Assembly (NCBI RefSeq): GCF_000585355.1
Contig: NZ_KK073873.1
Coordinates: 460,703-524,702 of the forward strand
Origin: Xylanibacter oryzae DSM 17970
GTDB lineage: Bacteria > Bacteroidota > Bacteroidia > Bacteroidales > Bacteroidaceae
Direction of reading: 5' to 3'
DNA length: 64,000 nucleotides
The notes under the pieces were generated by a model that did no database searches, was not told where the DNA came from, and worked only from the letters and a program-made list of their open reading frames with translations. Shown in pieces: positions 1 through 64,000 of this stretch (position 1 is its first letter; every line of letters starts with the position of its first letter). Made by a program: the position numbers and the translations under genes.

Positions 1-44
1 TAAAGTCGTGTACCCGAACCACCAGCTAAAACAATTCCTTTCAT
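1..44 (-). CDS. rfbA: Glucose-1-phosphate thymidylyltransferase, N-terminal fragment
   Basis: Only the first 14 codons are in the window; the gene runs off the left edge. The reverse strand from 44 reads MKGIVLAGGSGTRL, the start of the nucleotide-binding loop of sugar-nucleotide transferases, and this exact opening is typical of RfbA/RmlA, which makes dTDP-glucose for dTDP-rhamnose synthesis. It begins one base after the stop of the sugar transferase at 46, so the two are probably co-transcribed in a surface-polysaccharide locus. Another nucleotidyltransferase of the same fold cannot be excluded from 14 residues. Confidence 0.75.
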   Translation of the reverse strand, partial: MKGIVLAGGSGTRL

Positions 45-45
45 A

Positions 46-1464
46 TTAGTATGCTTTTTTATCGTTATGCGTTATAATATTTCGTATTGTACGATAGATT
101 ATTCTGAAATCAAGCAGAATACTCCAGTTTTCAATGTACCATATGTCATGCTTAACTCTTTCTTCCATTTGCCACAATTCATTAGTTTCACCGCGCCAAC
201 CATTAACTTGAGCCCATCCGGTTATACCTGGTTTAGCGAAATGTCGGACCATATATTTATCAATTAGGTCTGAATATATTTTAGTGTGGTAAAGCATATG
301 AGGGCGAGGACCAACTATACTCATGTCTCCGCGGAGAACATTTAAGAACTGTGGTAGTTCATCAATGTTCGTCTTTCTCATGAATCCTCCAAACTTGAAT
401 TTTCGTGGATCGTATTTTGTCGCTTGCATTTTATCAGCCTCGCTATTGACATGCATGCTTCTGAATTTATATAATTTAAAGTTCTTCCCATTGAGACCTG
501 TTCTGTCTTGCTTAAAAAATATAGGACCAGGACTCTGTACCTTTATTATTATTGCTATTATAGGGAAAAAAGGTATTAAACATAATAAAATAAAAGATGA
601 AAACATTATGTCAAATACACGTTTGATAAATCTATTTGAAAGAGTAAGCAAAGGTTCTTCATAATTTGTAAATAGTGGAATATCACCAAGATGTTCTAAT
701 TTTAGATTTAGATTGAAGTTGCCAACCATTTTAGGTACGTAGAAAAAATGCACTACGTTGTGGTCGCAATAACTCATAATAAATGAAATCTCATCATTTT
801 CTGTGTGACTTAAACTACAGAAAATATCATCTGCTCCATCAATTTTTCCACCTTTATTTATTTTTTCATTTAGTTCTTTTATCGTTCCAAGATGTCTTAG
901 TCCTTCGTGTTTGTCTTTTATTTCATTGTCTGCATAATATCCAAGAACCTTATACCCTGTAGATGCATCATTAATAAGACTTTTGTATAACATCAACAGA
1001 GAAGGATCTTCTCCGATAAGAAGTACATAGTGAGTATTTTTTCCCATAGATCTAAACCGTTTAATAAAGAATCTCTCTATTAATCTAGAAGTAAGAAGCA
1101 GAAAAGGGAAACATAAACTCCATATGATTATAAAACCAAAAAGAGGAGCGCTGAACGTGCTGAATTTGAGTGCCATGTACATCACAAGAATCTGTATAGA
1201 GGCAAGTCTTATGACCCTAATCAGAATTTCGTCATATGTTATACGGCGTTCATGTATAATCGTACTGTATAAAAATTCGCCTATTGCTAATGCAAAATTT
1301 GCTGTTAAGAATAGGATTCGAAGGTGTCCTGTAAAACAATCAGTTAGACAATATAAATAATGTCTAAGTAAAACAAATAAATAAAGGAGTGCGTTTAGTA
1401 ACAAAAAGTCACCGAACACAACGAATATCTTTATTAAGTTATTTGTATTCTTATATTGACGCAT
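46..1464 (-). CDS. Polyprenyl-phosphate glycosyl-1-phosphate transferase (WcaJ-type)
   Basis: Inner-membrane enzyme that starts a surface glycan by moving a sugar-1-phosphate from a nucleotide sugar to undecaprenyl phosphate. The 472 residues fit the long WcaJ/CpsE form: about four N-terminal membrane helices (roughly residues 10-30, 45-65, 85-105, 108-128), a soluble CoA-binding-like middle region, one more hydrophobic helix near 280-303, then the catalytic block with KFRSM, DELPQFLNVLRGDMSIVGPRP and KPGITGWAQVNGWRGE. rfbA follows one base downstream. The 184-bp gap upstream is divergent from the gene at 1649; it has a -7-like CAAAGATA (1542-1549, reverse strand) but no good -33 box. The exact sugar cannot be read from sequence. 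Confidence 0.9.
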   Translation of the reverse strand: MRQYKNTNNLIKIFVVFGDFLLLNALLYLFVLLRHYLYCLTDCFTGHLRILFLTANFALAIGEFLYSTIIHERRITYDEILIRVIRLASIQILVMYMALKFSTFSAPLFGFIIIWSLCFPFLLLTSRLIERFFIKRFRSMGKNTHYVLLIGEDPSLLMLYKSLINDASTGYKVLGYYADNEIKDKHEGLRHLGTIKELNEKINKGGKIDGADDIFCSLSHTENDEISFIMSYCDHNVVHFFYVPKMVGNFNLNLKLEHLGDIPLFTNYEEPLLTLSNRFIKRVFDIMFSSFILLCLIPFFPIIAIIIKVQSPGPIFFKQDRTGLNGKNFKLYKFRSMHVNSEADKMQATKYDPRKFKFGGFMRKTNIDELPQFLNVLRGDMSIVGPRPHMLYHTKIYSDLIDKYMVRHFAKPGITGWAQVNGWRGETNELWQMEERVKHDIWYIENWSILLDFRIIYRTIRNIITHNDKKAY

Positions 1465-1648
1465 CTCTATTTTCTTTTGGTCGAATGTCGTATCCTAAAT
1501 TCTCCCTCGCGTGCTTGACTATTAAAGTCTGAAAAGCTGTGCAAAGATACATATTTTTTTATATACTTAAATATTTTATCAGTAAAATAATGACTTTCGG
1601 GATAAAATAACTAACTTTGCAAAGAATTTGTACTAAATTGAATAAAAA

Positions 1649-2284
1649 ATGGGATTAATATCAAAAATTATAGGCTCAAAGAAGAGTGATGGAGAAAAGA
1701 AAACCGGTGGTATGGAAGATTATATGACCCTAATAAGGGTTTATTTTCAAGCTGCTATTGCTGCTGATTTGGGTATAACAAACCTTGCGATGCTTCCTGA
1801 TTTGCGTATCTTCAAAACCACATTGCATGTTCAGACTATCAATAATAAATTGGGAATAGGTGAAAAAAGTCGTTGTAAAAAAATGCTGAAAGAATTATAC
1901 AAGACTGATGATATATTTTTCAAGGAGATTGATCAAAGCATTAGACGTAACTGTCATAAAGTACAGGATGTACAGACTTATCTTATCCAGTTTCAGGGAT
2001 TAACCCAAGATCTTATGATGCTTTTGGGTAATATGATGAAGTTGAAACTTCGTATGCCTTCTTTCTTTAAAAAGGCAATTTATCAGATGACCGAAAAAAC
2101 AGTAAATGACATCTTTAATAAGAATGATTTTAGTGATGCCGGTGTAATAAAAACAGTTTTGGCCATAAGAGAATATGAACGCCGTTTAGGTTTTTCACAG
2201 AAGTGGATTACTGATTTTGCTTTCCAAGTTATAATGCTTGCAAAGAAAGAACCACGTCAAAAAGACGAAGATACAAAGAAATAA
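1649..2284 (+). CDS. Conserved hypothetical protein upstream of the zapA locus
   Basis: I do not recognise a named family. The 211-residue product is predicted soluble, largely helical and Lys-rich, with no signal peptide or membrane segment, and it ends in a charged tail. A -7 box TAACTTTG lies at 1612-1619, 30 nt before the ATG, without a clear -33 TTG. The next gene, a small coiled-coil protein, starts 91 bp downstream on the same strand, so a link with division or envelope functions is possible from position only. Confidence 0.75.
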   Translation: MGLISKIIGSKKSDGEKKTGGMEDYMTLIRVYFQAAIAADLGITNLAMLPDLRIFKTTLHVQTINNKLGIGEKSRCKKMLKELYKTDDIFFKEIDQSIRRNCHKVQDVQTYLIQFQGLTQDLMMLLGNMMKLKLRMPSFFKKAIYQMTEKTVNDIFNKNDFSDAGVIKTVLAIREYERRLGFSQKWITDFAFQVIMLAKKEPRQKDEDTKK

Positions 2285-2375
2285 GAGACTGAAAACTTAA
2301 AAAAACAAAATAATATATATATATTATAGGTAATATAAGAAATAAATATTAATTTTGTGAATCAAATAGTATACC

Positions 2376-2669
2376 ATGACTGTAGAAGAGAAAACTTTAG
2401 CCTTATTTGAAACTCGCGTTAGAGAGCTTATCATGGCTTATGATAGTCAGAAAAGCGAACAGCATGTTCTTGAAAAGAAAATTATAGAATTAGAATCTCA
2501 GATAAAACAGTTAAGTAAGGAGTTGACTCAGGCACAGAATGATTACCAGTCGTTAAAAATGGCACGAATGATAGAAGTGTCTGATGGTGATTTAGATAGT
2601 ACACGTAAGAAGATAAACGGTTTGATAAAAACTGTCGACAAATGCATCACAATGCTAAACGACGATTGA
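2376..2669 (+). CDS. Small coiled-coil protein (ZapB-like position)
   Basis: A 97-residue protein dominated by a heptad-like coiled coil from about residue 5 to 65 (many E/K/Q with regular L/I, for example LEKKIIELESQIKQLSKEL). It lies 13 bp upstream of zapA. In Bacteroidota a short coiled-coil protein commonly precedes zapA, and by size and position this resembles a ZapB-like Z-ring associated protein. This is inference from coiled coil and neighbourhood, since sequence identity to ZapB cannot be judged by eye. A TAATTTTG -7-like box at 2351-2358 is close to the start. Confidence 0.75.
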   Translation: MTVEEKTLALFETRVRELIMAYDSQKSEQHVLEKKIIELESQIKQLSKELTQAQNDYQSLKMARMIEVSDGDLDSTRKKINGLIKTVDKCITMLNDD

Positions 2670-2682
2670 ATAACTAGGGGCG

Positions 2683-2994
2683 ATGGCAGACGAAAACAAA
2701 GAAAAACTTCATATTAGGTTACATGTTTATGATACCGATATTCCTGTGAACATAGTTCGTGAGGATGAATCTCTGTATCGTGCTGCTGCCAAGCTGATTT
2801 CAGATAGAATAAATGCATATGCCCAGATATACAATGGGCGTAAGAGTGAAAAAGAGCTCCATTATATGGCGCTTATAGATATAGCATTGATGTATGAGCG
2901 TGATCATTTTCGTAATGATACTGTGCCTTTCGTCAATACTCTCAGCAAACTTACAACTGAGATAGAAGAAGCTATGAAGAACAAAAATTCTTAA
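2683..2994 (+). CDS. zapA: Cell division protein ZapA
   Basis: A 103-residue cytosolic protein with the ZapA layout: an N-terminal globular part containing the stretch around RLHVYDTDIPVNIVREDE and the YRAAAKLISDRINAY helix, then a C-terminal helix that in the family forms a tetrameric coiled coil. ZapA binds FtsZ and stabilises the Z-ring. The length matches the family (about 100). It follows the coiled-coil gene by 13 bp and precedes rny by 86 bp on the same strand. The 86-bp gap is AT-rich and I see no clear RNA gene in it. Confidence 0.88.
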   Translation: MADENKEKLHIRLHVYDTDIPVNIVREDESLYRAAAKLISDRINAYAQIYNGRKSEKELHYMALIDIALMYERDHFRNDTVPFVNTLSKLTTEIEEAMKNKNS

Positions 2995-3080
2995 GGTTAT
3001 CAGTAATGTCCCCTTTGCTTTTGAGTAAATTAATAATGAAACTGAGTAAAAGGAATATTAATAAAATAAATTTTTAATAA

Positions 3081-4619
3081 ATGATAATAGCAATAATTAT
3101 AGCGTCTGTTGTGGCGCTCGCTTTGGGTGTACTTGTTGGCTATCTTCTATTTATGAAGGTCGTAAACGGAAAGTACAACGAAATGGTTACTACCGCAGCT
3201 AAAGAGGCTGACGTAATCAAAGAGAAAAAACTTTTGGAGGTTAAGGAAAAATTCCTTAATAAAAAATCTGAATTGGAAAAAGAAGTGCAGGCTAGGAACC
3301 AGCATATTCAGCAAGGCGAAAATCGTTTAAAACAACGCGAGATGTCGCTTAATCAGCGTCAGGAAGATATCGGTCGCCGTAAGCAGGAAGTTGATCAATT
3401 GCAGCAACGAATTGATAATGAGAAAAAGTTGCTTGCATTAAAGCAGGATGAACTTGAGAAGATGCAGATACAGGAACGTGCTAAGTTAGAAGAACTTTCA
3501 GGTTTAAGCGCTGATGAAGCAAAACAACGTCTCGTAGAGAGTTTGAAAGATGAAGCAAAGACTGATGCTGCAAGCTACATTAATGAAATAATGGATGAGG
3601 CTAAGTTGAATGCTAATGCTCAGTCTAAAAAAATTGTTATCCAAACAATACAGCGTGTGGCCACTGAAACGGCAATAGAAAATTCAGTTAGTGTATTCCA
3701 TATTGATAATGATGAAGTTAAAGGTCGTATTATAGGACGTGAAGGTCGAAATATTCGTGCTCTTGAAGCTGCAACAGGTGTTGAAATCGTTGTAGATGAT
3801 ACTCCAGAGGCTATCGTTATTTCAGCTTTTGATCCAATTCGTCGTGAAGTATGTCGTTTGGCTTTACATCAGTTGGTAGCTGATGGCCGAATTCATCCAG
3901 CGCGTATTGAAGAAGTTGTCGCTAAGGTTAAAAAACAGTTGGAAAATGAGGTTATTGAGACAGGAAAGCGTACAGCTATTGATCTTGGTATACATGGACT
4001 ACATCCAGAACTCATACGTATTATTGGTAAAATGAAATACCGTAGCAGTTACGGTCAGAATTTATTGCAGCATGCTCGTGAGACAGCTAACCTTTGTGCT
4101 GTAATGGCATCTGAGTTAGGATTGAATCCTAAAAAGGCAAAACGTGCAGGACTTTTACATGATATTGGTAAAGTGCCAGACGAGGAGAGTGAATTGCCAC
4201 ATGCATTGTATGGTGCAAAAATAGCTGAAAAGTATAAGGAGAAACCTGATATCGTTAATGCAATAGGTTCTCACCATGACGAAATGGAGATGAATACACT
4301 TCTAGCACCTATCGTGCAGGTTTGTGATGCTATCTCAGGAGCCCGTCCTGGAGCTCGCCGTGAAATTGTTGAAGCATATATTAAGAGACTTAATGATCTT
4401 GAATCAATAGCAATGAGTTATCCAGGTGTAACAAAGACATATGCTATTCAGGCAGGTCGTGAACTTCGAGTTATAGTTGGAGCAGATAAAATGGATGATG
4501 TAGAGACAGAGGCTTTGTCGGCAGATATTGCCAATAAGATACAAACAGAAATGACTTATCCAGGTCAGGTTAAGATCACTGTTATTCGTGAAACGCGTTC
4601 TGTTTCTTACGCAAAGTAA
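3081..4619 (+). CDS. rny: Ribonuclease Y
   Basis: Membrane-anchored endoribonuclease that initiates mRNA turnover. All family parts are visible in order: an N-terminal membrane helix (residues about 2-25), a long Gln/Glu/Lys coiled coil (about 30-150), a KH RNA-binding domain with [11 protein letters not shown] near 218-228, and an HD metal-hydrolase domain with [12 protein letters not shown] and SHHDEME. The 512-residue length is normal. It ends 22 bp before a strong intrinsic terminator (4642-4674), closing the zap-rny cluster. Confidence 0.95.
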
Positions 4620-4641
4620 ATATTTCGCACTCATAATATAA

Positions 4642-4674
4642 TCCCTCGTTTATTATTAAACGAGGGATTTTTTA
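4642..4674 (+). terminator. Intrinsic terminator after rny
   Basis: Perfect 11-bp stem (4642-4652 with 4657-4667), TTAT loop, then a run of T. It sits just after the rny stop on the same strand. Confidence 0.9.
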
Positions 4675-4696
4675 TATAAATCATAATTTTTAGGTA

Positions 4697-4728
4697 TTGC
4701 ATATGATATGATTTTGTAATTAACTTTG
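4697..4728 (+). promoter_or_regulatory. Promoter of the porin-like gene, with overlapping operator-like motif
   Basis: TTG at 4697-4699, 21-nt spacer, TAACTTTG at 4721-4728, matching the Bacteroidota primary sigma consensus. The motif TTTTTAGGTATTG (4687-4699) overlaps the -33 box and recurs at two other promoters in the window (see findings). Confidence 0.75.
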
Positions 4729-4752
4729 CAGCCGTAAAGAATTGAATAATTT

Positions 4753-5772
4753 ATGAGCAAAGTTAAATTGATGTTTATTGGACTTACATCATCTTGTTAT
4801 AGTATAGTACTAAGGGCGCAAGATGATTCTGCAAAAGTGTCTTCATTTAAAGGTTCTGTTAGTATGGAAATTAATTATGGTCCTAAATGTTTGGATAATA
4901 AACATGCAACATGTGATTTTCCTCATTTCATAGTTAACGGTAATGCAGATTTATATAATGGCTGGTCTATAACAGCCGAATTTGAATATCAACGTTCTTA
5001 TTCTTCTGATGGCTGGAAAAATAATTTCCAGCATAATTTTTGTACAAATATATTATATATACGTAAGCATTTTACAGATGCGTTACAACTTAAAGCCGGT
5101 ATAATAGATGTACCAGTGGGGTTAACTAATAATGGTGGGCCGGCTCTTACTATTTATGACCCTGATTGTGAATCAGATCTTACTCCACTCACATGGCATG
5201 AAGCAGGGATAGGCGTTTTTGGAATAATAGGTAATTTTGATTATGCCATATCTGCGACGTCATATTTGAGTTATCCATTAAATACGGCAGAGATGTTAGG
5301 TATGGCAGCTAGAGTGGATTATCATATCATACAACCATTACGAGTTGGAGTTAGTGGTTATATAGGAAAATCTTGCCATGGTATGATAAATCGTTGTGCT
5401 CCTAATTTATTTGAAAGTTCTCATGTACATTATATTTCTTTAGATATGGATTATGTTAACAGTGGATTTGTTGTAGATGGTTCTGCAATTTATTGTAGCA
5501 ATGGTACTTCAAAGTCTGTTGGATTAGAGCTTGGTTATGATATCATGACATTAAGTAATTTATTGAAAAACAAAGTTCAATTTGTTCCTTTCATAAGATA
5601 CGATGGTGTTGCTGGAAAAAAAATAGATACAAAGAATAAATATACTTTAGGAATTAATTTTAGTCCTGTTAGAAATATGATGTTAAAAGCAGAATATGCT
5701 ATTCGCAATTATGTGTCGGCTGTAACAGAAAAAATTCTAAATTTTAGTATTGGCTATACAGTCAATCTTTAA
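4753..5772 (+). CDS. Outer-membrane porin-like beta-barrel protein (short paralogue)
   Basis: Exported 339-residue protein with a signal peptide ending near residue 22 (before QDD) and alternating aromatic/polar strands ending in a barrel-like tail. It is a shorter paralogue of the porin at 11229-12542: both share a block with GxIxVPxGLTN, TWHxxGIxxxG and LRVGxSxYxGxS-type motifs. The family is the phosphate-selective porin O/P-like group of Bacteroidota; the substrate is unknown. It stands alone, converges with the cytochrome assembly gene (10 bp between stops) and has its own promoter carrying the same -33-overlapping motif as the other porin operon, so co-regulation is likely. Confidence 0.8.
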   Translation: MSKVKLMFIGLTSSCYSIVLRAQDDSAKVSSFKGSVSMEINYGPKCLDNKHATCDFPHFIVNGNADLYNGWSITAEFEYQRSYSSDGWKNNFQHNFCTNILYIRKHFTDALQLKAGIIDVPVGLTNNGGPALTIYDPDCESDLTPLTWHEAGIGVFGIIGNFDYAISATSYLSYPLNTAEMLGMAARVDYHIIQPLRVGVSGYIGKSCHGMINRCAPNLFESSHVHYISLDMDYVNSGFVVDGSAIYCSNGTSKSVGLELGYDIMTLSNLLKNKVQFVPFIRYDGVAGKKIDTKNKYTLGINFSPVRNMMLKAEYAIRNYVSAVTEKILNFSIGYTVNL

Positions 5773-5781
5773 TATTAGGCG

Positions 5782-8037
5782 TTATGCATAAGAGTGCATA
5801 CCGCCTAATAAATAGTTTACTCCGAAATATGTCATCAGTATCATCAGAAATGCTATAGTTATATAAGCATGATAGTATAATGGTTTACGTAGTTTTGGTA
5901 ATGATGATGTGTGCAATACTACAGCGTAGAACATGAATGTTATTAATGCCCAAACCTCTTTTGGATCCCAACTCCAGTATTGTCCCCATGACACATTTGC
6001 CCAAATAGCTCCTATGAAAATTCCCATACCTAATGTTGCAACGGCCGGGTAAAGGAATAACCGTGATAGTAAACATAGTGATGACAACTGACTTTCTATA
6101 TCTGAATATTTTGAATTTGATATTCTGTTAATACTAAAAAGTATTATTGCCATGAGTCCACATATGAAGGTAAGAGACAGTAACGCGAAAGACATCATTA
6201 TTATAGACACATGGATACTCAATAGAGGGGATGATAGTACAGGCATAATAGGTGTAATTTGTGGATCCATTTGCCCTATATGCGATACTAGAAGAAAAAA
6301 GCCTGACATAAGAAAGCCAAATGTGATTAGAATATGGAATCTTTTATATGCAATCAAAGAAAAAAGCATTACGAACCATGCCATTATTAACATTGTCTCG
6401 TATCCATTAGCCATAGGTATATTACCACTTATTATCCATCTTAAAATTTCGCAATATGTTAAGCATAAAAAAGAAAAAATGAGTATACCTAATGATATTA
6501 ACGATATGATATTATCTGCATGCAGTCTGATTTGCTTTTTTCGCGTAAGTTGGTATATGGAGTAAAATAATGAAAGAAATCCAACTGTGAGATTAACTAT
6601 AAATAAAATAGTAGCGAAAGGAATTCTGTTATAAGTTAGTTCCGCCATAATTTGTGTTATAGAAGGCAGTGAGTTTCCTCCATTTCTTTCCTGATAAATT
6701 TTGATTTTTGAAATATAGTCGTTGAATTGCTTATAGTTACTTGTACGAGCGCTTTGATTTAATAGTGTGAAAATATTCTTAATGAACATAGATTGTTTTC
6801 CATTCATACTTTTGGGCATAATATCTTTTGGTCCAAGCCATATTATGTTATTGTTATTCATATATGGAAATATCTTAAGAGGCTCTCCTTGTCTTAAAGA
6901 CATTATTAATTGTACTTTATCGTCTATGCTTATTACAGCCTTATGCATTTTATCTTGATTTCCTTGATAATACTCCTGGACGAGTGGCCCAAGTATGTAT
7001 CCGCCCCTTTCTTTATTGAATAGTTGATTTAGTGATATATATTGCGAAAAACCAAAACGTTCGCGTAAATCAATATCTTTAATATTTATTATTGGTTCAT
7101 TATTCCAATCGTTACTCCAAAAAATGAATCCAGTTAAAACCTGTTCAGCAATAAACCCTTTATAGCTACAACTGCCGTAAATCTTTTTTGTGAAATCTAT
7201 TGCGAATGTCTGTATTGGACATATACGATTATTGTAATTAATATCCAGCTTACCGAATTTCACAGCAGATACATCAGGTAGTGAATTCGCATTTATTCCA
7301 TTTGGAGTAAATACAAATAATAATATGATACTGAGCAGTCCCTTTTTTAACAAGGGAGATTTAAATAGTTTTCTGTATGTACCTTTTGGATTGACAAGCA
7401 TCCATATAAGTGAAATGAAAAGCAAAGCGTATCCTGTATATGAAATGGCAATACCGTATGGGTCTGAATTAATAGTAAGATAAGTACCATGCAGGTCGTC
7501 GTCATACGAATTCTGATACAATCTATATGATTGATATGAAAAAACATTATTCATAGATATTTTTCCTTTCACTCTGTTTTTCCCATCTATTACCGTAACA
7601 TTTGATATATAATCTTTAGCAGCAGTAGTTCCGTTGTAATAAAGAACATCAAATTTATCTAGTTTTATTCCAAAAGGCAGGTTCTGGATTTTCATATCAT
7701 TTTTTTCGTCTGTAGCCATATACTGACTGGTCATCTCTCCTTTTCGTAAATGGATAATACCCTTTATCGAAAATATATGAGTAGTCAATGCGCCTATAAG
7801 TATAATCACAAAAGATGCATGAAGAAGAATGGTACCAAATTTTCTTATACGTGAAATGATTAAAAAAAATACAGCTGCAGCTGTAAGTATTCCCCATAAT
7901 GCGCAGAACCACCAAGAACCATATATTTCAGTAGAAGCAAACATTGTACCCTTACTATGTTCGATAAAAGTTGCGATACCCATTATTATAATAATAGCGG
8001 CATAAAGTATTATGATAAATTTCTTTATTAGTTTCAT
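5782..8037 (-). CDS. ccsA: Fused ResB/CcsA-type cytochrome c biogenesis protein
   Basis: System II cytochrome c maturation factor that delivers heme across the inner membrane to apocytochromes. Residues 1-220 are ResB-like (helices near 7-24, 40-60, 70-88 and 195-213 around a periplasmic part); a further periplasmic stretch follows; the C-terminal third from about 470 is CcsA/ResC-like, with many membrane helices and the heme-handling tryptophan motif WGQYWSWDPKEVWAL at about 684-698. The 751-residue fused form is common in Bacteroidota. It lies 76 bp downstream of the di-heme oxidoreductase gene with a terminator-like hairpin between, so it may be partly uncoupled. A dedicated heme-insertion protein next to a CxxCH protein is functionally coherent. 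Confidence 0.9.
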   Translation of the reverse strand: MKLIKKFIIILYAAIIIIMGIATFIEHSKGTMFASTEIYGSWWFCALWGILTAAAVFFLIISRIRKFGTILLHASFVIILIGALTTHIFSIKGIIHLRKGEMTSQYMATDEKNDMKIQNLPFGIKLDKFDVLYYNGTTAAKDYISNVTVIDGKNRVKGKISMNNVFSYQSYRLYQNSYDDDLHGTYLTINSDPYGIAISYTGYALLFISLIWMLVNPKGTYRKLFKSPLLKKGLLSIILLFVFTPNGINANSLPDVSAVKFGKLDINYNNRICPIQTFAIDFTKKIYGSCSYKGFIAEQVLTGFIFWSNDWNNEPIINIKDIDLRERFGFSQYISLNQLFNKERGGYILGPLVQEYYQGNQDKMHKAVISIDDKVQLIMSLRQGEPLKIFPYMNNNNIIWLGPKDIMPKSMNGKQSMFIKNIFTLLNQSARTSNYKQFNDYISKIKIYQERNGGNSLPSITQIMAELTYNRIPFATILFIVNLTVGFLSLFYSIYQLTRKKQIRLHADNIISLISLGILIFSFLCLTYCEILRWIISGNIPMANGYETMLIMAWFVMLFSLIAYKRFHILITFGFLMSGFFLLVSHIGQMDPQITPIMPVLSSPLLSIHVSIIMMSFALLSLTFICGLMAIILFSINRISNSKYSDIESQLSSLCLLSRLFLYPAVATLGMGIFIGAIWANVSWGQYWSWDPKEVWALITFMFYAVVLHTSSLPKLRKPLYYHAYITIAFLMILMTYFGVNYLLGGMHSYA

Positions 8038-8051
8038 ATATTAATTTATTA

Positions 8052-8090
8052 ATAATAAAGCGAAAGTCCGTAATCAAAACGAACTTTCGC
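8052..8090 (-). terminator. Terminator-like hairpin between di-heme oxidoreductase and ccsA
   Basis: On the reverse strand GCGAAAGT (8090-8083) pairs with ACTTTCGC (8067-8060), followed by TTTATTAT. It probably reduces read-through from the porin-imelysin-oxidoreductase operon into ccsA. Confidence 0.65.
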
Positions 8091-8113
8091 AAAGAATATT
8101 ATATATTGATCAC

Positions 8114-9823
8114 TTATATTGCATTAATGAATGCGACTACTGCATCCCTGTCAGATTTGGGGAGATTATAAAATTTCTGTGCTGCACTGTAGGCATCGCT
8201 ATTCTTACTGTATCCATGCCACATTATAGCTTCTATTACATTTCTTGCGCGACAATCGTGAAGTCTATCCTGTGCTCCTGTTTCCTGTTCAGAAAGTCCA
8301 CGCCCCCAAAGTGGGGTTGTGCGGCACCAGCCTCCGCGGATATCATTTTCCATATGCAACCTGTGTTGTACCATATCTGTGTATGGCCAAATCTTTTGAT
8401 TTGCATACCTAGGTAGAGCTCCTTGACTACGTACAATGTAATCTTGCCAGTAATCATCATTTCCTGTTTTCCATGATGGACGATGGCATGCTGTACATCT
8501 CATCTGATAGAATAAAGTTTTTCCTCGTTTAACAGTTCCAGTGTTCAGGTTGCGTGCCTTTGGCACAGCCAGTCCTCTGTGCCATACCATGAAGTCATAA
8601 TAATTCCGGTCGCTAATCTCGTCACCTTTAGGGTCGTTATTTACAAAATACTTTTCATAAGTAGGTGTGTCGTTTTTTGAATTAAGCCCGAGAAGCAGGT
8701 TTACAAGATAACTTACGCTGTCTTTGCTGCCGTTTGCATAATAAGGGTGTAACAATGAATTTTTGTCAGCTCCATTTTCTTGTATGTACTTTATTACATC
8801 AGAGTTTTCAGACATCGCTTTAGCCCATGCCTTAGTAGTGTAAAGATAATGTCGGTCGCTCCTTGTTACATTTGTAATATTCCACATCGCATTTGCTCCT
8901 GGACCATCTTGTAGTGAACCACGAGTAAGGGCATATGTGAATTTTTTTATGCGTTTGTTTCCATCAGCTAATGTATACCAGGCGCTTCCTGCCAACGAAT
9001 TAGATGATGCATCCCACATCATTGGATTGAGTTTAACATAAGGAGATTCTTTCACATATTGATTTATAAGCGAGTCGTCAGGAATAGCATCTAGTAGAGC
9101 TGAACCATAGATTCCTATAGTTGACTCAAGTCTAACTTCATAGTTATCTGGTTTTGGGTCAGTGTTAAATGCTGACTGAGGAATTTTTACATCAGGGTAA
9201 ATCAAGTCATAAGTTTCTCCATCCGAAAATTTATTACCATGTTGGTCTGTTGCTTTTTTCCATGTTATGCTTATCTGATTTTCATCTACGGGAGGCAGGA
9301 ACGGATCCATGGCCTTCGTTTGTGGCATACCTGTTACTTCAGATATATAACTGTCTGCTGCATATGTCTTACCGTCAGCAGTTGTTCCAGCTGTCGGGTG
9401 ATATATTACTAGCAGATACCCATTACCTTGGTCGTTAGCACGATATTTTGTCATACGTTTGCCATGTCCATAAGACGGATGACAGTACATGCATCCTGTG
9501 CGAACCCATGCAGGGCCCAATCCTCTACGTGGCATCGTGTTGAGAGTAAAATCATTCTCAAAGAACGTCTCACCCTTTTTAAAAGATTGATACATGCCAT
9601 TTTTTTCCACATAAGGTGATGGGTTCGAATAGCATCCTTGCTCATTACTTGTTGTTCCAAGTTCACCTCCAGGGTTCCATTCTGCAGCTGTAAAGATATC
9701 ATTTGCTGAATCGATACCTGCATTAGGATTTACGATGTCACTTGTATCACCGTCCGAACAACCAAGAGTACTTAACGCAGTTATTCCAATAAAGAAATAC
9801 TTGCAGTTTTTTAATTTAATCAT
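8114..9823 (-). CDS. Di-heme thiol oxidoreductase-like lipoprotein (DUF1111/DHOR)
   Basis: Exported di-heme c-type protein of the DUF1111 family, distantly related to MauG/cytochrome c peroxidases. The N-terminus is a lipoprotein signal (STLGC, Cys about 21). Two heme-attachment sites are visible: CMYCH at about 111-115 and CTACH at about 443-447; the DUF1111-like block RTTPLWGRGL follows the second. Length 569. It is 65 bp downstream of the imelysin lipoprotein gene on the same strand. Imelysin plus DUF1111 pairs are a recurring bacterial gene pair connected with iron acquisition; the precise redox substrate is unknown. Confidence 0.88.
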   Translation of the reverse strand: MIKLKNCKYFFIGITALSTLGCSDGDTSDIVNPNAGIDSANDIFTAAEWNPGGELGTTSNEQGCYSNPSPYVEKNGMYQSFKKGETFFENDFTLNTMPRRGLGPAWVRTGCMYCHPSYGHGKRMTKYRANDQGNGYLLVIYHPTAGTTADGKTYAADSYISEVTGMPQTKAMDPFLPPVDENQISITWKKATDQHGNKFSDGETYDLIYPDVKIPQSAFNTDPKPDNYEVRLESTIGIYGSALLDAIPDDSLINQYVKESPYVKLNPMMWDASSNSLAGSAWYTLADGNKRIKKFTYALTRGSLQDGPGANAMWNITNVTRSDRHYLYTTKAWAKAMSENSDVIKYIQENGADKNSLLHPYYANGSKDSVSYLVNLLLGLNSKNDTPTYEKYFVNNDPKGDEISDRNYYDFMVWHRGLAVPKARNLNTGTVKRGKTLFYQMRCTACHRPSWKTGNDDYWQDYIVRSQGALPRYANQKIWPYTDMVQHRLHMENDIRGGWCRTTPLWGRGLSEQETGAQDRLHDCRARNVIEAIMWHGYSKNSDAYSAAQKFYNLPKSDRDAVVAFINAI

Positions 9824-9888
9824 AAAAGTTGCATTATTTCAGAGTTATAGTAGAAGACAATATTATTAGTATTCTCCTCTTTCTTTTA

Positions 9889-11160
9889 TTACTTGCTTGT
9901 TGATTGAATAAAGCTGTTAGCTTCAGTAAGCGCGTCAGACAAATCTTTGCATGCAGTTGTGGCCGCTTTGCTCTTGTTCCAATTGTCAGTATTACTATTT
10001 ACGTAGTTTACAAACGGATGATCTATTGCTTGTATCTTAGTGATTGCGTTGGTTATTGCATTTTCTACTTTCGTGTTAATTTCAGGAGAGTATTTTTTGA
10101 AATAAGCCTCCATAGAAGCTGACGAATTGCGGTTGCCTAAGATGCCACCTTTCCATACACTTTCGATACTTTGGATGTTGTGAGTAAAGTCGGTAATCGA
10201 ATTCCAACTATATGGAGATTCTATATAGCTGACATCCTTACCCATTGTAGGGTTATATATTTTTACGTTGCCCACTTCATCTGATATACCAACGGCACCA
10301 CCGTCACCTACAAGTATGGCTGATATTGCATTCTTTACACTACTGTATGTACTGCCTGCAACACCGGCATTTCTCATATTATATCCATAAGAGTTCCCAC
10401 TTGTAAGGGTATAAGACCATTTTAGGTCTTTCATTTTATTTATATGATCTTTTGGGGCATTCTCATTCCAAGACGTCTCTAGGCGGTAAACACTGTTTCT
10501 CAAGTCTCCACAAACTGCATATGCATATATCATTTCGTATTCACCACTACAAAATGAAAAGTTGAGTCCGTTTTTATTATAACTATCTCTGCCATTGGCA
10601 TTCAGCTCTAATGCTGAGCGTGGATTCCCATCTCTGAAAAGAATAAATTCGATGCCATGGAAACCTAGTAGACTTTGTCCCAAATTACTATTAGCTATGT
10701 TAGCACCGTCATCACTATCCAAAGCTTTTACCAGAGATGAACTTTTAACTAATAAATTATAAAGAGCTGTTAGATCTAAAGGCCATGAGTCAATATGCGG
10801 ATCAATACTGAAGTCTGCTGCAGCCCCCATAAGAAAGGCTTCGCTTTTTTCATAGTTGGCACGGGCACCGATAAAAAGTTCACAAGCTTTGTTTACCATA
10901 TTCTGAGTAACTCCGTTTGTTGTTGATGCTTTTCGTATTGTTCCAAGTTGTTCGTAAAGCATTTGCGTACTGTCAGCGAGTGCTTTATAAGTTGGATTTA
11001 TTGTGTTGTCTACATTAGTAGAAAGCACTTCTTGTAGCAATTTGTCACCATCACTTAATCCATTACTTACTGTATTGTCATCATCACTGCATGATGATAA
11101 TACCGATGTTGCCACAGCTCCAATGAGCAGAATTGCCGAATACTTAAAAATTTTCTTCAT
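9889..11160 (-). CDS. Imelysin-family lipoprotein (M75 / EfeO-like iron uptake)
   Basis: A 423-residue lipoprotein: lipobox LSSC with Cys24, then a helical imelysin fold. The family signature GxHxxE is seen as GFHGIE at about 166-171. Imelysin proteins are periplasmic or surface-exposed metal-binding proteins linked to iron uptake; the peptidase label (M75) is historical. It is the second gene of a four-gene reverse-strand cluster: porin, imelysin, di-heme oxidoreductase, ccsA. Spacing to the porin is 68 bp. The arrangement suggests an outer-membrane entry route, a metal-binding protein and a redox partner. Confidence 0.88.
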   Translation of the reverse strand: MKKIFKYSAILLIGAVATSVLSSCSDDDNTVSNGLSDGDKLLQEVLSTNVDNTINPTYKALADSTQMLYEQLGTIRKASTTNGVTQNMVNKACELFIGARANYEKSEAFLMGAAADFSIDPHIDSWPLDLTALYNLLVKSSSLVKALDSDDGANIANSNLGQSLLGFHGIEFILFRDGNPRSALELNANGRDSYNKNGLNFSFCSGEYEMIYAYAVCGDLRNSVYRLETSWNENAPKDHINKMKDLKWSYTLTSGNSYGYNMRNAGVAGSTYSSVKNAISAILVGDGGAVGISDEVGNVKIYNPTMGKDVSYIESPYSWNSITDFTHNIQSIESVWKGGILGNRNSSASMEAYFKKYSPEINTKVENAITNAITKIQAIDHPFVNYVNSNTDNWNKSKAATTACKDLSDALTEANSFIQSTSK

Positions 11161-11228
11161 TATTTTCTTTATTTTGTTGTGAAACGTCTTTGTAGACGTC
11201 GTTAATAGTGAGTTTTATATTTATTATT

Positions 11229-12542
11229 TTAGAAAAAGAACCCTTCATAAGCTATACCAATAGATATAGATGGCTCGTTGTTATATTGGCTCTTCAAAAA
11301 TCTGTGAGAGTATTCACCTTTTATAGCTATCTGTGGAATAGGGTAGTAATTAAGACCTAAGGCTATACGATTGATATTTGACTCTGGATAATCCGTTACC
11401 TTTTTATTTGCCGGTATATAATAATCGTAATATTCATAGTGTCCGAAAAGATATAGTTTTTGTTTGTCTTCACGCATCTTCTTTATTTGCGAGAATAAAT
11501 CCCATCCGGCTTCAAACCCCGATGCAATTGCTGCTTTTCCAACTAGATCTTGAGAGTATGGACTTATACGTGTAGCTCTTCCCGGCAGACTTGATACATA
11601 AGATGCATCATCAAGGTGCCCATAGTCGAAGTTTCCACGTATAATCCAATTGTGTGCATTGTAAGTAAAATCAAATGTTCCGATAGTTACAGCACCTTTT
11701 TTCTTTGTAATATCACTATTAGCATCACGGTTATATGTGTTATCAAAACTTTGTCCGTAATAAGCACTTATTCCCATTCGTAGTCCTTGTATAGAGTAAT
11801 TATCAATTCTTGCAGCAATGGCGTATCTGTTGGCCACCGTAAATTCGAATGCTGAATTAGCTCCATTATGAATCCATCCTTCACGTGTGAAATTCATAGC
11901 GTCTAGGCCTGGTAGAAACTGTAGCTCGTATCTCCATTTCTGCATTTTACCCCATATGCATATTCCTGTCTGATGCCAAGTACAAGGAAAAATGGTGTTT
12001 TCACCTTCTGGTCTATATACAGTAAAAAAGTTTAAAGGTTCATGATGAGCATTCGTTAGTCCTATTGGTACAACAATGTGTCCGGCACGGATGTTTAAAG
12101 CTTTTGAGAAAGTCTTTTGCAACCAGAATTGTTCCAGTTCTACTTCTCCACCTTTTTCCACTTCCTGTTCCCATTCTCCGCCTTCGTCATAGTCTTTTTC
12201 ATAAGAAGTCCCTGTCCCGGTATGTTCAAATTCTATTTCAGATCCCATTGTCCATCCTTTACCAAAATCATAACTTAGGTATATTACAGCATGAGGAATA
12301 TCAAATCTACCATGACTTGGATCATTTTTATAGTTAGCTGATTTTGCATAACGATAAACATTATCACTAAAAAACTCTCTACTGTAAGCAACTTCTCCAT
12401 ATCCTCCTACACTGAGTTTTTGTTTATTGGCATTTGCCATAACACTATCTGATGCCGAAATTTGCGCTTTTGCAGCGAAAGGAGTACTTGCCCCAATACC
12501 TGCAAATACACATATCATTAAAACAACTTTAATTTTATTCAT
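11229..12542 (-). CDS. Outer-membrane porin (phosphate-selective porin O/P-like)
   Basis: First gene of the imelysin operon. The 437-residue product has a cleavable signal peptide (cleavage near AAKA/QIS, residue 26), repeated amphipathic strands, and ends in an aromatic residue (EGFFF), as outer-membrane barrels do. Conserved motifs HIVVPIGLTN, TWHQTGICIWG and LRMGISAYYGQS are shared with the shorter porin at 4753-5772. An acidic insertion rich in E/G around 120-140 is absent from the paralogue. It is transcribed from a consensus promoter (12741-12771) with an unusually long, structured leader of about 190 nt. Confidence 0.87.
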   Translation of the reverse strand: MNKIKVVLMICVFAGIGASTPFAAKAQISASDSVMANANKQKLSVGGYGEVAYSREFFSDNVYRYAKSANYKNDPSHGRFDIPHAVIYLSYDFGKGWTMGSEIEFEHTGTGTSYEKDYDEGGEWEQEVEKGGEVELEQFWLQKTFSKALNIRAGHIVVPIGLTNAHHEPLNFFTVYRPEGENTIFPCTWHQTGICIWGKMQKWRYELQFLPGLDAMNFTREGWIHNGANSAFEFTVANRYAIAARIDNYSIQGLRMGISAYYGQSFDNTYNRDANSDITKKKGAVTIGTFDFTYNAHNWIIRGNFDYGHLDDASYVSSLPGRATRISPYSQDLVGKAAIASGFEAGWDLFSQIKKMREDKQKLYLFGHYEYYDYYIPANKKVTDYPESNINRIALGLNYYPIPQIAIKGEYSHRFLKSQYNNEPSISIGIAYEGFFF

Positions 12543-12735
12543 ATTATAATTTTATTTATATATATTTTTCAAAAGCCCCGGTAGCAGAAGATGCAAATTA
12601 ACTGCTACTAAGGGAGAAACTGGCATTTTACTGATTGCGGTCTCGCTTATGATTATCGTGAAAAGTAAAGAATTAAGATATGATAATCATATAATACGGG
12701 AGTGGCAAACATCATTGCGCTTCCTCTTTTTGCTT
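12543..12735 (-). promoter_or_regulatory. Long structured 5' leader of the porin-imelysin operon
   Basis: From the predicted start site near 12735 to the ATG at 12542 the leader is about 190 nt. It contains a perfect 9-bp inverted repeat ATGATTATC/GATAATCAT (12649-12657 with 12682-12690) and a 7-bp stem GTAGCAG/CTGCTAC (12581-12587 with 12602-12608) about 40 nt before the start codon. No riboswitch class I know could be matched. Confidence 0.5.
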
Positions 12736-12740
12736 GGGTG

Positions 12741-12771
12741 CAAAGGTACAATGATTATAATTGTCGAACAA
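12741..12771 (-). promoter_or_regulatory. Promoter of the porin-imelysin operon
   Basis: Reverse strand: TTG (12771-12769), 20-nt spacer, TACCTTTG (12748-12741). The sequence ATTTTAAGTATTG (12781-12769) overlaps the -33 box and differs by one base in the core from the motif at the 4753 promoter. Confidence 0.8.
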
Positions 12772-12874
12772 TACTTAAAATCCGGTAAAAAATGTATTCA
12801 TTATTTTTAGGTATTTATAGCTCTGTTTATCTGAAAAACATATATACTAATGATAAAATACCTAATAATGACTA

Positions 12875-12905
12875 TTGTTTGTGTAATTAAATTTGTGTAA
12901 TTTTG
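12875..12905 (+). promoter_or_regulatory. Promoter of the hemerythrin-LuxR regulator
   Basis: TTG 12875-12877, 20-nt spacer, TAATTTTG 12898-12905. Two AGGTATT-type elements lie upstream: direct at 12804-12816 and inverted at 12857-12865. Confidence 0.75.
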
Positions 12906-12931
12906 CAACCGATTAATAATTAATAATTAGG

Positions 12932-13891
12932 GTGATGAAAAATCAGAAGATGTATGAGGCAGATGATCAGATGATATCTCTTATAAGGGATAATTATAAT
13001 ATTCTGCAAAGCCTGGGCAGTTTTGGCCTTAGTCTTGGTTTTGGAGATAAGACAGTACGTCAGGTTTGTGATGAGCAAAACGTAGACTGTTACACTTTTC
13101 TGATTGTTGTCAACTTCACGATAAACGGCTATACTGATTTTGATGACCAAGAGCGTTTATCATTGCCCACGCTCCTTCATTATCTTAAAGCCAGTCATGA
13201 TTATTATCTAGGGTTCCAGTTGCCATTCATTCGTAAAGAATTGGAAAGTGCATTGGATGAGAATGATAATCTTGCCCGTCTTATATTAAAGTTATATGAT
13301 GAGTATGCACATGAGATACGTCTGCATATGGGATATGAAGAAAAGAATGTCTTTCCATATGTTGAAGGTCTTCTTAATAATCAGTCGACAATAAATTATG
13401 ATATAGATACATTTTCCAAGCATCACGGCCAAGTAGATAAGAAACTAAAGGAACTTAAAAATATTATCATAAAGTATCTTCCAAGTGATGATATGCATAA
13501 CAACCAGTTGACAGCAACACTCTATGATATATATAATAATGAAGACTGGCTTATGCAGCATTCTGAAGTAGAAGACCACATCTTCATTCCTGCCATACGT
13601 AGACTAGAGCAAAAGTCTAAGCAGAATGATGTCTCAGCGAAAATTTCGAATATGATCAGTCAGGCACCAGACAAGACAGAAGCATTGAGCGATCGTGAGA
13701 AAGATGTTATTATAAGTCTTGTTCAAGGAATGAGTAATAAAGAGATTGCTGATCATTTGTGCATATCCACCAATACTGTTATTACCCATCGTCGTAATAT
13801 AGCCCGTAAGCTCCAGATACATAGTCCTGCAGGCCTTACCATATATGCCATTGTCAATAATCTTGTAGATTTATCATCTGTAAAATTATAA
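12932..13891 (+). CDS. RIC/ScdA-like hemerythrin domain fused to a LuxR-type HTH
   Basis: A 319-residue cytosolic regulator with three parts. Residues 20-65 resemble the ScdA_N (DUF542) domain of RIC iron-centre repair proteins (SFGLSLGFGDKTVRQVCDEQ) but without its usual Cys pair. Residues about 80-225 are a hemerythrin HHE domain with candidate di-iron ligands H89, H127, E136/E137, H165, H210 and E214. Residues 250-310 are a LuxR/GerE HTH (SDREKDVIISLVQGMSNKEIA ... VITHRRNIARKLQ). The likely role is sensing oxygen, NO or redox state through the di-iron site and controlling transcription. It is divergent from the porin-imelysin operon. Its HTH closely matches that of the LuxR protein at 22588-23184. 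Confidence 0.88.
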   Translation: MMKNQKMYEADDQMISLIRDNYNILQSLGSFGLSLGFGDKTVRQVCDEQNVDCYTFLIVVNFTINGYTDFDDQERLSLPTLLHYLKASHDYYLGFQLPFIRKELESALDENDNLARLILKLYDEYAHEIRLHMGYEEKNVFPYVEGLLNNQSTINYDIDTFSKHHGQVDKKLKELKNIIIKYLPSDDMHNNQLTATLYDIYNNEDWLMQHSEVEDHIFIPAIRRLEQKSKQNDVSAKISNMISQAPDKTEALSDREKDVIISLVQGMSNKEIADHLCISTNTVITHRRNIARKLQIHSPAGLTIYAIVNNLVDLSSVKL

Positions 13892-14160
13892 ATAATCGTT
13901 TATACCTTAGTAATAATGAATATGGCTTCGACATTAATTTCATCACAAAATCCTATGCCGAAACCATCTAATCATTTACATCCGTTTATAAAATATTCAT
14001 TTACATAAACTATAATATTCTTTTTGATAGGTAGAATATAATTAATCATAAATATCATTTCAGTTGCAAAGTTACGAAATGACTTTATTATTTGCAATAC
14101 CAATAAATAAGTAAATTATATACCAATACTTTGTTTATTAAGAACACTTACTTTTAGGTA
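13892..14160. other. Intergenic AT-rich region
   Basis: No gene seen between the regulator and the candidate small RNA. Only scattered AT-rich sequence; the motif CTTTTAGGTATTG begins at 14151. Confidence 0.6.
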
Positions 14161-14191
14161 TTGTGCCAAATCGTGTTTTGTTGTACCTTTG
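14161..14191 (+). promoter_or_regulatory. Promoter of a candidate small RNA
   Basis: TTG 14161-14163, exactly 20 nt, TACCTTTG 14184-14191. CTTTTAGGTATTG (14151-14163) overlaps the -33 box as at the 4753 porin promoter. Confidence 0.7.
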
Positions 14192-14196
14192 CAGCA

Positions 14197-14325
14197 TGTA
14201 GTGATACAAAAGTATAAACATATGATTGATTGAAATATTAATGATTAAAAAGTAGTTTGATAGATTATGCCATGAACTAAGCTTTTTGTAAAGAGGATTT
14301 GCGTGAGTAAATCCTCTTTATTATA
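14197..14325 (+). ncRNA. Candidate intergenic small RNA, about 125 nt
   Basis: A consensus promoter (14161-14191) is followed about 100 nt later by an intrinsic terminator and nothing codable lies between: every ATG in the interval meets a stop within about five codons. The transcript would end in the 12-bp stem-loop at 14289-14320. The flanking genes point away from or converge on it (regulator on + upstream, queE on - downstream), so it is not a leader of either. I know no family match. Confidence 0.55.
14289..14325 (+). terminator. Intrinsic terminator of the candidate small RNA
   Basis: Perfect 12-bp stem TAAAGAGGATTT (14289-14300) with AAATCCTCTTTA (14309-14320), 8-nt loop, then TTATATA on the + strand. 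Confidence 0.7.
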
Positions 14326-14336
14326 TACAGACACAT

Positions 14337-14882
14337 TTATCTTATACCGACTATTATATGAGTTTGAAGACTTAGCCTCCATTCTGGATACTTTTTAATG
14401 CATTCTATTGTTTCTTTTACATTCTTATTTGAGCAAGGTTGTAGAAAACGGTTGCATGTTATGTATTTATCATATTTTTTTAGAGATTGGCCTTCGTATA
14501 CTACTTTCAGTTCATCTATATGATTTAGCACTACTGTTCCACCTTTTTTTGGCGAGCATGTAACCCAATCTATACCATCAGGCAGATTATTAGTGCCGTT
14601 TGTCTCTATTGTTACGAATTTATTTATTTCGTGCAACTTTTCTATTAATTCCTTGTCTATCCATAAAGAAGGTTCCCCTCCTGTTAGAACAACCATTTTA
14701 GCAGGATATTTATTTACCTCACATATTATATCATCGTCAGTCATCATTGTTCCATCTTCATGATGAGTATCACAAAAGTCGCAATTCAGATTACATCCTG
14801 AAAATCTTATAAATATTGCCGCAGTCCCGGTATTCATACCTTCACCCTGAAGACTATAGAAAATCTCATTAATCTTTTTCAT
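14337..14882 (-). CDS. queE: 7-carboxy-7-deazaguanine synthase
   Basis: Radical SAM enzyme of queuosine/preQ0 biosynthesis, converting 6-carboxytetrahydropterin to 7-carboxy-7-deazaguanine. The start is set at MKKINEIFYSLQGEG, the usual family opening (182 residues); upstream in-frame codons would lie inside queD and are not used. The cluster CNLNCDFC carries the three Fe-S cysteines and LTGGEPSL is the SAM-binding GGE motif. It overlaps the 3' end of queD by 14 nt, so the two are translationally coupled. Confidence 0.93.
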   Translation of the reverse strand: MKKINEIFYSLQGEGMNTGTAAIFIRFSGCNLNCDFCDTHHEDGTMMTDDDIICEVNKYPAKMVVLTGGEPSLWIDKELIEKLHEINKFVTIETNGTNNLPDGIDWVTCSPKKGGTVVLNHIDELKVVYEGQSLKKYDKYITCNRFLQPCSNKNVKETIECIKKYPEWRLSLQTHIIVGIR

Positions 14883-15201
14883 AAGTGGCAGTATTGTTTT
14901 CAGATTCAGTAATATCCACGCGATAGCAGTTGTCAACATTATCACATATCCATCGTGCAATATTTTCGGCTGTAGGATTAAAGTCAAATACGTCGTTAAG
15001 GTTTTTATGATCCATATGGTCACTTATTCTTTGCTTTATTTTGCTAAAATCCGTAACCATACCATTTTCATCCAACTCCTGTGATTTACAGTAGACGGTT
15101 ACTATCCAATTATGCCCATGTAGGTTTCCACACTTACTTTTATAATTCAATTTCAGCCTGTGGGCGGCAGAAATCTCCATTCTTTTCTTTACGTAATACA
15201 T
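14869..15201 (-). CDS. queD: 6-carboxy-5,6,7,8-tetrahydropterin synthase
   Basis: Makes 6-carboxytetrahydropterin from 7,8-dihydroneopterin triphosphate, the step before QueE. The start chosen is MYYVKKRMEISAAHRL (110 residues), matching family length; a longer form begins ten codons upstream. Zinc-binding histidines are visible in SAAHRL and LHGHNW (HGH), and the family TAENIARWI block is present. It is the first gene of a queD-queE pair. Confidence 0.92.
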   Translation of the reverse strand: MYYVKKRMEISAAHRLKLNYKSKCGNLHGHNWIVTVYCKSQELDENGMVTDFSKIKQRISDHMDHKNLNDVFDFNPTAENIARWICDNVDNCYRVDITESENNTATYEKD

Positions 15202-15388
15202 TTTTCTTGTTTTTATAGAGGTAGCAAGCACTCTTATTTTCTGTTTGCAAAGTTACTATTTATTATCATAAATTCAAAACATATTATGCATATATTATAA
15301 AAAAAACAAAACATTATATCATATTTTTTCACGATATTATTATAATGTGTCCCTATTTTTTTTATATTTGCCAACAAATCAACTATAT

Positions 15389-17491
15389 ATGAAGAACTTA
15401 ATAAATTTAATCATTTCAGTTTCGCTTGCTTCAGCACCTATTTACGCCTCAGCACAAAAGCAATATCCGTTTAATAATATAAAGTTGTCTGACAACAAAC
15501 GTATAGAAAATGTTATCTCTCTCATGACTTTTGATGAGAAGATAGACGCACTTGGTAATAATACATCTGTACCACGACTTGGTATAAAAGGTTCTAATGG
15601 AGTTGAGGGACTCCATGGAGTAGTTCTGGGTGGACCTACTTATGGTGATAGACCTCAAACGCCTACTACTGTGTTTCCGCAGAGTTATGGTCTTGGTGAG
15701 ACATGGGATGCAGATCTGTTATATCGCATAGCTACATATATATCAACAGAGAACCGCTATCTTTTTCAAAATCCATCTTTTGCTAAAAGTGGTTTGGTTA
15801 TTTGGACTCCAAATGCAGATATGGGGCGTGATCCGAGATGGGGCCGCACAGAAGAATGTTATGGTGAAGATCCTTATCTCACATCTCGTCTTGTTGTATC
15901 GTTTGTTAAAGGAATACAAGGTGATAACCCAAAATATTGGCGTTCGGCTTCGCTTATGAAGCATTTTTTTGCTAACAGCAATGAGTATGGCCGTTCTTTC
16001 ACTTCATCCAATTTCAGCGAAAAACTGTTCAGGGATTATTATTCATATCCTTTTTATAAAGGTATAACCGAAGGGGGAAGTCAGGCTATGATGACTGCGT
16101 ATAATTCGTACAATGGAACGCCGTGTATCATACAACCGGTATTACGTAATGTTGTGATGAAAGAGTGGAAATTTAAAGGTTCGCTTATCACAGACGGAGG
16201 CGCTTTCGGACTTTTACTTTCTGCTCACAAGTGTTTTGACAATGATAGGGGACTTGCTGCATCTGAATGTATAAAAGCCGGTATAACAAAGTTTCTTGAT
16301 AGATATAAGGATGCTGTAGAAGATGCATATAAGCGAAAACTAATCACAGAGAAGGAAATTGACGATGCCGTAAAGCGCAATCTTTGGATTTCTCTTAGGT
16401 TAGGTCTACTGGATGGAAATGATGTACACCATAATCCATATGCCAAAATAGGACTTGATAATGATGAGGCTCCATGGACGAAACCTGAAACTAAAGCATT
16501 AGTGCGCGAAGCTACATGCAAGTCTATTGTGCTTCTTAAAAATGAAAATAGCATACTACCTCTGGATAAATCGAAAATAAAGAAGATCGCTGTTATTGGA
16601 GAGCGTGCTACGCAAGTACTTCAAGATTGGTATAGTGGAAAACCTTTTTATGCAGTCAATATACTAAATGCTATTCGTGAAGAGGTTGGCGACAATGTTG
16701 AAGTGCGTTATGTGCACGAAAATATGATGGACAGCGCAAGAGTGGCAGCAGCATGGGCTGATGTAGCCATTGTTTGTGTAGGCAATCATCCATATTGTAA
16801 TGCCCCATGGGATGTCGCTCCTGTTGCTAGTGAGGGAAAGGAAGATGTAGACCGTCGGTCACTAATTCTTGATCAGGAAGATTTGGTTATGCAGGTACAT
16901 GCAGCTAATCCTAATACAGTGGCTGTGTTGATAAGCAGTTTCCCTTATGCAATAAATCGTATACAACAAGCTATTCCTGCCATATTGCACGTCGCAAATA
17001 GCAGCGAAGAACTTGGTCATGGAGTAAGTGATGTTATTTTTGGTAAATATAATCCTGCCGGTCGACTTACTCAGACATGGGTCAAAGATATAACAGATCT
17101 GCCCAATATGATGGACTATGACATAACACATGGTCGTACTTATATGTATTTTAGAGGAACACCTCTTTATCCGTTTGGTTTTGGCTTGAGTTATACCGCA
17201 TTCAAATATTCTAATTTATCTGTTTCAATATCAAGAAAAGACAGCCTTAAAGTCTCTTTCGATATCGCTAACACAGGCACAAGAGATGGAGATGAGGTGG
17301 CGCAGTTATATGTAGTTAAGTCTGGTAATCAGTCTGATACACCAATTAAGCAACTGAAATCATTCTGCCGTATTAACATTAGTCGTGGAGATACCAGACA
17401 TGTTGAATTTTATATTCCACGAGATACTGATGTCAGCCGAATAGAAATTGGTGCGTCGTCTGCCGACATAAGATTAAAGACAGAAATTTGA
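15389..17491 (+). CDS. Exported glycoside hydrolase family 3 enzyme (beta-glucosidase/xylosidase type)
   Basis: Secreted glycosidase releasing terminal beta-linked sugars. The start at 15389 gives a clean signal peptide (MKNLINLIISVSLASAPIYA); an in-frame ATG at 15347 lies upstream of a TATATTTG -7-like box (15363-15370) and is unlikely. About 700 residues: the GH3 N-terminal TIM barrel with KHFFANSNEYGR and the likely nucleophile Asp in LITDGGAFG, then the GH3 C-terminal sandwich (SIVLLKNENSILPL) and a fibronectin-III-like tail (YPFGFGLSYTAF, GDEVAQLYV). The exact sugar specificity is not determinable; plant xylan or glucan use would suit a gut Prevotella. Confidence 0.9.
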   Translation: MKNLINLIISVSLASAPIYASAQKQYPFNNIKLSDNKRIENVISLMTFDEKIDALGNNTSVPRLGIKGSNGVEGLHGVVLGGPTYGDRPQTPTTVFPQSYGLGETWDADLLYRIATYISTENRYLFQNPSFAKSGLVIWTPNADMGRDPRWGRTEECYGEDPYLTSRLVVSFVKGIQGDNPKYWRSASLMKHFFANSNEYGRSFTSSNFSEKLFRDYYSYPFYKGITEGGSQAMMTAYNSYNGTPCIIQPVLRNVVMKEWKFKGSLITDGGAFGLLLSAHKCFDNDRGLAASECIKAGITKFLDRYKDAVEDAYKRKLITEKEIDDAVKRNLWISLRLGLLDGNDVHHNPYAKIGLDNDEAPWTKPETKALVREATCKSIVLLKNENSILPLDKSKIKKIAVIGERATQVLQDWYSGKPFYAVNILNAIREEVGDNVEVRYVHENMMDSARVAAAWADVAIVCVGNHPYCNAPWDVAPVASEGKEDVDRRSLILDQEDLVMQVHAANPNTVAVLISSFPYAINRIQQAIPAILHVANSSEELGHGVSDVIFGKYNPAGRLTQTWVKDITDLPNMMDYDITHGRTYMYFRGTPLYPFGFGLSYTAFKYSNLSVSISRKDSLKVSFDIANTGTRDGDEVAQLYVVKSGNQSDTPIKQLKSFCRINISRGDTRHVEFYIPRDTDVSRIEIGASSADIRLKTEI

Positions 17492-17500
17492 TTTAAATGG

Positions 17501-17530
17501 TTGTTGCAATATAAAAATGCACTATCTTTG
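17501..17530 (+). promoter_or_regulatory. Promoter of the flavin oxidoreductase gene
   Basis: TTG 17501-17503, 19-nt spacer, TATCTTTG 17523-17530, 22 nt before the ATG. Confidence 0.7.
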
Positions 17531-17552
17531 CATTATATAAACAATAACTATT

Positions 17553-18488
17553 ATGAATAGAATTTGCAATCTTTTTGGAATACAGTATCCAATAATAGCA
17601 GGAGGTATGGTATGGTGCAGCGGTTGGCGTCTCGCATCAGCAGTGAGTAACGCAGGTGGACTTGGGCTTATCGGTTCAGGATCTATGCATCCAGAAACAT
17701 TGCGTGAACATATACGTAAATGCAAGGCCGCCACAGATAAACCATTCGGCGTTAATATACCACTTATGTATCCAGAGATAGATTCAATCATTAATATAGT
17801 AATAGAGGAAGGTGTTAAGATTGTTTTTACGTCTGCCGGAAATCCTAAGACTTGGACATCTCGTCTGCATGATAACGGAATAAAGGTCGCACATGTAATA
17901 GCCAGTTCACGTTTCGCTTTGAAGTGCGAAGAGGCTGGGGTAGATGCTATTGTGGCTGAAGGATTTGAAGCCGGTGGGCATAATGGCAAAGAAGAGACAA
18001 CAACAATGTGTCTTATACCTGCAGTACATAAAGTTACAGATAAACCGTTGCTTGCAGCAGGTGGAATCTCTTCTGGTCAGGGCCTGCTTGCAGCTATTGC
18101 ACTAGGCGCAGACGGAGTTCAGATGGGTACTCGTTTTGCTCTTACGGTTGAGAGTTCTGCAAGCGAGGAATTTAAAAAACTATGTATTGGTCTTAATGAA
18201 GGTGATACTCAGCTTACTCTTAAGCAGGTTTCACCTACACGTATGATAAAGAATGAACTGTATCAGCGTATAGTCGAAGCAGAACTTAATGGTGCAAAAG
18301 TAGATGAACTTAGAGAAATTCTAGGTAAAGGACGTGCTAAAAAAGGAATTTTCGAAGGAGATCTTAAAGATGGAGAACTCGAAATAGGTCAGGTAGCGTC
18401 TTCTATCAGAGAGATTCAGACAGCCGGAGAAGCTGTAGAACAAATAATGAAAGAGTATTACTCAGTACGTGAACGTCTAAAACTATAA
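17553..18488 (+). CDS. FMN-dependent oxidoreductase, NMO/FabK family
   Basis: A 311-residue TIM-barrel flavoprotein. Motifs include the opening QYPIIAGGMVWCSG, NAGGLGLIGSG, the FabK/NMO segment AEGFEAGGHNG and the phosphate-binding LAAGGISSGQGL and ALGADGVQMGTRF. In this family members are either nitronate monooxygenases or FabK-type enoyl-ACP reductases, and sequence by eye does not separate them; lipid synthesis is plausible because the AEGxEAGGH form occurs in FabK. It is monocistronic between its own promoter and a weak terminator-like repeat. Confidence 0.85.
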   Translation: MNRICNLFGIQYPIIAGGMVWCSGWRLASAVSNAGGLGLIGSGSMHPETLREHIRKCKAATDKPFGVNIPLMYPEIDSIINIVIEEGVKIVFTSAGNPKTWTSRLHDNGIKVAHVIASSRFALKCEEAGVDAIVAEGFEAGGHNGKEETTTMCLIPAVHKVTDKPLLAAGGISSGQGLLAAIALGADGVQMGTRFALTVESSASEEFKKLCIGLNEGDTQLTLKQVSPTRMIKNELYQRIVEAELNGAKVDELREILGKGRAKKGIFEGDLKDGELEIGQVASSIREIQTAGEAVEQIMKEYYSVRERLKL

Positions 18489-18508
18489 TATATTCATAAT
18501 GATAATAC

Positions 18509-18564
18509 ATACACCAGACATTCTTTCTATAGCCATTTGCATATATAATTGATGTCTGGTGTAT
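18509..18564 (+). terminator. Inverted repeat, probable terminator
   Basis: Perfect 13-bp arms ATACACCAGACAT (18509-18521) and ATGTCTGGTGTAT (18552-18564) with a 30-nt loop, then TCGCTTTTAT. The large loop and weak T-run make this a moderate call. Confidence 0.5.
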
Positions 18565-18581
18565 TCGCTTTTATATAATTA

Positions 18582-19673
18582 ATGCCGAATAGAAAAATAA
18601 TACATGTGGATATGGATGCCTTCTTTGCATCTGTCGAACAGCGTGAGAACCCTGAACTGCAGGGTAAAGCTATTGCTGTTGGGCGTGACGAAGAGAGAGG
18701 TGTGGTGTCTACAGCTTCGTACGAGGCAAGAAAATTCGGTGTACATTCTGCTATGTCTATACAGGTAGCCAAGAGAATGTGTCCAAATCTTATAATAGTA
18801 CCCTCGCATTATGAGTTATATAAGAAGGTATCTGTTCAGGTACATGATATATTCAGAGAGTACACAGATTTAATAGAACCGATATCTATAGATGAGGCTT
18901 TTCTTGATGTAACAGTCAATAAGTACAACATTGAACTTGCTGTAGATATAGCAAAAGAGATTAAGCAGAAAATAAAGGACCGTTTACACCTTACAGCTTC
19001 TGCCGGGGTGTCTTATAATAAGTTTCTCGCAAAGATTGCATCTGAATACCGTAAACCGGATGGACTTTTTGTTATTCATCCCGATAGAGCAAAATCTTTT
19101 ATTGAAAAATTACCAATCGAAGATTTCTGGGGCGTTGGACGAAAGACTGCAGAAAAAATGCATTTTATTGGCATTTTTAATGGCGCACAACTTCTTACTT
19201 GTTCGCAGAAACATCTGGTTGAGGTCTTTGGTAAGTCAGGCACAATATATTATAACTTTGCAAGAGGCATAGACGACAGGGCGGTTGAGCCTTATCGTGA
19301 ACGCAAGTCTGTTGGTTGCGAACAGACGTTTGCAAAAGACCTGGATGATCATGTAGAGATTGTAATAGAACTATATCATACGGTAATAGAACTTATAGAG
19401 AGATTGCGTAAAAGCGAATTTCGCGGTCGTACTCTTACACTAAAGATCAAATATAGTGATTTCTCCCAGATAACGCGCCGAACCACAAGTAATAGTATTT
19501 TGTTTGAAAAGAAAAATATTCTGCCATTGGCAAAAAGTTTGATGCACCAGGTTAATAATGAAGGTAAACGGATAAGACTTCTTGGACTTTCAGTTTCTAA
19601 TTCTGTTGATGAAGTTGAAGATAATAAGGGGGAGTGGATTGAGCAGGAGCTGGAATTTGAAGATTGGGACTGA
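18582..19673 (+). CDS. dinB: DNA polymerase IV (Y-family translesion polymerase)
   Basis: Error-prone polymerase for lesion bypass. The 363 residues have the full Y-family order: HVDMDAFFASVEQRE with the first catalytic Asp, GRDEERGVVSTASYEARKFG, the SIDEAFLDVT catalytic motif (D/E pair), the thumb helix-hairpin-helix FWGVGRKTAEKM, and the little-finger domain with KSVGCEQTF. Length is close to the family norm (350-360). It begins only 17 bp after the inverted repeat, and no good promoter or SOS box was seen. Confidence 0.95.
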   Translation: MPNRKIIHVDMDAFFASVEQRENPELQGKAIAVGRDEERGVVSTASYEARKFGVHSAMSIQVAKRMCPNLIIVPSHYELYKKVSVQVHDIFREYTDLIEPISIDEAFLDVTVNKYNIELAVDIAKEIKQKIKDRLHLTASAGVSYNKFLAKIASEYRKPDGLFVIHPDRAKSFIEKLPIEDFWGVGRKTAEKMHFIGIFNGAQLLTCSQKHLVEVFGKSGTIYYNFARGIDDRAVEPYRERKSVGCEQTFAKDLDDHVEIVIELYHTVIELIERLRKSEFRGRTLTLKIKYSDFSQITRRTTSNSILFEKKNILPLAKSLMHQVNNEGKRIRLLGLSVSNSVDEVEDNKGEWIEQELEFEDWD

Positions 19674-19960
19674 TAGACCGAATTAAAATAGAAACTTCAT
19701 CTTAAATACATATCTTTATATATTGCAAGTATTTAACTCAAAAAAGTTATAATTTTGCATGTAAAGTAATACGAAAACTTTACTTTTATACTGATTTTTT
19801 TTGTCGTTTTGAGAACAACATACAGAAATTTATACTATCTTTGCATCAGATATAAAAAACATATTTGAAATTTTTCTTTGAAGTTTTTAAAATAAAGTTG
19901 TCCAAAATGGAAAACTTTTTAAAAAAATACAATAGAAAAGTTTCCTAAAAAGAGAAAAAC
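19674..19960. other. Upstream region of nrdD
   Basis: 287 bp, AT-rich. It contains -7-like boxes TAATTTTG (19750-19757) and TATCTTTG (19836-19843) without well-spaced -33 TTG, and a short inverted repeat GTAAAGT/ACTTTAC (19761-19767 with 19777-19783) followed by TTTTAT. A regulatory site for the anaerobic reductase is plausible but I cannot name one. Confidence 0.4.
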
Positions 19961-22060
19961 ATGGAAATAAAAAACTTCACCATTACGAAAAGAGACGGGT
20001 CTTCAGACCGCTTCTCGTTAGACAAGATTATGAATGCTATAATCAAAGCATTTGAATCAGTTGATGAACCTATAGATCTTGGTTGTATATCTAAGATACT
20101 CAGTCATTTAGACATTAAGGAGGGTATAAAGGTAGAAGATATTCAGAATGAGGTTGAAGAGGCTCTTATGCGCGAAGGTTATTATAAGGTAGCAAAGAGT
20201 TTTATGCTGTATCGACAGCGTCATACTGAAGACCGTGAGACAATGGAGAAGTTGAACTTTTTGGCAGACTATTGTGAAGCAGCTAATGCAGCAACTGGTT
20301 CAAAGTATGATGCCAATGCTAATGTCGAACACAAAAATATTGCAACTTTGATAGGAGAATTGCCTAAGTCAAACTTTATCCGCCTTAACCGTCGTCTGCT
20401 TACAGACCGTATCAAAAAAATGTATGGTAAAGAATTGTCTGATAATTATATTCACTTGCTTACACATCATTTTATATATAAGAATGACGAGACCAGTCTT
20501 GCCAATTATTGTGCATCAATAACAATGTATCCATGGTTGATAGGTGGAACTTCTGCTATCGGTGGTAATTCTTCGGCTCCTACAAATCTGAAGTCTTTCT
20601 GTGGTGGCTTTGTAAATATGGTGTTTATGGTTTCAAGTATGCTTAGTGGAGCATGTGCCACACCTGAGTTCCTCATGTATCTGAATTATTTTATCGGTCT
20701 TGAATATGGCAAGGAATATTATAATGAAACAGATAAAGTGGTAGACCTATCACTGAAGCAGCGTACGATGGATAAAGTAATTACCGATTGTTTTGAGCAG
20801 ATTGTATATAGTATCAATCAGCCTACAGGTGCGCGTAACTATCAGGCTGTATTCTGGAACATTTCTTATTACGACCAGTATTATTTCCATAGCCTGTTTG
20901 ACAACTTTTATTTTCCTGACGGTAGTCAACCCGACTGGAACGGTCTTTCATGGTTGCAGAAACGATTCATGAAGTGGTTCAATCATGAGCGTACAAAGGC
21001 TGTACTAACATTCCCGGTAGAAACTATGGCGTTATTGTCTAAGGATGGTGATACTATGGATAAAGATTGGGGCGATTTCACAGCAGAGATGTATTCAGAA
21101 GGCCATTCATTCTTTACTTATCTTAGTGACAATGCCGATTCTCTGAGTAGCTGTTGTCGTCTACGTAACGAGATTCAGGACAATGGATTTAGTTACACAT
21201 TGGGCGCAGGAGGTGTAAGCACCGGTTCAAAGAGTGTGCTTACTATTAATCTTAACCGTTGTATACAGTATGCGGTAAACAACAAGATGGATTATAAGGA
21301 AACCTTGAGCAATATCGTAGACCTTTGCCATAAGGTTCAGATGGCTTACAATGAAAATCTTAAAGAACTTCAGGCTCATGGTATGCTTCCTTTGTTTGAT
21401 GCTGGTTATATTAACATGAGTCGTCAATATCTTACAATAGGAGTAAATGGACTTGTTGAGGCTGCAGAATTCATGGGACTTAAGATAAATGATAATCCTG
21501 ATTATCTGAAGTTTGTGCAGACAGTATTGGGTATTGTCGAGAAATACAACAAGCAGTACCGTACTAAAGAAGTTATGTTCAACTGCGAGATGATACCGGC
21601 AGAAAATGTAGGTGTAAAACATGCAAAATGGGATAAAGAGGATGGTTATTTAGTTCCGCGCGACTGTTACAATAGCTATTTCTATGTTGTAGAAGACGAC
21701 TCCCTTAATATAATAGATAAGTTTAAGCTACACGGAGCACCATATATCCAGCACCTTACAGGTGGCAGCGCACTACATATGAACCTGGAAGAGCATCTTA
21801 GTAAGGCGCAGTATCGTCAGTTGCTAAAGGTCGCAGCCAAAGAAGGATGTAATTACTTCACATTCAATATACCTAATACGATTTGTAATGAATGTGGATA
21901 TATAGACAAACGTTATTTGCATGAATGTCCAAAATGTCACAGCAAGAACGTTGATTATATGACACGTATTATAGGCTATCTTAAACGTGTAAGCAATTTC
22001 TCTGAAGCACGCCAGCAAGAAGCTAGCCGTCGTTATTATGCAGAAAAAACTCAGGCGTAA
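19961..22060 (+). CDS. nrdD: Anaerobic ribonucleoside-triphosphate reductase
   Basis: Class III ribonucleotide reductase, making deoxynucleotides without oxygen using a glycyl radical. The N-terminal 90 residues are an ATP-cone (allosteric) domain beginning with ITKRDGSSDRFSLDKI. The catalytic barrel follows. The C-terminus has the zinc site CNEC...CPKC and the glycyl-radical loop RIIGYLKRVSNFS. 699 residues, in the family range. nrdG, its activase, starts 20 bp downstream. Confidence 0.96.
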   Translation: MEIKNFTITKRDGSSDRFSLDKIMNAIIKAFESVDEPIDLGCISKILSHLDIKEGIKVEDIQNEVEEALMREGYYKVAKSFMLYRQRHTEDRETMEKLNFLADYCEAANAATGSKYDANANVEHKNIATLIGELPKSNFIRLNRRLLTDRIKKMYGKELSDNYIHLLTHHFIYKNDETSLANYCASITMYPWLIGGTSAIGGNSSAPTNLKSFCGGFVNMVFMVSSMLSGACATPEFLMYLNYFIGLEYGKEYYNETDKVVDLSLKQRTMDKVITDCFEQIVYSINQPTGARNYQAVFWNISYYDQYYFHSLFDNFYFPDGSQPDWNGLSWLQKRFMKWFNHERTKAVLTFPVETMALLSKDGDTMDKDWGDFTAEMYSEGHSFFTYLSDNADSLSSCCRLRNEIQDNGFSYTLGAGGVSTGSKSVLTINLNRCIQYAVNNKMDYKETLSNIVDLCHKVQMAYNENLKELQAHGMLPLFDAGYINMSRQYLTIGVNGLVEAAEFMGLKINDNPDYLKFVQTVLGIVEKYNKQYRTKEVMFNCEMIPAENVGVKHAKWDKEDGYLVPRDCYNSYFYVVEDDSLNIIDKFKLHGAPYIQHLTGGSALHMNLEEHLSKAQYRQLLKVAAKEGCNYFTFNIPNTICNECGYIDKRYLHECPKCHSKNVDYMTRIIGYLKRVSNFSEARQQEASRRYYAEKTQA

Positions 22061-22080
22061 AGCATAAAAGGCACAGACAA

Positions 22081-22548
22081 ATGTTGAATTACGTAAATAC
22101 AGGAATCGTTTTCCAGGAAATACCGGATGAGGTTACACTCTCTATAAACATTTCCAATTGCCCATGCCATTGTCCTGGTTGTCATAGCCAGTATTTATGG
22201 GAGAATATAGGCGATCAACTTACGTCCATGACCATAGATAGTTTTATTAGTCAGTATGGTAATGATATTACATGTATATGTTTTATGGGTGGTGATGCAG
22301 AACCGTCTTATGTTAATACCCTGGCTAGGTATATCCATCGTGAGCATCCCAAGTATCGGGTGGCATGGTACAGCGGCAGACAGCACATACCACAGAGTGT
22401 GAAAAAGTCGGATTTTGATTATATTAAGGTCGGACCGTATATCGAACATCTTGGTTGTCTTAAAGAAAAAACAACCAATCAACGTCTTTATAAGCATGCG
22501 GTAGGTGATGATTTTACAGATATTACACCAAGATTTTGGAAAAAATAA
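22081..22548 (+). CDS. nrdG: Anaerobic ribonucleotide reductase activating protein
   Basis: Radical SAM activase that installs the glycyl radical in NrdD. Short (155 residues) as usual. The Fe-S cluster cysteines are in CPCHCPGC (CxxxCxxC) and a GGD motif (CFMGGDAEPS) stands in for the common GGE SAM-contact motif. Co-transcribed with nrdD. Confidence 0.95.
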   Translation: MLNYVNTGIVFQEIPDEVTLSINISNCPCHCPGCHSQYLWENIGDQLTSMTIDSFISQYGNDITCICFMGGDAEPSYVNTLARYIHREHPKYRVAWYSGRQHIPQSVKKSDFDYIKVGPYIEHLGCLKEKTTNQRLYKHAVGDDFTDITPRFWKK

Positions 22549-22587
22549 ACCGGCTTTCAGTTAAAAAAATGTATCTTTGCCGACGAT

Positions 22588-23184
22588 ATGCAAATGCAAC
22601 GTCCTAAAATAGCAATTATAGACCCCAATACTCTAGCAGTGTTGGGGTTGAAAACTATATTGCAGAATGTTATGCCTATACTTACAGTAGAGACATTTGG
22701 ATCTTTTGCAGAGATGGAGGCAAATAATGCAGACAGTTTTTTTCATTATTTTGTAGCTACAAATGTAGTACTTGCCAACCGTCCGTTCTTTACAGACAAT
22801 CGTCATAAGACTATTGTGCTCACAACATCTAATGATCCCAACTCACAATTGAGTGATTTTCATTGCGTGTGTATCAATCAAGACGAGGAACAACTCGTCA
22901 AGTCTTTACTATTTTTGGAACAGAGTGCCCATGCACACGGCAAAAATCTACCACCTGTACCCAAAGTATTGAATGCAAAATTGCTAAGCGACCGCGAAAT
23001 AGAAGTCCTTTCGCTTATTGTCGAGGGATTTATAAACAAGGAAATAGCAGACAAGCTCAATATAGGTCTGTCTACTGTCATTACGCATCGTAAGAACATA
23101 ATGGATAAACTTGGTCTAAAGAGTGTATCCGCACTTACAATATATGCAGTAATGCATGGTTATGTGGATATAAATAAAATCTGA
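22588..23184 (+). CDS. LuxR-family DNA-binding protein with degenerate receiver-like domain
   Basis: 198 residues. The N-terminal 125 residues have a receiver-like opening (KIAIIDPNTLAVLGLKTIL) but no clear phospho-acceptor Asp within a normal DxxMP motif, so phosphorylation is doubtful. The C-terminus is a LuxR HTH (SDREIEVLSLIVEGFINKEIA ... VITHRKNIMDKLGLKS) almost the same as the HTH of the hemerythrin fusion at 12932. Similar small LuxR proteins in Porphyromonas (such as CdhR) are tied to hemin and surface-structure control; whether this is an orthologue needs a search. A TATCTTTG -7 box at 22572-22579 is only 9 nt before the ATG. Confidence 0.85.
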   Translation: MQMQRPKIAIIDPNTLAVLGLKTILQNVMPILTVETFGSFAEMEANNADSFFHYFVATNVVLANRPFFTDNRHKTIVLTTSNDPNSQLSDFHCVCINQDEEQLVKSLLFLEQSAHAHGKNLPPVPKVLNAKLLSDREIEVLSLIVEGFINKEIADKLNIGLSTVITHRKNIMDKLGLKSVSALTIYAVMHGYVDINKI

Positions 23185-23274
23185 ACAATATTTTTTTAAT
23201 AAAATATTCTGCAAAATGCATGCTATAGCAGCAAAAGAGCATGAATATTATTAAAATTAAATAATGGTTTAACA

Positions 23275-23345
23275 TAGGGACAAAAAAAATCGAGAAGTTC
23301 CCTCCCCGAATTGACCTGTTGCAGTATCTTACTGCACACAGGGGA
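23275..23345. other. Structured non-coding segment upstream of the tandem repeats
   Basis: A strong hairpin CCTGT-T-GCAGTA / TACTGC-AC-ACAGG occupies 23315-23342. TAGGGACAA at 23275-23283 is the exact complement of TTGTCCCTA, which recurs in the 47-bp repeats that follow. This may be part of an RNA or a terminator region for the LuxR gene; there is no poly-T after the hairpin. Confidence 0.4.
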
Positions 23346-23392
23346 CATCTCATCTCATCCTTTCTCTCAAATTTAACAATCGTCTTAATTGA

Positions 23393-23700
23393 CTTAGTCT
23401 AATACCTGTTGTCCCTAACTTACAATCTTTTTTACTTACCTTAATCTAATACCTGTTGTCCCTAACTTACAATCTTCTTTACTTACCTTAATCTAATACC
23501 TGTTGTCCCTAACTTACAATCTTTTTTACTTACCTTAATCTAATACCTGTTGTCCCTAACTTACAATCTTCTTTACTTACCTTAATCTAATACCTGTCAT
23601 CCCTAACTTACAATCTTCTTTACTTACCTTAATCTAATACCTTTAATAACTTAAACAAATTTTCCTATTAACCTTAATCTAATACCTTAATAATCTTATT
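23393..23700. repeat. 47-bp tandem repeat array, about six copies
   Basis: CTAATACC starts at 23399, 23446, 23493, 23540, 23587 and 23634, exactly 47 bp apart; a degenerate copy begins at 23679. Units are near-identical (CTTTTTT/CTTCTTT and TTGTCC/TCATCC variants). The period is not a multiple of three, no long frame crosses it, and there are no unique spacers, so it is neither coding nor CRISPR. It lies between the LuxR gene and the 3' end of the sensor kinase gene. Confidence 0.92.
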
Positions 23701-23869
23701 TACCTTAACTATTAACCTTTTGATGATGCAAAGATACAATGATTTTTAAATCAAGTCAATACTTTTATCATGATATTTGTATAAAAGTACCAAATTCTTG
23801 ATATAAATCAACTATTATGTGTACGGACACACAAAAATTGTGTACGATAACAGTATGTTGTGCAACATA

Positions 23870-25201
23870 CTAACCTTTATCAAATGAAATAGTGAACTTG
23901 GTATGAACTTTCTCAATAGTATCAATATTTATCTCCGCATTGTATATCCTGAGAATTTTAGCAGAGAGAGCCAGACCTATGCCATTTCCCGCATATTCGC
24001 GAGTGTTAGTGGCACGATAGAAAGACTGGAAAATATGTTCAACCTCCGACTCAGGTATACCGATGCCATAATCTTCTATTTCTATTATAATCTTGTCAAC
24101 AGTCTGTTTGAGACGCAAGTCTATCTGTTTTTTAGAATATTTTGTCGCGTTATTCAGAAAATTCTGTATAGCTACCTGCAACAGATATGGATTGGCATCA
24201 AGCATTACGTCTGATTTAGACTCATCAGAGAAAACTACACGTTCGGTTGACTGGGCCAAACCTTGCAGAAAACCATTCAACTTTATTGTCGTAGATTCCT
24301 GTTGAGTAAGATCATCATCATGTCTAGACAGGAACAGTAGATGTTTAATAAGCAGAGACATACGTTTACTTTCCGAATATATCCTTTGTAGAGACTCAAT
24401 ATATTCGTCTTGGTTACGCTCTTTCATAAGCGTAATTTCGCATTCACCCTGTATAGCTGTAAGTGGATTGCTGAGTTCGTGCGATGCTGCACTGACAAAT
24501 GATTTCTCAGAGCGGAACGCTTCGCTGATACGGTCAAGCATATCATTAAGGTTGTGTACCAGTCCATCCAGTTCATCCTTATTGCCGGTATCCTTTAGTC
24601 GTACATCCATATCATTACCCCTTATACCTTTAAGATGCTCAAGAATCTGTTTCAGAGGGCGTAGTATTCTGCCTGAATATAGATGTCCCATTAGAACAGT
24701 AATAGCAATACTTATTATGAGAAGTATGAGCGATAGATATAGAGTATGCTGTTGTATCTTATATCCGTATTTGTTGTGGGCCATCACAATTATTATGAAT
24801 TTCCCTTGATTATCCGGACAATAAAGTACGGCACCGTCCATCACACCTTTCGAAAAATTGATAGGTTCACCATTGTATATTTCCTTTTGTTCATTTTCGC
24901 TTAGATAAAGGTTAAGCGTATCATCCAAAGCCTTGCGGTTACCGTTTATTCTCATAACAGTTTCACTGGCACGTGGCAGCAGTTCGCTGTATTTACGCTC
25001 TATAACCTTATATTCATCAGCGTTCATCTCGTCAGCCTTGAAATGTTTCTGAGCTGCAAGATATGCCTTTTCGCAAAGATTAGCCTCAAACACACGGTCT
25101 ATGTATCTGGAAGTGAATACATAGAAAACCATAATGATGAACATGGCTATACCGAATGTAAGGCAAGTATAGAATAATACAATTTTGTGACCTATCTTCA
25201 T
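23870..25201 (-). CDS. Sensor histidine kinase (OmpR-partner class)
   Basis: Membrane sensor of 443 residues: helices near 9-31 and 152-172 bracket a periplasmic sensor domain of about 120 residues, followed by HAMP, HisKA with the phospho-acceptor in ASHELSNPLTAIQGE, and an HATPase with NFLNNATKYSKK (N box), DYGIGIP (G1) and GNGIGLAL (G2). It is encoded 12 bp downstream of its response regulator. A decayed RND pump gene and an intact RND multidrug operon lie on the other side of the regulator gene, so control of envelope stress or efflux is possible but not shown. Confidence 0.92.
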   Translation of the reverse strand: MKIGHKIVLFYTCLTFGIAMFIIMVFYVFTSRYIDRVFEANLCEKAYLAAQKHFKADEMNADEYKVIERKYSELLPRASETVMRINGNRKALDDTLNLYLSENEQKEIYNGEPINFSKGVMDGAVLYCPDNQGKFIIIVMAHNKYGYKIQQHTLYLSLILLIISIAITVLMGHLYSGRILRPLKQILEHLKGIRGNDMDVRLKDTGNKDELDGLVHNLNDMLDRISEAFRSEKSFVSAASHELSNPLTAIQGECEITLMKERNQDEYIESLQRIYSESKRMSLLIKHLLFLSRHDDDLTQQESTTIKLNGFLQGLAQSTERVVFSDESKSDVMLDANPYLLQVAIQNFLNNATKYSKKQIDLRLKQTVDKIIIEIEDYGIGIPESEVEHIFQSFYRATNTREYAGNGIGLALSAKILRIYNAEINIDTIEKVHTKFTISFDKG

Positions 25202-25213
25202 TCTCCTTATTTA

Positions 25214-25891
25214 TTATTCAGACATGATATATCCAACCCCGACTATCGTATGTATCAGTTTGTGATCGAAATCTTTGTCCACCTTTGTCCTTAGATAGTT
25301 TACATAAACATCTACGACATTGGTATTAGTGTCAAAATTCTTGTCCCATACATCCTTAAGTAGGGTAAGACGACTTATTGCAGTATTTTGATGAGTCATA
25401 AAATACTCCAGCAGTTTATATTCTTTTACCGTTAGGTCTATATCGTTACCCCTGCGCGTTGCCTTTCTGTTGCGGCAATTCAGTTCCAGATCAGCACAAT
25501 GTAGTTCGGCAGTAGTGTTATTGTCAGATGCACGCCTCAGCAGAGCTTCTATCCGGGCCTCCAGTTCTGTAAAACTGAAAGGCTTAACCAGATAGTCGTC
25601 TGCGCCGGCTTTTAGACCTTTAACGATATCATCAGTAGTGCCAAGAGCCGTGAGCATTATCACAGGCGTTTTGTAACCGTATTCGGCACGATATTTAGCG
25701 CACATCTCCAGGCCATTCATCTTTGGCATTATGATATCGAGGATAAGGAATTCAAAATTGTCCGTCTGGGCTTTCATCCATCCTTCCTCTCCATCATTAG
25801 CTACAGTCACATTGTGCCCAAGCTCCTTCAGTCCGCGCTCTATAAATGAGGCAATGTTAACCTCATCTTCCACCAATAATATTTTCGCCAT
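25214..25891 (-). CDS. OmpR/PhoB-family response regulator
   Basis: 225 residues: receiver domain with the phospho-acceptor Asp in LILDIIMPKMNG (about residue 52), the switch Thr in MLTALG and the Lys in LVKPFSF, then a winged-helix DNA-binding domain (LTVKEYKLLEYFM, VDVYVNYLRTKVD). It is the first gene of a two-gene operon with the kinase at 23870. A CAAAGTTA sequence (25917-25924; reverse-strand TAACTTTG) may be the -7 box, without a clear -33 TTG. Confidence 0.94.
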   Translation of the reverse strand: MAKILLVEDEVNIASFIERGLKELGHNVTVANDGEEGWMKAQTDNFEFLILDIIMPKMNGLEMCAKYRAEYGYKTPVIMLTALGTTDDIVKGLKAGADDYLVKPFSFTELEARIEALLRRASDNNTTAELHCADLELNCRNRKATRRGNDIDLTVKEYKLLEYFMTHQNTAISRLTLLKDVWDKNFDTNTNVVDVYVNYLRTKVDKDFDHKLIHTIVGVGYIMSE

Positions 25892-25929
25892 ATAATATAT
25901 AGTTGAATTAAATATACAAAGTTAATAAA

Positions 25930-26340
25930 TTATAGCCTACGTTGTACCATTTTTCCATGTTTATCGTACAAAACATTGCCATAAATTTTTTGTACAATAA
26001 GTGGGAATACAAATAATACGAAAGTAGTAGCAGTCATAAGTCCTAATGTGGCCATCACAGCAGTCATCACTACTGGCCTTACCCTAGAGTGCACACTATT
26101 TCTGACAGATTCATGCAAAGATACGCATAGCACCGTTAGAAACCAAACTCAAGAATTTATTTTTCTTTTCTCTTACATCCTTTTTTAGTAGCATACCGAC
26201 ATTACTGGCACAAGTGTAAATATAAGAACCCCAAGCAATGCAAAACCCAGTGTATATGCCAGTGGCGAGAACATTTTACCTTCAACTTTCTGAAATGAGA
26301 ATATAGGTAGTTACTATTCTTACGTAATGGTCTGTTACAT
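25930..26340 (-). pseudogene. Decayed heavy-metal RND transporter (CusA/CzcA-type) remnant
   Basis: Reading the reverse strand, 26330-26185 encodes a stretch like EGKMFSPLAYTLGFAL and TLVPVM before a stop, and 26133-25930 encodes HSRVRPVVMTAVMATLGL then TTFVLFVFPLIVQKIYGN. Both blocks match separate parts of the C-terminal membrane half of CusA/CzcA (compare the intact CusA at 49637-53311), but the intervening sequence is missing and the frame is broken. Only about 400 bp of a normal 3-kb gene is left. It sits just after the intact RND operon on the same strand and has no sign of function. Confidence 0.75.
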
Positions 26341-26360
26341 GAAAGCGATTGATCAGTGAA

Positions 26361-27809
26361 CTATTCCTGAGCAGGGCTCTGTCCACCACCCAAACTACGA
26401 TATACATCAACCATACTTGAAAGTTGTTGTGCCTTAGCATCTAGGAGTTCCATTTTTGCGTCCAAAGCATCACGTTCATCCATTAATACATCCAGATATG
26501 TACAGCGACTATTCATATACAACATACGGGCTATATTTATTGATTTGTCGAGTTTCTGTGATTCTTCTTCCTTCAATTGGTAATATTTATCCAAGTTGTC
26601 TATCTTCGACATCAGCGTACATACTTCTGAATATGCAGTGAGTAGAGTCTTGTCATATTCATAAAGAGCCTCTATCTGTTGTGCATCAGCAGACTGGAAG
26701 TTTGCCTGAATAGCCTTTTTATTAATTAGCGGACCAGTAAGTCCACCTAGCACACTAAAGGCCAAAGACTTAGGAAGTTTTGTGAGATATGTAGGATTAA
26801 ATGCATCCAAACCTAGTGAGGCTGAAATATTTAATGATGGAAGAAATTCCTTTCTTGCCGCATCTACACTCCATTTTGCCGAAGCCAATTCATGTTCTGC
26901 CTGTCTAATGTCAGGTCTATTTGTAAGAAGTTCAGAAGGTATTCCTGTCATAACCTTTTGCAGATTTGTTGAAAGAAAAGCATCCTTATTTCTATCTATC
27001 TTTGTAGGATATCTGCCAAGCAGTAAATTGAGACTGTTTTCACTCTCAGTAATCTGCTGCTTCAATGTGTATTCATCGGCACGAGCCTTGGCAAGTTCAG
27101 CCTCAAATTTCTCTACAGCAAGTTCTGTATCGGCATCAGCTTTCTTCTGAATCTTTGCTATTTCAACAGCCTTCTTCTGCAAGTCAATATACTGGTGAAT
27201 TAAATCCAGTTTATTATCTAGCGCAAGCAACTCATAATAGTTTGAAGCCACCTGAGAAATAAGAGATGATAATACAGCATTGCGTCCATCTACGGTAGCA
27301 AGATAATGCTCAACAGCAGCATGCTTACTTGAACTCAGTTTATGCCATAAGTCAACTTCCCAATCAGCAGTAGCACCAATCTGATAATCCATCAATGGCT
27401 CTGGCATTGATTTACCTGGTTTAATCTCTGTTGTCGCATTACCAGCACCTTCACTAGTGTATCGACCAGCCTTTGATACACCAACACTTCCACCACCAGA
27501 TACAGTAGGTATCATCAGTCCCTGCTGAAGAAGCACGCCGCTCTTGGCGATAGCTATCTGTTGAATAGTAATACGCAAATCCTGATTGTTTACCAAAGCA
27601 GTATCAATTAGCGAAGCCAATGCAGGATCAGAAAAGAACTGTCTCCAAGGTGTTATAGTGGCAGTAGTGCCAGCTACACTATCCTTCTGAAATTTTGAAG
27701 GCAATTGCAACTTAATATGGTCTGTCATATTGGTTGCCTGTGGTGTCTTGCAACTCGTCATGATGAGCGCAGACACCAATACCGTATATAGGATATGTAA
27801 CTTTTTCAT
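26361..27809 (-). CDS. Outer-membrane efflux lipoprotein, TolC/NodT family
   Basis: Outer-membrane channel of the tripartite pump. 482 residues; lipoprotein signal with lipobox LIMTSC (Cys about 20); two OEP repeats with long helices (for example the ELLTNRPDIRQAEHEL block common in NodT-type factors). Its ATG overlaps the end of the RND permease gene by 4 nt, so it is the third gene of an adaptor-permease-channel operon. Confidence 0.93.
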   Translation of the reverse strand: MKKLHILYTVLVSALIMTSCKTPQATNMTDHIKLQLPSKFQKDSVAGTTATITPWRQFFSDPALASLIDTALVNNQDLRITIQQIAIAKSGVLLQQGLMIPTVSGGGSVGVSKAGRYTSEGAGNATTEIKPGKSMPEPLMDYQIGATADWEVDLWHKLSSSKHAAVEHYLATVDGRNAVLSSLISQVASNYYELLALDNKLDLIHQYIDLQKKAVEIAKIQKKADADTELAVEKFEAELAKARADEYTLKQQITESENSLNLLLGRYPTKIDRNKDAFLSTNLQKVMTGIPSELLTNRPDIRQAEHELASAKWSVDAARKEFLPSLNISASLGLDAFNPTYLTKLPKSLAFSVLGGLTGPLINKKAIQANFQSADAQQIEALYEYDKTLLTAYSEVCTLMSKIDNLDKYYQLKEEESQKLDKSINIARMLYMNSRCTYLDVLMDERDALDAKMELLDAKAQQLSSMVDVYRSLGGGQSPAQE

Positions 27810-30800
27810 TTCTTATACTTTTTGTCTTTTGTTTCAGTCAGAGGTTTATCTCGTTGATATTTCACCATCTTGAATTTCTCGGCAAGACTTCCAAAGATGT
27901 AATACAAGCCAGGAATTATTATCAGTCCGAAGAATGTACCGAACAGCATACCTCCGATGGCTGCGTTACCAATAGTGCGGTTTCCTATTGCACCAGCTCC
28001 ATGTGCAAAGACAAGAGGAACAAGTCCGGCAATGAATGCAAATGAAGTCATCAGTATAGGACGGAAACGAGCTATAGCTCCCTCGATAGCAGCCTGTCTT
28101 ATCGGCATTCCTAGATTTCTTCGTTGCACGGAGTATTCCACCATCAGTACGGCATTCTTTCCCAATAGTCCTATCAGCATGACCATCGCCACCTGTGCAT
28201 AGATATTGTTTTCAAGCCCCATCATTTTCAGGAAGATGAATGCGCCACATATTCCGGCAGGCAGACATGTTATAATTGGCAATGGAAGTATAAAGTTCTC
28301 ATACTGTGCTGACAAAATAAGATATACGAAGACCAAACAGATAATGAATATCAGAATAGCCTGATTGCCTTGATCTACTTCATCTTTTGAAATACCAGCC
28401 CAGTCATAGTCAAAACCATGAGGTAATTTTTTTGCTGCTACTTCTTCTATAGCCTTGATAGCCTGTCCACTACTACATCCCTGCGCTGGCGCACCTGTAA
28501 CTTCAGCCGAATTGTAAAGATTGTGGCGCGTTATTTCACTCATACCATAAACCTTTTGAAGTTGCATGAAGTCGGCATAAGGCACCATTTCACCTTGGTT
28601 ATTCTTCACCGTGAGTCCCAGAAGATTGCGGGGATAAGCACGATACTGTGGACCAGCCTGGACAATTACCTTATATGGTTTTCCAAACCGAATAAAACCC
28701 GTTTCGTAATCAGAACCAATCATTGTAGACATATTATCCATAGCAGAACCTATCGTTACACCTTTCTGCTCGGCAATATCATTGTTAATACGCAACATAT
28801 ATTGTGGATAACTAGCTGAATAGAAGGTGAAAGCAGAACCGATTTCAGGTCGCTTGTTAAGTTCAGCAACAAAGTCCTTGCTCACCTTTTCCATCTGATG
28901 ATAGTCATTATTACCAGTTTTGTCTAACAAGCGGAGTTCAAATCCGGATGCTGCACCATATCCTGGTATCGAAGGCGGTTGGAAAAATTCTATGTCAGCT
29001 CCAGTGATAGACTTGCATTTCTTTTCAAGATCAGCAATAATTTCCTTTGCAGTATGTTTACGATCTTTCCATGACTTCAAGTTTATCAGACAAGAACCTG
29101 AGTTAGCACTAGTTCCCTCAGAAAGGATTTCATATCCTGCAAGAGAAGAAACACTCTGAACGCCATCTTCTTTCTCAACGATGTTCAACAACTGATGAGC
29201 CACCATATTAGTTCGCTCTATTGTTGAACCCGGTGGAGTATCAATAATGGCATAAACCATACCTTGATCTTCTTCTGGAATAAAACCAGATGGAAGAGAA
29301 TTATTTACAAAAAATGCAATGATGCACAATAATAGAAGCAAAGGCAATGTGACAAATTTGTTGGAAACTGTATGCTCCAACACCTTATTATATCTAATAA
29401 CACCCTTGTTAAATCCTGCATTAAACTTATCGAGTAGCTTGTGAAGCCATGACTTTTTAATATTCTTATCCTGTTCTCTAGTCAATATAAGCGCACAAAG
29501 TGCAGGGGTAAGCGTCAAGGCCACAAATCCAGAAAGGATAATACTTGAAGCCATTGTGATTGAGAACTGACGATAGAATATACCTTCAGGTCCTCCCATA
29601 AAGGCAACAGGGATAAATACCGAAGCCATTACAAGCGTTATGGCAACAATAGCTCCACTGATCTCTTTCATCGCTTCCTGTGTTGCCTCCAAAGGCGAAA
29701 GATTTTCTGTGGCTATCTTCACATTGACAGCCTCAATCACCACTATCGCGTCGTCCACCACTATACCGATAGCCATGACAAGAGCGAAAAGGGATATCAT
29801 ATTTAGCGTTATGCCGAAAGCCGACATCACGGCGAAACTTCCTATCAACGATACAGGTACAGCCATACATGGTATGATTGCAGACCGCCAGTCACCAAGG
29901 AATATAAGCACAACGATTGCTACAAGTACGAACGCCTCAAAAAGTGTATGTATAACCTTATCTATTGACGCATCAAGGAATCGACTGATATCATAACTCA
30001 ACTCATAATGCATACCCTTAGGCATGTCTTTCTGCAGTTTTGCCATTGTCTTTTTTACGTTCTGAATAACATCACGAGCATTTGAGCCATAAGCTTGCTT
30101 CAACGTTATAGCAGCAGAAGGATGGCCATTAAGAGTAGAATAGATATCATACATCTCGGTTCCAAAATCTATAGTTGCAACATCTTTAAGACGTACAAAC
30201 TGTCCATTAGGATTAGACTTCAATATAATATTTCCATACTCTTCTGGTGTCGTATATCGGCCTGGATATTTCAACACATACTCAAAACTTTCAGGTCGCT
30301 TACCAGAACTCTCACCAAGTTTACCTGGTGAAGCTTCGATACTCTGATCTTCCAAAGCCTGAGTAACATCATCTGCAGACAAATTGTAGGCAGTTAGTTT
30401 ATCAGGTTTCAACCATACACGCATCGCATAGTTACGAGTACCTAGAATATCCAAGCTACCCATACCGTCTACACGTTCCAATTCAGGAGATATATTTATA
30501 TCTGCATAGTTGAAAAGAAACTTCTGATCAGCTTTTGGGTCATTACTGTATATATTTATATACATAAGGATGTTAGGTTCCTCACGCGAAATCTTAACAC
30601 CTTCACGTACAACGGCTGGTGGTAACTTATTAATAGCCGCCGAAACTCGGTTCTGTACATTAATAGCATCCACATTAGGATCTGTTCCCAATTTGAATAC
30701 CACATTAATCTCACCCTCACCATCATTACCAGCATTCGACTCAATATATTTCATGCCAGGAACGCCGTTAAGAGCTTGCTCCAAAGGAATAACAACAGCC

Positions 30801-30976
30801 TTTATCAGCAATTCATTGTTAGCACCTGGATAGTCGGCTATAACGTTAACCTTAGGAGGTGATATAGAAGGATATTGGGTAATAGGCAAATTGATCAGCG
30901 ACAAGAAACCTATAAACACAATAACAAGAGAAACGACGATTGCAAGAACCGGTCTACGAATAAACTTTTTGAACAT
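27806..30976 (-). CDS. RND multidrug efflux permease (HAE1, AcrB/MexF-like)
   Basis: Inner-membrane proton-driven drug pump of 1056 residues, the normal AcrB size. It opens with FIRRPVLAIVVSLVIVFIG, carries the acidic proton-relay residues in the membrane helix ALVMAIGIVVDDAIVVIEAV, and has the two periplasmic porter modules (FNYADINISPELERVDG, IPEEDQGMVYAIIDTPPG). It begins 2 bp after the adaptor gene. Substrates (drugs, bile salts or dyes) cannot be told from sequence. Confidence 0.95.
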   Translation of the reverse strand: MFKKFIRRPVLAIVVSLVIVFIGFLSLINLPITQYPSISPPKVNVIADYPGANNELLIKAVVIPLEQALNGVPGMKYIESNAGNDGEGEINVVFKLGTDPNVDAINVQNRVSAAINKLPPAVVREGVKISREEPNILMYINIYSNDPKADQKFLFNYADINISPELERVDGMGSLDILGTRNYAMRVWLKPDKLTAYNLSADDVTQALEDQSIEASPGKLGESSGKRPESFEYVLKYPGRYTTPEEYGNIILKSNPNGQFVRLKDVATIDFGTEMYDIYSTLNGHPSAAITLKQAYGSNARDVIQNVKKTMAKLQKDMPKGMHYELSYDISRFLDASIDKVIHTLFEAFVLVAIVVLIFLGDWRSAIIPCMAVPVSLIGSFAVMSAFGITLNMISLFALVMAIGIVVDDAIVVIEAVNVKIATENLSPLEATQEAMKEISGAIVAITLVMASVFIPVAFMGGPEGIFYRQFSITMASSIILSGFVALTLTPALCALILTREQDKNIKKSWLHKLLDKFNAGFNKGVIRYNKVLEHTVSNKFVTLPLLLLLCIIAFFVNNSLPSGFIPEEDQGMVYAIIDTPPGSTIERTNMVAHQLLNIVEKEDGVQSVSSLAGYEILSEGTSANSGSCLINLKSWKDRKHTAKEIIADLEKKCKSITGADIEFFQPPSIPGYGAASGFELRLLDKTGNNDYHQMEKVSKDFVAELNKRPEIGSAFTFYSASYPQYMLRINNDIAEQKGVTIGSAMDNMSTMIGSDYETGFIRFGKPYKVIVQAGPQYRAYPRNLLGLTVKNNQGEMVPYADFMQLQKVYGMSEITRHNLYNSAEVTGAPAQGCSSGQAIKAIEEVAAKKLPHGFDYDWAGISKDEVDQGNQAILIFIICLVFVYLILSAQYENFILPLPIITCLPAGICGAFIFLKMMGLENNIYAQVAMVMLIGLLGKNAVLMVEYSVQRRNLGMPIRQAAIEGAIARFRPILMTSFAFIAGLVPLVFAHGAGAIGNRTIGNAAIGGMLFGTFFGLIIIPGLYYIFGSLAEKFKMVKYQRDKPLTETKDKKYKK

Positions 30977-30978
30977 AA

Positions 30979-32058
30979 TTAGTCGGCTTTTAGTTTTATA
31001 GACTGCATCACTTCAGCCGGACTCTTATAACGGATAGAAATACGATCTCCGTCCTTCACCTTCTGTATACCGTCTATCAAAATTTTGTCAGTAACTGACA
31101 AACCTGATGTTACTACATATATATTTTGTTTTTCAAAAGCTATTTTTATAGGACGCGCATGAACATAACCACCGGCATCAACAACAAAAACATATTTCTG
31201 ATCTTGAATCTCATAAGTTGCCTGCTGAGGAATGAGCATCGCATTTCTTGCAGGAATATTCATTCTAACAGTACCAGTCTCACCATTTCTAAGAATATGA
31301 TTAACATTAGCAAACTTAGCACGGAAAGAAATATTACCTGTTCCATTGTCAAACTCTCCCTCTACATTCTGAAAATATCCTTTTGCAGGGAATGTTGTTC
31401 CGTTTGCAAGAATAAGAGTAAGTGGCAGTTTATTTCTCTCTGCAGCATGCTGTTGATAATCCAGATATTCTGGTTCTGACACATTGAAGTAAACATATAC
31501 ATTATTATTATCAGAAAGACTTGAAATCAAGTCACCATCTTGCAACAGACTACCTCTCTTGTTTGGTATTCTTCCTAAAATACCAGTAAAAGGAGCGCGA
31601 ATAAGCGACAACTGCTTGTGCTCAGTGGCAATACGATAATCTGCCATTGCCGCAGTCAACTTAGCTTTTGCCATCTTGCGAGCATTCTTTGACACAATAT
31701 TATTTGCAGCCAAAGTAGAAGTATTCTGTAAATCAATGCGAGCCTGCTCAGCTTCAGCTTTTGCCTTTTCTACTTCCTGCTGTGCCCCAACCATAAGAAG
31801 ACGGAACAAAGGCTGACCGGCTCTAACCACCTGTCCTTCGTCAACATATATATCTTGAAGTATACCACCTTGTTGTGCTCTAATCTCAATATTTTTTTGC
31901 GACTGTATATTAGCTACATAGTCTTTTGAGATAGACGTATTTGTCACTTCCGGAGTTGTAACTGAATAAACAGTAGATACATCCTTTTCTTTAGTAGATT
32001 TACAACTTGTTGTTATCAGCGCCATACCAACGGCAAAAATAAACATTTGTTTATTCAT
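30979..32058 (-). CDS. RND efflux periplasmic adaptor lipoprotein (AcrA/MexE-like)
   Basis: Membrane-fusion protein linking permease and channel. 359 residues: lipobox LITTSC (Cys about 19), a lipoyl half-motif (IEIRAQQGGILQDIYVDEGQVVRAG), a helical hairpin (about 90-150), the second lipoyl half (LIRAPFTGILGRIPNKRGSL) and a beta-barrel. It is the first gene of the three-gene pump operon. A reverse-strand TACTTTTG (32092-32085) about 27 nt upstream of the ATG is a possible -7 box. Confidence 0.93.
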   Translation of the reverse strand: MNKQMFIFAVGMALITTSCKSTKEKDVSTVYSVTTPEVTNTSISKDYVANIQSQKNIEIRAQQGGILQDIYVDEGQVVRAGQPLFRLLMVGAQQEVEKAKAEAEQARIDLQNTSTLAANNIVSKNARKMAKAKLTAAMADYRIATEHKQLSLIRAPFTGILGRIPNKRGSLLQDGDLISSLSDNNNVYVYFNVSEPEYLDYQQHAAERNKLPLTLILANGTTFPAKGYFQNVEGEFDNGTGNISFRAKFANVNHILRNGETGTVRMNIPARNAMLIPQQATYEIQDQKYVFVVDAGGYVHARPIKIAFEKQNIYVVTSGLSVTDKILIDGIQKVKDGDRISIRYKSPAEVMQSIKLKAD

Positions 32059-32478
32059 ATTTTAACTAAATAAATTTATGGGTGCAAAAGTACTTATATT
32101 TAAAGTAGAAAGTCATAATAATCACTTAAAAGAACTTAAAGTGGAATTAAAAGTTTCTAATATGTATTCATGGCAAACAAGCCAAAAAAACACTCGGCGT
32201 CGCCTATCGTTATTTTGACAGGCTCCGCCGATGTTTTACCTAGTGAGATAATGTTATCCGCAAACAATATTAAACAATATAAAACAAACGTTCTTTTAAT
32301 TTTCATACTTTATTCTTGTTATATTTGTGGCAAAATTACATCCTTTTTATGTTAGAAATTAAGAAATCCGATTACATTGTTCTTATCTGAAATTAGAAAG
32401 TGATTAGAAAAATGTTACAGAAATTTCTTGTTTATGGCTTTTTATGCCTAAATTTGCCAACAGAAAAATTATATATAG
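32059..32478. other. Divergent intergenic region between RND operon and FKBP gene
   Basis: 420 bp with no gene I can support. It holds a GC-rich imperfect hairpin (TCGGCG...CGCCGA, about 32195-32234) in otherwise AT-rich DNA, a -7-like box for the adaptor gene (32085-32092) and a promoter-like TTG (32428-32430), 18 nt, TAAATTTG (32449-32456) ahead of the FKBP gene. Confidence 0.5.
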
Positions 32479-32874
32479 ATGGGTAAGAAACAATACAAAG
32501 AAGATAATCAATACTTTTTGGTGTCAAAATCGCATGAGCCGGATGTTAAGAAACTTTCAGATGGAATCTTGTACAAAGAACTTAAGAATGGCGATGGACC
32601 GTCACCAACACCTGACAGTATAGTATCAGTATACTATAAGGGAATGCTTATAAGTGGTAAAGTTTTTGATGACAATACAGACGGTAACTGTGCAGAAGCT
32701 CTTCGTCTTAAAGATCTTATAGCAGGTTGGCAGATAGCCCTTCTGCGTATGCATGTAGGTGATAAATGGGAAATCTGTATCCCTTCTGAATTAGGATATG
32801 GTAAGGATGGTTCTTTACGTATACCAAAAAATTCAACACTTATTTTTGAAATTGAACTCGTGGGATTAGCTTAA
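32479..32874 (+). CDS. FKBP-type peptidyl-prolyl cis-trans isomerase
   Basis: 131 residues, cytosolic (no signal peptide), covering one FKBP domain: DSIVSVYYKGMLISGKVFDDN, the hydrophobic-pocket IAGWQIALLRMHVGDKWEICI and IPKNSTLIFEIELVGL. It catalyses prolyl isomerisation in protein folding. Short for the Bacteroidota FKBPs, many of which are exported lipoproteins. It ends just before a hairpin (32885-32928). Confidence 0.93.
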   Translation: MGKKQYKEDNQYFLVSKSHEPDVKKLSDGILYKELKNGDGPSPTPDSIVSVYYKGMLISGKVFDDNTDGNCAEALRLKDLIAGWQIALLRMHVGDKWEICIPSELGYGKDGSLRIPKNSTLIFEIELVGLA

Positions 32875-32884
32875 TTTCGTTTTG

Positions 32885-32931
32885 TAATATGGAAATATAT
32901 AATCGTGTTGTTCTGTATTTCCATATTATTA
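32885..32931 (+). terminator. Inverted repeat after the FKBP gene, probable terminator
   Basis: 13-bp perfect arms TAATATGGAAATA (32885-32897) and TATTTCCATATTA (32916-32928) starting 10 bp after the stop codon, followed by TTATTC. Confidence 0.6.
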
Positions 32932-32971
32932 TTCTATACTACGTATTTCGCTTATTTATCGGTATAAAAAT

Positions 32972-33002
32972 TTGTTTTAGTTTTTAAATAGACATACCTT
33001 TG
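32972..33002 (+). promoter_or_regulatory. Promoter of the AC-tract lipoprotein locus
   Basis: TTG 32972-32974, 20-nt spacer, TACCTTTG 32995-33002. The predicted start site near 33007 lies about 24 nt before the ATG at 33031, which argues that translation starts upstream of the AC tract. Confidence 0.8.
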
Positions 33003-33030
33003 AATTTACAAAAATAATTAATAAAAAGAT

Positions 33031-33153
<123 letters not shown>

Positions 33154-33158
33154 ATTTT

Positions 33159-34304
33159 TTGAAGAAGATATATTTTATATCTTCAAAAAATTGGTCAATT
33201 TTATTTTTTTTGCCGTTTTTAGCCTATCTAGGCAGCTATATTCGTGCCCATATTTTTGCGTCAAAATCCGTTTCCTCTCTTGCTTTTTTATGTATATTTC
33301 TTATGTCATGTGCGTCAGAAACGTCTGTACCGGGATCAGACTTTTCAGATATTTCATTGATACATCTGGATCTGTCCTCCAATAAGTCAGACAGTACCGG
33401 TAATACAACCAGGGCGAACGGTACACTTCTCTATTATGGGGTATACAACTATACTTCAGGCCGGCAGGGAACTAATACAACCCAGGCCAGTATCGTAATG
33501 CTTAACAAGCCTGTAACATTAAGAGTAGTTGTACGCCAGCTTAAGGAAACCTTTGGAAATGGTTCATATAGTGTCGTCATTTCAGGCTTCCGCAGTATGA
33601 TGACCTTTACCGGTCAGATTACGGGCGATTCAATAGATTACAGTCCACAGTCTGCGTTTGATAGTAACAATCAGCTTGTAACAGATGCTGTCCGTTCATT
33701 CCCCAACAAGACAGGCGAGCATGTTACAGTATCTGTATACCAAAATCCAAGCGGAGGTAAGTCTAATGCCAAAACCTCAAATTCTACATATGGAACCTTG
33801 ATATGGAGTACCACATTAAAGACGGCTTACGAAGATATTGCTAGCGGTTATATAGGCACAATAGATAAGAATATGGCCAATACATCCACAAACTATGCTT
33901 ACTATTATTGCCACAATTACAGTGATGGTACAACAAAGTCTTTTACAAACAGCGGTTGGTATCTCCCAAGTGCAGGCGATTGGTGGGATGTGACTGCAAA
34001 TTTGGGAAGCTTTTCAGATGCACAGAAGACAACGATAAAGTCAAATCAGACCAATACTACATCTCTTGGTGCATATGTGATAACAGGTCTGCCAAGTACG
34101 TATTTTGATAGTTTTAACACGAAACTGTCAGCAGCAGGTGGAGATCAAATAAAACTTGGTTCAGGTGCCTATTATTTTTGGTGCGCGTCAGAGATCGGTG
34201 GTAGTTATGCTGTGCGCGTCCTCTTCGTCAGTTCTTACGTCTACTTGAACAGCGACAATAAGATTAGCGGTTATAACTATGTTAGGGCGGTACTAGCATA
34301 TTAA
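33159..34304 (+). CDS. Surface lipoprotein with C-type-lectin-like (FISUMP/DUF1566) C-terminus
   Basis: In this frame the first candidate start is TTG at 33159; there is no good ATG, and the frame stays open upstream into the AC tract. A hydrophobic stretch ends in the lipobox FLMSC (Cys about 51 from the TTG), then mature residues beginning ASETS. The N-terminal half is fimbrillin-like beta-rich. The C-terminal 120 residues (GWYLPSAGDWWD, YYFWCASEIGGS, YNYVRAVLAY) match the FISUMP/DUF1566 fold, related to C-type lectins and found on fimbrial tip proteins. In codons 34215-34256, 11 of 14 end in C, unlike the rest of the gene. Expression probably depends on the AC-tract length. Confidence 0.75.
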   Translation: MKKIYFISSKNWSILFFLPFLAYLGSYIRAHIFASKSVSSLAFLCIFLMSCASETSVPGSDFSDISLIHLDLSSNKSDSTGNTTRANGTLLYYGVYNYTSGRQGTNTTQASIVMLNKPVTLRVVVRQLKETFGNGSYSVVISGFRSMMTFTGQITGDSIDYSPQSAFDSNNQLVTDAVRSFPNKTGEHVTVSVYQNPSGGKSNAKTSNSTYGTLIWSTTLKTAYEDIASGYIGTIDKNMANTSTNYAYYYCHNYSDGTTKSFTNSGWYLPSAGDWWDVTANLGSFSDAQKTTIKSNQTNTTSLGAYVITGLPSTYFDSFNTKLSAAGGDQIKLGSGAYYFWCASEIGGSYAVRVLFVSSYVYLNSDNKISGYNYVRAVLAY

Positions 34305-34332
34305 TCTATTTATTACTTTGAAATTTAAAAAA

Positions 34333-34470
34333 ATGAAGAATCAGTTAATTACTGCCTTTAGACGGCCGACACATAAAAAAATCTGTTTAATGGCATTATC
34401 TGAGGAGCGTCCAATATATAGGCAACTGGTAGCAGAGAGAGTAAAATCATTTCCACGCTTTTATCGTTAA
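34333..34470 (+). CDS. Possible small protein, unknown
   Basis: A 45-residue frame beginning MKNQLITAFRRPTHKK, 28 bp after the lipoprotein gene and on the same strand. It is basic and has no recognisable domain. It overlaps, on the opposite strand, a frame encoding a membrane-like peptide (34358-34603), so at most one is likely real. Confidence 0.25.
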   Translation: MKNQLITAFRRPTHKKICLMALSEERPIYRQLVAERVKSFPRFYR

Positions 34471-34603
34471 ACGTTTTGATATAAGATATAACAAGCATCA
34501 TGCCCGTAATTATGATGAACGAAGAAATAGATGTGGGTCGACTCGATTCCTTCCCGTTTCTATTATCTCGCAGTGTCGACAAATATATTCTCAGTGGAGA
34601 CAC
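34358..34603 (-). CDS. Small putative membrane protein, unknown
   Basis: 81 residues with two predicted membrane helices (about 28-42 and 50-66) after a charged start MSPLRIYLSTLRDNRNGKESS. The pattern (KxSSRP followed by two helices) resembles small inner-membrane proteins seen in Bacteroidota mobile regions, but I cannot name a family. Antisense to a 45-codon frame on the + strand. Confidence 0.4.
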   Translation of the reverse strand: MSPLRIYLSTLRDNRNGKESSRPTSISSFIIITGMMLVISYIKTFNDKSVEMILLSLLPVAYILDAPQIMPLNRFFYVSAV

Positions 34604-34720
34604 CCCCGTGTTGTCACCTGTGGTCGTGAGATTACAGCGGTCATAATGTACGGCATGATGCTTTTAAAATAAAAGCATCAGATGTCATCTGATACATGTA
34701 CATTAAAAAAAAGTAATATC

Positions 34721-35428
34721 ATGAGAATAAAAGAGAAGTCATTAGAAATGGAGCATGCAGGAGGCATAAAGAATGCCTTCCTTCATAATATGAGTCATGA
34801 AATACGTACGCCCTTAAATTCAATAGTAGGTTTTATGCAGCTACTGGATACAGATGTAACCGCCGAAGAGCATGATCTCTTTGTAGGTATCATACATCAG
34901 AATACCGAACTGCTGGTACATATGATAGACAATATGCTCCTGATGGCCTCTCTTGAATGCGGTGAGTATCCCATATCCCCGATAGAGTTTGATATCAGCT
35001 CACTGATGCACGACCTGGCAGAAGCCCTGCACGGCTATATTCATGCAGGCGTAGAACTGAAAGTAAAGGTACACAAACCGCAGTATGTACGTTTAGACCT
35101 TAATAGCCTTAGACGAGTGCTGAAAGCCTTGATACTGAATGCCAACAAGTTTACACCAAAAGGCAGCATAACAGTAGATTATAATGTAGACGGTGATATG
35201 TTTAATGTGTCTGTGGCTGATACCGGCATCGGCATAGCTGTGGAAGACCGTAAGAGAATATTTGGTAAGTTTGAGAAACTGGACCATTTCTCTCAGGGAT
35301 TAGGTTTAGGTCTGCCGATATGCAAGGCTATAGTTAAAAAGTTAGGCGGTAGGATAGGAGTGCAGTCAAAACTCGGATGCGGGTCTACATTCCGGTTTAG
35401 TGTGCCATATTGCGATAGACGCGAATAG
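34721..35428 (+). CDS. Orphan histidine kinase core without sensor domain
   Basis: Starting from MRIKEKSLEMEHAGG (an upstream in-frame ATG at 34682 adds 13 residues). About 235 residues holding only HisKA (NMSHEIRTPLNSIVGFMQLL with the phospho-His) and HATPase (LILNANKF, ADTGIGI, GLGLGLPICKAI). No sensor, membrane segment or receiver domain is present, and no response regulator is adjacent. The core resembles the C-terminal part of Bacteroidota hybrid or TPR-linked kinases; this copy may be a truncated derivative, or it may get its input from a partner protein. Confidence 0.85.
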   Translation: MRIKEKSLEMEHAGGIKNAFLHNMSHEIRTPLNSIVGFMQLLDTDVTAEEHDLFVGIIHQNTELLVHMIDNMLLMASLECGEYPISPIEFDISSLMHDLAEALHGYIHAGVELKVKVHKPQYVRLDLNSLRRVLKALILNANKFTPKGSITVDYNVDGDMFNVSVADTGIGIAVEDRKRIFGKFEKLDHFSQGLGLGLPICKAIVKKLGGRIGVQSKLGCGSTFRFSVPYCDRRE

Positions 35429-35461
35429 CGTCACGCAATACGACATAAACCATTTTTACAA

Positions 35462-37318
35462 TTATGCTACGAGTTTCAACCTAAGACTGTTTAGAACCAC
35501 GCTCACACTGCTCATAGCCATCAAGGCACTTGCCCACATAGGTGTAATCTGAAAGTCGCAAACCTTATATAATACACCCGCAGCAAGTGGTATACATATT
35601 ATGTTATAGATAAAGGCCCAAAACAGATTCTCATAAATCATACGAGTAGTCTTTCTGCTTAATAATATAGCATCAGGTATGCGGCGTAGGTCTGAACCCA
35701 TAAGCGTAACCTGAGCTACATCCATAGCAATATCAGTACCTTTACCCATGGCAATGCTCACATCGGCAGCTGCAAGAGCCTGCGAGTCGTTGATGCCGTC
35801 GCCTACCATAGCCACGTGCTTGCCTTCGGCTTGCAATTTCCTTACCAGATTCTCTTTGTCTTGAGGCATAACCTTGGATTGATAATGCTTAATACCGGCT
35901 TTCTCGGCCCAATAACGTGCGGCCTCGTCTTTATCTCCACTCATCATATAGACATCTATACCTTGGCTCTGCAGACTATCCATAGCCTCGCGCGCATGCG
36001 GCTTCAATGTTTCACGTTCTTCTAAGCTAAGAGCGTCTGACCGGGTGAAGTCAACGTCCTTGTTGGGTTCGGTAAGAGTTCCTGTCTTGTCTATAACCAT
36101 GGCATCTACCTTGCGTATATTCTCAAGCGCTGTAGCGTCTTTGATAAGTATATTTTTTTGAGCAGCCTTGCCAATGCCTACCATTAGGGCAGTAGGAGTG
36201 GCCAGCCCCATAGCGCACGGACAGGCTATTACCAGTACAGATACTGCCGATGTGATGGCATGTGGCAGCATAGCTGTACCGCCTACAATCCACCATACGA
36301 TGAATGTGACTATAGAGATTGCCAATATCGAAGGTACAAATATCATAGCTACCTTGTCAACAACCCTCTGTACAGGTGCTTTTGAGCCCTGAGCTTCTTG
36401 TACCATCTTTATGATATGGGCAAGCATAGTCTTGCTGCCCACCTCTTCGGCTTTAAAGCGGGCTATACCCTGTTTTACCATGGTTCCGGTCATCAGTTTG
36501 TCGCCTTGAGTCTTGCTTACAGGTACAGGCTCGCCACTTATCATGCTTTCGTCAACATAAATGTCTCCTTTGATGATAGTTCCGTCTACCGGCACCTTAT
36601 TACCCTGATGTATTTCTATCATATCACCGGGTTTAAGTGTAGAGATTGGTACTTCGCTTACGTTATCTCCATCAACAAGCAGGGCTGTCTTGGGGGCCAG
36701 TCCCATCAAAGCCCGTATGGCAGATGCAGTACCGTCTTTGGCACATTCCTCCATAAGTCGGCCGGTTAGTACAAAGGTGATAATCATAACCGATGCATCG
36801 TAATAGTGCATGGTACTGAAATTACTGAATATGAAAGCCACACAGGTACTTAGTGCCACCAATGTATCCATGTTTGCCATGCCGTGGAGCAACTGTTTTG
36901 ATGTATTGACATAAAACTGCCGACCGCAATATATGATGTTCAATAGTGCCAATAGCATCATTGTCTGGTTGGATATGTTATCGTTGCCAATATTGATCCA
37001 TCCCATAGACAGACTCATCGTGAGTATAGCAAAAATCCATGATACAACGACTTTACGCCTCAGATTCCTGTAGGCATTCTTTTCTATTTCCACTACAGAG
37101 CGCTCTTCTTCTATCACAAGGTCATAACCAATCTTAATCACCTCGTCTTTCATTGTCTGAGGTGATATCACTTTATCGTCATACTCTATCAGAGCCGTGC
37201 GTGCTGCGAAATTGACGGCCGCCGATGTTACTCCTTGCAGAGAATTGAGCTTTTTCTCTACATTAGTAGCGCAACCTGCGCATGCCATCCCGAGGACAGC
37301 TATAGTTTTCTTTTCCAT
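35462..37318 (-). CDS. copA: Copper-type P1B ATPase lacking a normal nucleotide-binding domain
   Basis: Inner-membrane metal exporter. Present: N-terminal HMA domain with GMACAGCATNVEK (CxxC), the actuator TGE-type loop (MISGEPVPVSK), the metal-site CPCAMGLATP, the phosphorylation motif DKTGTLTEP, MVGDGIND and C-terminal membrane helices. Missing: the usual N-domain of about 110 residues with its SEHPLA motif; only about 37 residues (from PNKDVD to EAMDSL) join DKTGT to the MSGDK part of the P-domain. At 618 residues it is shorter than standard CopA (over 700). No frame break is visible and the rest is intact, so the form looks selected. It follows an exported barrel-like protein gene by 51 bp. 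Confidence 0.88.
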   Translation of the reverse strand: MEKKTIAVLGMACAGCATNVEKKLNSLQGVTSAAVNFAARTALIEYDDKVISPQTMKDEVIKIGYDLVIEEERSVVEIEKNAYRNLRRKVVVSWIFAILTMSLSMGWINIGNDNISNQTMMLLALLNIIYCGRQFYVNTSKQLLHGMANMDTLVALSTCVAFIFSNFSTMHYYDASVMIITFVLTGRLMEECAKDGTASAIRALMGLAPKTALLVDGDNVSEVPISTLKPGDMIEIHQGNKVPVDGTIIKGDIYVDESMISGEPVPVSKTQGDKLMTGTMVKQGIARFKAEEVGSKTMLAHIIKMVQEAQGSKAPVQRVVDKVAMIFVPSILAISIVTFIVWWIVGGTAMLPHAITSAVSVLVIACPCAMGLATPTALMVGIGKAAQKNILIKDATALENIRKVDAMVIDKTGTLTEPNKDVDFTRSDALSLEERETLKPHAREAMDSLQSQGIDVYMMSGDKDEAARYWAEKAGIKHYQSKVMPQDKENLVRKLQAEGKHVAMVGDGINDSQALAAADVSIAMGKGTDIAMDVAQVTLMGSDLRRIPDAILLSRKTTRMIYENLFWAFIYNIICIPLAAGVLYKVCDFQITPMWASALMAMSSVSVVLNSLRLKLVA

Positions 37319-37369
37319 TTGTTTTTCTTTTGAAGATGATAATTAATACTGTTGCAAAGTGGCGCAGAA

Positions 37370-38080
37370 TTATCTTCTGTTACTTTCGACAGAAACCTCA
37401 AAAGAGAAATTTTTAGTAGGAGCATATCTTACCGCTGCTCCGATGCGATCACCTATATCACTCATACCATACATGTAACGAGGCATAAACCTGTCATTAG
37501 CAAGTGATTTTTGCAGATATACATATCCTGACCAATGCTCGTCGAACTGATATCCCAACACTGCGTTGAGACCTACATTGCGAGATGAATAGCGCCCCCA
37601 ATTAATGTTGTCGAAATATCCACCCAGAGCCAGTGATAGCTTTTTGCTAAGAGGTACGGCATACATCATCGAGATGTTTTGAGCAAACCCGGCGCCGCTA
37701 TTTGCTCCCTTTCCGAAAGAAGCGAATACTGATGCACCCAGATTCACATTCATTCCCGGATGCAAATCCCATGAATTGTAGCCCCAATAGTAATAAGGAA
37801 ACATATTGATAGGTGCCATTGTGCCACGGTCGGTGAGCGTAGGCAGGTTAAGTGTTATAGAATCGTTTACAGGTGCTATAGCCTTTGCAGGCTGTAAGCC
37901 ACTGTTATCAGGAGCAATATCATTATCGGAGAATTCTATCCCGTTGACGATATCGGATGGTGATGCCAAATTTCCCTTGTCGGCAACTTTCTGTCTGAAG
38001 TCGCCTGCTTTGAAATCACTTTGTGCATTGGCAGCACAAAGTGATAATATTGCGAATATAATAATAATAGTTCTTTTCAT
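37370..38080 (-). CDS. Exported barrel-like protein, unknown, upstream of copA
   Basis: 236 residues with a signal peptide (MKRTIIIIFAILSLCAANA). The C-terminal 130 residues show alternating strands typical of a small outer-membrane barrel (NINWGRYSSRNVGLNAVLGY, FSFEVSVES). No specific family recognised. It starts at or within a few bases of the predicted transcription start of its promoter, so the mRNA has almost no leader. A role in copper homeostasis is inferred only from the copA neighbour. Confidence 0.7.
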   Translation of the reverse strand: MKRTIIIIFAILSLCAANAQSDFKAGDFRQKVADKGNLASPSDIVNGIEFSDNDIAPDNSGLQPAKAIAPVNDSITLNLPTLTDRGTMAPINMFPYYYWGYNSWDLHPGMNVNLGASVFASFGKGANSGAGFAQNISMMYAVPLSKKLSLALGGYFDNINWGRYSSRNVGLNAVLGYQFDEHWSGYVYLQKSLANDRFMPRYMYGMSDIGDRIGAAVRYAPTKNFSFEVSVESNRR

Positions 38081-38085
38081 GTTAG

Positions 38086-38115
38086 CAAAGTTAGTACATC
38101 TATGATAAATAACAA
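38086..38115 (-). promoter_or_regulatory. Promoter of the barrel protein-copA operon
   Basis: Reverse strand: TTG (38115-38113), 19-nt spacer, TAACTTTG (38093-38086), ending 5 bp from the ATG. Confidence 0.7.
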
Positions 38116-38190
38116 AATAAAAATCATAGAAATTGCAAACATTTTACTATTAATTATCCCTTATAAAGGAATGTTATATTTTACGGTCTT

Positions 38191-38709
38191 TTAGTGCGTT
38201 TTTTCCTTATTTACAGATTCTACGACTTCTTCGACCATCGATTTGTTGGCAAAACGATTTGCATATGAAGAATAATCCGGACGAACGCGTTGGTATTTTG
38301 TATCTTGGAACAGCGGACTTGATATGATATGGTCGGCTGTAGTGCGGTTGCAACAGAGCACGATGTTTTCTACACTGCAAAGACGTGTCAATGCGCGGAC
38401 ATCAGAATCGTGTGGCTGTAATGTCATTGGGTCTGTAAAGAAAAATAGATAATCAATACTGCCGCCTACAATCAATGAACCCATTTGCTGGTCTCCACCC
38501 AACGGACCGGAATTTAGTATAGTGAAGTCCCATTCTTCATCAGGATGCTTTTTAGTAAGAGCTTCAAGAATAAGTTTACCGGTAGTTCCGGTTGAATAGA
38601 ACTTATGACCTCTCAACTTGCTTGAATTCCATAGACACCATTCCATCAAATCCTTTTTGTTTGCATCATGTGCAACTAAGCCGATATTCCTTTTTACAAA
38701 TTCTTCCAT
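38191..38709 (-). CDS. mgsA: Methylglyoxal synthase
   Basis: Converts dihydroxyacetone phosphate to methylglyoxal, a bypass of lower glycolysis under phosphate limitation. 172 residues: IGLVAHDANKKDL, the phosphate-binding STGTTGKLI and the catalytic-Asp region SGPLGGDQQMGSLI are all visible. It is a little longer than the E. coli enzyme (152) at its C-terminus. Its own promoter lies at 38749-38778. Confidence 0.95.
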   Translation of the reverse strand: MEEFVKRNIGLVAHDANKKDLMEWCLWNSSKLRGHKFYSTGTTGKLILEALTKKHPDEEWDFTILNSGPLGGDQQMGSLIVGGSIDYLFFFTDPMTLQPHDSDVRALTRLCSVENIVLCCNRTTADHIISSPLFQDTKYQRVRPDYSSYANRFANKSMVEEVVESVNKEKTH

Positions 38710-38748
38710 AGTAATATTTTTAAATTAATAGAGTGTTTCAATCAGAGG

Positions 38749-38778
38749 CAAATATAAATAAAAGATATTGGAATGCAA
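38749..38778 (-). promoter_or_regulatory. Promoter of mgsA
   Basis: Reverse strand: TTG (38778-38776), 19-nt spacer, TATATTTG (38756-38749). Confidence 0.65.
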
Positions 38779-38851
38779 AGGAAATAATGAAAAAGATGCT
38801 ACTTTCACTTCATAAATAGTATATCATTATCCTTTCAAAGGATTCTCTATA

Positions 38852-39907
38852 CTATGATATTATGTCACGTATGTCCTTGATCAACGAATAGGTGTTCTTT
38901 AATGATTCAAATGAAGAACGACAACTGCTGCTTTTGCATTCAACCAAGTCGACAAAATTTTTTATCTCATTGAAATAACCTTGCGTATATATTTGATTGT
39001 TTGCCATTACTGGTGAAAAATTATTCCTTGCAGATAATTTTACATATGAAGAATGTCTATGCATAAACTTTTCAGTTGGTACGCCAAATATAGCCTTGCT
39101 TTTTGAGGAGAATGCAAGCTCTTCCATTTGTTTTAGAGAATAAGTTCCGTTGGCTGCATTAATAGTTATTGATTCGCATGCATCAGCCCATGTGTATGCT
39201 GTTGAAAGTTCAAGTATGCCTGTTGTATCGCAATGCTGAAGAATCAGCATAATGGTCAGACCACCATCTTTATTCTTTACATAATCGATACCTTTAATCT
39301 TAGCCTCGCCAAAAAGATATACTACGTAGTCAAGCGGATGTATGAACAAATCAAAAAGAGGATCTCCTTCAGGATATAGGCCTGTAAGGTATTTCAAGTT
39401 ATAACTTATGCATTTGTCGTGTTTTATTCTATCTGTCAAAGCGTCTGTGAGTGGCGAATACCTCTTCTGCAATCCAGCCATTGAGACAGGTGAACCATAT
39501 ATCTTTACCTTGTCAATAAGATTATTCAATTCTTCAAGAGAATAACAAGGAGGCTTCTCTATGAAAAGAGATTTCCCGCTTTTTAATATCTTTGAAGCTA
39601 AATTATAATGTGAAGCAGGTGAGGCCGAAACAAATATTCCTTTAATTTCCTTATCTTCCAATATTTCATCAATGGAGGTCGTTCCCTTTACTCCTGCATA
39701 TTTGTGTTGTATCATTTTTGCTTTATCGGTAGACTGGCAACAGATATATTTTAATTTAACTTGCAGGTAATTCAGAATGGGGTATAAGTTATTAAGGCTA
39801 TGGCTTCCTATCCCTACAAATGCGTAGTTGCCGTAATAGACATTCCGCAATAGTTTTCTACTGTTTATGTCTTTGTACCTGTGTATTAATCCATTTATGT
39901 ATTTCAT
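38852..39907 (-). CDS. Gfo/Idh/MocA-family NAD(P)-dependent oxidoreductase
   Basis: Start placed at the ATG at 39907 (MKYINGLIHRYKDIN), 11 bp after the radical SAM stop; a longer frame would overlap that gene by 58 nt. About 351 residues: Rossmann fold beginning YGNYAFVGIGSHSL, the EKP motif (LFIEKPPCYS) of Gfo/Idh/MocA enzymes, then the C-terminal alpha/beta domain. These enzymes oxidise or reduce sugars or cyclitols. The first glycine-rich motif GIGSHSL is slightly unusual. It is the last gene of a run with the radical SAM protein, suggesting a joint pathway. Confidence 0.85.
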   Translation of the reverse strand: MKYINGLIHRYKDINSRKLLRNVYYGNYAFVGIGSHSLNNLYPILNYLQVKLKYICCQSTDKAKMIQHKYAGVKGTTSIDEILEDKEIKGIFVSASPASHYNLASKILKSGKSLFIEKPPCYSLEELNNLIDKVKIYGSPVSMAGLQKRYSPLTDALTDRIKHDKCISYNLKYLTGLYPEGDPLFDLFIHPLDYVVYLFGEAKIKGIDYVKNKDGGLTIMLILQHCDTTGILELSTAYTWADACESITINAANGTYSLKQMEELAFSSKSKAIFGVPTEKFMHRHSSYVKLSARNNFSPVMANNQIYTQGYFNEIKNFVDLVECKSSSCRSSFESLKNTYSLIKDIRDIIS

Positions 39908-39918
39908 ATTATGTAAAA

Positions 39919-40986
39919 TTACTTTTCGATTTCTGCAAAATATTGTTTGTAAGTCTGTTTTTTGTCTTCCGACCATTGATATTCTCCATAAAAAGCTTCA
40001 ATAACCCTTTTGGGAAATAGTTTCTCAAAATTTCTCAAAAGGATTATATCATATTTCCTATGATAGTTTATCCAGCAACCATTGCATTCTTTGGTATATT
40101 TACATTGTATGCTGCATGAATCTTTGGAATTGAAAATCTCGTCTAATGATTTCTCGTGTATGTTCCCCAAAATTACATCCAGATTCTGGCACAGTGGGAC
40201 ATTGCCGTTAGAATGAATGACCAATTCGCTGAAAATGCTCTGGCATCGCAACTTAAGATGTCCATTACGCCATTCATCATAAAAAGCTACAAAATCATAG
40301 TTCTCGTCTGTATCATGAATATTGTTAGGGATATGTCTGATGTAATTCTCCATGTCGGCAGAAAGCAGCTCGCCTGAAGTATCAAAAAAGGACATAGTAC
40401 CATATATACCTATACGTACATCTATACCATACCTTTTGGCCACATTTATAACAAATTCCATATCCTTGAAATTATTCCATGGAGACAGGCAAAACATTAA
40501 TGACATGGGCACAACATCCTTAAGAGACTCTACTACATCAATAACCTTATCATAACCATCTCTGCCTCTCATCTCCAGATATGTATTACGATTGCCGTCG
40601 AGCGAAACATATAGATGGGCCGGATGATACCTTTTTACCATATCTTTCACCTTGGTAGGAGCAAGACAGTTAGACAGAAGTGTATAGTTGGGATGGTTAT
40701 TCATAAACCACTCCATTATTTCATTTGCCTGTGGATGGAGTACGAACTCACCACCTTCAAGTCCTATTACGGTCTTTCTTGTTATACACTTACTCTTCAT
40801 TATTTTCTTAATGTCGTCAAGTGATAGATGCTCCTCCGGTTTTTTCCATATAGAGCAGTGTTTGCACTTAGACTGACATAGAGTCGTAGAATATATCATC
40901 AGCGAACTCAATGTCTTATGTTGCGGACGAGTGATATTGTTGAGATATAGACGTCCATTATGGACGTAGTCACTAATACTGTACAT
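39919..40986 (-). CDS. Radical SAM/SPASM protein
   Basis: Start set at the ATG at 40986 (MYSISDYVHNGRLYLNN); an upstream ATG at 41034 would add 16 residues. About 355 residues. The SAM cluster is CQSKCKHC (CxxxCxxC), and a C-terminal SPASM-like region has CQNLDVILGN, CSIQC, KECNGC and further Cys. Such proteins usually modify peptides or carbohydrates using an auxiliary Fe-S cluster. Its closest neighbour, 11 bp downstream, is a Gfo/Idh/MocA oxidoreductase. No peptide precursor gene was seen nearby. Confidence 0.88.
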   Translation of the reverse strand: MYSISDYVHNGRLYLNNITRPQHKTLSSLMIYSTTLCQSKCKHCSIWKKPEEHLSLDDIKKIMKSKCITRKTVIGLEGGEFVLHPQANEIMEWFMNNHPNYTLLSNCLAPTKVKDMVKRYHPAHLYVSLDGNRNTYLEMRGRDGYDKVIDVVESLKDVVPMSLMFCLSPWNNFKDMEFVINVAKRYGIDVRIGIYGTMSFFDTSGELLSADMENYIRHIPNNIHDTDENYDFVAFYDEWRNGHLKLRCQSIFSELVIHSNGNVPLCQNLDVILGNIHEKSLDEIFNSKDSCSIQCKYTKECNGCWINYHRKYDIILLRNFEKLFPKRVIEAFYGEYQWSEDKKQTYKQYFAEIEK

Positions 40987-41059
40987 TATTCTTTTTAATT
41001 TAAGGGTTCTATGAGTATAGTCCCCCAAAATCAAAAAGACTGCTTGACGTTTCTTCTTT

Positions 41060-42703
41060 TTACCACGTAAACCTAATACCGAATGGCATAGTTACATAGA
41101 ATGGATGTTCTGTCCATATCGTGTGAGTACTGCTTCCCGTTGGTATGTAATAGTTGAGCGTCGGTTCAAGATAGACACTAAAGTTAGGTGTCAGCTTATA
41201 TTGCAGGCCAAAGCTTGTATTCAGCGACCACTGTAAAGGAACATTCACTTTACTACTGCCTATATCCATAGGTATAGAGTCGGTGAGGAGCCGTTCGTTG
41301 ATTTTTCCGCCTAGAGGGATATTAATCAATAGTCCGGCAGACCCGTAAGCTGATACTCTCTTATATCCTATTATGCGATATGAGAGACGCAATGGTATAC
41401 CGAGATAGTGCACTTTCTGGTATTTGCATATATTGTTGCTGCCGCTGCCCATTGTGAATGTTGATTTCAGCATAGAATATTGAAGTCCTGTTTCAAAACT
41501 CCAGTTGTCGTTCAGTGTCTTTGTCAATGAAAGACCTATTGTGATAGGCTTTTCGTGCTTCTCATTCTCGATAATACGGCCACTGTTATTCTTGGCGATA
41601 TTCATCAGAGCAATAGAATCGGCAGGAGAGTGTTCGTTTGTCCTTGTTGCCAAGTCCTTATAAAGTTCTTCCCATGTAGTTATATTTCCGGCATCACTTG
41701 TTAATGTATTAGAAGAAATCATCTTGTATACTCCCTGAGCAAGTGCAGGACCTGCAGAACCAGCAAGCAGCATATTCCATTTGCTCTTTTTATGTCTGTG
41801 TGTTATTGGGATATTATCATAATCAATTTTATTATAATGCTCAGGAATAGGTATATCTTTTGACTTTGGTGCTTCAGACTTATGCGAGTCTGTTGAGTCA
41901 CAGATGGCCTGAACAGTATCATTACAGATAGAAGGGTTGCACTCTTTATTGTAATGAGATGTCTCAATCTTATTAGCCATATACTGATTTTTAATCACAT
42001 TGCCATTTATGCCACTTTCATTTCTTTGAGTTGCATTCTTTTCATTCTTTATCTCCTTACAGACTTCAGACGAATTCTTTATTTTATTAGAGTTGTATGG
42101 CTGCTTTCTTTTACAATATTTGTATATTGGCAGCATAAGTATGGCAATGATAATAAGAGTGATGGCACGATAGTCTGATAAGTACTTTCTAAGTATAGCC
42201 TTGGCACGGTATAATTGTGATGAAGAAGAATGTGGCTCAATGCCCAGTATGTCAGCTATTTCTTTGTGTGAAAGACCCTCTATAACAGAAAGTCTGAAAA
42301 TGGTACGATAACCTTCAGGCAATTTCTCTATCATTTCGAGTAGTTCATGTACAGAAATGGAATTATCGTTTTTATATCCTTCTTCAGGTATTTCGATATC
42401 CTCTTCTTTTAGTGCAGACAGTTCAATACGTCTTACTGACTTAGACTTCTCCAAATACTTTAAAGATAGATGTTTGGTTATAGTAGTAATCCACTGCCCG
42501 AATCTTTCAGGGTTACGCAGTTTACCTATAGATGCAAATGCTATTATAAAGGCGTCATGGACAAGATCTTCAGCATCGTCCTTGTTTCCCTTTATAATTT
42601 TTATGCATACGCCTTTCATCTTGTCGGCATATGCATTATATAGGCTTCCAAGAGCATCTGCATCTCCTTCCTTAGCTCGTTCTACAACTCTTTCCAAATT
42701 CAT
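41060..42703 (-). CDS. ECF sigma factor fused to a membrane anchor and an outer-membrane beta-barrel domain
   Basis: One uninterrupted frame of 547 residues. Residues 1-175 are an ECF sigma factor: region 2 (LVHDAFIIAFASIGKLRNPERF) and region 4 (LPEGYRTIFRLSVIEGLSHKEIADILGI). Residues about 182-198 form one membrane helix (ITLIIIAILMLPIYKYC). A polar linker of about 180 residues follows, then from about 375 a PorT/OMP_b-brl-like barrel (LSLTKTLNDNWSFETGLQYS ... PFGIRFTW, ending in W). In Bacteroidota the sigma factor and the anchored barrel protein are normally two genes; here they are one polypeptide. The radical SAM gene is 73 bp downstream on the same strand. Confidence 0.85.
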   Translation of the reverse strand: MNLERVVERAKEGDADALGSLYNAYADKMKGVCIKIIKGNKDDAEDLVHDAFIIAFASIGKLRNPERFGQWITTITKHLSLKYLEKSKSVRRIELSALKEEDIEIPEEGYKNDNSISVHELLEMIEKLPEGYRTIFRLSVIEGLSHKEIADILGIEPHSSSSQLYRAKAILRKYLSDYRAITLIIIAILMLPIYKYCKRKQPYNSNKIKNSSEVCKEIKNEKNATQRNESGINGNVIKNQYMANKIETSHYNKECNPSICNDTVQAICDSTDSHKSEAPKSKDIPIPEHYNKIDYDNIPITHRHKKSKWNMLLAGSAGPALAQGVYKMISSNTLTSDAGNITTWEELYKDLATRTNEHSPADSIALMNIAKNNSGRIIENEKHEKPITIGLSLTKTLNDNWSFETGLQYSMLKSTFTMGSGSNNICKYQKVHYLGIPLRLSYRIIGYKRVSAYGSAGLLINIPLGGKINERLLTDSIPMDIGSSKVNVPLQWSLNTSFGLQYKLTPNFSVYLEPTLNYYIPTGSSTHTIWTEHPFYVTMPFGIRFTW

Positions 42704-42939
42704 ACAAGAAATGTCTTTTAATTAGTATAGATATGGTAGTTGTAGAAAGACTGCATGATTTATTGTTATTTTTTTCAAAATATTTTTTTGCCTTTGATAT
42801 TCTATATTAAATACAGCAATAGCAAGTTTGTCTTCAAAGGTAATAATAATATATTTAATGGCAAAACTTCATTTTCGTTTTTGCGTGCTTATTTCTATAC
42901 CCATCTGTATGTATGAATCTTTACAATTATGTTCTGAAT
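42704..42939. other. Upstream region of the sigma-barrel gene
   Basis: AT-rich, no gene and no consensus promoter box that I can support. Ends where the left inverted repeat of the nested element begins. Confidence 0.5.
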
Positions 42940-42971
42940 AAAAAACGTTTTCTAACCTCAACCTCACTATT
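42940..42971. repeat. Left outer inverted repeat, 32 bp
   Basis: Perfect inverted match to 44985-45016 (core TCTAACCTCAACCTCACTAT). Marks the left edge of a 2.08-kb nested repeat region. Confidence 0.9.
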
Positions 42972-43005
42972 CTTGCGTAAGTGTATGATTATAAGTGCGT
43001 TAAAT

Positions 43006-43042
43006 GAGTGAGGTTTGGTTTTTAAACCTCACTAAACCTCAC
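43006..43042. repeat. Left inner AACCTCAC/GTGAGGTT repeat, 37 bp
   Basis: AGTGAGGTTT followed by two AAACCTCACT units; inverted counterpart with two mismatches at 44913-44949. Itself partly palindromic. Confidence 0.8.
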
Positions 43043-43110
43043 TGTTTAATTTACGACAATTAAATATTACAAATTTACTCTTGAAAACAGCTTATTTCAA
43101 TATACAAATC

Positions 43111-43166
43111 AAGTTGTTTTGTTAAGCAAAATAAGTTGATTTGTCTAACAAAATAAGTTGTTTTGT
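43111..43166. repeat. Three direct repeats with a 22-bp period
   Basis: AAGTTG(T/A)TTTGT starts at 43111, 43133 and 43155. Spacing of two helical turns puts the copies on one face of the DNA, as in operator iterons. A -7-like TATCTTTG lies about 60 bp downstream on the + strand. Confidence 0.7.
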
Positions 43167-43278
43167 ATTGTAATACCTATGTTTTTAATGTGGTGAATTT
43201 AGTTTACAATACTGCTATTGTATATCTTTGTCGTAGATATTTAGTATAGAATAATGATGTAAAAATGGAGATAATATT

Positions 43279-43363
43279 AAAGTAATTATTTAAGACAACT
43301 TATATTGTCAATTAACGATTAAACAGTCAACCACCTTTGGAAAAAGAGGAGTGAGGTTTAGTG
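43279..43363. repeat. 85-bp direct repeat, left copy
   Basis: The first 69 bp match 44841-44909 with one difference; similarity continues through AGTGAGGTTTAGTG to 43363. The two copies flank the transposase genes. Confidence 0.9.
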
Positions 43364-43403
43364 TCTTACTCCAAAATAGGTTGACTCCCAAAGACATAAA
43401 AAG

Positions 43404-43826
43404 ATGGAAGTATTAAAAGAAAAAGGTTTACAATTCAAGAACAAACGTGGTCCCCATGGAACACCGGAGTGTATCCGTATAGCAACCGTTATCGATGTCC
43501 TAAGCGGCATGAGTCGTAATGATGTGGCAAAAAAATATTGTGTTGATCCTACCAATATATCAAGATGGAAGGTTATCTTTGCATCAAGAAAAGAAGTAAA
43601 GGAGGAGTTAGCCATGAGAAAGATAACCTCAAAGAAATCTCATTCGTCAATGAGCATGCATCCTGAAGACCAAGTTCTTGAACTTGCCTCAATCAAGAAA
43701 GAGTTACTTGATAAGGAAATCCAAATCAGGGATATTCAGGAGCGTCTTGATATAGCCAATACAATGATAGATGTGGCCGAAAAGCTGTTCCACATCGAGA
43801 TTAAAAAAAAACTTGGTTCGAAGTAG
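43404..43826 (+). CDS. IS3-family transposase OrfA
   Basis: 140 residues: N-terminal helix-turn-helix (IATVIDVLSGMSRNDVAKKY then DPTNISRWKV) that recognises the IS ends, and a C-terminal coiled coil (LASIKKELLDKEIQIRDIQ) for oligomerisation. Its stop codon overlaps the start region of orfB, as in IS3 elements that use -1 frameshifting to make the OrfAB fusion; a run of A (AAAAAAAA at 43804-43811) shortly before the stop could be the slippage site. Confidence 0.9.
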   Translation: MEVLKEKGLQFKNKRGPHGTPECIRIATVIDVLSGMSRNDVAKKYCVDPTNISRWKVIFASRKEVKEELAMRKITSKKSHSSMSMHPEDQVLELASIKKELLDKEIQIRDIQERLDIANTMIDVAEKLFHIEIKKKLGSK

Positions 43827-44743
43827 TGAAGAGTCTTTTCGAAGATAAAGAAAACACTTATACAGTAGTTTCTCTCTGCAAGATTATAGGATATACAAAA
43901 CAGGCATACTATAAACATGAGAATTCAATATCAGAAGATGCTATGCGCCATGAAATAATTATTCAGGCGATATATTCTATAAGAGAAAAGATGCCGGATT
44001 TGAGCTGTGACAAGGTTCATAGAATACTATTAAAACGTCTTCCTTCGGATCTGACAATAGGCAGGAAGGCAACATACGATCTGATGCGAATACACGGTCT
44101 TATCCGACACAAGCGCTGCTATCGTACACAAACGACCTTGACCGTTTATAGGTTGGAATATCACGATTTGATAAAGGACCTATTCATAGACCATCCTAAT
44201 CAAGTATGGGTTGCTGATATAACATATATCCGACTAGAGTCCGGTGACTTTATTTATCTTGGGCTTATAACAGATCTATATTCCCGTAAGATAATTGGAT
44301 GGAATTTGTCAGAAAGCCTTGCACAGGAAGGTGCGATGTCTGCATTGAAGATGGCTTTGGCAATGTTACCTGCAGGTGTGATGCCGATACATCATTCAGA
44401 CCGGGGCTGTCAGTATTATAGCAAAATATATACGGATCTACTCAAATCTGTTGGTATGCAAATTAGCATGTATACGGATGGTGACCCAAGAAATAACGCC
44501 GTTGCCGAGAGAATTAATGGAACAATCAAAAATGAAATGCTCTGTGATAAAGTAATCTATGGATTGGATGATGGATTTATAAAAGTTTGTAGGGCTATTC
44601 ATATATATAATGATGAACGTCCTCATTTAAGCCTTGATTATCATACACCAGAAGAAGCTTATCATATGAGTGGAAATATAAGAAGACGATGGAATACTAA
44701 TTATAAAAAGAAGGAGGTACTACTTGAAATAATAGAAAAGTAA
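43826..44743 (+). CDS. IS3-family transposase OrfB (DDE integrase core)
   Basis: 305 residues with an N-terminal HTH_21-like domain (CDKVHRILLKRLPSD) and an rve integrase core. The catalytic triad is in WVADITYI (D), HHSDRGCQY (D) and NNAVAERINGTIKNE (E); the C-terminal YNDERPHLSLDYHTPEEAY is typical of IS3. It looks intact. The GTG-type start within the orfA end is consistent with frameshift expression. Confidence 0.93.
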   Translation: MKSLFEDKENTYTVVSLCKIIGYTKQAYYKHENSISEDAMRHEIIIQAIYSIREKMPDLSCDKVHRILLKRLPSDLTIGRKATYDLMRIHGLIRHKRCYRTQTTLTVYRLEYHDLIKDLFIDHPNQVWVADITYIRLESGDFIYLGLITDLYSRKIIGWNLSESLAQEGAMSALKMALAMLPAGVMPIHHSDRGCQYYSKIYTDLLKSVGMQISMYTDGDPRNNAVAERINGTIKNEMLCDKVIYGLDDGFIKVCRAIHIYNDERPHLSLDYHTPEEAYHMSGNIRRRWNTNYKKKEVLLEIIEK

Positions 44744-44840
44744 TTTTGAATGTTCAAAGATATATAATATCTTTGCAACGACTACTCCATGTCTAGTACT
44801 CAAACAAGTTACGAAGTCAACCTGGAGTGATAATTTTTAA

Positions 44841-44926
44841 AAAGTAATTATTTAAGACAACTTATATTGTCAATTAACAATTAAACAGTCAACCACCTTT
44901 GGAAAAAGACATAGTGAGGTTTAGTG
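44841..44926. repeat. 86-bp direct repeat, right copy
   Basis: Right copy of the repeat at 43279-43363; one substitution in the first 69 bp and a small indel (GG versus CAT) before AGTGAGGTTTAGTG. Confidence 0.9.
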
Positions 44927-44949
44927 AGGTTTAAAAGCTAAACCTCACT
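44913..44949. repeat. Right inner GTGAGGTT/AACCTCAC repeat, 37 bp
   Basis: Inverted counterpart of 43006-43042: two AGTGAGGTTT units followed by AAACCTCACT. Confidence 0.8.
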
Positions 44950-44984
44950 CGCATAAAATGCTGCTAATCAATTGTTTATATTAA

Positions 44985-45016
44985 AATAGTGAGGTTGAGG
45001 TTAGAAAACGTTTTTT
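44985..45016. repeat. Right outer inverted repeat, 32 bp
   Basis: Perfect inverted match to 42940-42971. The following 45017-45224 is AT-rich with no gene seen. Confidence 0.9.
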
Positions 45017-45224
45017 TGAAAATAAAAATCATCATCTGAAAAATGACATGGTCGAAGAACTAAAACGGTTAATTTTGTCTTTTATAGAAAGAAAAAATTA
45101 ATAAAAAGTTTCCTTATGATAAAGAAATAATGTGTTGTTATAATGTACGATAGTAGATGAATATAATGGAATAATGTCTTTACCTACACTCTTTTCTATC
45201 TTTGAATTTATCTTATTTTTTCAT

Positions 45225-46013
45225 TTATAGGTTTAATCCATTTTCGATATTTGTTCTCAACTCATTAATAAACCGTGCCATCGGTGCACCATCCATCACA
45301 TCATGGTCTATAAGGATAGATGCATTTAATATCTCTCTAATGGCAATTTCGTTATCTATTACAGCCGGCTTTTTGATAATAGAGCCAATCCCGAAACATA
45401 TTGGGTGTACAGATATTGGAATAAACCAGCCATTGATTTTCCCCATCATTCCGATGGACGTAAATGCTACATTTCCCATTCTATTGAATGCAAATTTGGG
45501 ATGTTTCAATAGATATTTCCAAAAAAGTAATCTGAGAAATCTTGGGAGCAAATAGTAAATACGTTCTGCTTGTTTGGCTTTCTTTTGAAGAGTGATATCC
45601 TTTTGGGTAAGTTCTTGGTTTTTTGCCATAGAAATCTTTGCTGCTATTGATTCAATGCTGATTTCATTAACTTTCTCTATAACAAGTGGAAAAGGGACTT
45701 TTGTCCCATCCAATTTTTTTTCTACAATGATGGATATATTGATGTCATCAAAGATCATCAAATTGTTTTTACCGATCAGATAGGAACTCGCAGTTTCGTG
45801 TTTCTTGATTGTTTTTCCAATAACATGAATCAGCCATGCATTAAATGAGATCTTTGTTTGATTCTTTTTGTTGTATTCTCTGATTTTTCTTCTGCTGTCG
45901 GTAACGTCAAATTCAAGCAGTCCTACAATATGATGTTTATGTTTACCAATTTCACAAACATCTATACTTGCTATTCTTGAATCCGGAAATAGCTCTGTTT
46001 TATAATTTGTCAT
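45225..46013 (-). CDS. Stand-alone 2-oxoacid dehydrogenase acyltransferase (E2) catalytic-like domain protein
   Basis: 262 residues matching the trimeric CAT/E2 fold: FNAWLIHVIGKTIKKHETAS, VPFPLVIEKVNEIS and, near the C-terminus, the catalytic-type DHDVMDGAPMARF (HxxxDG). There is no lipoyl or peripheral-subunit-binding domain, so it is not a working E2 core of a dehydrogenase complex; free-standing members are of unknown acyltransferase function. It is divergent from a broken chloramphenicol acetyltransferase-like gene of the same superfamily, 123 bp away. Confidence 0.8.
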   Translation of the reverse strand: MTNYKTELFPDSRIASIDVCEIGKHKHHIVGLLEFDVTDSRRKIREYNKKNQTKISFNAWLIHVIGKTIKKHETASSYLIGKNNLMIFDDINISIIVEKKLDGTKVPFPLVIEKVNEISIESIAAKISMAKNQELTQKDITLQKKAKQAERIYYLLPRFLRLLFWKYLLKHPKFAFNRMGNVAFTSIGMMGKINGWFIPISVHPICFGIGSIIKKPAVIDNEIAIREILNASILIDHDVMDGAPMARFINELRTNIENGLNL

Positions 46014-46136
46014 ATTGTGTTGCTTTGCTATGCTTCAAAATGTTTAGACTGCAAATATACAAATTTTATTTGTTTATCATTTCGTGTATGATAAAAATGT
46101 CTACTTCTGCAGGTAGATCATATTTGAAAGAATGAA

Positions 46137-46643
46137 ATGACAAAAGCTGTTTTTGAACCGGTTTCATCCAATTGGGAAAGAAAACCTTATTTTGATTATT
46201 ATTATAAGATAATCAAAACAAAGTATAATGTGAATTACCATATAGATATCACAGAGCTTCTGAGCAGGATTAAAAACTTGAATATACGGTTTTATTCCAC
46301 ATTTATGTATGTGATCATGCGTGTGGTCAATCAAAATGAAGAATTCTGAATGAGTTTTGATGAACATAATATGCTTGGTACTTGGAGCTATGTTGTTCCT
46401 TCTTATACCATTTTTAATGATGACAACAAGACTTTTTCTGATATATGGAGTGAATATTCTCTTGTGTTCAAGGAATTTTATGATCATGTTGTTGTTGATG
46501 TGAATAGATATAAGGATGTCAAGGAGACTAAGGCAAAAGAAAACACTAATTTATCCATATTGACAATGGATGAGGAGGAAACGATCGAAGTTAAAGATAA
46601 GAAAATTCGCGTTATTCCTGTATGGAAGTGGATGCGTGAATGA
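46137..46643 (+). pseudogene. Chloramphenicol acetyltransferase-like pseudogene
   Basis: Residues before and after the in-frame TGA at 46347-46349 align with the N-terminal half of CAT: NWERKPYFDYYYKI, YHIDITELLSRIK, RFYSTFMYVIMRVVN, then EEF-stop-MSFDEHNMLGTWSYV, VPSYTIFNDDNKTFSDIWSEY. The family has Arg at the stop position, so one C-to-T change (CGA to TGA) explains it. After KDVKETKAKEN the CAT sequence ends and is replaced by an unrelated tail (ILTMDEEETIEVKDKKIRV); the catalytic HHxxxDG region is absent. It cannot give resistance. Confidence 0.82.
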
Positions 46644-46651
46644 ATTTTATC

Positions 46652-46691
46652 AACAAAAAATTTCAACCCGTGACAATTTGTCGCGGGTTGA
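46652..46691 (-). terminator. Terminator of the cus operon
   Basis: Stem TCAACCCG/CGGGTTGA extended by GAC/GTC around AATTT (46663-46691); on the reverse strand it is followed by AAATTTTTTG, 25 bp after the last gene of the cus operon. Confidence 0.75.
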
Positions 46692-46715
46692 TTTATGGTT
46701 CTATTTAATACCTCT

Positions 46716-47042
46716 TTATTTGTTGCGATAGCGACAGCATGCTGGTAGTCGATTGTAATCAGCATCAGAGGCTTTCATTTTGCCAACATCATGGCCTGCT
46801 TTGACAATAGACCACTGCACCTTCTTTGGAGAAGTCTTTGCATCATCATAAGTAATAACCAACTTGTGACTCTTGATATTCCAAGATGCAGTTTTTACAC
46901 CATCAACTGATTTCGCAGCTTTTTCTATTCTGGCTTTACAACTACTGCATTTGCCATTTACTGAAAAAATACTCTCAACTGTTTTCGCTGATGCTACACT
47001 GACAGAGAGTGCAATCATCATCATCATTACCATTCTTTTCAT
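46716..47042 (-). CDS. Periplasmic heavy-metal-associated (HMA) domain protein
   Basis: 108 residues with a signal peptide (MMMIALSVSVASA) and one HMA ferredoxin-like domain with the metal-binding CSSC (about residues 35-38). A Cys pair (ACC) and basic tail end the protein. As the last gene of the cus operon, it probably carries copper or silver ions to the efflux complex. MerP/CopZ-like; the exact metal is not shown. Confidence 0.85.
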   Translation of the reverse strand: MKRMVMMMMIALSVSVASAKTVESIFSVNGKCSSCKARIEKAAKSVDGVKTASWNIKSHKLVITYDDAKTSPKKVQWSIVKAGHDVGKMKASDADYNRLPACCRYRNK

Positions 47043-47074
47043 TGTTTTTTCTTTTTAAATTGTTAATTACTAAA

Positions 47075-48346
47075 TTACTGATTCATCATTGAATGCTTTC
47101 CGTCCAACTGTGCACTCGCATCAATAGCAAATGTACCATTTACGACAATCTCATCACCATCTGAAAGTCCATTTATAACTACATAACTATTTGGTAGAGA
47201 AGGGCCAAGCACAACATTCCGCATTGTGAATGTAGGTTGACTACTGTACGGATCTTTCACATAAACGATAGAACGTCTGCCTGTCCATAAAACTGCTGAT
47301 TTGGGAACAATAATATTATGTTTGTATTGCCCCATTGACACAGAAACAATTCCAGAAACGAGCATTTCGGGTTTGAATTTCCCTGTGCTATTATTAAGTT
47401 CTACCCGCACACCAGCTGTTCTAGTCTGGTTGTTCAATATTGGGTCAATAAAAGATATTCTTCCACTAAACACCTGACCGGGAATAGCATCAGTGGTAAA
47501 ACTAATAGATTCTCCTTTATGGATAAATGGCAAATCATCTTCATAAGCCTGGAACATTGCCCATAGCCTGGAAAGATCTGCTATCTGAAGTAATATACTG
47601 CCTTGATTAACATAATCACCACGATTAACATTCTTTACGATAACCGTTCCAGAAGTATTAGCCTTAAGTTCTGAATAAGGCGATGCTTTCTTATCTCGAA
47701 GAATCTTATTAATTTGTTTTGTAGTAAGATTCAACAGATGAAGTTTCTCTATTGCAGCATCAACCATATTCTTACGTTGCGACATATCCCCAAAGTGAAG
47801 TGCCGTTATAAGTTCCTGTTCAGCTGTATACAATTCCGGTGAATAAATGATAGCAATAGTTTGGCCTTTTGTAATATGATCACCAACAGCATTTACGAAA
47901 AGACGTTCAATGCGACCTCCAACATATGCCGACTGTGATTGCTGCATACGCTGGTTCGGTTGGATTTTGCCAAAGAGGCGGACTTCCTTGCTACCACTAT
48001 GATTGCCTACAATGGCAGTTTCTACATTAGCTAATGTCATAGCCTCGTCGCTCATTTGTATACTATTGGCATCCACATTCTGTTTACTTTCCTGTTTTAA
48101 AGGGATAAGATCCATTCCGCAAATAGGGCATTTTCCTGGATGATCTTCTCTAACCTGAGGATGCATGGAGCAAGTCCATATCTTTTTCTTACTGCTGGTC
48201 GTTTTTACGGGCTTCATTGTCATATCAGTCAATGTAGAGTGACCAAAAAATATCCAACCCAAAAATAAACCAATCACAAGTATTCCTATATATTTTATCC
48301 ATTTATTGGATTTCCATATATTAATTATTTTCTGTTTCATCATCAC
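47075..48346 (-). CDS. cusB: Metal-efflux adaptor with heavy-metal-binding domain (CusB-like)
   Basis: 423 residues: an N-terminal membrane anchor (YIGILVIGLFLGWIFFG), a heavy-metal-binding domain with CSMHPQVREDHPGKCPICGM (about residues 59-78), then the adaptor order of barrel-sandwich (VGGRIERLFVNAVGDHITKG), helical hairpin, lipoyl (SGTVIVKNVNRGDYVNQG) and beta-barrel. It links CusA to the CusC-like channel. It overlaps the channel gene by 4 nt. Confidence 0.93.
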   Translation of the reverse strand: MMMKQKIINIWKSNKWIKYIGILVIGLFLGWIFFGHSTLTDMTMKPVKTTSSKKKIWTCSMHPQVREDHPGKCPICGMDLIPLKQESKQNVDANSIQMSDEAMTLANVETAIVGNHSGSKEVRLFGKIQPNQRMQQSQSAYVGGRIERLFVNAVGDHITKGQTIAIIYSPELYTAEQELITALHFGDMSQRKNMVDAAIEKLHLLNLTTKQINKILRDKKASPYSELKANTSGTVIVKNVNRGDYVNQGSILLQIADLSRLWAMFQAYEDDLPFIHKGESISFTTDAIPGQVFSGRISFIDPILNNQTRTAGVRVELNNSTGKFKPEMLVSGIVSVSMGQYKHNIIVPKSAVLWTGRRSIVYVKDPYSSQPTFTMRNVVLGPSLPNSYVVINGLSDGDEIVVNGTFAIDASAQLDGKHSMMNQ

Positions 48347-49650
48347 TTATTATTAATACTATAATCATTTGTTGCTGCCAATTTTTCTAATTCTGCAATC
48401 GCTGTATTATATTCTGCAACAGCATCAAAACGTTTCAGACTGAAATCTATGAGAGTTTGCTGAGTCTGCAATATATCAGTTATAGAAGATAAGCCGTTTG
48501 TGTATTCTGTATGCATCAATTGAACCGTTTTACTCAATATATGAGTCTCTGTATCACAAAGTTTTATGTTACGTTTGGCTTCATCAAGGCGTCGCATGAT
48601 ATCATCATACTGACTTTGTATCTCATCAATTATAGCTACATAACTTTCATTTGCATTATCCTCCATTAACTTAGCAGCTTTCTGTTGCGCCCGGATCTTT
48701 TTACGATAAATAGGTACAGACACTTTAAACATTACCGCCAGCATATCCATTCCATTCATATTGCTCATTACTCCATCACTCATTCCGTCACGTTTCTTGT
48801 TGAACATATACTCTAATCCGGTACCAATCATGGGCATACCCATTTTCTTTGCCATCTCTCTCTGAGCTACGTAAGACTGTCCTTCTGCTTTCTGCATCGA
48901 AAGCACGGGATTATGTCTCTCAATGTCCTCAATATTTAAATTAGGTTTAAGAGATTCCGAGATGGTGTCAGGAATAGCTATTGCTATGTTTTCGTCACGA
49001 TGAAGAAGTATATTGAATTGTCGTTTCATCAGGTCAAATTGTGATTTTGCATTTTCCTTTTGTTCTGCTAATTTATTTTCTTCGACCTGAATGCGTAACT
49101 GATCACTCATTCTATTGCCTCCACTCATGCCATTTCCCTTTCCATACATAGCTGAAGGTGATTTGTACATATAGAGCGAAACTTCCTCTAAAGATTTAAG
49201 CAAACGGATATTATCATTGATTGCATCAATCTGCTCATGAACAGAGAGCATTGCATACCATAGCTTTTGAACACTGAAAGCTATCTCAATACCAGCTATT
49301 CTGTATTTCTGATACTTAGCTTGTGCCATCCATGATTTTTCAAGTTTTGCTGCTTTAAGAGTTCCGAACCAAGGAAACATCTGCATGAATGATACTGATG
49401 CCACTTGTTTGCCATTGACCTGTTCCATTGGTTTGGTATAAAAACTAAACGACAGCTCAGGATCATCTAATTGACCGGCAGGAATCACGCGTTGGATAGA
49501 TGCCAGATAATCACTATAGGCAGCTTTTACTTTTGGGTTGTTATGGGCTGCAATTATCATATATAAATTAAGACTATCTGTCTGAGAATAAACAACTGAA
49601 GTCATAAGAAGCATAACAACCAAACAGAGCATGTTTTTATTTGTTTTCAT
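48343..49650 (-). CDS. cusC: Outer-membrane metal-efflux channel, TolC family (CusC-like)
   Basis: 435 residues with a signal peptide (LCLVVMLLMTSVVYS) and two OEP repeats dominated by long helices. A Met-rich stretch (MYGKGNGMSGGNRMS, about 166-180, and MSNMNGMDM) is unusual for drug channels and fits copper/silver handling. Overlaps the CusA gene by 14 nt and the CusB gene by 4 nt, so the three are translationally coupled. Confidence 0.9.
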   Translation of the reverse strand: MKTNKNMLCLVVMLLMTSVVYSQTDSLNLYMIIAAHNNPKVKAAYSDYLASIQRVIPAGQLDDPELSFSFYTKPMEQVNGKQVASVSFMQMFPWFGTLKAAKLEKSWMAQAKYQKYRIAGIEIAFSVQKLWYAMLSVHEQIDAINDNIRLLKSLEEVSLYMYKSPSAMYGKGNGMSGGNRMSDQLRIQVEENKLAEQKENAKSQFDLMKRQFNILLHRDENIAIAIPDTISESLKPNLNIEDIERHNPVLSMQKAEGQSYVAQREMAKKMGMPMIGTGLEYMFNKKRDGMSDGVMSNMNGMDMLAVMFKVSVPIYRKKIRAQQKAAKLMEDNANESYVAIIDEIQSQYDDIMRRLDEAKRNIKLCDTETHILSKTVQLMHTEYTNGLSSITDILQTQQTLIDFSLKRFDAVAEYNTAIAELEKLAATNDYSINNK

Positions 49651-52600
49651 AATCTTTCCTCCTCTTTAGTTCTTTTTGTAAAATTCCCTCGCGCCACCAG
49701 CATTGCAATACAGGGACAACGAACATCGTCATGGTTTGAATGAGCATGCCACCAAAAGTAGGTATTGCCATTGGAACCATAATATCAGCGCCTTTTCCTG
49801 TTGAAGACAAAACAGGGAGTAAGGCTATAAGAGTAGCTGCCGTTGTCATTGAGGCAGGGCGAACACGCTTAAGTCCGGCTTTTACAACAGCTTCTACTAT
49901 GGCTTCTTTTGTTTGGGGGTTGTCGTGAATAAAAACCTGATGAATATATGTGCCCATCAATACGCCGTCGTCAGTGGCTATACCGAATAAAGCTATAAAT
50001 CCGACCCATACAGCCACACTCAAATTGATAGTATGAATATCAAAGAGAACACGCATATTCATTCCGGCAATGCTGAAATTCATAAACCATGGTTGGCCAT
50101 AGAGCCAGATGAGGATAAACCCTCCGGCAAATGCCACAAAAACTCCTGAGAAGTGTATCAGTGAGGCGGTAACGGATTTGAACTGGAAATATAAAATCAT
50201 CAGAATAGACAATAATGCAATTGGAACAACGATAGCTAAGCGTTTTGTTGCATGCTCTTCTTGTTCGTAATTACCAGTGAACTGATAATAGACGCCTTTA
50301 GGGAGTATTATCTTACCATTCCTTACGTCTCTATCCAGAATGTTTTTAGCTTCATTCACTACATTTACTTCAGCTTTATCACCTACTTTATCAAAAGTGA
50401 TATATCCCACTAAAAACGTGTTTTCACTCTTGATCATCGTTGCACCTTTGGCAAATTGTAATGTAGCAATTTCGCTGAGTGGAATCTGAGTTCCATCTGC
50501 AGCAGGTATCATAATATTGCTGAGTGCATCTGGATTATCACGAAGTTCACGAGCATATCGCACGCGAATTGGGAAACGTTCACGGCCTTCTACAGATGTA
50601 CCCTCGTTCATTCCTCCTATAGAAGTTGATATTATATTCTGCATATCAGCAACTTGTATCCCATAACGTGCCATTTTTTCACGATCAAGTTTTATCTCAA
50701 TATAAGGTGCGCCTGTAGAACGATCGTAATAGACTGAAGACTTCAATATAGAAGGAACCTTTTTTAAAGCATCTTCCATTTGCATACCAGCTTTCTCAAT
50801 AGAATTGAGATCAGGTCCATAGATTTTAAGTCCCATTGTAGCACGAAGTCCCGTTGAGAGCATCACCATACGTGTGGCAATAGGTTGTAGTTTTGGAGCT
50901 CCAGTCAATCCTGGCAATGAACTTGCCTTTGTAATCTGATTCCAAATATCATCTTTGGTATGAATAATATTGCGCCACTGACGATAATAATTGCCATGCG
51001 AACTAATGATAAGACTATCGCTGGGGATAATACGGAATTCTTTAGAAGGATCGTAAACACTACCTCCTTTCAGAATAAAACGACCTTGCATATCCGTTTT
51101 GAAACGGGCTCGATGACCATTTTGGTCGAGCATATATTCAGGCAAATAATTGATAGTCACTTCGTACATTTGTATCGGTGCCGGGTCGAGAGCGGAATTG
51201 GCACGTCCCCATTTACCCACAGCAGATTCAACCTCAGGAATAGCCTTGATACGCCGGTCAAGCAGCTTTATGTAATCAATGTTAGCTTCTACACCGGTAT
51301 GTGGCATATTTGTGGGCATCAGCATAAATGAGCCTTCGTCAAGAGTTGGCATAAATTCTTTACCGGTATGAGTCCAAATCAGCAAACCTAATACTAAGGT
51401 AGAGATTGGAATTAATATAAATATCAATCTATTGGCCAGACACCAACGCAGAATTCTTTCATAATAAATGACAAGAGACCAAAGCATTATTAATATCACT
51501 GAAACAATTCCACCGACAAACAGTGTGTTCAGCAAAATTCCGTTGTCAGGACCTAATGGTAACCACATTGATGCAAGAAGATAAACAGCCACAACCACAA
51601 CAATACCGACTGTCATATAATTCATCTTTTTACGATGCTCTCTTAATGGCATCATGAGTTGCCGAAATGAAGCTACCATTTTTTCAAATGGAGATAGCCA
51701 TTTAAAAATAGGAATGCGTAAAGAAAATATCCAGTATGCCAGAGTTGGCAGAACGATTAGTCCTAAAATCAAAGATGATGCCAAGGCAAACGTCTTTGTA
51801 AAGGCTAGAGGTTGAAACATTTTTCCTTCTTGTGCCTGCATGGCAAACACAGGAAGAAAACTTACAATAGTGGTAACCATGGCTGTTACTATCGCTGATG
51901 ATACCTCAGAGACAGAATTAAAAATAACGGTCTCCAGTTCTTTACCGCGAATATGTCCATCCTCATCATGTCGTGAATGCAGATTTCGTAACACATTCTC
52001 CATAAAGACAACTCCCACATCAACCATTACACCTATTGCAATGGCAATACCTGACAAAGCCACTATATTTGCCTCTATACCGGTAAGTTTCATCACAATA
52101 AATGTGCCCAGAACAGCAAGAGGTAACATGCTGGCAACAACGATTGAAGCACGTATGTTTATAACCAAAACGAGTACAACAATGATACAAATAAGGACTT
52201 CATGAGTAAGTGCGCTTTCAAGCGTTCCAATAGTTTCGCGAATCAAATTTGTCCGGTCATAAAAAGGAACAACTGTGACTTTTGAGACAGTGCCGTCCTT
52301 TAATGTCTTCTGAGGCATGCCTGCATTCATTTCCTTGATTTTGGTCTTCACATGATTGATAACATCCATTGGATTGGATCCGTAACGTGCAACCACCACG
52401 CCACCAACAGCTTCCTGACCTTCTTTATCAAGCCCGCCACGGCGATTACCAGGGCCAAAGTTTACCTTTGCAATATCCTTAATACGAATAGGTACACCGT
52501 CTCTTGAAGTAATGGCTGCATTCTCCAGATCATGCAGGTTCTTGATATATCCCAATCCTCTAATAAGATACTCCACTTTATTGATTTCAAGCGTGCCAGC

Positions 52601-53311
52601 ACCAACATCAATATTCGAATTTTTAACGGCTTGCATCACCTGCATGAGATTAATACCATAAGAACGCATTGCATCAGGATTAATATCCACCTGATATTCT
52701 TTCACATAGCCACCTACCGAGGCCACTTCTGATACACCATCAGCTGAACTCAATGAATATTTGACATAGTAGTCCTGAATCGTACGCAATTCTTCAGGAT
52801 TCCAACCACCTGCAGGCTTACCTGTGTGAGGATTTCGTCCTTCAAGAGTATACCAAAACACCTGACCTAATGCAGTGGCATCTGGACCAAGGGCTGGTTT
52901 AACTCCCTCGGGAAGTAATCCCGAAGGCAAAGAGTTCAATTTTTCCAAAATGCGGGAACGACTCCAATAAAAATCGACATTATCTTTGAATATGATATAC
53001 ACAAAGGACATACCGAACATGGATGTGGAACGAATTGTCTTTACGCCGGAAATACCTAATAAGGAAGTGGTGAGCGGATAAGTTATCTGCTCTTGCACGT
53101 CTTTAGGTGAGCGTCCCATCCATTCTGTTGCTACAATCTGCTGATTGTCACCTACGTCAGGAATAGCATCCACAGCTATAGGATCACGGGGTATAAATCC
53201 GCTGTTCCAATTAAACGGTGAAGTTGCTAATCCTCCAACAATGACAACAATCAACAATATAGCAGTAATTATCCTGTTTTGCAGGAAATACTTAATTATT
53301 TTGTTGAGCAT
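49637..53311 (-). CDS. cusA: Heavy-metal RND efflux permease (CusA/CzcA)
   Basis: Inner-membrane pump of 1224 residues. It has the heavy-metal RND features: the opening FLQNRIITAILLIVVI, IPDVGDNQQIVATEWMGRSP, the IATDDGVLMGTYI-type relay helix, EANIVALSGIAIAIGVMVD with the proton-relay Asp residues, and the late RVRPASMTTAATLIALLPVL. It is about 150-180 residues longer than E. coli CusA (1047), mainly an insertion around 740-800 (FKTDMQGRFILKGGSVYDP). Copper or silver export is the best guess given the HMA and HMBD partners. Confidence 0.94.
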   Translation of the reverse strand: MLNKIIKYFLQNRIITAILLIVVIVGGLATSPFNWNSGFIPRDPIAVDAIPDVGDNQQIVATEWMGRSPKDVQEQITYPLTTSLLGISGVKTIRSTSMFGMSFVYIIFKDNVDFYWSRSRILEKLNSLPSGLLPEGVKPALGPDATALGQVFWYTLEGRNPHTGKPAGGWNPEELRTIQDYYVKYSLSSADGVSEVASVGGYVKEYQVDINPDAMRSYGINLMQVMQAVKNSNIDVGAGTLEINKVEYLIRGLGYIKNLHDLENAAITSRDGVPIRIKDIAKVNFGPGNRRGGLDKEGQEAVGGVVVARYGSNPMDVINHVKTKIKEMNAGMPQKTLKDGTVSKVTVVPFYDRTNLIRETIGTLESALTHEVLICIIVVLVLVINIRASIVVASMLPLAVLGTFIVMKLTGIEANIVALSGIAIAIGVMVDVGVVFMENVLRNLHSRHDEDGHIRGKELETVIFNSVSEVSSAIVTAMVTTIVSFLPVFAMQAQEGKMFQPLAFTKTFALASSLILGLIVLPTLAYWIFSLRIPIFKWLSPFEKMVASFRQLMMPLREHRKKMNYMTVGIVVVVAVYLLASMWLPLGPDNGILLNTLFVGGIVSVILIMLWSLVIYYERILRWCLANRLIFILIPISTLVLGLLIWTHTGKEFMPTLDEGSFMLMPTNMPHTGVEANIDYIKLLDRRIKAIPEVESAVGKWGRANSALDPAPIQMYEVTINYLPEYMLDQNGHRARFKTDMQGRFILKGGSVYDPSKEFRIIPSDSLIISSHGNYYRQWRNIIHTKDDIWNQITKASSLPGLTGAPKLQPIATRMVMLSTGLRATMGLKIYGPDLNSIEKAGMQMEDALKKVPSILKSSVYYDRSTGAPYIEIKLDREKMARYGIQVADMQNIISTSIGGMNEGTSVEGRERFPIRVRYARELRDNPDALSNIMIPAADGTQIPLSEIATLQFAKGATMIKSENTFLVGYITFDKVGDKAEVNVVNEAKNILDRDVRNGKIILPKGVYYQFTGNYEQEEHATKRLAIVVPIALLSILMILYFQFKSVTASLIHFSGVFVAFAGGFILIWLYGQPWFMNFSIAGMNMRVLFDIHTINLSVAVWVGFIALFGIATDDGVLMGTYIHQVFIHDNPQTKEAIVEAVVKAGLKRVRPASMTTAATLIALLPVLSSTGKGADIMVPMAIPTFGGMLIQTMTMFVVPVLQCWWREGILQKELKRRKDYENK

Positions 53312-53411
53312 TTTATTAATTTATAATTTATTGTAATTTACAATTAGTTACATATCTAATGTAGAGGCACAATACGACACTGGGCTCCATATTAGAATGC
53401 TATAAAATAAA

Positions 53412-53837
53412 TTATGCTACAACAGGTGGTGCACGTAATCCCTTTGTTATCGGGATTTTTAAGGAAAGATAAAGAGAAGGATGATAAGAACCATAATCAT
53501 CCTTATTATCTTTTAAATTTAATAATAAAGTATCTAAAATTGAATATAAATCACCATGAAGCCAATCTCTGTAAGAGAGTAATGGTTGCGTATTTACATG
53601 AACGCCCTGTATCAGCGAAGAAGGTATACGATAAGAATTGTAAATAGTTTTGCAATGTTTGCAATGAGAATGCTCATTCATGCATTCTGACATCATCTTA
53701 CCTTTTTCATTCTTATATGTGAATCCATTAGTCTCAAATCCTATGAATTCACCATTGCAGTAGTGAACACTTTTGTCTATTCCGATGGTTCCGGCCATCA
53801 TGATAGCAATAAGTAAATATGTGACTAATCTTCTCAT
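53412..53837 (-). CDS. Small exported His/Cys-rich protein at the head of the cus operon
   Basis: 141 residues, signal peptide (MRRLVTYLLIAIMMAGTIG), then metal-ligand-like motifs HYCNGEF, MMSEC, EHSHCKHCK (residues about 56-64). The HYCxG opening is shared by small Bacteroidota proteins found next to metal efflux genes. The C-terminus is a short hydrophobic/basic tail. It is read from the promoter at 53845-53875 and precedes cusA by 100 bp, so a periplasmic metal-binding or sensing role is likely. Confidence 0.75.
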   Translation of the reverse strand: MRRLVTYLLIAIMMAGTIGIDKSVHYCNGEFIGFETNGFTYKNEKGKMMSECMNEHSHCKHCKTIYNSYRIPSSLIQGVHVNTQPLLSYRDWLHGDLYSILDTLLLNLKDNKDDYGSYHPSLYLSLKIPITKGLRAPPVVA

Positions 53838-53844
53838 TTCGTGG

Positions 53845-53875
53845 CAAAGATATATATATATTTATTGTATAACAA
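53845..53875 (-). promoter_or_regulatory. Promoter of the cus operon
   Basis: Reverse strand: TTG (53875-53873), 20-nt spacer, TATCTTTG (53852-53845), 8 bp before the first ATG. Confidence 0.8.
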
Positions 53876-54073
53876 TATTTTAAATGGTATTTTTTCAAAA
53901 ATACCATAAATATGGTATTAAATATTATTAGTTTGATACAATAACTTTTTTGCATGTAGAAAGAGAAGAACCTGAACTAAATAGATATGGTTTTTTTAGC
54001 AGTATGCATATAAGTTGCCTCTATCTATGGTTATTTATCATCACTTTCACTAGAAATATATCTCAATTTCTTA

Positions 54074-55756
54074 TTAGCAAGTAACTTTCTTTATAAACCT
54101 GAAACTTAAGTAATAAATTAGGTGAAACGCTATAATACAGTTGAAAATGATGAGCTCCGTCATGTTGCCTGCATCAGACTTATTGTGCATATAAGTGAAG
54201 AATGCCAATAATGCACAGAGAGCCAATCCACAATAAGATGTTACATTTCTTGTCTTTTGTTTTTCTTCTACAGAATCATCTTTTGACAGTTTACTGTGTT
54301 TGGGACCGCGTACGATATAGATATCAAAACCTATCATCATCCAGACTACCAGACGTATCCAGGTGTCTATACTTAATGAAACCATCATTGATAAGCATAC
54401 AAGAACTCCCAATATAGGGATGACAGGTACCCACGGCGTTTTAAAGGCCGGTTTTGCACCCGGATTATTCTTTCGTATAATGATAATTCCGATGCAGACC
54501 AGGATAAATGCGAATAATGTTCCGATACTGCTCATTTCTCCGATGATTTTTCCGGGAACGAATGCTGCGATCAGACTGACAAAAAGCATGAATAAAAGAT
54601 TTGACTTTGCCGGAGTCTTATATTTTTCATGTAGATGTGAGAATATAGATGGAACCAGACCGTCGCGGCTCATGGAATAAAAGACTCTGCTCTGACCTAG
54701 TAGTAATACCATAATAACTGAAGAATAACCTAAAAGGATAGCAACCATAATGATCCTGTTGAGCCAAGGAAATGCCGGGATAATATGACCATTGGCACCA
54801 ACAGTACCCATGTGATTAATCGCCGTAGCTACAGGTGCCAGATCGTTTCCTGCACCGCTGAATGACTTGTAACTGGCAACTCCGGTAAGTACGTGTGCGA
54901 ATAATACATAAAGAATGGTACAGATCAGTAACGACCCTAATATGCCATAAGGCATTGACTTCTGCGGATTCTTGGTTTCCTGGGCAGTCGTTGATACAGC
55001 ATCAAATCCCATGTAAGCAAAGAATATCAGTCCTGCGGCTCTGAATATACCAGTCCAACCGAATTTACCAAAACTTCCTTGATTGGCAGGAATAAAAGGA
55101 GTGAGGTTGCTCTTGTCAATGTAGTGAAATCCGATGAAGATGAAAAGCAGGACAATACCGACCTTTAGCACAACAATTACATTATTCAATCGGGCAGACC
55201 CTTTTGTTCCGTGCATCAATATCAAAGACATGACGGTGACAATAAAAACTGATGGTAGATTGATGATTCCGCGAAGAATTTCACCGTTAGGCATCGTAAC
55301 TGTTTCGAATGGGGTCATCATCAGCTGCCGTTGTAAAGAAAATCCCAGTGAGTGTAACAATTCATAGAAATAACCTGACCAACTGGATGCTATTGTTGAG
55401 GCTCCTACGGCATATTCAAGAATCAAGTCCCATCCGATAATCCATGCGACAAATTCGCCCATCGTAGCATAAGAGTATGTGTAAGCACTGCCTGCTACAG
55501 GAATGGAAGAGGCAAACTCTGCATAACATAATCCGGCAAAAGCACAACCGATAGCTGCAATAATGAAAGAAATGACGATGGCAGGACCCGCATAATCTGC
55601 AGCTGCTATACCTGTAATTGAAAATAATCCGGCTCCAATGACAACACCAACCCCCAATGCAATCAACGCACCTGTTGACAAGGTCTTCTTCATTCCGTGC
55701 TTCTCTGAAGCTTCTGCCCGAAGGTCGCTAATACTCTTTGTTGTAAATAATCCCAT
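54074..55756 (-). CDS. APC-superfamily amino acid permease
   Basis: 560 residues, about 13 membrane helices. The opening block TLSTGALIALGVGVVIGAGL carries the GxG substrate-binding loop of the APC family, and FAYMGFDAVSTTAQETKNPQ is the conserved helix 6-7 region of cationic amino acid transporters (YfnA/CAT type). The long C-terminal part adds two helices. Substrate unknown; arginine, lysine or a branched amino acid is possible. A CAAAGATA sequence (55791-55798) just upstream is a possible reverse-strand -7 box. Confidence 0.92.
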   Translation of the reverse strand: MGLFTTKSISDLRAEASEKHGMKKTLSTGALIALGVGVVIGAGLFSITGIAAADYAGPAIVISFIIAAIGCAFAGLCYAEFASSIPVAGSAYTYSYATMGEFVAWIIGWDLILEYAVGASTIASSWSGYFYELLHSLGFSLQRQLMMTPFETVTMPNGEILRGIINLPSVFIVTVMSLILMHGTKGSARLNNVIVVLKVGIVLLFIFIGFHYIDKSNLTPFIPANQGSFGKFGWTGIFRAAGLIFFAYMGFDAVSTTAQETKNPQKSMPYGILGSLLICTILYVLFAHVLTGVASYKSFSGAGNDLAPVATAINHMGTVGANGHIIPAFPWLNRIIMVAILLGYSSVIMVLLLGQSRVFYSMSRDGLVPSIFSHLHEKYKTPAKSNLLFMLFVSLIAAFVPGKIIGEMSSIGTLFAFILVCIGIIIIRKNNPGAKPAFKTPWVPVIPILGVLVCLSMMVSLSIDTWIRLVVWMMIGFDIYIVRGPKHSKLSKDDSVEEKQKTRNVTSYCGLALCALLAFFTYMHNKSDAGNMTELIIFNCIIAFHLIYYLSFRFIKKVTC

Positions 55757-55930
55757 ATTTATTTTGTTTTCCGTCTTTGATATTTCGGCACAAAGATAAC
55801 GTTTTAGATCGAAATACTATCATATTGTATCTGTTTTTTGAATAAAAATATGCTTTTTGATGCAATTACTAATGATTTGCTTTCTTTTATTTCTGCTAAA
55901 TTAAAAGACTTTGGGGAAATCTACGTACAA

Positions 55931-55969
55931 TAAAAAAATCACTACTGCTATTTTTTTAGCAGTAGTGAT
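55931..55969 (-). terminator. Intrinsic terminator after yceI-like gene
   Basis: Perfect 13-bp stem ATCACTACTGCTA/TAGCAGTAGTGAT (55938-55950 with 55957-55969), 6-nt loop, followed on the reverse strand by TTTTTTTATT. Confidence 0.88.
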
Positions 55970-56020
55970 GTCATTCTTAGTGATTCTCCTATCAATTTGT
56001 ATTTAAATCATTATACAAGG

Positions 56021-56596
56021 TCATTTGTCAGGACTGAATTCTACATTAGCGATTATCTTAATATCATTGCTAATAAGAGCTTCAGGGAACTTAGAACCCA
56101 GGTTATAATCAGTACGCTTAAGTACGCCTTTAACTTGGAATCCGGCCGTAGTATGTTTATTCATAGGGTTAACCACTTTTCCGAAAAATGTTACATCCAG
56201 TTTAATAGACTTTGTTATTCCGTGAAAAGTAAGATTGCCATATATAAATCCTTTCTTTGAAGTGACCTTCACTAGTTTAGTACTCTTAAATGTAAGCATA
56301 GGGTACTTCTCTGCGTCGAAAAAATCGGCCGTCTTCAAGTGCGCATCGCGAGCATCTACATCTGTATTAATACTTGCTACCTTAGCTTTTAGAGTGATTT
56401 TAGCGTCACTATAGTCTGGTTTAGATGTTGTAACGGTTGCATTAAAGTCAGTAAACCGGCCATCTATTTCAGATATCATAAGATGCTTAACTACGAATCC
56501 CAGTCTGGAATGCTGTGGATCATTTGTCCATGTTGTTTGTGCGCTTGCCGAAAATACTGATAGCATAACGGCAGCTAGAATAATGTACTTTTTCAT
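56021..56596 (-). CDS. YceI-family periplasmic protein
   Basis: Start set at 56596 (MKKYIILAAVMLSVFSASA, a clear signal peptide); an earlier ATG adds ten Lys-rich residues and is less likely. 191 residues forming a lipocalin-like YceI domain: WTNDPQHSRLGFVVKHLMIS, VDARDAHLKTADFFDAEKYP, KGFIYGNLTFHGITKSI. YceI proteins bind isoprenoids such as polyprenyl chains in the periplasm. Monocistronic, with a terminator directly downstream. Confidence 0.93.
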   Translation of the reverse strand: MKKYIILAAVMLSVFSASAQTTWTNDPQHSRLGFVVKHLMISEIDGRFTDFNATVTTSKPDYSDAKITLKAKVASINTDVDARDAHLKTADFFDAEKYPMLTFKSTKLVKVTSKKGFIYGNLTFHGITKSIKLDVTFFGKVVNPMNKHTTAGFQVKGVLKRTDYNLGSKFPEALISNDIKIIANVEFSPDK

Positions 56597-56705
56597 TGTT
56601 TTCTTCTTTAAATCTGTAATAATCATTTTTTTATTTTATAATCTATTTTGACTATATCGCAAATATATAAATAATATCGATACCAATGGTAATTTATTGG
56701 AAAAA

Positions 56706-56736
56706 TTGTGATATATCATTTTTATTTGTATATTTG
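56706..56736 (+). promoter_or_regulatory. Promoter of the nucleotidyltransferase-cupin-TPR genes
   Basis: TTG 56706-56708, 20-nt spacer, TATATTTG 56729-56736, 30 nt before the ATG. Confidence 0.75.
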
Positions 56737-56766
56737 TAATCGGATTGATAATGAATAATTTAAATA

Positions 56767-57852
56767 ATGGATGTAACGGATAAATTCTACGAATTAATAA
56801 GACTGTCGGTTGATAGTTCATATGATATGCCTGATAGTATATCTCAAGCAGAGTGGCCGTTAATATATGAAATGGCTGAGAAACAATCTTTGTCTGGAAT
56901 ATTATATAGAGGTGTAATGCGCTTGACAGGGGCTAAAATGCCACCGGAAAAACTGAGAGAACAATGGTTCGTAAGATGCTGTGCTTGTGATGTGACAAAT
57001 CATAAGGCATATAAGGCCGTGGCTGATATATGCAAGTGGATAAATGACGAAGGTTACAGATGCTGTGTGCTTAAAGGTCAAGGCAATGCCTTGATGTATC
57101 CGGACCCGTGCTTAAGAAATGTAGGAGATATCGACTTATGGGTTGAAGGTGGCTATAAGAACGTATTGAAGTTTGCCAGAAAGCATTGCAATAAAAATGA
57201 ATTCTGTTATCATCATATTGAATTTAATGATTTTCAAGGTTTCCCCGTTGAGATACATTACCGTCCGTCTTTTATCAATAATATGATTGGAAACAGATAC
57301 TTACAGCATTATTTTTCAATGCATTCTGACGAGCAGTTCTCTAATTATAAAGAGTTGCCTGATAATTTAGGCAGCGTCTGTGTGCCAACAGTAAGTTTTA
57401 ACAGAATATTTCAGTTGACCCATATTGTGCGTCATTTCTTTCAAGGCGGTATAGGTATGAGACAAATGATGGATTATTACTTTGTGCTGAAACAAGGATT
57501 TACGATACAGGAACGTGATAGGGATGTAAAACTGATACGCAGAATGGGCCTGTATAATATAACAAGGTCGGTGATGTACGTAGAACAGAAAGTCTTTGGA
57601 CTTGATAGCAAATACCTTCTTGTACCACCTGATGCAGAAAAAGGCAGCAAACTGCTTTCTGAAATAATCAGAACCGGCAACTTTGGGCATTCAGATAAGA
57701 GAATATTGCAATACCGCAATGCGAGCAAGGCAACTAGAGGAGTTAGACACCTTTATAGAAATGCTTCATTTATGTTTAAATATCCTTCAGAATGTTTTTG
57801 GGAACCAATATTCAGACTATATCATTTTTTATGGCGTAAAGTAAATACATGA
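56767..57852 (+). CDS. Nucleotidyltransferase-family protein (NTP_transf_5)
   Basis: 361 residues. The core motif CCVLKGQGNALMYPDP with the following RNVGDIDLWVE supplies the Asp pair (DxD) used for metal and nucleotide binding; EIHYRPSF is the third acidic strand. This matches the uncharacterised NTP_transf_5 group, often found in polysaccharide or peptide-modification clusters. Target unknown. No glycan genes are adjacent here. Confidence 0.82.
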   Translation: MDVTDKFYELIRLSVDSSYDMPDSISQAEWPLIYEMAEKQSLSGILYRGVMRLTGAKMPPEKLREQWFVRCCACDVTNHKAYKAVADICKWINDEGYRCCVLKGQGNALMYPDPCLRNVGDIDLWVEGGYKNVLKFARKHCNKNEFCYHHIEFNDFQGFPVEIHYRPSFINNMIGNRYLQHYFSMHSDEQFSNYKELPDNLGSVCVPTVSFNRIFQLTHIVRHFFQGGIGMRQMMDYYFVLKQGFTIQERDRDVKLIRRMGLYNITRSVMYVEQKVFGLDSKYLLVPPDAEKGSKLLSEIIRTGNFGHSDKRILQYRNASKATRGVRHLYRNASFMFKYPSECFWEPIFRLYHFLWRKVNT

Positions 57853-57881
57853 CATTGCATATATAACTAAAATCATAGTAT

Positions 57882-58220
57882 ATGGAAAAAATAGTAAGGA
57901 ACATAGACGAAATATTGTTGCAAAAGACATCTCATGGCATAGGGATGAAACAAGTCCTTATAGCTAATGATGAGACAGATAGTGCTATCACACAGATAGC
58001 AAGGTCTAGGCTTAAAGCCGGAGAAACAGTAGACGAGCATAGACATCTTACGATGGACGAACACTTTATCTGTTTGTCGGGAAGGGGATACGTATGTTTA
58101 GATGGAGAGAGGATAGAATTTGTACCTAATACATATGTTTTGGTACCGGCCGAAAGTATGCACCATCTTGTGGCTGAAACAGACATGATATTTTTTACTA
58201 TTGGAGTAGCAACGAAATAA
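57882..58220 (+). CDS. Small cupin-domain protein
   Basis: 112 residues, one cupin barrel: motif 1 is ETVDEHRHLTMDEHFICLSGRGYV (metal-ligand His and Glu residues) and motif 2 is YVLVPAESMHHLVAETD. Function unknown; such cupins bind small metabolites or act as dioxygenases or isomerases. 29 bp downstream of the nucleotidyltransferase gene, so probably co-transcribed. Confidence 0.85.
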   Translation: MEKIVRNIDEILLQKTSHGIGMKQVLIANDETDSAITQIARSRLKAGETVDEHRHLTMDEHFICLSGRGYVCLDGERIEFVPNTYVLVPAESMHHLVAETDMIFFTIGVATK

Positions 58221-58289
58221 TTAAAAAATAGTGAGAAATTACGATTATTTTTTATACTTTTGCAGAACAATACAAAATTACGATACAAA

Positions 58290-59171
58290 ATGAATTTTTT
58301 TAAAGCTTTATTCGGTGGTAAGATAGAAGACACTGAAAAAACAAAAAAAGAGGAAGAGTTGAAAAACTTTGACTTGATAAAATACGATGGTGTAAAAGCT
58401 CTTAAAACAGGGCAGAATGAATATGCAATAAAATGTTTTAAGAAGGCTATAGAGATAAAGAATACAGATCTGGAGATCCGTGACTATTTGGCTCGGGCTT
58501 ATGTGGCTGCCAACGAACCACTTAAAGCTTTCGAACAGTTACAGAAACTGGCTGAGGCGCAACCTGACAATCAGAAGATCTTTGTGCAGATGGCTCATGT
58601 AACATTCATGATGGAAGATTATGGGGCGATGGCTGATTCATGCGAGAGAGCTCTGCTGATTGATAAAGATAACGCCGAAGTTTCATATCTATATGCTAAG
58701 GCATGTATAGGACAGGGCGATGATGTAAATGCGGTGGCTATGCTTACTAAGGCAATCTTACTTAAAGACGATTATGGTGACGCATATCTGTTGAGAGGGG
58801 AAACATTACTCAAGATGGGTGATTATGAAGGATCTGACGCGGATGCTAAATATCTATTGGAGAAACAATCAGACAATGAGAGTGTGCTGATACTAAAGGC
58901 CCGCATAGAGCATAAGCTTGGTAATAATGATGAGGCTATCAACTATTATAATAAGGTGGTAGATGTAAATCCGTTTTCAATAGACGCTTTCAGAGAGAGA
59001 GGAGCCGTAAAACTTGAAGTAGGTGATAAGGATGGTGCTGCCGAGGATATGCAACAGGTATTAGAACTTGATCCTAAGCAGACAGCAGACATAAACGGAG
59101 AATTCTCGGCAGAGGGAGTAGAAGAAAAAACAAAACAGGCATATAACAAAATCAACCCGTTCGGATTATAA
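58290..59171 (+). CDS. TPR-repeat protein
   Basis: 293 residues from MNFFKALFGGKIEDTEK; an in-frame ATG ten codons upstream overlaps the likely promoter (TACTTTTG, 58255-58262) and is rejected. Six to seven tetratricopeptide repeats follow from about residue 30 (for example GQNEYAIKCFKKAIEIK, EVSYLYAKACIGQGDDVNAV, NNDEAINYYNKVVDVNP). No signal peptide. A protein-interaction scaffold of unknown partner; the following attenuator belongs to the phe operon. Confidence 0.88.
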   Translation: MNFFKALFGGKIEDTEKTKKEEELKNFDLIKYDGVKALKTGQNEYAIKCFKKAIEIKNTDLEIRDYLARAYVAANEPLKAFEQLQKLAEAQPDNQKIFVQMAHVTFMMEDYGAMADSCERALLIDKDNAEVSYLYAKACIGQGDDVNAVAMLTKAILLKDDYGDAYLLRGETLLKMGDYEGSDADAKYLLEKQSDNESVLILKARIEHKLGNNDEAINYYNKVVDVNPFSIDAFRERGAVKLEVGDKDGAAEDMQQVLELDPKQTADINGEFSAEGVEEKTKQAYNKINPFGL

Positions 59172-59209
59172 GCAAAAACAGAAAATTTGTTATTTTTCTT
59201 TCAAAATGT

Positions 59210-59240
59210 TTGTGTAATTCATAGAAAAGTTATACTTTTG
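59210..59240 (+). promoter_or_regulatory. Promoter of the phe/tyr operon
   Basis: TTG 59210-59212, 20-nt spacer, TACTTTTG 59233-59240; the leader peptide ATG is 28 nt downstream. Confidence 0.85.
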
Positions 59241-59267
59241 CACCCAGAAACAATAAATAATGAGAAA

Positions 59268-59345
59268 ATGAAAACTTTAAACGCATCTTTCTTTTACTTT
59301 TATTTTTACTTTGCAAGGAATTGTGAAGCGGGAAGTTGCGTGTAA
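59268..59345 (+). CDS. Phe/Tyr-rich leader peptide of the pheA operon
   Basis: 25-codon open frame whose residues 7-15 read SFFYFYFYF: eight consecutive Phe or Tyr codons, far above chance. It precedes an alternative-hairpin region and an intrinsic terminator upstream of pheA. This is the classical arrangement of a transcription attenuator in which ribosome stalling on aromatic codons reports low Phe/Tyr. Confidence 0.9.
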   Translation: MKTLNASFFYFYFYFARNCEAGSCV

Positions 59346-59420
59346 AATTCAACTTATGACTAAGTAAAAACAAAATATTACATTAAAGTCCCGCTTCATA
59401 ACAATGAGCGGGACTTTTTT
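59325..59420 (+). promoter_or_regulatory. Phe/Tyr transcription attenuator
   Basis: Terminator: AAAGTCCCGCT (59385-59395) pairs with AGCGGGACTTT (59407-59417), followed by TTTTTT. Antiterminator: GAAGCGGGA (59325-59333), inside the leader frame about 12 nt after the Phe/Tyr run, pairs perfectly with TCCCGCTTC (59389-59397). The two structures share the 59389-59395 segment and exclude each other. Stalled ribosomes leave 59325-59333 free (read-through); ribosomes reaching the stop at 59343 cover it (termination). Confidence 0.88.
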
Positions 59421-59441
59421 CGTTTATAAATATATATAAAG

Positions 59442-60287
59442 ATGAAAAGAATTGCTATACAAGGTTCTGTAGGGTCGTTTCACGATATTGCGGCTCACCA
59501 GTATTTCGAGGGTGAACAAATACAACTGATATGTTGTTCAACTTTTGAAGAGGTGTTTGATCAAATCAGACAGGATCCTACAGTGATAGGTATGGTTGCT
59601 ATCGAGAATACTATAGCAGGAAGTCTGCTACATAACTATGAGTTGCTGCGCGACTCAGGTACCACTGTAGTGGGAGAGCATAAACTGCACATCAGTCATA
59701 GTATCTGTTGTCTGCCTGAAGATTCATGGGAAACGGTTAAGGAGGTTCATTCTCATCCAGTTGCTTTGATGCAGTGTCGAGATTTTCTTGATCGTCATCC
59801 TAATATCAAGGTCGTAGAAGGTATAGATACAGCAGGAGCTGCAAAATATATAAAAGAGAATAACTGCAGTGGATGGGCTGCAATATGCAATGCTTCTGCT
59901 GCCAAACTATACGGACTGAAAGTATTAGAAGAATCGATAGAGGATAATAAACATAACTTTACTAGATTCTTGGTAGTTTGCAATCCAAGCAAGGCTGATT
60001 TTTTACGTCCATTAGAGAAAGCGGATAAGGCAAGTATGGTTTTCGCTCTTCCGCATGAGGAGGGGAGCCTGTCGCAAGTGCTTAGTATCATGTCGTTTTA
60101 TAAAATCAATCTGACCAAGATACAATCATTACCGATTATAGGTCATGAATGGGAATATCTGTTCTATGTAGACGTTACTTATGATAATCTGACACGCTAC
60201 AGACAGTCAATAGATGCAATAACACCATTAACTAAATCATTGAAAATATTAGGAGAATATCAAGATGGGAAGCAACCAAAATTGTAA
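59442..60287 (+). CDS. pheA: Prephenate dehydratase
   Basis: Phenylalanine pathway enzyme converting prephenate to phenylpyruvate. 281 residues: PDT domain (AIQGSVGSFHDIAAHQYF, AIENTIAGSLLHNY, NFTRFLVV) followed by an ACT domain (MVFALPHEEGSLSQVLSIM, NLTKIQSLP) that would bind Phe for feedback inhibition. It has no chorismate mutase domain; that activity is on the DAHP synthase two genes downstream. It overlaps the aminotransferase gene by 23 nt. Confidence 0.96.
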   Translation: MKRIAIQGSVGSFHDIAAHQYFEGEQIQLICCSTFEEVFDQIRQDPTVIGMVAIENTIAGSLLHNYELLRDSGTTVVGEHKLHISHSICCLPEDSWETVKEVHSHPVALMQCRDFLDRHPNIKVVEGIDTAGAAKYIKENNCSGWAAICNASAAKLYGLKVLEESIEDNKHNFTRFLVVCNPSKADFLRPLEKADKASMVFALPHEEGSLSQVLSIMSFYKINLTKIQSLPIIGHEWEYLFYVDVTYDNLTRYRQSIDAITPLTKSLKILGEYQDGKQPKL

Positions 60288-61452
60288 TATCAAACCGGCC
60301 AAGAGATTAGAATTGGTCAGCGAATACTACTTCAGCAGAAAGTTGAAAGAAGTAGCAAAACTTAATGCGGAAGGCAAAGATATCGTAAGTCTGGCAATAG
60401 GCAGTCCTGATATGCCGCCATCAAAGGCTACAGTAGATAAGTTGTGTGAGGTAGCGCGTATGGATAATACCCACGGCTATCAACCCACTATCGGAACACC
60501 TGAATTGCGTAACGCAATGGCCGGATTCTATAAAAGATGGTATGGTGTAAAACTAGATCCAAATACAGAAATACAACCACTTATCGGTTCAAAAGAGGGT
60601 ATTCTGCATATTACATTGGCATTTGTGAACCCCGGTGAGCAGGTGCTAGTACCGAACCCGGGGTATCCTACTTATACATCTCTCAGCAAACTGTTAGGAG
60701 CAGAGGTCGTAAACTATAATCTGGATGCAGATAACGGCTGGCAGCCTGACTTCGAAGAGCTTGAGAAGATGGACTTGAGTAAAGTGAAGATAATGTGGAC
60801 AAATTATCCTAACATGCCTACAGGTGCAAATGCTCAGGTTGAGACATACCGTAAACTGGTAAATTTTGCAAAGAAACATTCTATCCTAATAGTAAATGAT
60901 AACCCATATTCGTTTATTCTTAACGACAAACCGATATCACTGTTACAGGTAGAAGGTGCAAAAGACTGCTGTATAGAACTGAACTCGATGAGTAAAAGTC
61001 ATAATATGCCCGGATGGCGTGTTGGTATGATTGCTGCAAATACACAGTTTGTCCAGTGGATATTGAAAGTAAAAAGCAATATTGACTCAGGTACTTTCCG
61101 TGGATTGCAACTTGCTGCCGCTGAGGCTTATAACAATGACGCAGAATGGCATCATCAGGCTAATATAGTAACATATAGAAGACGTCGTAATCTGGCCGAA
61201 GAGATCATGAAAATATTAGGATGTACTTTTGATAAAGAACAGGTCGGTATGTTCCTTTGGGGGAAAATACCTGAAAAGTACACTGATGCTGAAGAACTGA
61301 CAGAAAAAGTTCTTAATGAAGCCAGAGTCTTCATAACACCCGGATTCATATTCGGAAGCAACGGAAGCAGATATATACGTATATCACTTTGCGCTAAGGA
61401 TGATAAGATAAAGGAAGCAGTAGAAAGAATCAAAAATCTAAAAAATATATAA
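60265..61452 (+). CDS. PLP-dependent aminotransferase (aromatic/aspartate type)
   Basis: 395 residues of class I/II aminotransferase: LAIGSPDMPPSKAT, the PLP-phosphate contacts and YPTYTSLSKLLGAEVV, NYPNMPTGA (Asn pairs with PLP), and the Schiff-base Lys in SMSKSHNMPGWRVGM. By operon position it would transaminate phenylpyruvate, hydroxyphenylpyruvate or prephenate. Family members are also annotated as LL-diaminopimelate aminotransferase-like; substrate is inferred from context. Spacing to the next gene is 1 bp. Confidence 0.93.
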   Translation: MGSNQNCNIKPAKRLELVSEYYFSRKLKEVAKLNAEGKDIVSLAIGSPDMPPSKATVDKLCEVARMDNTHGYQPTIGTPELRNAMAGFYKRWYGVKLDPNTEIQPLIGSKEGILHITLAFVNPGEQVLVPNPGYPTYTSLSKLLGAEVVNYNLDADNGWQPDFEELEKMDLSKVKIMWTNYPNMPTGANAQVETYRKLVNFAKKHSILIVNDNPYSFILNDKPISLLQVEGAKDCCIELNSMSKSHNMPGWRVGMIAANTQFVQWILKVKSNIDSGTFRGLQLAAAEAYNNDAEWHHQANIVTYRRRRNLAEEIMKILGCTFDKEQVGMFLWGKIPEKYTDAEELTEKVLNEARVFITPGFIFGSNGSRYIRISLCAKDDKIKEAVERIKNLKNI

Positions 61453-61453
61453 C

Positions 61454-62524
61454 ATGGAACTGGAACTAGAACCGTTGAAACTTGAGGGGGTAGAAGAAAA
61501 ACGTCCTTTGGTAATAGCAGGCCCTTGCTCTGCCGAGACAGAAGAACAAGTGTTGAATACAGCTAAGCAATTGGCTGACAAAGGAATAAAGGTGTTCCGT
61601 GCAGGTGTGTGGAAACCGCGTACAAAACCAGGTGGTTTTGAGGGTAACGGTGAAACCGCTCTGCCTTGGTTGAAAGAGGTAAAAGAGCAGACCGGTATGC
61701 TTACTTCTACAGAGGTAGCTACCCCTGAGCATGTGGAGATGTGTCTGAAACATGGTATTGATATACTATGGGTTGGTGCACGTACTACTGCAAATCCATT
61801 TGCTATGCAAGCTTTAGCCGACTCTTTGAAAGGCGTTGATATACCGGTGTTAGTAAAAAACCCTGTTAATCCTGACCTGGAACTATGGATCGGCGGCATG
61901 GAACGTCTTAATCAGGCCGGCATTAAGCGTATGGCTGCCATACATCGTGGATTTTCAAGCTATGATAAGAAAATATACAGAAACCTGCCTATGTGGCAGA
62001 TACCTATAGAACTCCGTCGCCGTATACCAAATCTACCTATTATCTGTGATCCAAGTCATATAGGCGGACAGAGAGAACTTATCGCTCCTCTTTGTCAGCA
62101 GGCCATGGATTTAGGACTAGACGGACTTATAATCGAGAGTCACTGTAATCCTGATCAGGCATGGAGTGATGCAAAACAGCAGGTTACTCCTGACGTATTA
62201 GATTATATTATCAACCTGCTCGTAATTCGTAGCGAGACTGTCTCTACAGAGGGTATCGTAATGTTGCGCAAGCAGATAGACGAACTGGATAACCAATTGA
62301 TGGATCTTTTGGCAAAGCGTATGCGTGTGTGTCGTGAAATAGGTCAATATAAGAAAGAACACAATATGACTGTATTGCAGACTGCACGTTATGGAGAAAT
62401 ATTGGATAAGCGTGGAGCGCAAGGATCATTATGCGGAATGGATGCCGAATTTGTAAGGAAAATATTCGAAGAAGTGCATGAAGAAAGTGTTCGTCAACAA
62501 ATGGAAATAGTAAATCAAAAATGA
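61454..62524 (+). CDS. 3-deoxy-7-phosphoheptulonate synthase fused to chorismate mutase (type II)
   Basis: 356 residues. N-terminal about 260: DAHP/KDO8P-type synthase with VIAGPCSAETEEQ, FRAGVWKPRTKPGGFEGNG, the metal site around CDPSHIGGQRELI and LIIESHCNP. C-terminal about 85: AroQ chorismate mutase (LRKQIDELDNQLMDLLAKRM, CREIGQYKKEHNMTVLQ). The fused mutase can give allosteric control of the synthase by prephenate. Stop overlaps tyrA start (ATGA). Confidence 0.95.
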   Translation: MELELEPLKLEGVEEKRPLVIAGPCSAETEEQVLNTAKQLADKGIKVFRAGVWKPRTKPGGFEGNGETALPWLKEVKEQTGMLTSTEVATPEHVEMCLKHGIDILWVGARTTANPFAMQALADSLKGVDIPVLVKNPVNPDLELWIGGMERLNQAGIKRMAAIHRGFSSYDKKIYRNLPMWQIPIELRRRIPNLPIICDPSHIGGQRELIAPLCQQAMDLGLDGLIIESHCNPDQAWSDAKQQVTPDVLDYIINLLVIRSETVSTEGIVMLRKQIDELDNQLMDLLAKRMRVCREIGQYKKEHNMTVLQTARYGEILDKRGAQGSLCGMDAEFVRKIFEEVHEESVRQQMEIVNQK

Positions 62525-63318
62525 AAATATTAGTAATGGGTGCCGGTAAGATGGGGAGCTTCTTCCTTGACTTACTGAGCTTTGACCACGAAACTGCGGT
62601 CTTTGAGAAAGATCCAAAGAGAATGCGTTTTACTTATAATACGCAGAGATTCTCAACAATGGATGAGATAGAAAAATTTAAACCAGAGTTGGTCATTAAT
62701 GCCGTAACAGTGAAATATACTATCTCTGCTTTTGAAGAAATTCTCCCGCATCTGTCTAAAGACTGCATAATAAGTGATATTGCGTCTATTAAGACAGGAC
62801 TGCACGAGTTTTATGAGAATAGTGGTAGAAGATACGTATCTACACATCCCATGTTCGGTCCTACGTTTGCAAATCTGAACCAGTTGAGTGAGGAAAATGC
62901 AATCATAATAACCGAAGGTGACTATATGGGGCGTATTTTCTTCAAAGACTTATACTCCAAACTGGGTCTTAACATCTATGAGTATTCTTTTGATGAACAT
63001 GACAAGACGGTAGCTTACTCTCTTAGTATACCCTTTGTAAGTACATTTGTGTTTGCTGCTGTAATGAAGCATCAGGATGCTCCGGGTACAACCTTCAAGC
63101 GCCATATGAAAATAGCTCAGGGGGTATTGAACGAAGATGACTATCTATTGCAGGAAATACTTTTCAATCCATATACATCCGGACAGGTTGAAAAAATACG
63201 CAAGGAACTGAAAGACCTTTTGCAGATTATTGATAATAAGGATGCGGAAGGAATGAAATCATACCTTACAAAAATACGTAAGAATGTGAAGGATGATATC
63301 ATAATAGAAAAAAAATAA
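62521..63318 (+). CDS. tyrA: Prephenate dehydrogenase
   Basis: Last gene of the phe/tyr operon, converting prephenate to 4-hydroxyphenylpyruvate with NAD. 265 residues: Rossmann start MKILVMGAGKMGSFFLDLL, ISDIASIKTGLHEF, the catalytic-region THPMFGPTFANLNQL and the helical C-terminal domain. There is no ACT domain. A terminator follows 17 bp after the stop. Confidence 0.94.
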   Translation: MKILVMGAGKMGSFFLDLLSFDHETAVFEKDPKRMRFTYNTQRFSTMDEIEKFKPELVINAVTVKYTISAFEEILPHLSKDCIISDIASIKTGLHEFYENSGRRYVSTHPMFGPTFANLNQLSEENAIIITEGDYMGRIFFKDLYSKLGLNIYEYSFDEHDKTVAYSLSIPFVSTFVFAAVMKHQDAPGTTFKRHMKIAQGVLNEDDYLLQEILFNPYTSGQVEKIRKELKDLLQIIDNKDAEGMKSYLTKIRKNVKDDIIIEKK

Positions 63319-63328
63319 AGTATACCGT

Positions 63329-63359
63329 TTGGTCAAGTCGGCGCAAAGACGTAACTTTG
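63329..63359 (+). promoter_or_regulatory. Promoter of the EamA gene, embedded in the tyrA terminator
   Basis: TTG 63329-63331, 20-nt spacer, TAACTTTG 63352-63359. The -7 box is part of the 3' arm of the terminator hairpin at 63335-63368. Confidence 0.7.
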
Positions 63360-63371
63360 TGCCGACTTTTT
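63335..63371 (+). terminator. Intrinsic terminator of the phe/tyr operon
   Basis: 14-bp stem with one G-U pair, AAGTCGGCGCAAAG (63335-63348) with CTTTGTGCCGACTT (63355-63368), then TTTT. Confidence 0.85.
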
Positions 63372-64000
63372 ATGATAAAGAATAAAGAATTATTATATCA
63401 TCTTGTGGCTCTCTTCACCGTTTCGGTGTGGGGTACTACTTATGTGGCCAGCAAGGTGCTTATAACCAATGGTCTGTCGCCGGCGCAGATATTTACGTTA
63501 CGGTTTATTATCGCATACTCGCTAATGCTGGCGATGTTTCATAAAAAGCTATTGGCCGATAATATTCGTGATGAACTTCTGTTCGCTGCTTTGGGAATTA
63601 CAGGTGGCTCAATGTATTTCCTTACAGAAAATACAGCACTTGGCGTATCAACAGCTACAAATGTATCTTTGATAGTCTGTTCATGTCCGCTAGTCGCATC
63701 TATACTAATATCCATAATATACAAAAGCGAACATTTTAAACGAATGCAGATTCTTGGTTCGCTTATAGCCCTTGCAGGCATGGCAACGGTCGTACTCAAC
63801 GGGCATTTTGTTTTACATCTGTCACCAATAGGAGATGCACTGGCCTTTGGCGCTTGTTTGTGTTGGGCGTTCTATTCTGTGCTGATGAAAAAGGTATCCA
63901 ATAGATATTCGTCAGCATTCATTACACGTAAAACATTCTTTTACGGACTGGTTACAATATTACCATATTATATCGTAAAACCAGACTTCCCATCTTTACA
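63372..64000 (+). CDS. EamA/DMT-superfamily transporter, N-terminal part
   Basis: The frame beginning MIKNKELLYHLVALFTVSVWGTT stays open to the window edge, about 209 codons. It shows the EamA repeat: FTVSVWGTTYVASKVLI, FTLRFIIAYSLML, NTALGVSTATNVSLI, then the second half starting DALAFGACLCWAFYSVLM. About six helices are visible. DMT exporters move metabolites such as amino acids; the substrate is unknown. The transcript has a very short leader because the promoter ends about 12 nt before the ATG. Confidence 0.9.
   Translation, partial: MIKNKELLYHLVALFTVSVWGTTYVASKVLITNGLSPAQIFTLRFIIAYSLMLAMFHKKLLADNIRDELLFAALGITGGSMYFLTENTALGVSTATNVSLIVCSCPLVASILISIIYKSEHFKRMQILGSLIALAGMATVVLNGHFVLHLSPIGDALAFGACLCWAFYSVLMKKVSNRYSSAFITRKTFFYGLVTILPYYIVKPDFPSL

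Follow-up and report, generated by a model that had tools for sequence, protein, structure and literature searches.

In Xylanibacter oryzae DSM 17970, a single gene encodes an ECF sigma factor, a membrane helix, a polar linker and an outer-membrane beta-barrel in one chain of 547 residues. It is a Dma3-type single-chain regulator, and this joined architecture is already known from Dma3 of Bacteroides thetaiotaomicron. What our analysis adds, from sequences and structure models, is that the anti-sigma domain of the other Dma proteins is absent, with the sigma4 recognition helix leading straight into the transmembrane (TM) helix at fixed spacing, and that a putative two-box promoter pair and a linkage to three predicted target families (63 of 70 loci) accompany the fused genes. 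We lean towards an autoregulated sigma factor that, once released from its membrane tether, would drive the adjacent operon. The window referred to below is the whole stretch analyzed, 64,000 nucleotides of contig NZ_KK073873.1 (positions 460,703 to 524,702).

Domain Organization of the Fused Protein

The ORF list gives one ATG-started frame of 547 codons; the preliminary description of this DNA had placed it correctly but had missed that it lies on the minus strand. No stop or frame break was seen near residue 176. The protein features are as follows.

41060..42703, minus strand: fused gene (Dma3-type), ECF sigma, TM, linker and outer-membrane barrel, 547 aa (ORF list, Pfam, alignment, AlphaFold)
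42176..42703, minus strand: sigma domain (regions 2 and 4), residues 1-176 (Pfam/NCBIfam, Foldseek)
42107..42235, minus strand: predicted continuous helix, residues 157-199, from sigma4 recognition helix (157-175) to membrane helix (about 180-199, with Pro192) (AlphaFold)
41783..42106, minus strand: disordered periplasmic linker, residues 200-307 (pLDDT <50, 71% polar)
41063..41779, minus strand: outer-membrane beta-barrel, residues 309-547 (Pfam, Foldseek, HHalign)

Both sigma regions that had been described were matched by Pfam above the curated cut-offs (Sigma70_r2, residues 21-88, 2.4e-10; Sigma70_r4_2, residues 120-169, 1.9e-15), the nearest named sigma model in NCBIfam being TIGR02985 at 92 bits against a cut-off of 126. 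The barrel was likewise found above the curated cut-off (OMP_b-brl_2, residues 377-511, 4.4e-9), and the chain ends, as had been noted, in a tryptophan, W547, which is nearly invariant among the homologues. Foldseek placed the sigma half near ECF sigma chains (SigW, sigma E, AlgU) in RNA polymerase or anti-sigma complexes and the barrel half near OmpA/OmpW. Topology prediction gave one hydrophobic helix with its peak at about 175-199, in line with the membrane helix expected near 182-198. The whole-protein AlphaFold model, built with 20 homologues, is confident in the helical sigma regions and in the barrel and leaves residues 200-307 disordered. The linker thus comprises 108 residues and not the roughly 180 polar residues first proposed, because the first barrel strand, carrying a KW motif, lies at 309-317 and is followed by a loop with two short helices before the next strand. 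The modeled protein would extend from the inner membrane through the periplasm to the outer membrane, which supports the earlier reading of a sigma factor, an inner-membrane anchor, a periplasmic linker and a barrel in one polypeptide.

The Fused Form Is an Old Lineage Distinct from the Split Pairs

The probability that an assembly or sequencing artefact joined two genes is practically nil. One-frame, full-length homologues with 31-48% identity occur in many genomes, some of them single-contig or closed. Among 150 genomes of the genus, at least about 50 have sigma and barrel in one open frame, and the matches listed for 301 genomes of the family include more than 60 full-length fused copies from at least a dozen genera. 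Since dozens of single-frame homologues come from independent assemblies, closed genomes included, and form one clade, the artefact explanation is refuted, and so is the notion that all homologues might be split. Outside the family, only one genome (with two copies) was found among 295 of the order, and none among 297 genomes across the phylum at the threshold used, with four candidates scored per genome.

In a tree of the sigma domains, from which five rows of distant ECF paralogues were left out, the fused set and two broken copies make up one side of a branch (SH-aLRT 100, one change). A first tree that included the distant paralogues rooted inside the fused set, with long branches, and was set aside. 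The fused form is, from these sequences, an old and widespread lineage, one clade apart from the split pairs. Candidates for natural re-splitting were rejected, as the copies L067 and L054 are frame-broken or stop-interrupted genes within the fused clade and not working split pairs. Fused genes with stops or frame breaks (L054, L067 and, with breaks, L189) were each seen in a single genome.

The preliminary description had taken separate genes to be the usual arrangement, and the split Dma/Das (Reo/EcfO) pairs are indeed the commoner form. The same genome holds one such Das/Dma-type pair outside the window (L002, G000:C1:2107616-2109462), in which a 192-aa ECF sigma gene overlaps the gene of a 436-aa protein whose N-terminal cytoplasmic domain is followed by a TM, a linker and a barrel. 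This split protein aligns with the fused one from the TM through the end of the barrel. HHalign matched the fused barrels to a set of split Dma-like barrels, assembled by architecture and not from named Dma1/Dma2 sequences, with a probability of 100 and an E-value of 1.5e-54. The distance from the TM to the strand-2 motif is also similar, with medians of 206 and 194 residues in the fused and split forms, respectively. In the neighborhood of the fused gene, no separate cognate ECF sigma gene adjoins it.

The Recognition Helix Is Predicted to Run into the Membrane Helix

In the split Dma-like proteins, 40-70 residues with a conserved W..LR.KM...P.GLW-like motif precede the TM. No such cytoplasmic anti-sigma domain was found ahead of the TM in the fused protein, the distance from the RA of the sigma4 motif SSSSQLxRA to the TM being only 10-12 residues in 56 of 61 fused proteins. 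Neither an anti-sigma domain nor an anti-sigma gene was found at the fused locus, so the earlier suggestion of a regulator with no separate anti-sigma held. An AlphaFold model of residues 111-204 with 51 homologues shows residues 157-199 as one helix, with pLDDT of 83-96 over most of it; recognition helix and membrane helix are therefore predicted to be a single helix. A proline lies within the TM in 69 of 76 fused proteins vs. 7 of 30 split ones. With no anti-sigma domain and a fixed spacing between sigma4 and the TM, restraint would have to come from the tethering itself.

Comparison with Known Systems

Pardue et al. (2026) described Dma3 of B. thetaiotaomicron (bt_2778-2779) as a Dma-family protein that has an N-terminal sigma domain and lacks a cognate sigma gene next to it (PMC13088901), and BT2778 carries the annotation of a sigma-70 family factor (PMC10434189). 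The architecture of the fused gene is therefore not new, and the novelty implied by the preliminary description falls away. The bt_2778-2779 genes are induced as a unit in dma1 and dma2 mutants, and deletion of dma3 leaves the vesiculation of these mutants unchanged, its role being called open (PMC13088901). The X. oryzae protein has the features of the Dma3 type, namely the N-terminal sigma domain, the single TM, the disordered linker, the Dma-like barrel and the lack of an adjacent sigma gene, the homology being inferred from this architecture. The Dma3 locus comprises two genes, and in other genera of the family, too, the fused gene is directly followed by a predicted target gene; in X. oryzae the neighbors are radical SAM and Gfo/Idh genes. 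The remark on Dma3 was the only description of the fused form that we found in the literature, and it discusses no promoter, target or loss of an anti-sigma domain (PMC13088901).

The split Dma1 and Dma2 proteins, called Reo elsewhere, reach across both membranes and, as anti-sigma factors, keep an ECF sigma factor in check; loss of Dma leads to vesiculation or to a stress regulon (PMC13088901; PMC9308784; PMC13114119). Dma1/Das1, Dma2/Das2 and EcfO-Reo resemble the fused protein in having an ECF sigma factor, one TM, a linker of similar length and a homologous barrel, but are encoded by two genes and carry a cytoplasmic anti-sigma domain of 40-70 residues before the TM. IutY of Pseudomonas putida (ECF243) also combines sigma factor and membrane anchor in one chain, a sigma factor fused to a TM anti-sigma factor and freed by Prc and RseP (reviewed in PMC8999054). 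Its anti-sigma extension, however, acts in cell-surface (iron-siderophore) signaling and has no covalently attached barrel; Pfam found no FecR-like anti-sigma domain in the fused protein, and inspection revealed no receptor among the adjacent ORFs. In Actinobacteria, ECF48/52/53 members such as SCO4117 have a C-terminal TM extension on the ECF sigma factor as well, for which proteolysis has been proposed (PMC8999054). These differ in having a zinc-finger anti-sigma domain and no outer-membrane barrel, and between sigma4 and the TM of the fused protein there is neither room for such a domain nor its motif.

A Conserved Putative Promoter Pair Flanks the Fused Gene

The fused gene and the operon behind it are preceded by a shared promoter-like element. 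Neither this pair nor the adjacent operon had figured in the preliminary description.

42726..42755, minus strand: putative promoter 1, ECF-type, -35 TGCAGTC at 42755-42749 and -10 TATCTATA at 42733-42726 (conservation, genome pattern)
41014..41043, minus strand: putative promoter 2 with the same boxes, GCAGTCTTT N14 CTATACT (conservation, genome pattern)

Promoter 1 lies about 52 nt upstream of the fused-gene ATG, with about 17 nt separating TGCAGTC from TATCTATA or from a variant specific to the clade. Promoter 2 stands between the fused gene, whose stop codon is 17 nt away, and a radical SAM gene, whose ATG follows after 27 nt. The element GCAGTC(T/A)TT was found upstream of 53 of 60 distinct fused genes (reversed control, 0 of 60) and within 60 nt after the stop codon at 49 of 62 fused loci (reversed controls, 0). 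TGCAGTCTTT by itself was rejected as a regulon marker, with 23 genome matches vs. 5 in the control and only the fused gene in promoter position; being too short to define a regulon, it was replaced by the two-box pattern. The window's variant of this pattern matched twice in the 3.29-Mb genome, at promoter 1 (window 42724-42754) and at promoter 2 (41014-41043; control, 0), and not at all in shuffles of the window. Across eight whole genomes there were 15 matches, all just before or after a fused gene (control, 0). The -10 zones upstream and downstream of one locus were more alike than those of different loci (0.559 vs. 0.490), which was reached in 0 of 2000 shuffles, a test that ignores the relatedness of the loci. 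Several split sigma genes carry a TGCAACC or TGCAGYN variant in the corresponding upstream position, as would suit an ECF -35 box, and TGCAGTC was assigned accordingly; a -10 role for it was rejected since an upstream AAC box lies too close. From their conservation, promoters 1 and 2 are predicted to be ECF-type promoters. The divergent copies L184 and L185 have no promoter match.

These results bear on two other explanations. The N-terminal domain could be a decoy that binds RNA polymerase or promoter and is no longer an activator. This is very improbable, as sigma regions 2 and 4 are strongly conserved throughout the fused clade and both the fused gene and its neighbors stand behind a conserved ECF-type promoter. 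Alternatively, nascent chains might give a short pulse of free sigma that ends when barrel and anchor are inserted, activity then reporting the rate or success of assembly. The sigma domain is made before the anchor and the conserved promoter precedes the fused gene itself, both as expected in that case, but membrane targeting is expected to be co-translational, and we regard such a timing mechanism as improbable.

Predicted Target Genes

39919..40986, minus strand: predicted target 1, radical SAM/SPASM protein, 355 aa (PF04055 and PF13186 above cut-off)
38852..39976, minus strand: predicted target 2, Gfo/Idh/MocA-family oxidoreductase, up to 374 aa (PF01408)

The Gfo/Idh gene overlaps the end of the radical SAM gene, and its start codon is uncertain, homologues having 340-366 aa. 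The radical SAM and Gfo/Idh pair is kept across loci. At 63 of 70 loci, the 4 kb after the fused gene hold a member of one or two of three families, namely radical SAM homologues, class I methyltransferases and lipoproteins of ~188 aa, leaving 7 of 70 with none of them. In the genus, 32 genomes hold a close radical SAM homologue, and in 27 of these a fused gene lies no more than 2.5 kb away; three of the other five hits were near contig ends. The homology search found no close characterized relative of the target enzymes. One guess would be that the product of the operon modifies an envelope component.

A Model for Release of the Sigma Factor

In the model that we favor, the C-terminal helix of the sigma domain would keep this domain at the inner membrane, with the barrel in the outer membrane and the linker spanning the periplasm. 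Since the -35 recognition helix and the membrane helix are predicted to form one rigid helix, this tethered form would bind promoters poorly. If the barrel or the outer membrane were disturbed, the linker would be cut first and then, by an RseP-like site-2 protease, the proline-containing membrane helix, and the free sigma factor would switch on its own gene and the neighboring radical SAM and Gfo/Idh operon. Restraint by the tether, autoregulation and control of the operon are here inferred. Release is probably by intramembrane proteolysis: RseP-like cleavage is favored by the continuous helix and by the proline in the TM, the genome has one M50 (RseP-type) peptidase gene, and IutY offers a precedent, so that this step is drawn by analogy, helix-breaking residues in a TM being only suggestive of it.

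One could also imagine a sigma factor active while tethered, in the manner of ToxR or CadC, where a change in barrel or linker reorients the uncleaved sigma domain for local transcription at the membrane. Such a local, membrane-bound regulator would be well matched to the predicted regulon, which has just two promoters, next to its own gene, and there is no anti-sigma domain in need of removal. This is nevertheless unlikely, as a recognition helix predicted to be continuous with the TM at a fixed spacing should hinder docking of the RNA polymerase holoenzyme. Against the favored model as a whole we count the 7 of 70 loci without targets, L184 and L185, which lack the promoter, and the lack of a vesiculation effect upon dma3 deletion in B. 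thetaiotaomicron (PMC13088901), which leaves an envelope role presumptive.

If the promoter pair is right, then each Dma3-type protein has a predicted promoter and a small target set, and signal, release and output could be tested with one reporter. If the model as a whole is true, one chain lacking any anti-sigma domain would carry signals from the outer membrane to the DNA. To the fullest version, a self-contained regulator of three compartments whose recognition helix starts the anchor and whose barrel directly gates one enzyme set through a private two-promoter regulon, with no anti-sigma factor, we give about an even chance.

Variation among Loci

L184 (4546-6129) and L185 (4338-5921) represent a divergent fused lineage with TSGSQL for SSSSQL in which the TGCAGTC promoter and all three target families are missing. 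At L193, L203, L205 and L211, a promoter copy stands before each of two successive target transcripts, the first with the gene right after the fused gene and the second with the radical SAM and Gfo/Idh genes. Other genes stand behind promoter 2 at two loci: the one at L139 (8291-9208) encodes 306 aa with a signal-like start and without any Pfam match, and the product of the one at L127 (8890-9924), 345 aa long, matches a fucosyltransferase model only weakly. In the window, a transposase-like two-ORF pair that looks IS3-type lies on the plus strand at 43404-44743, on the upstream side of the fused gene and about 650 nt away from it; promoter 1 is intact. Across the phylum, TGCAACC boxes precede split ECF sigma genes (L075, L099, L103, L106, L112, L116 and L118), followed in several by a CATCTTA-like box, and this sequence pattern suggests a general autoregulatory ECF promoter.
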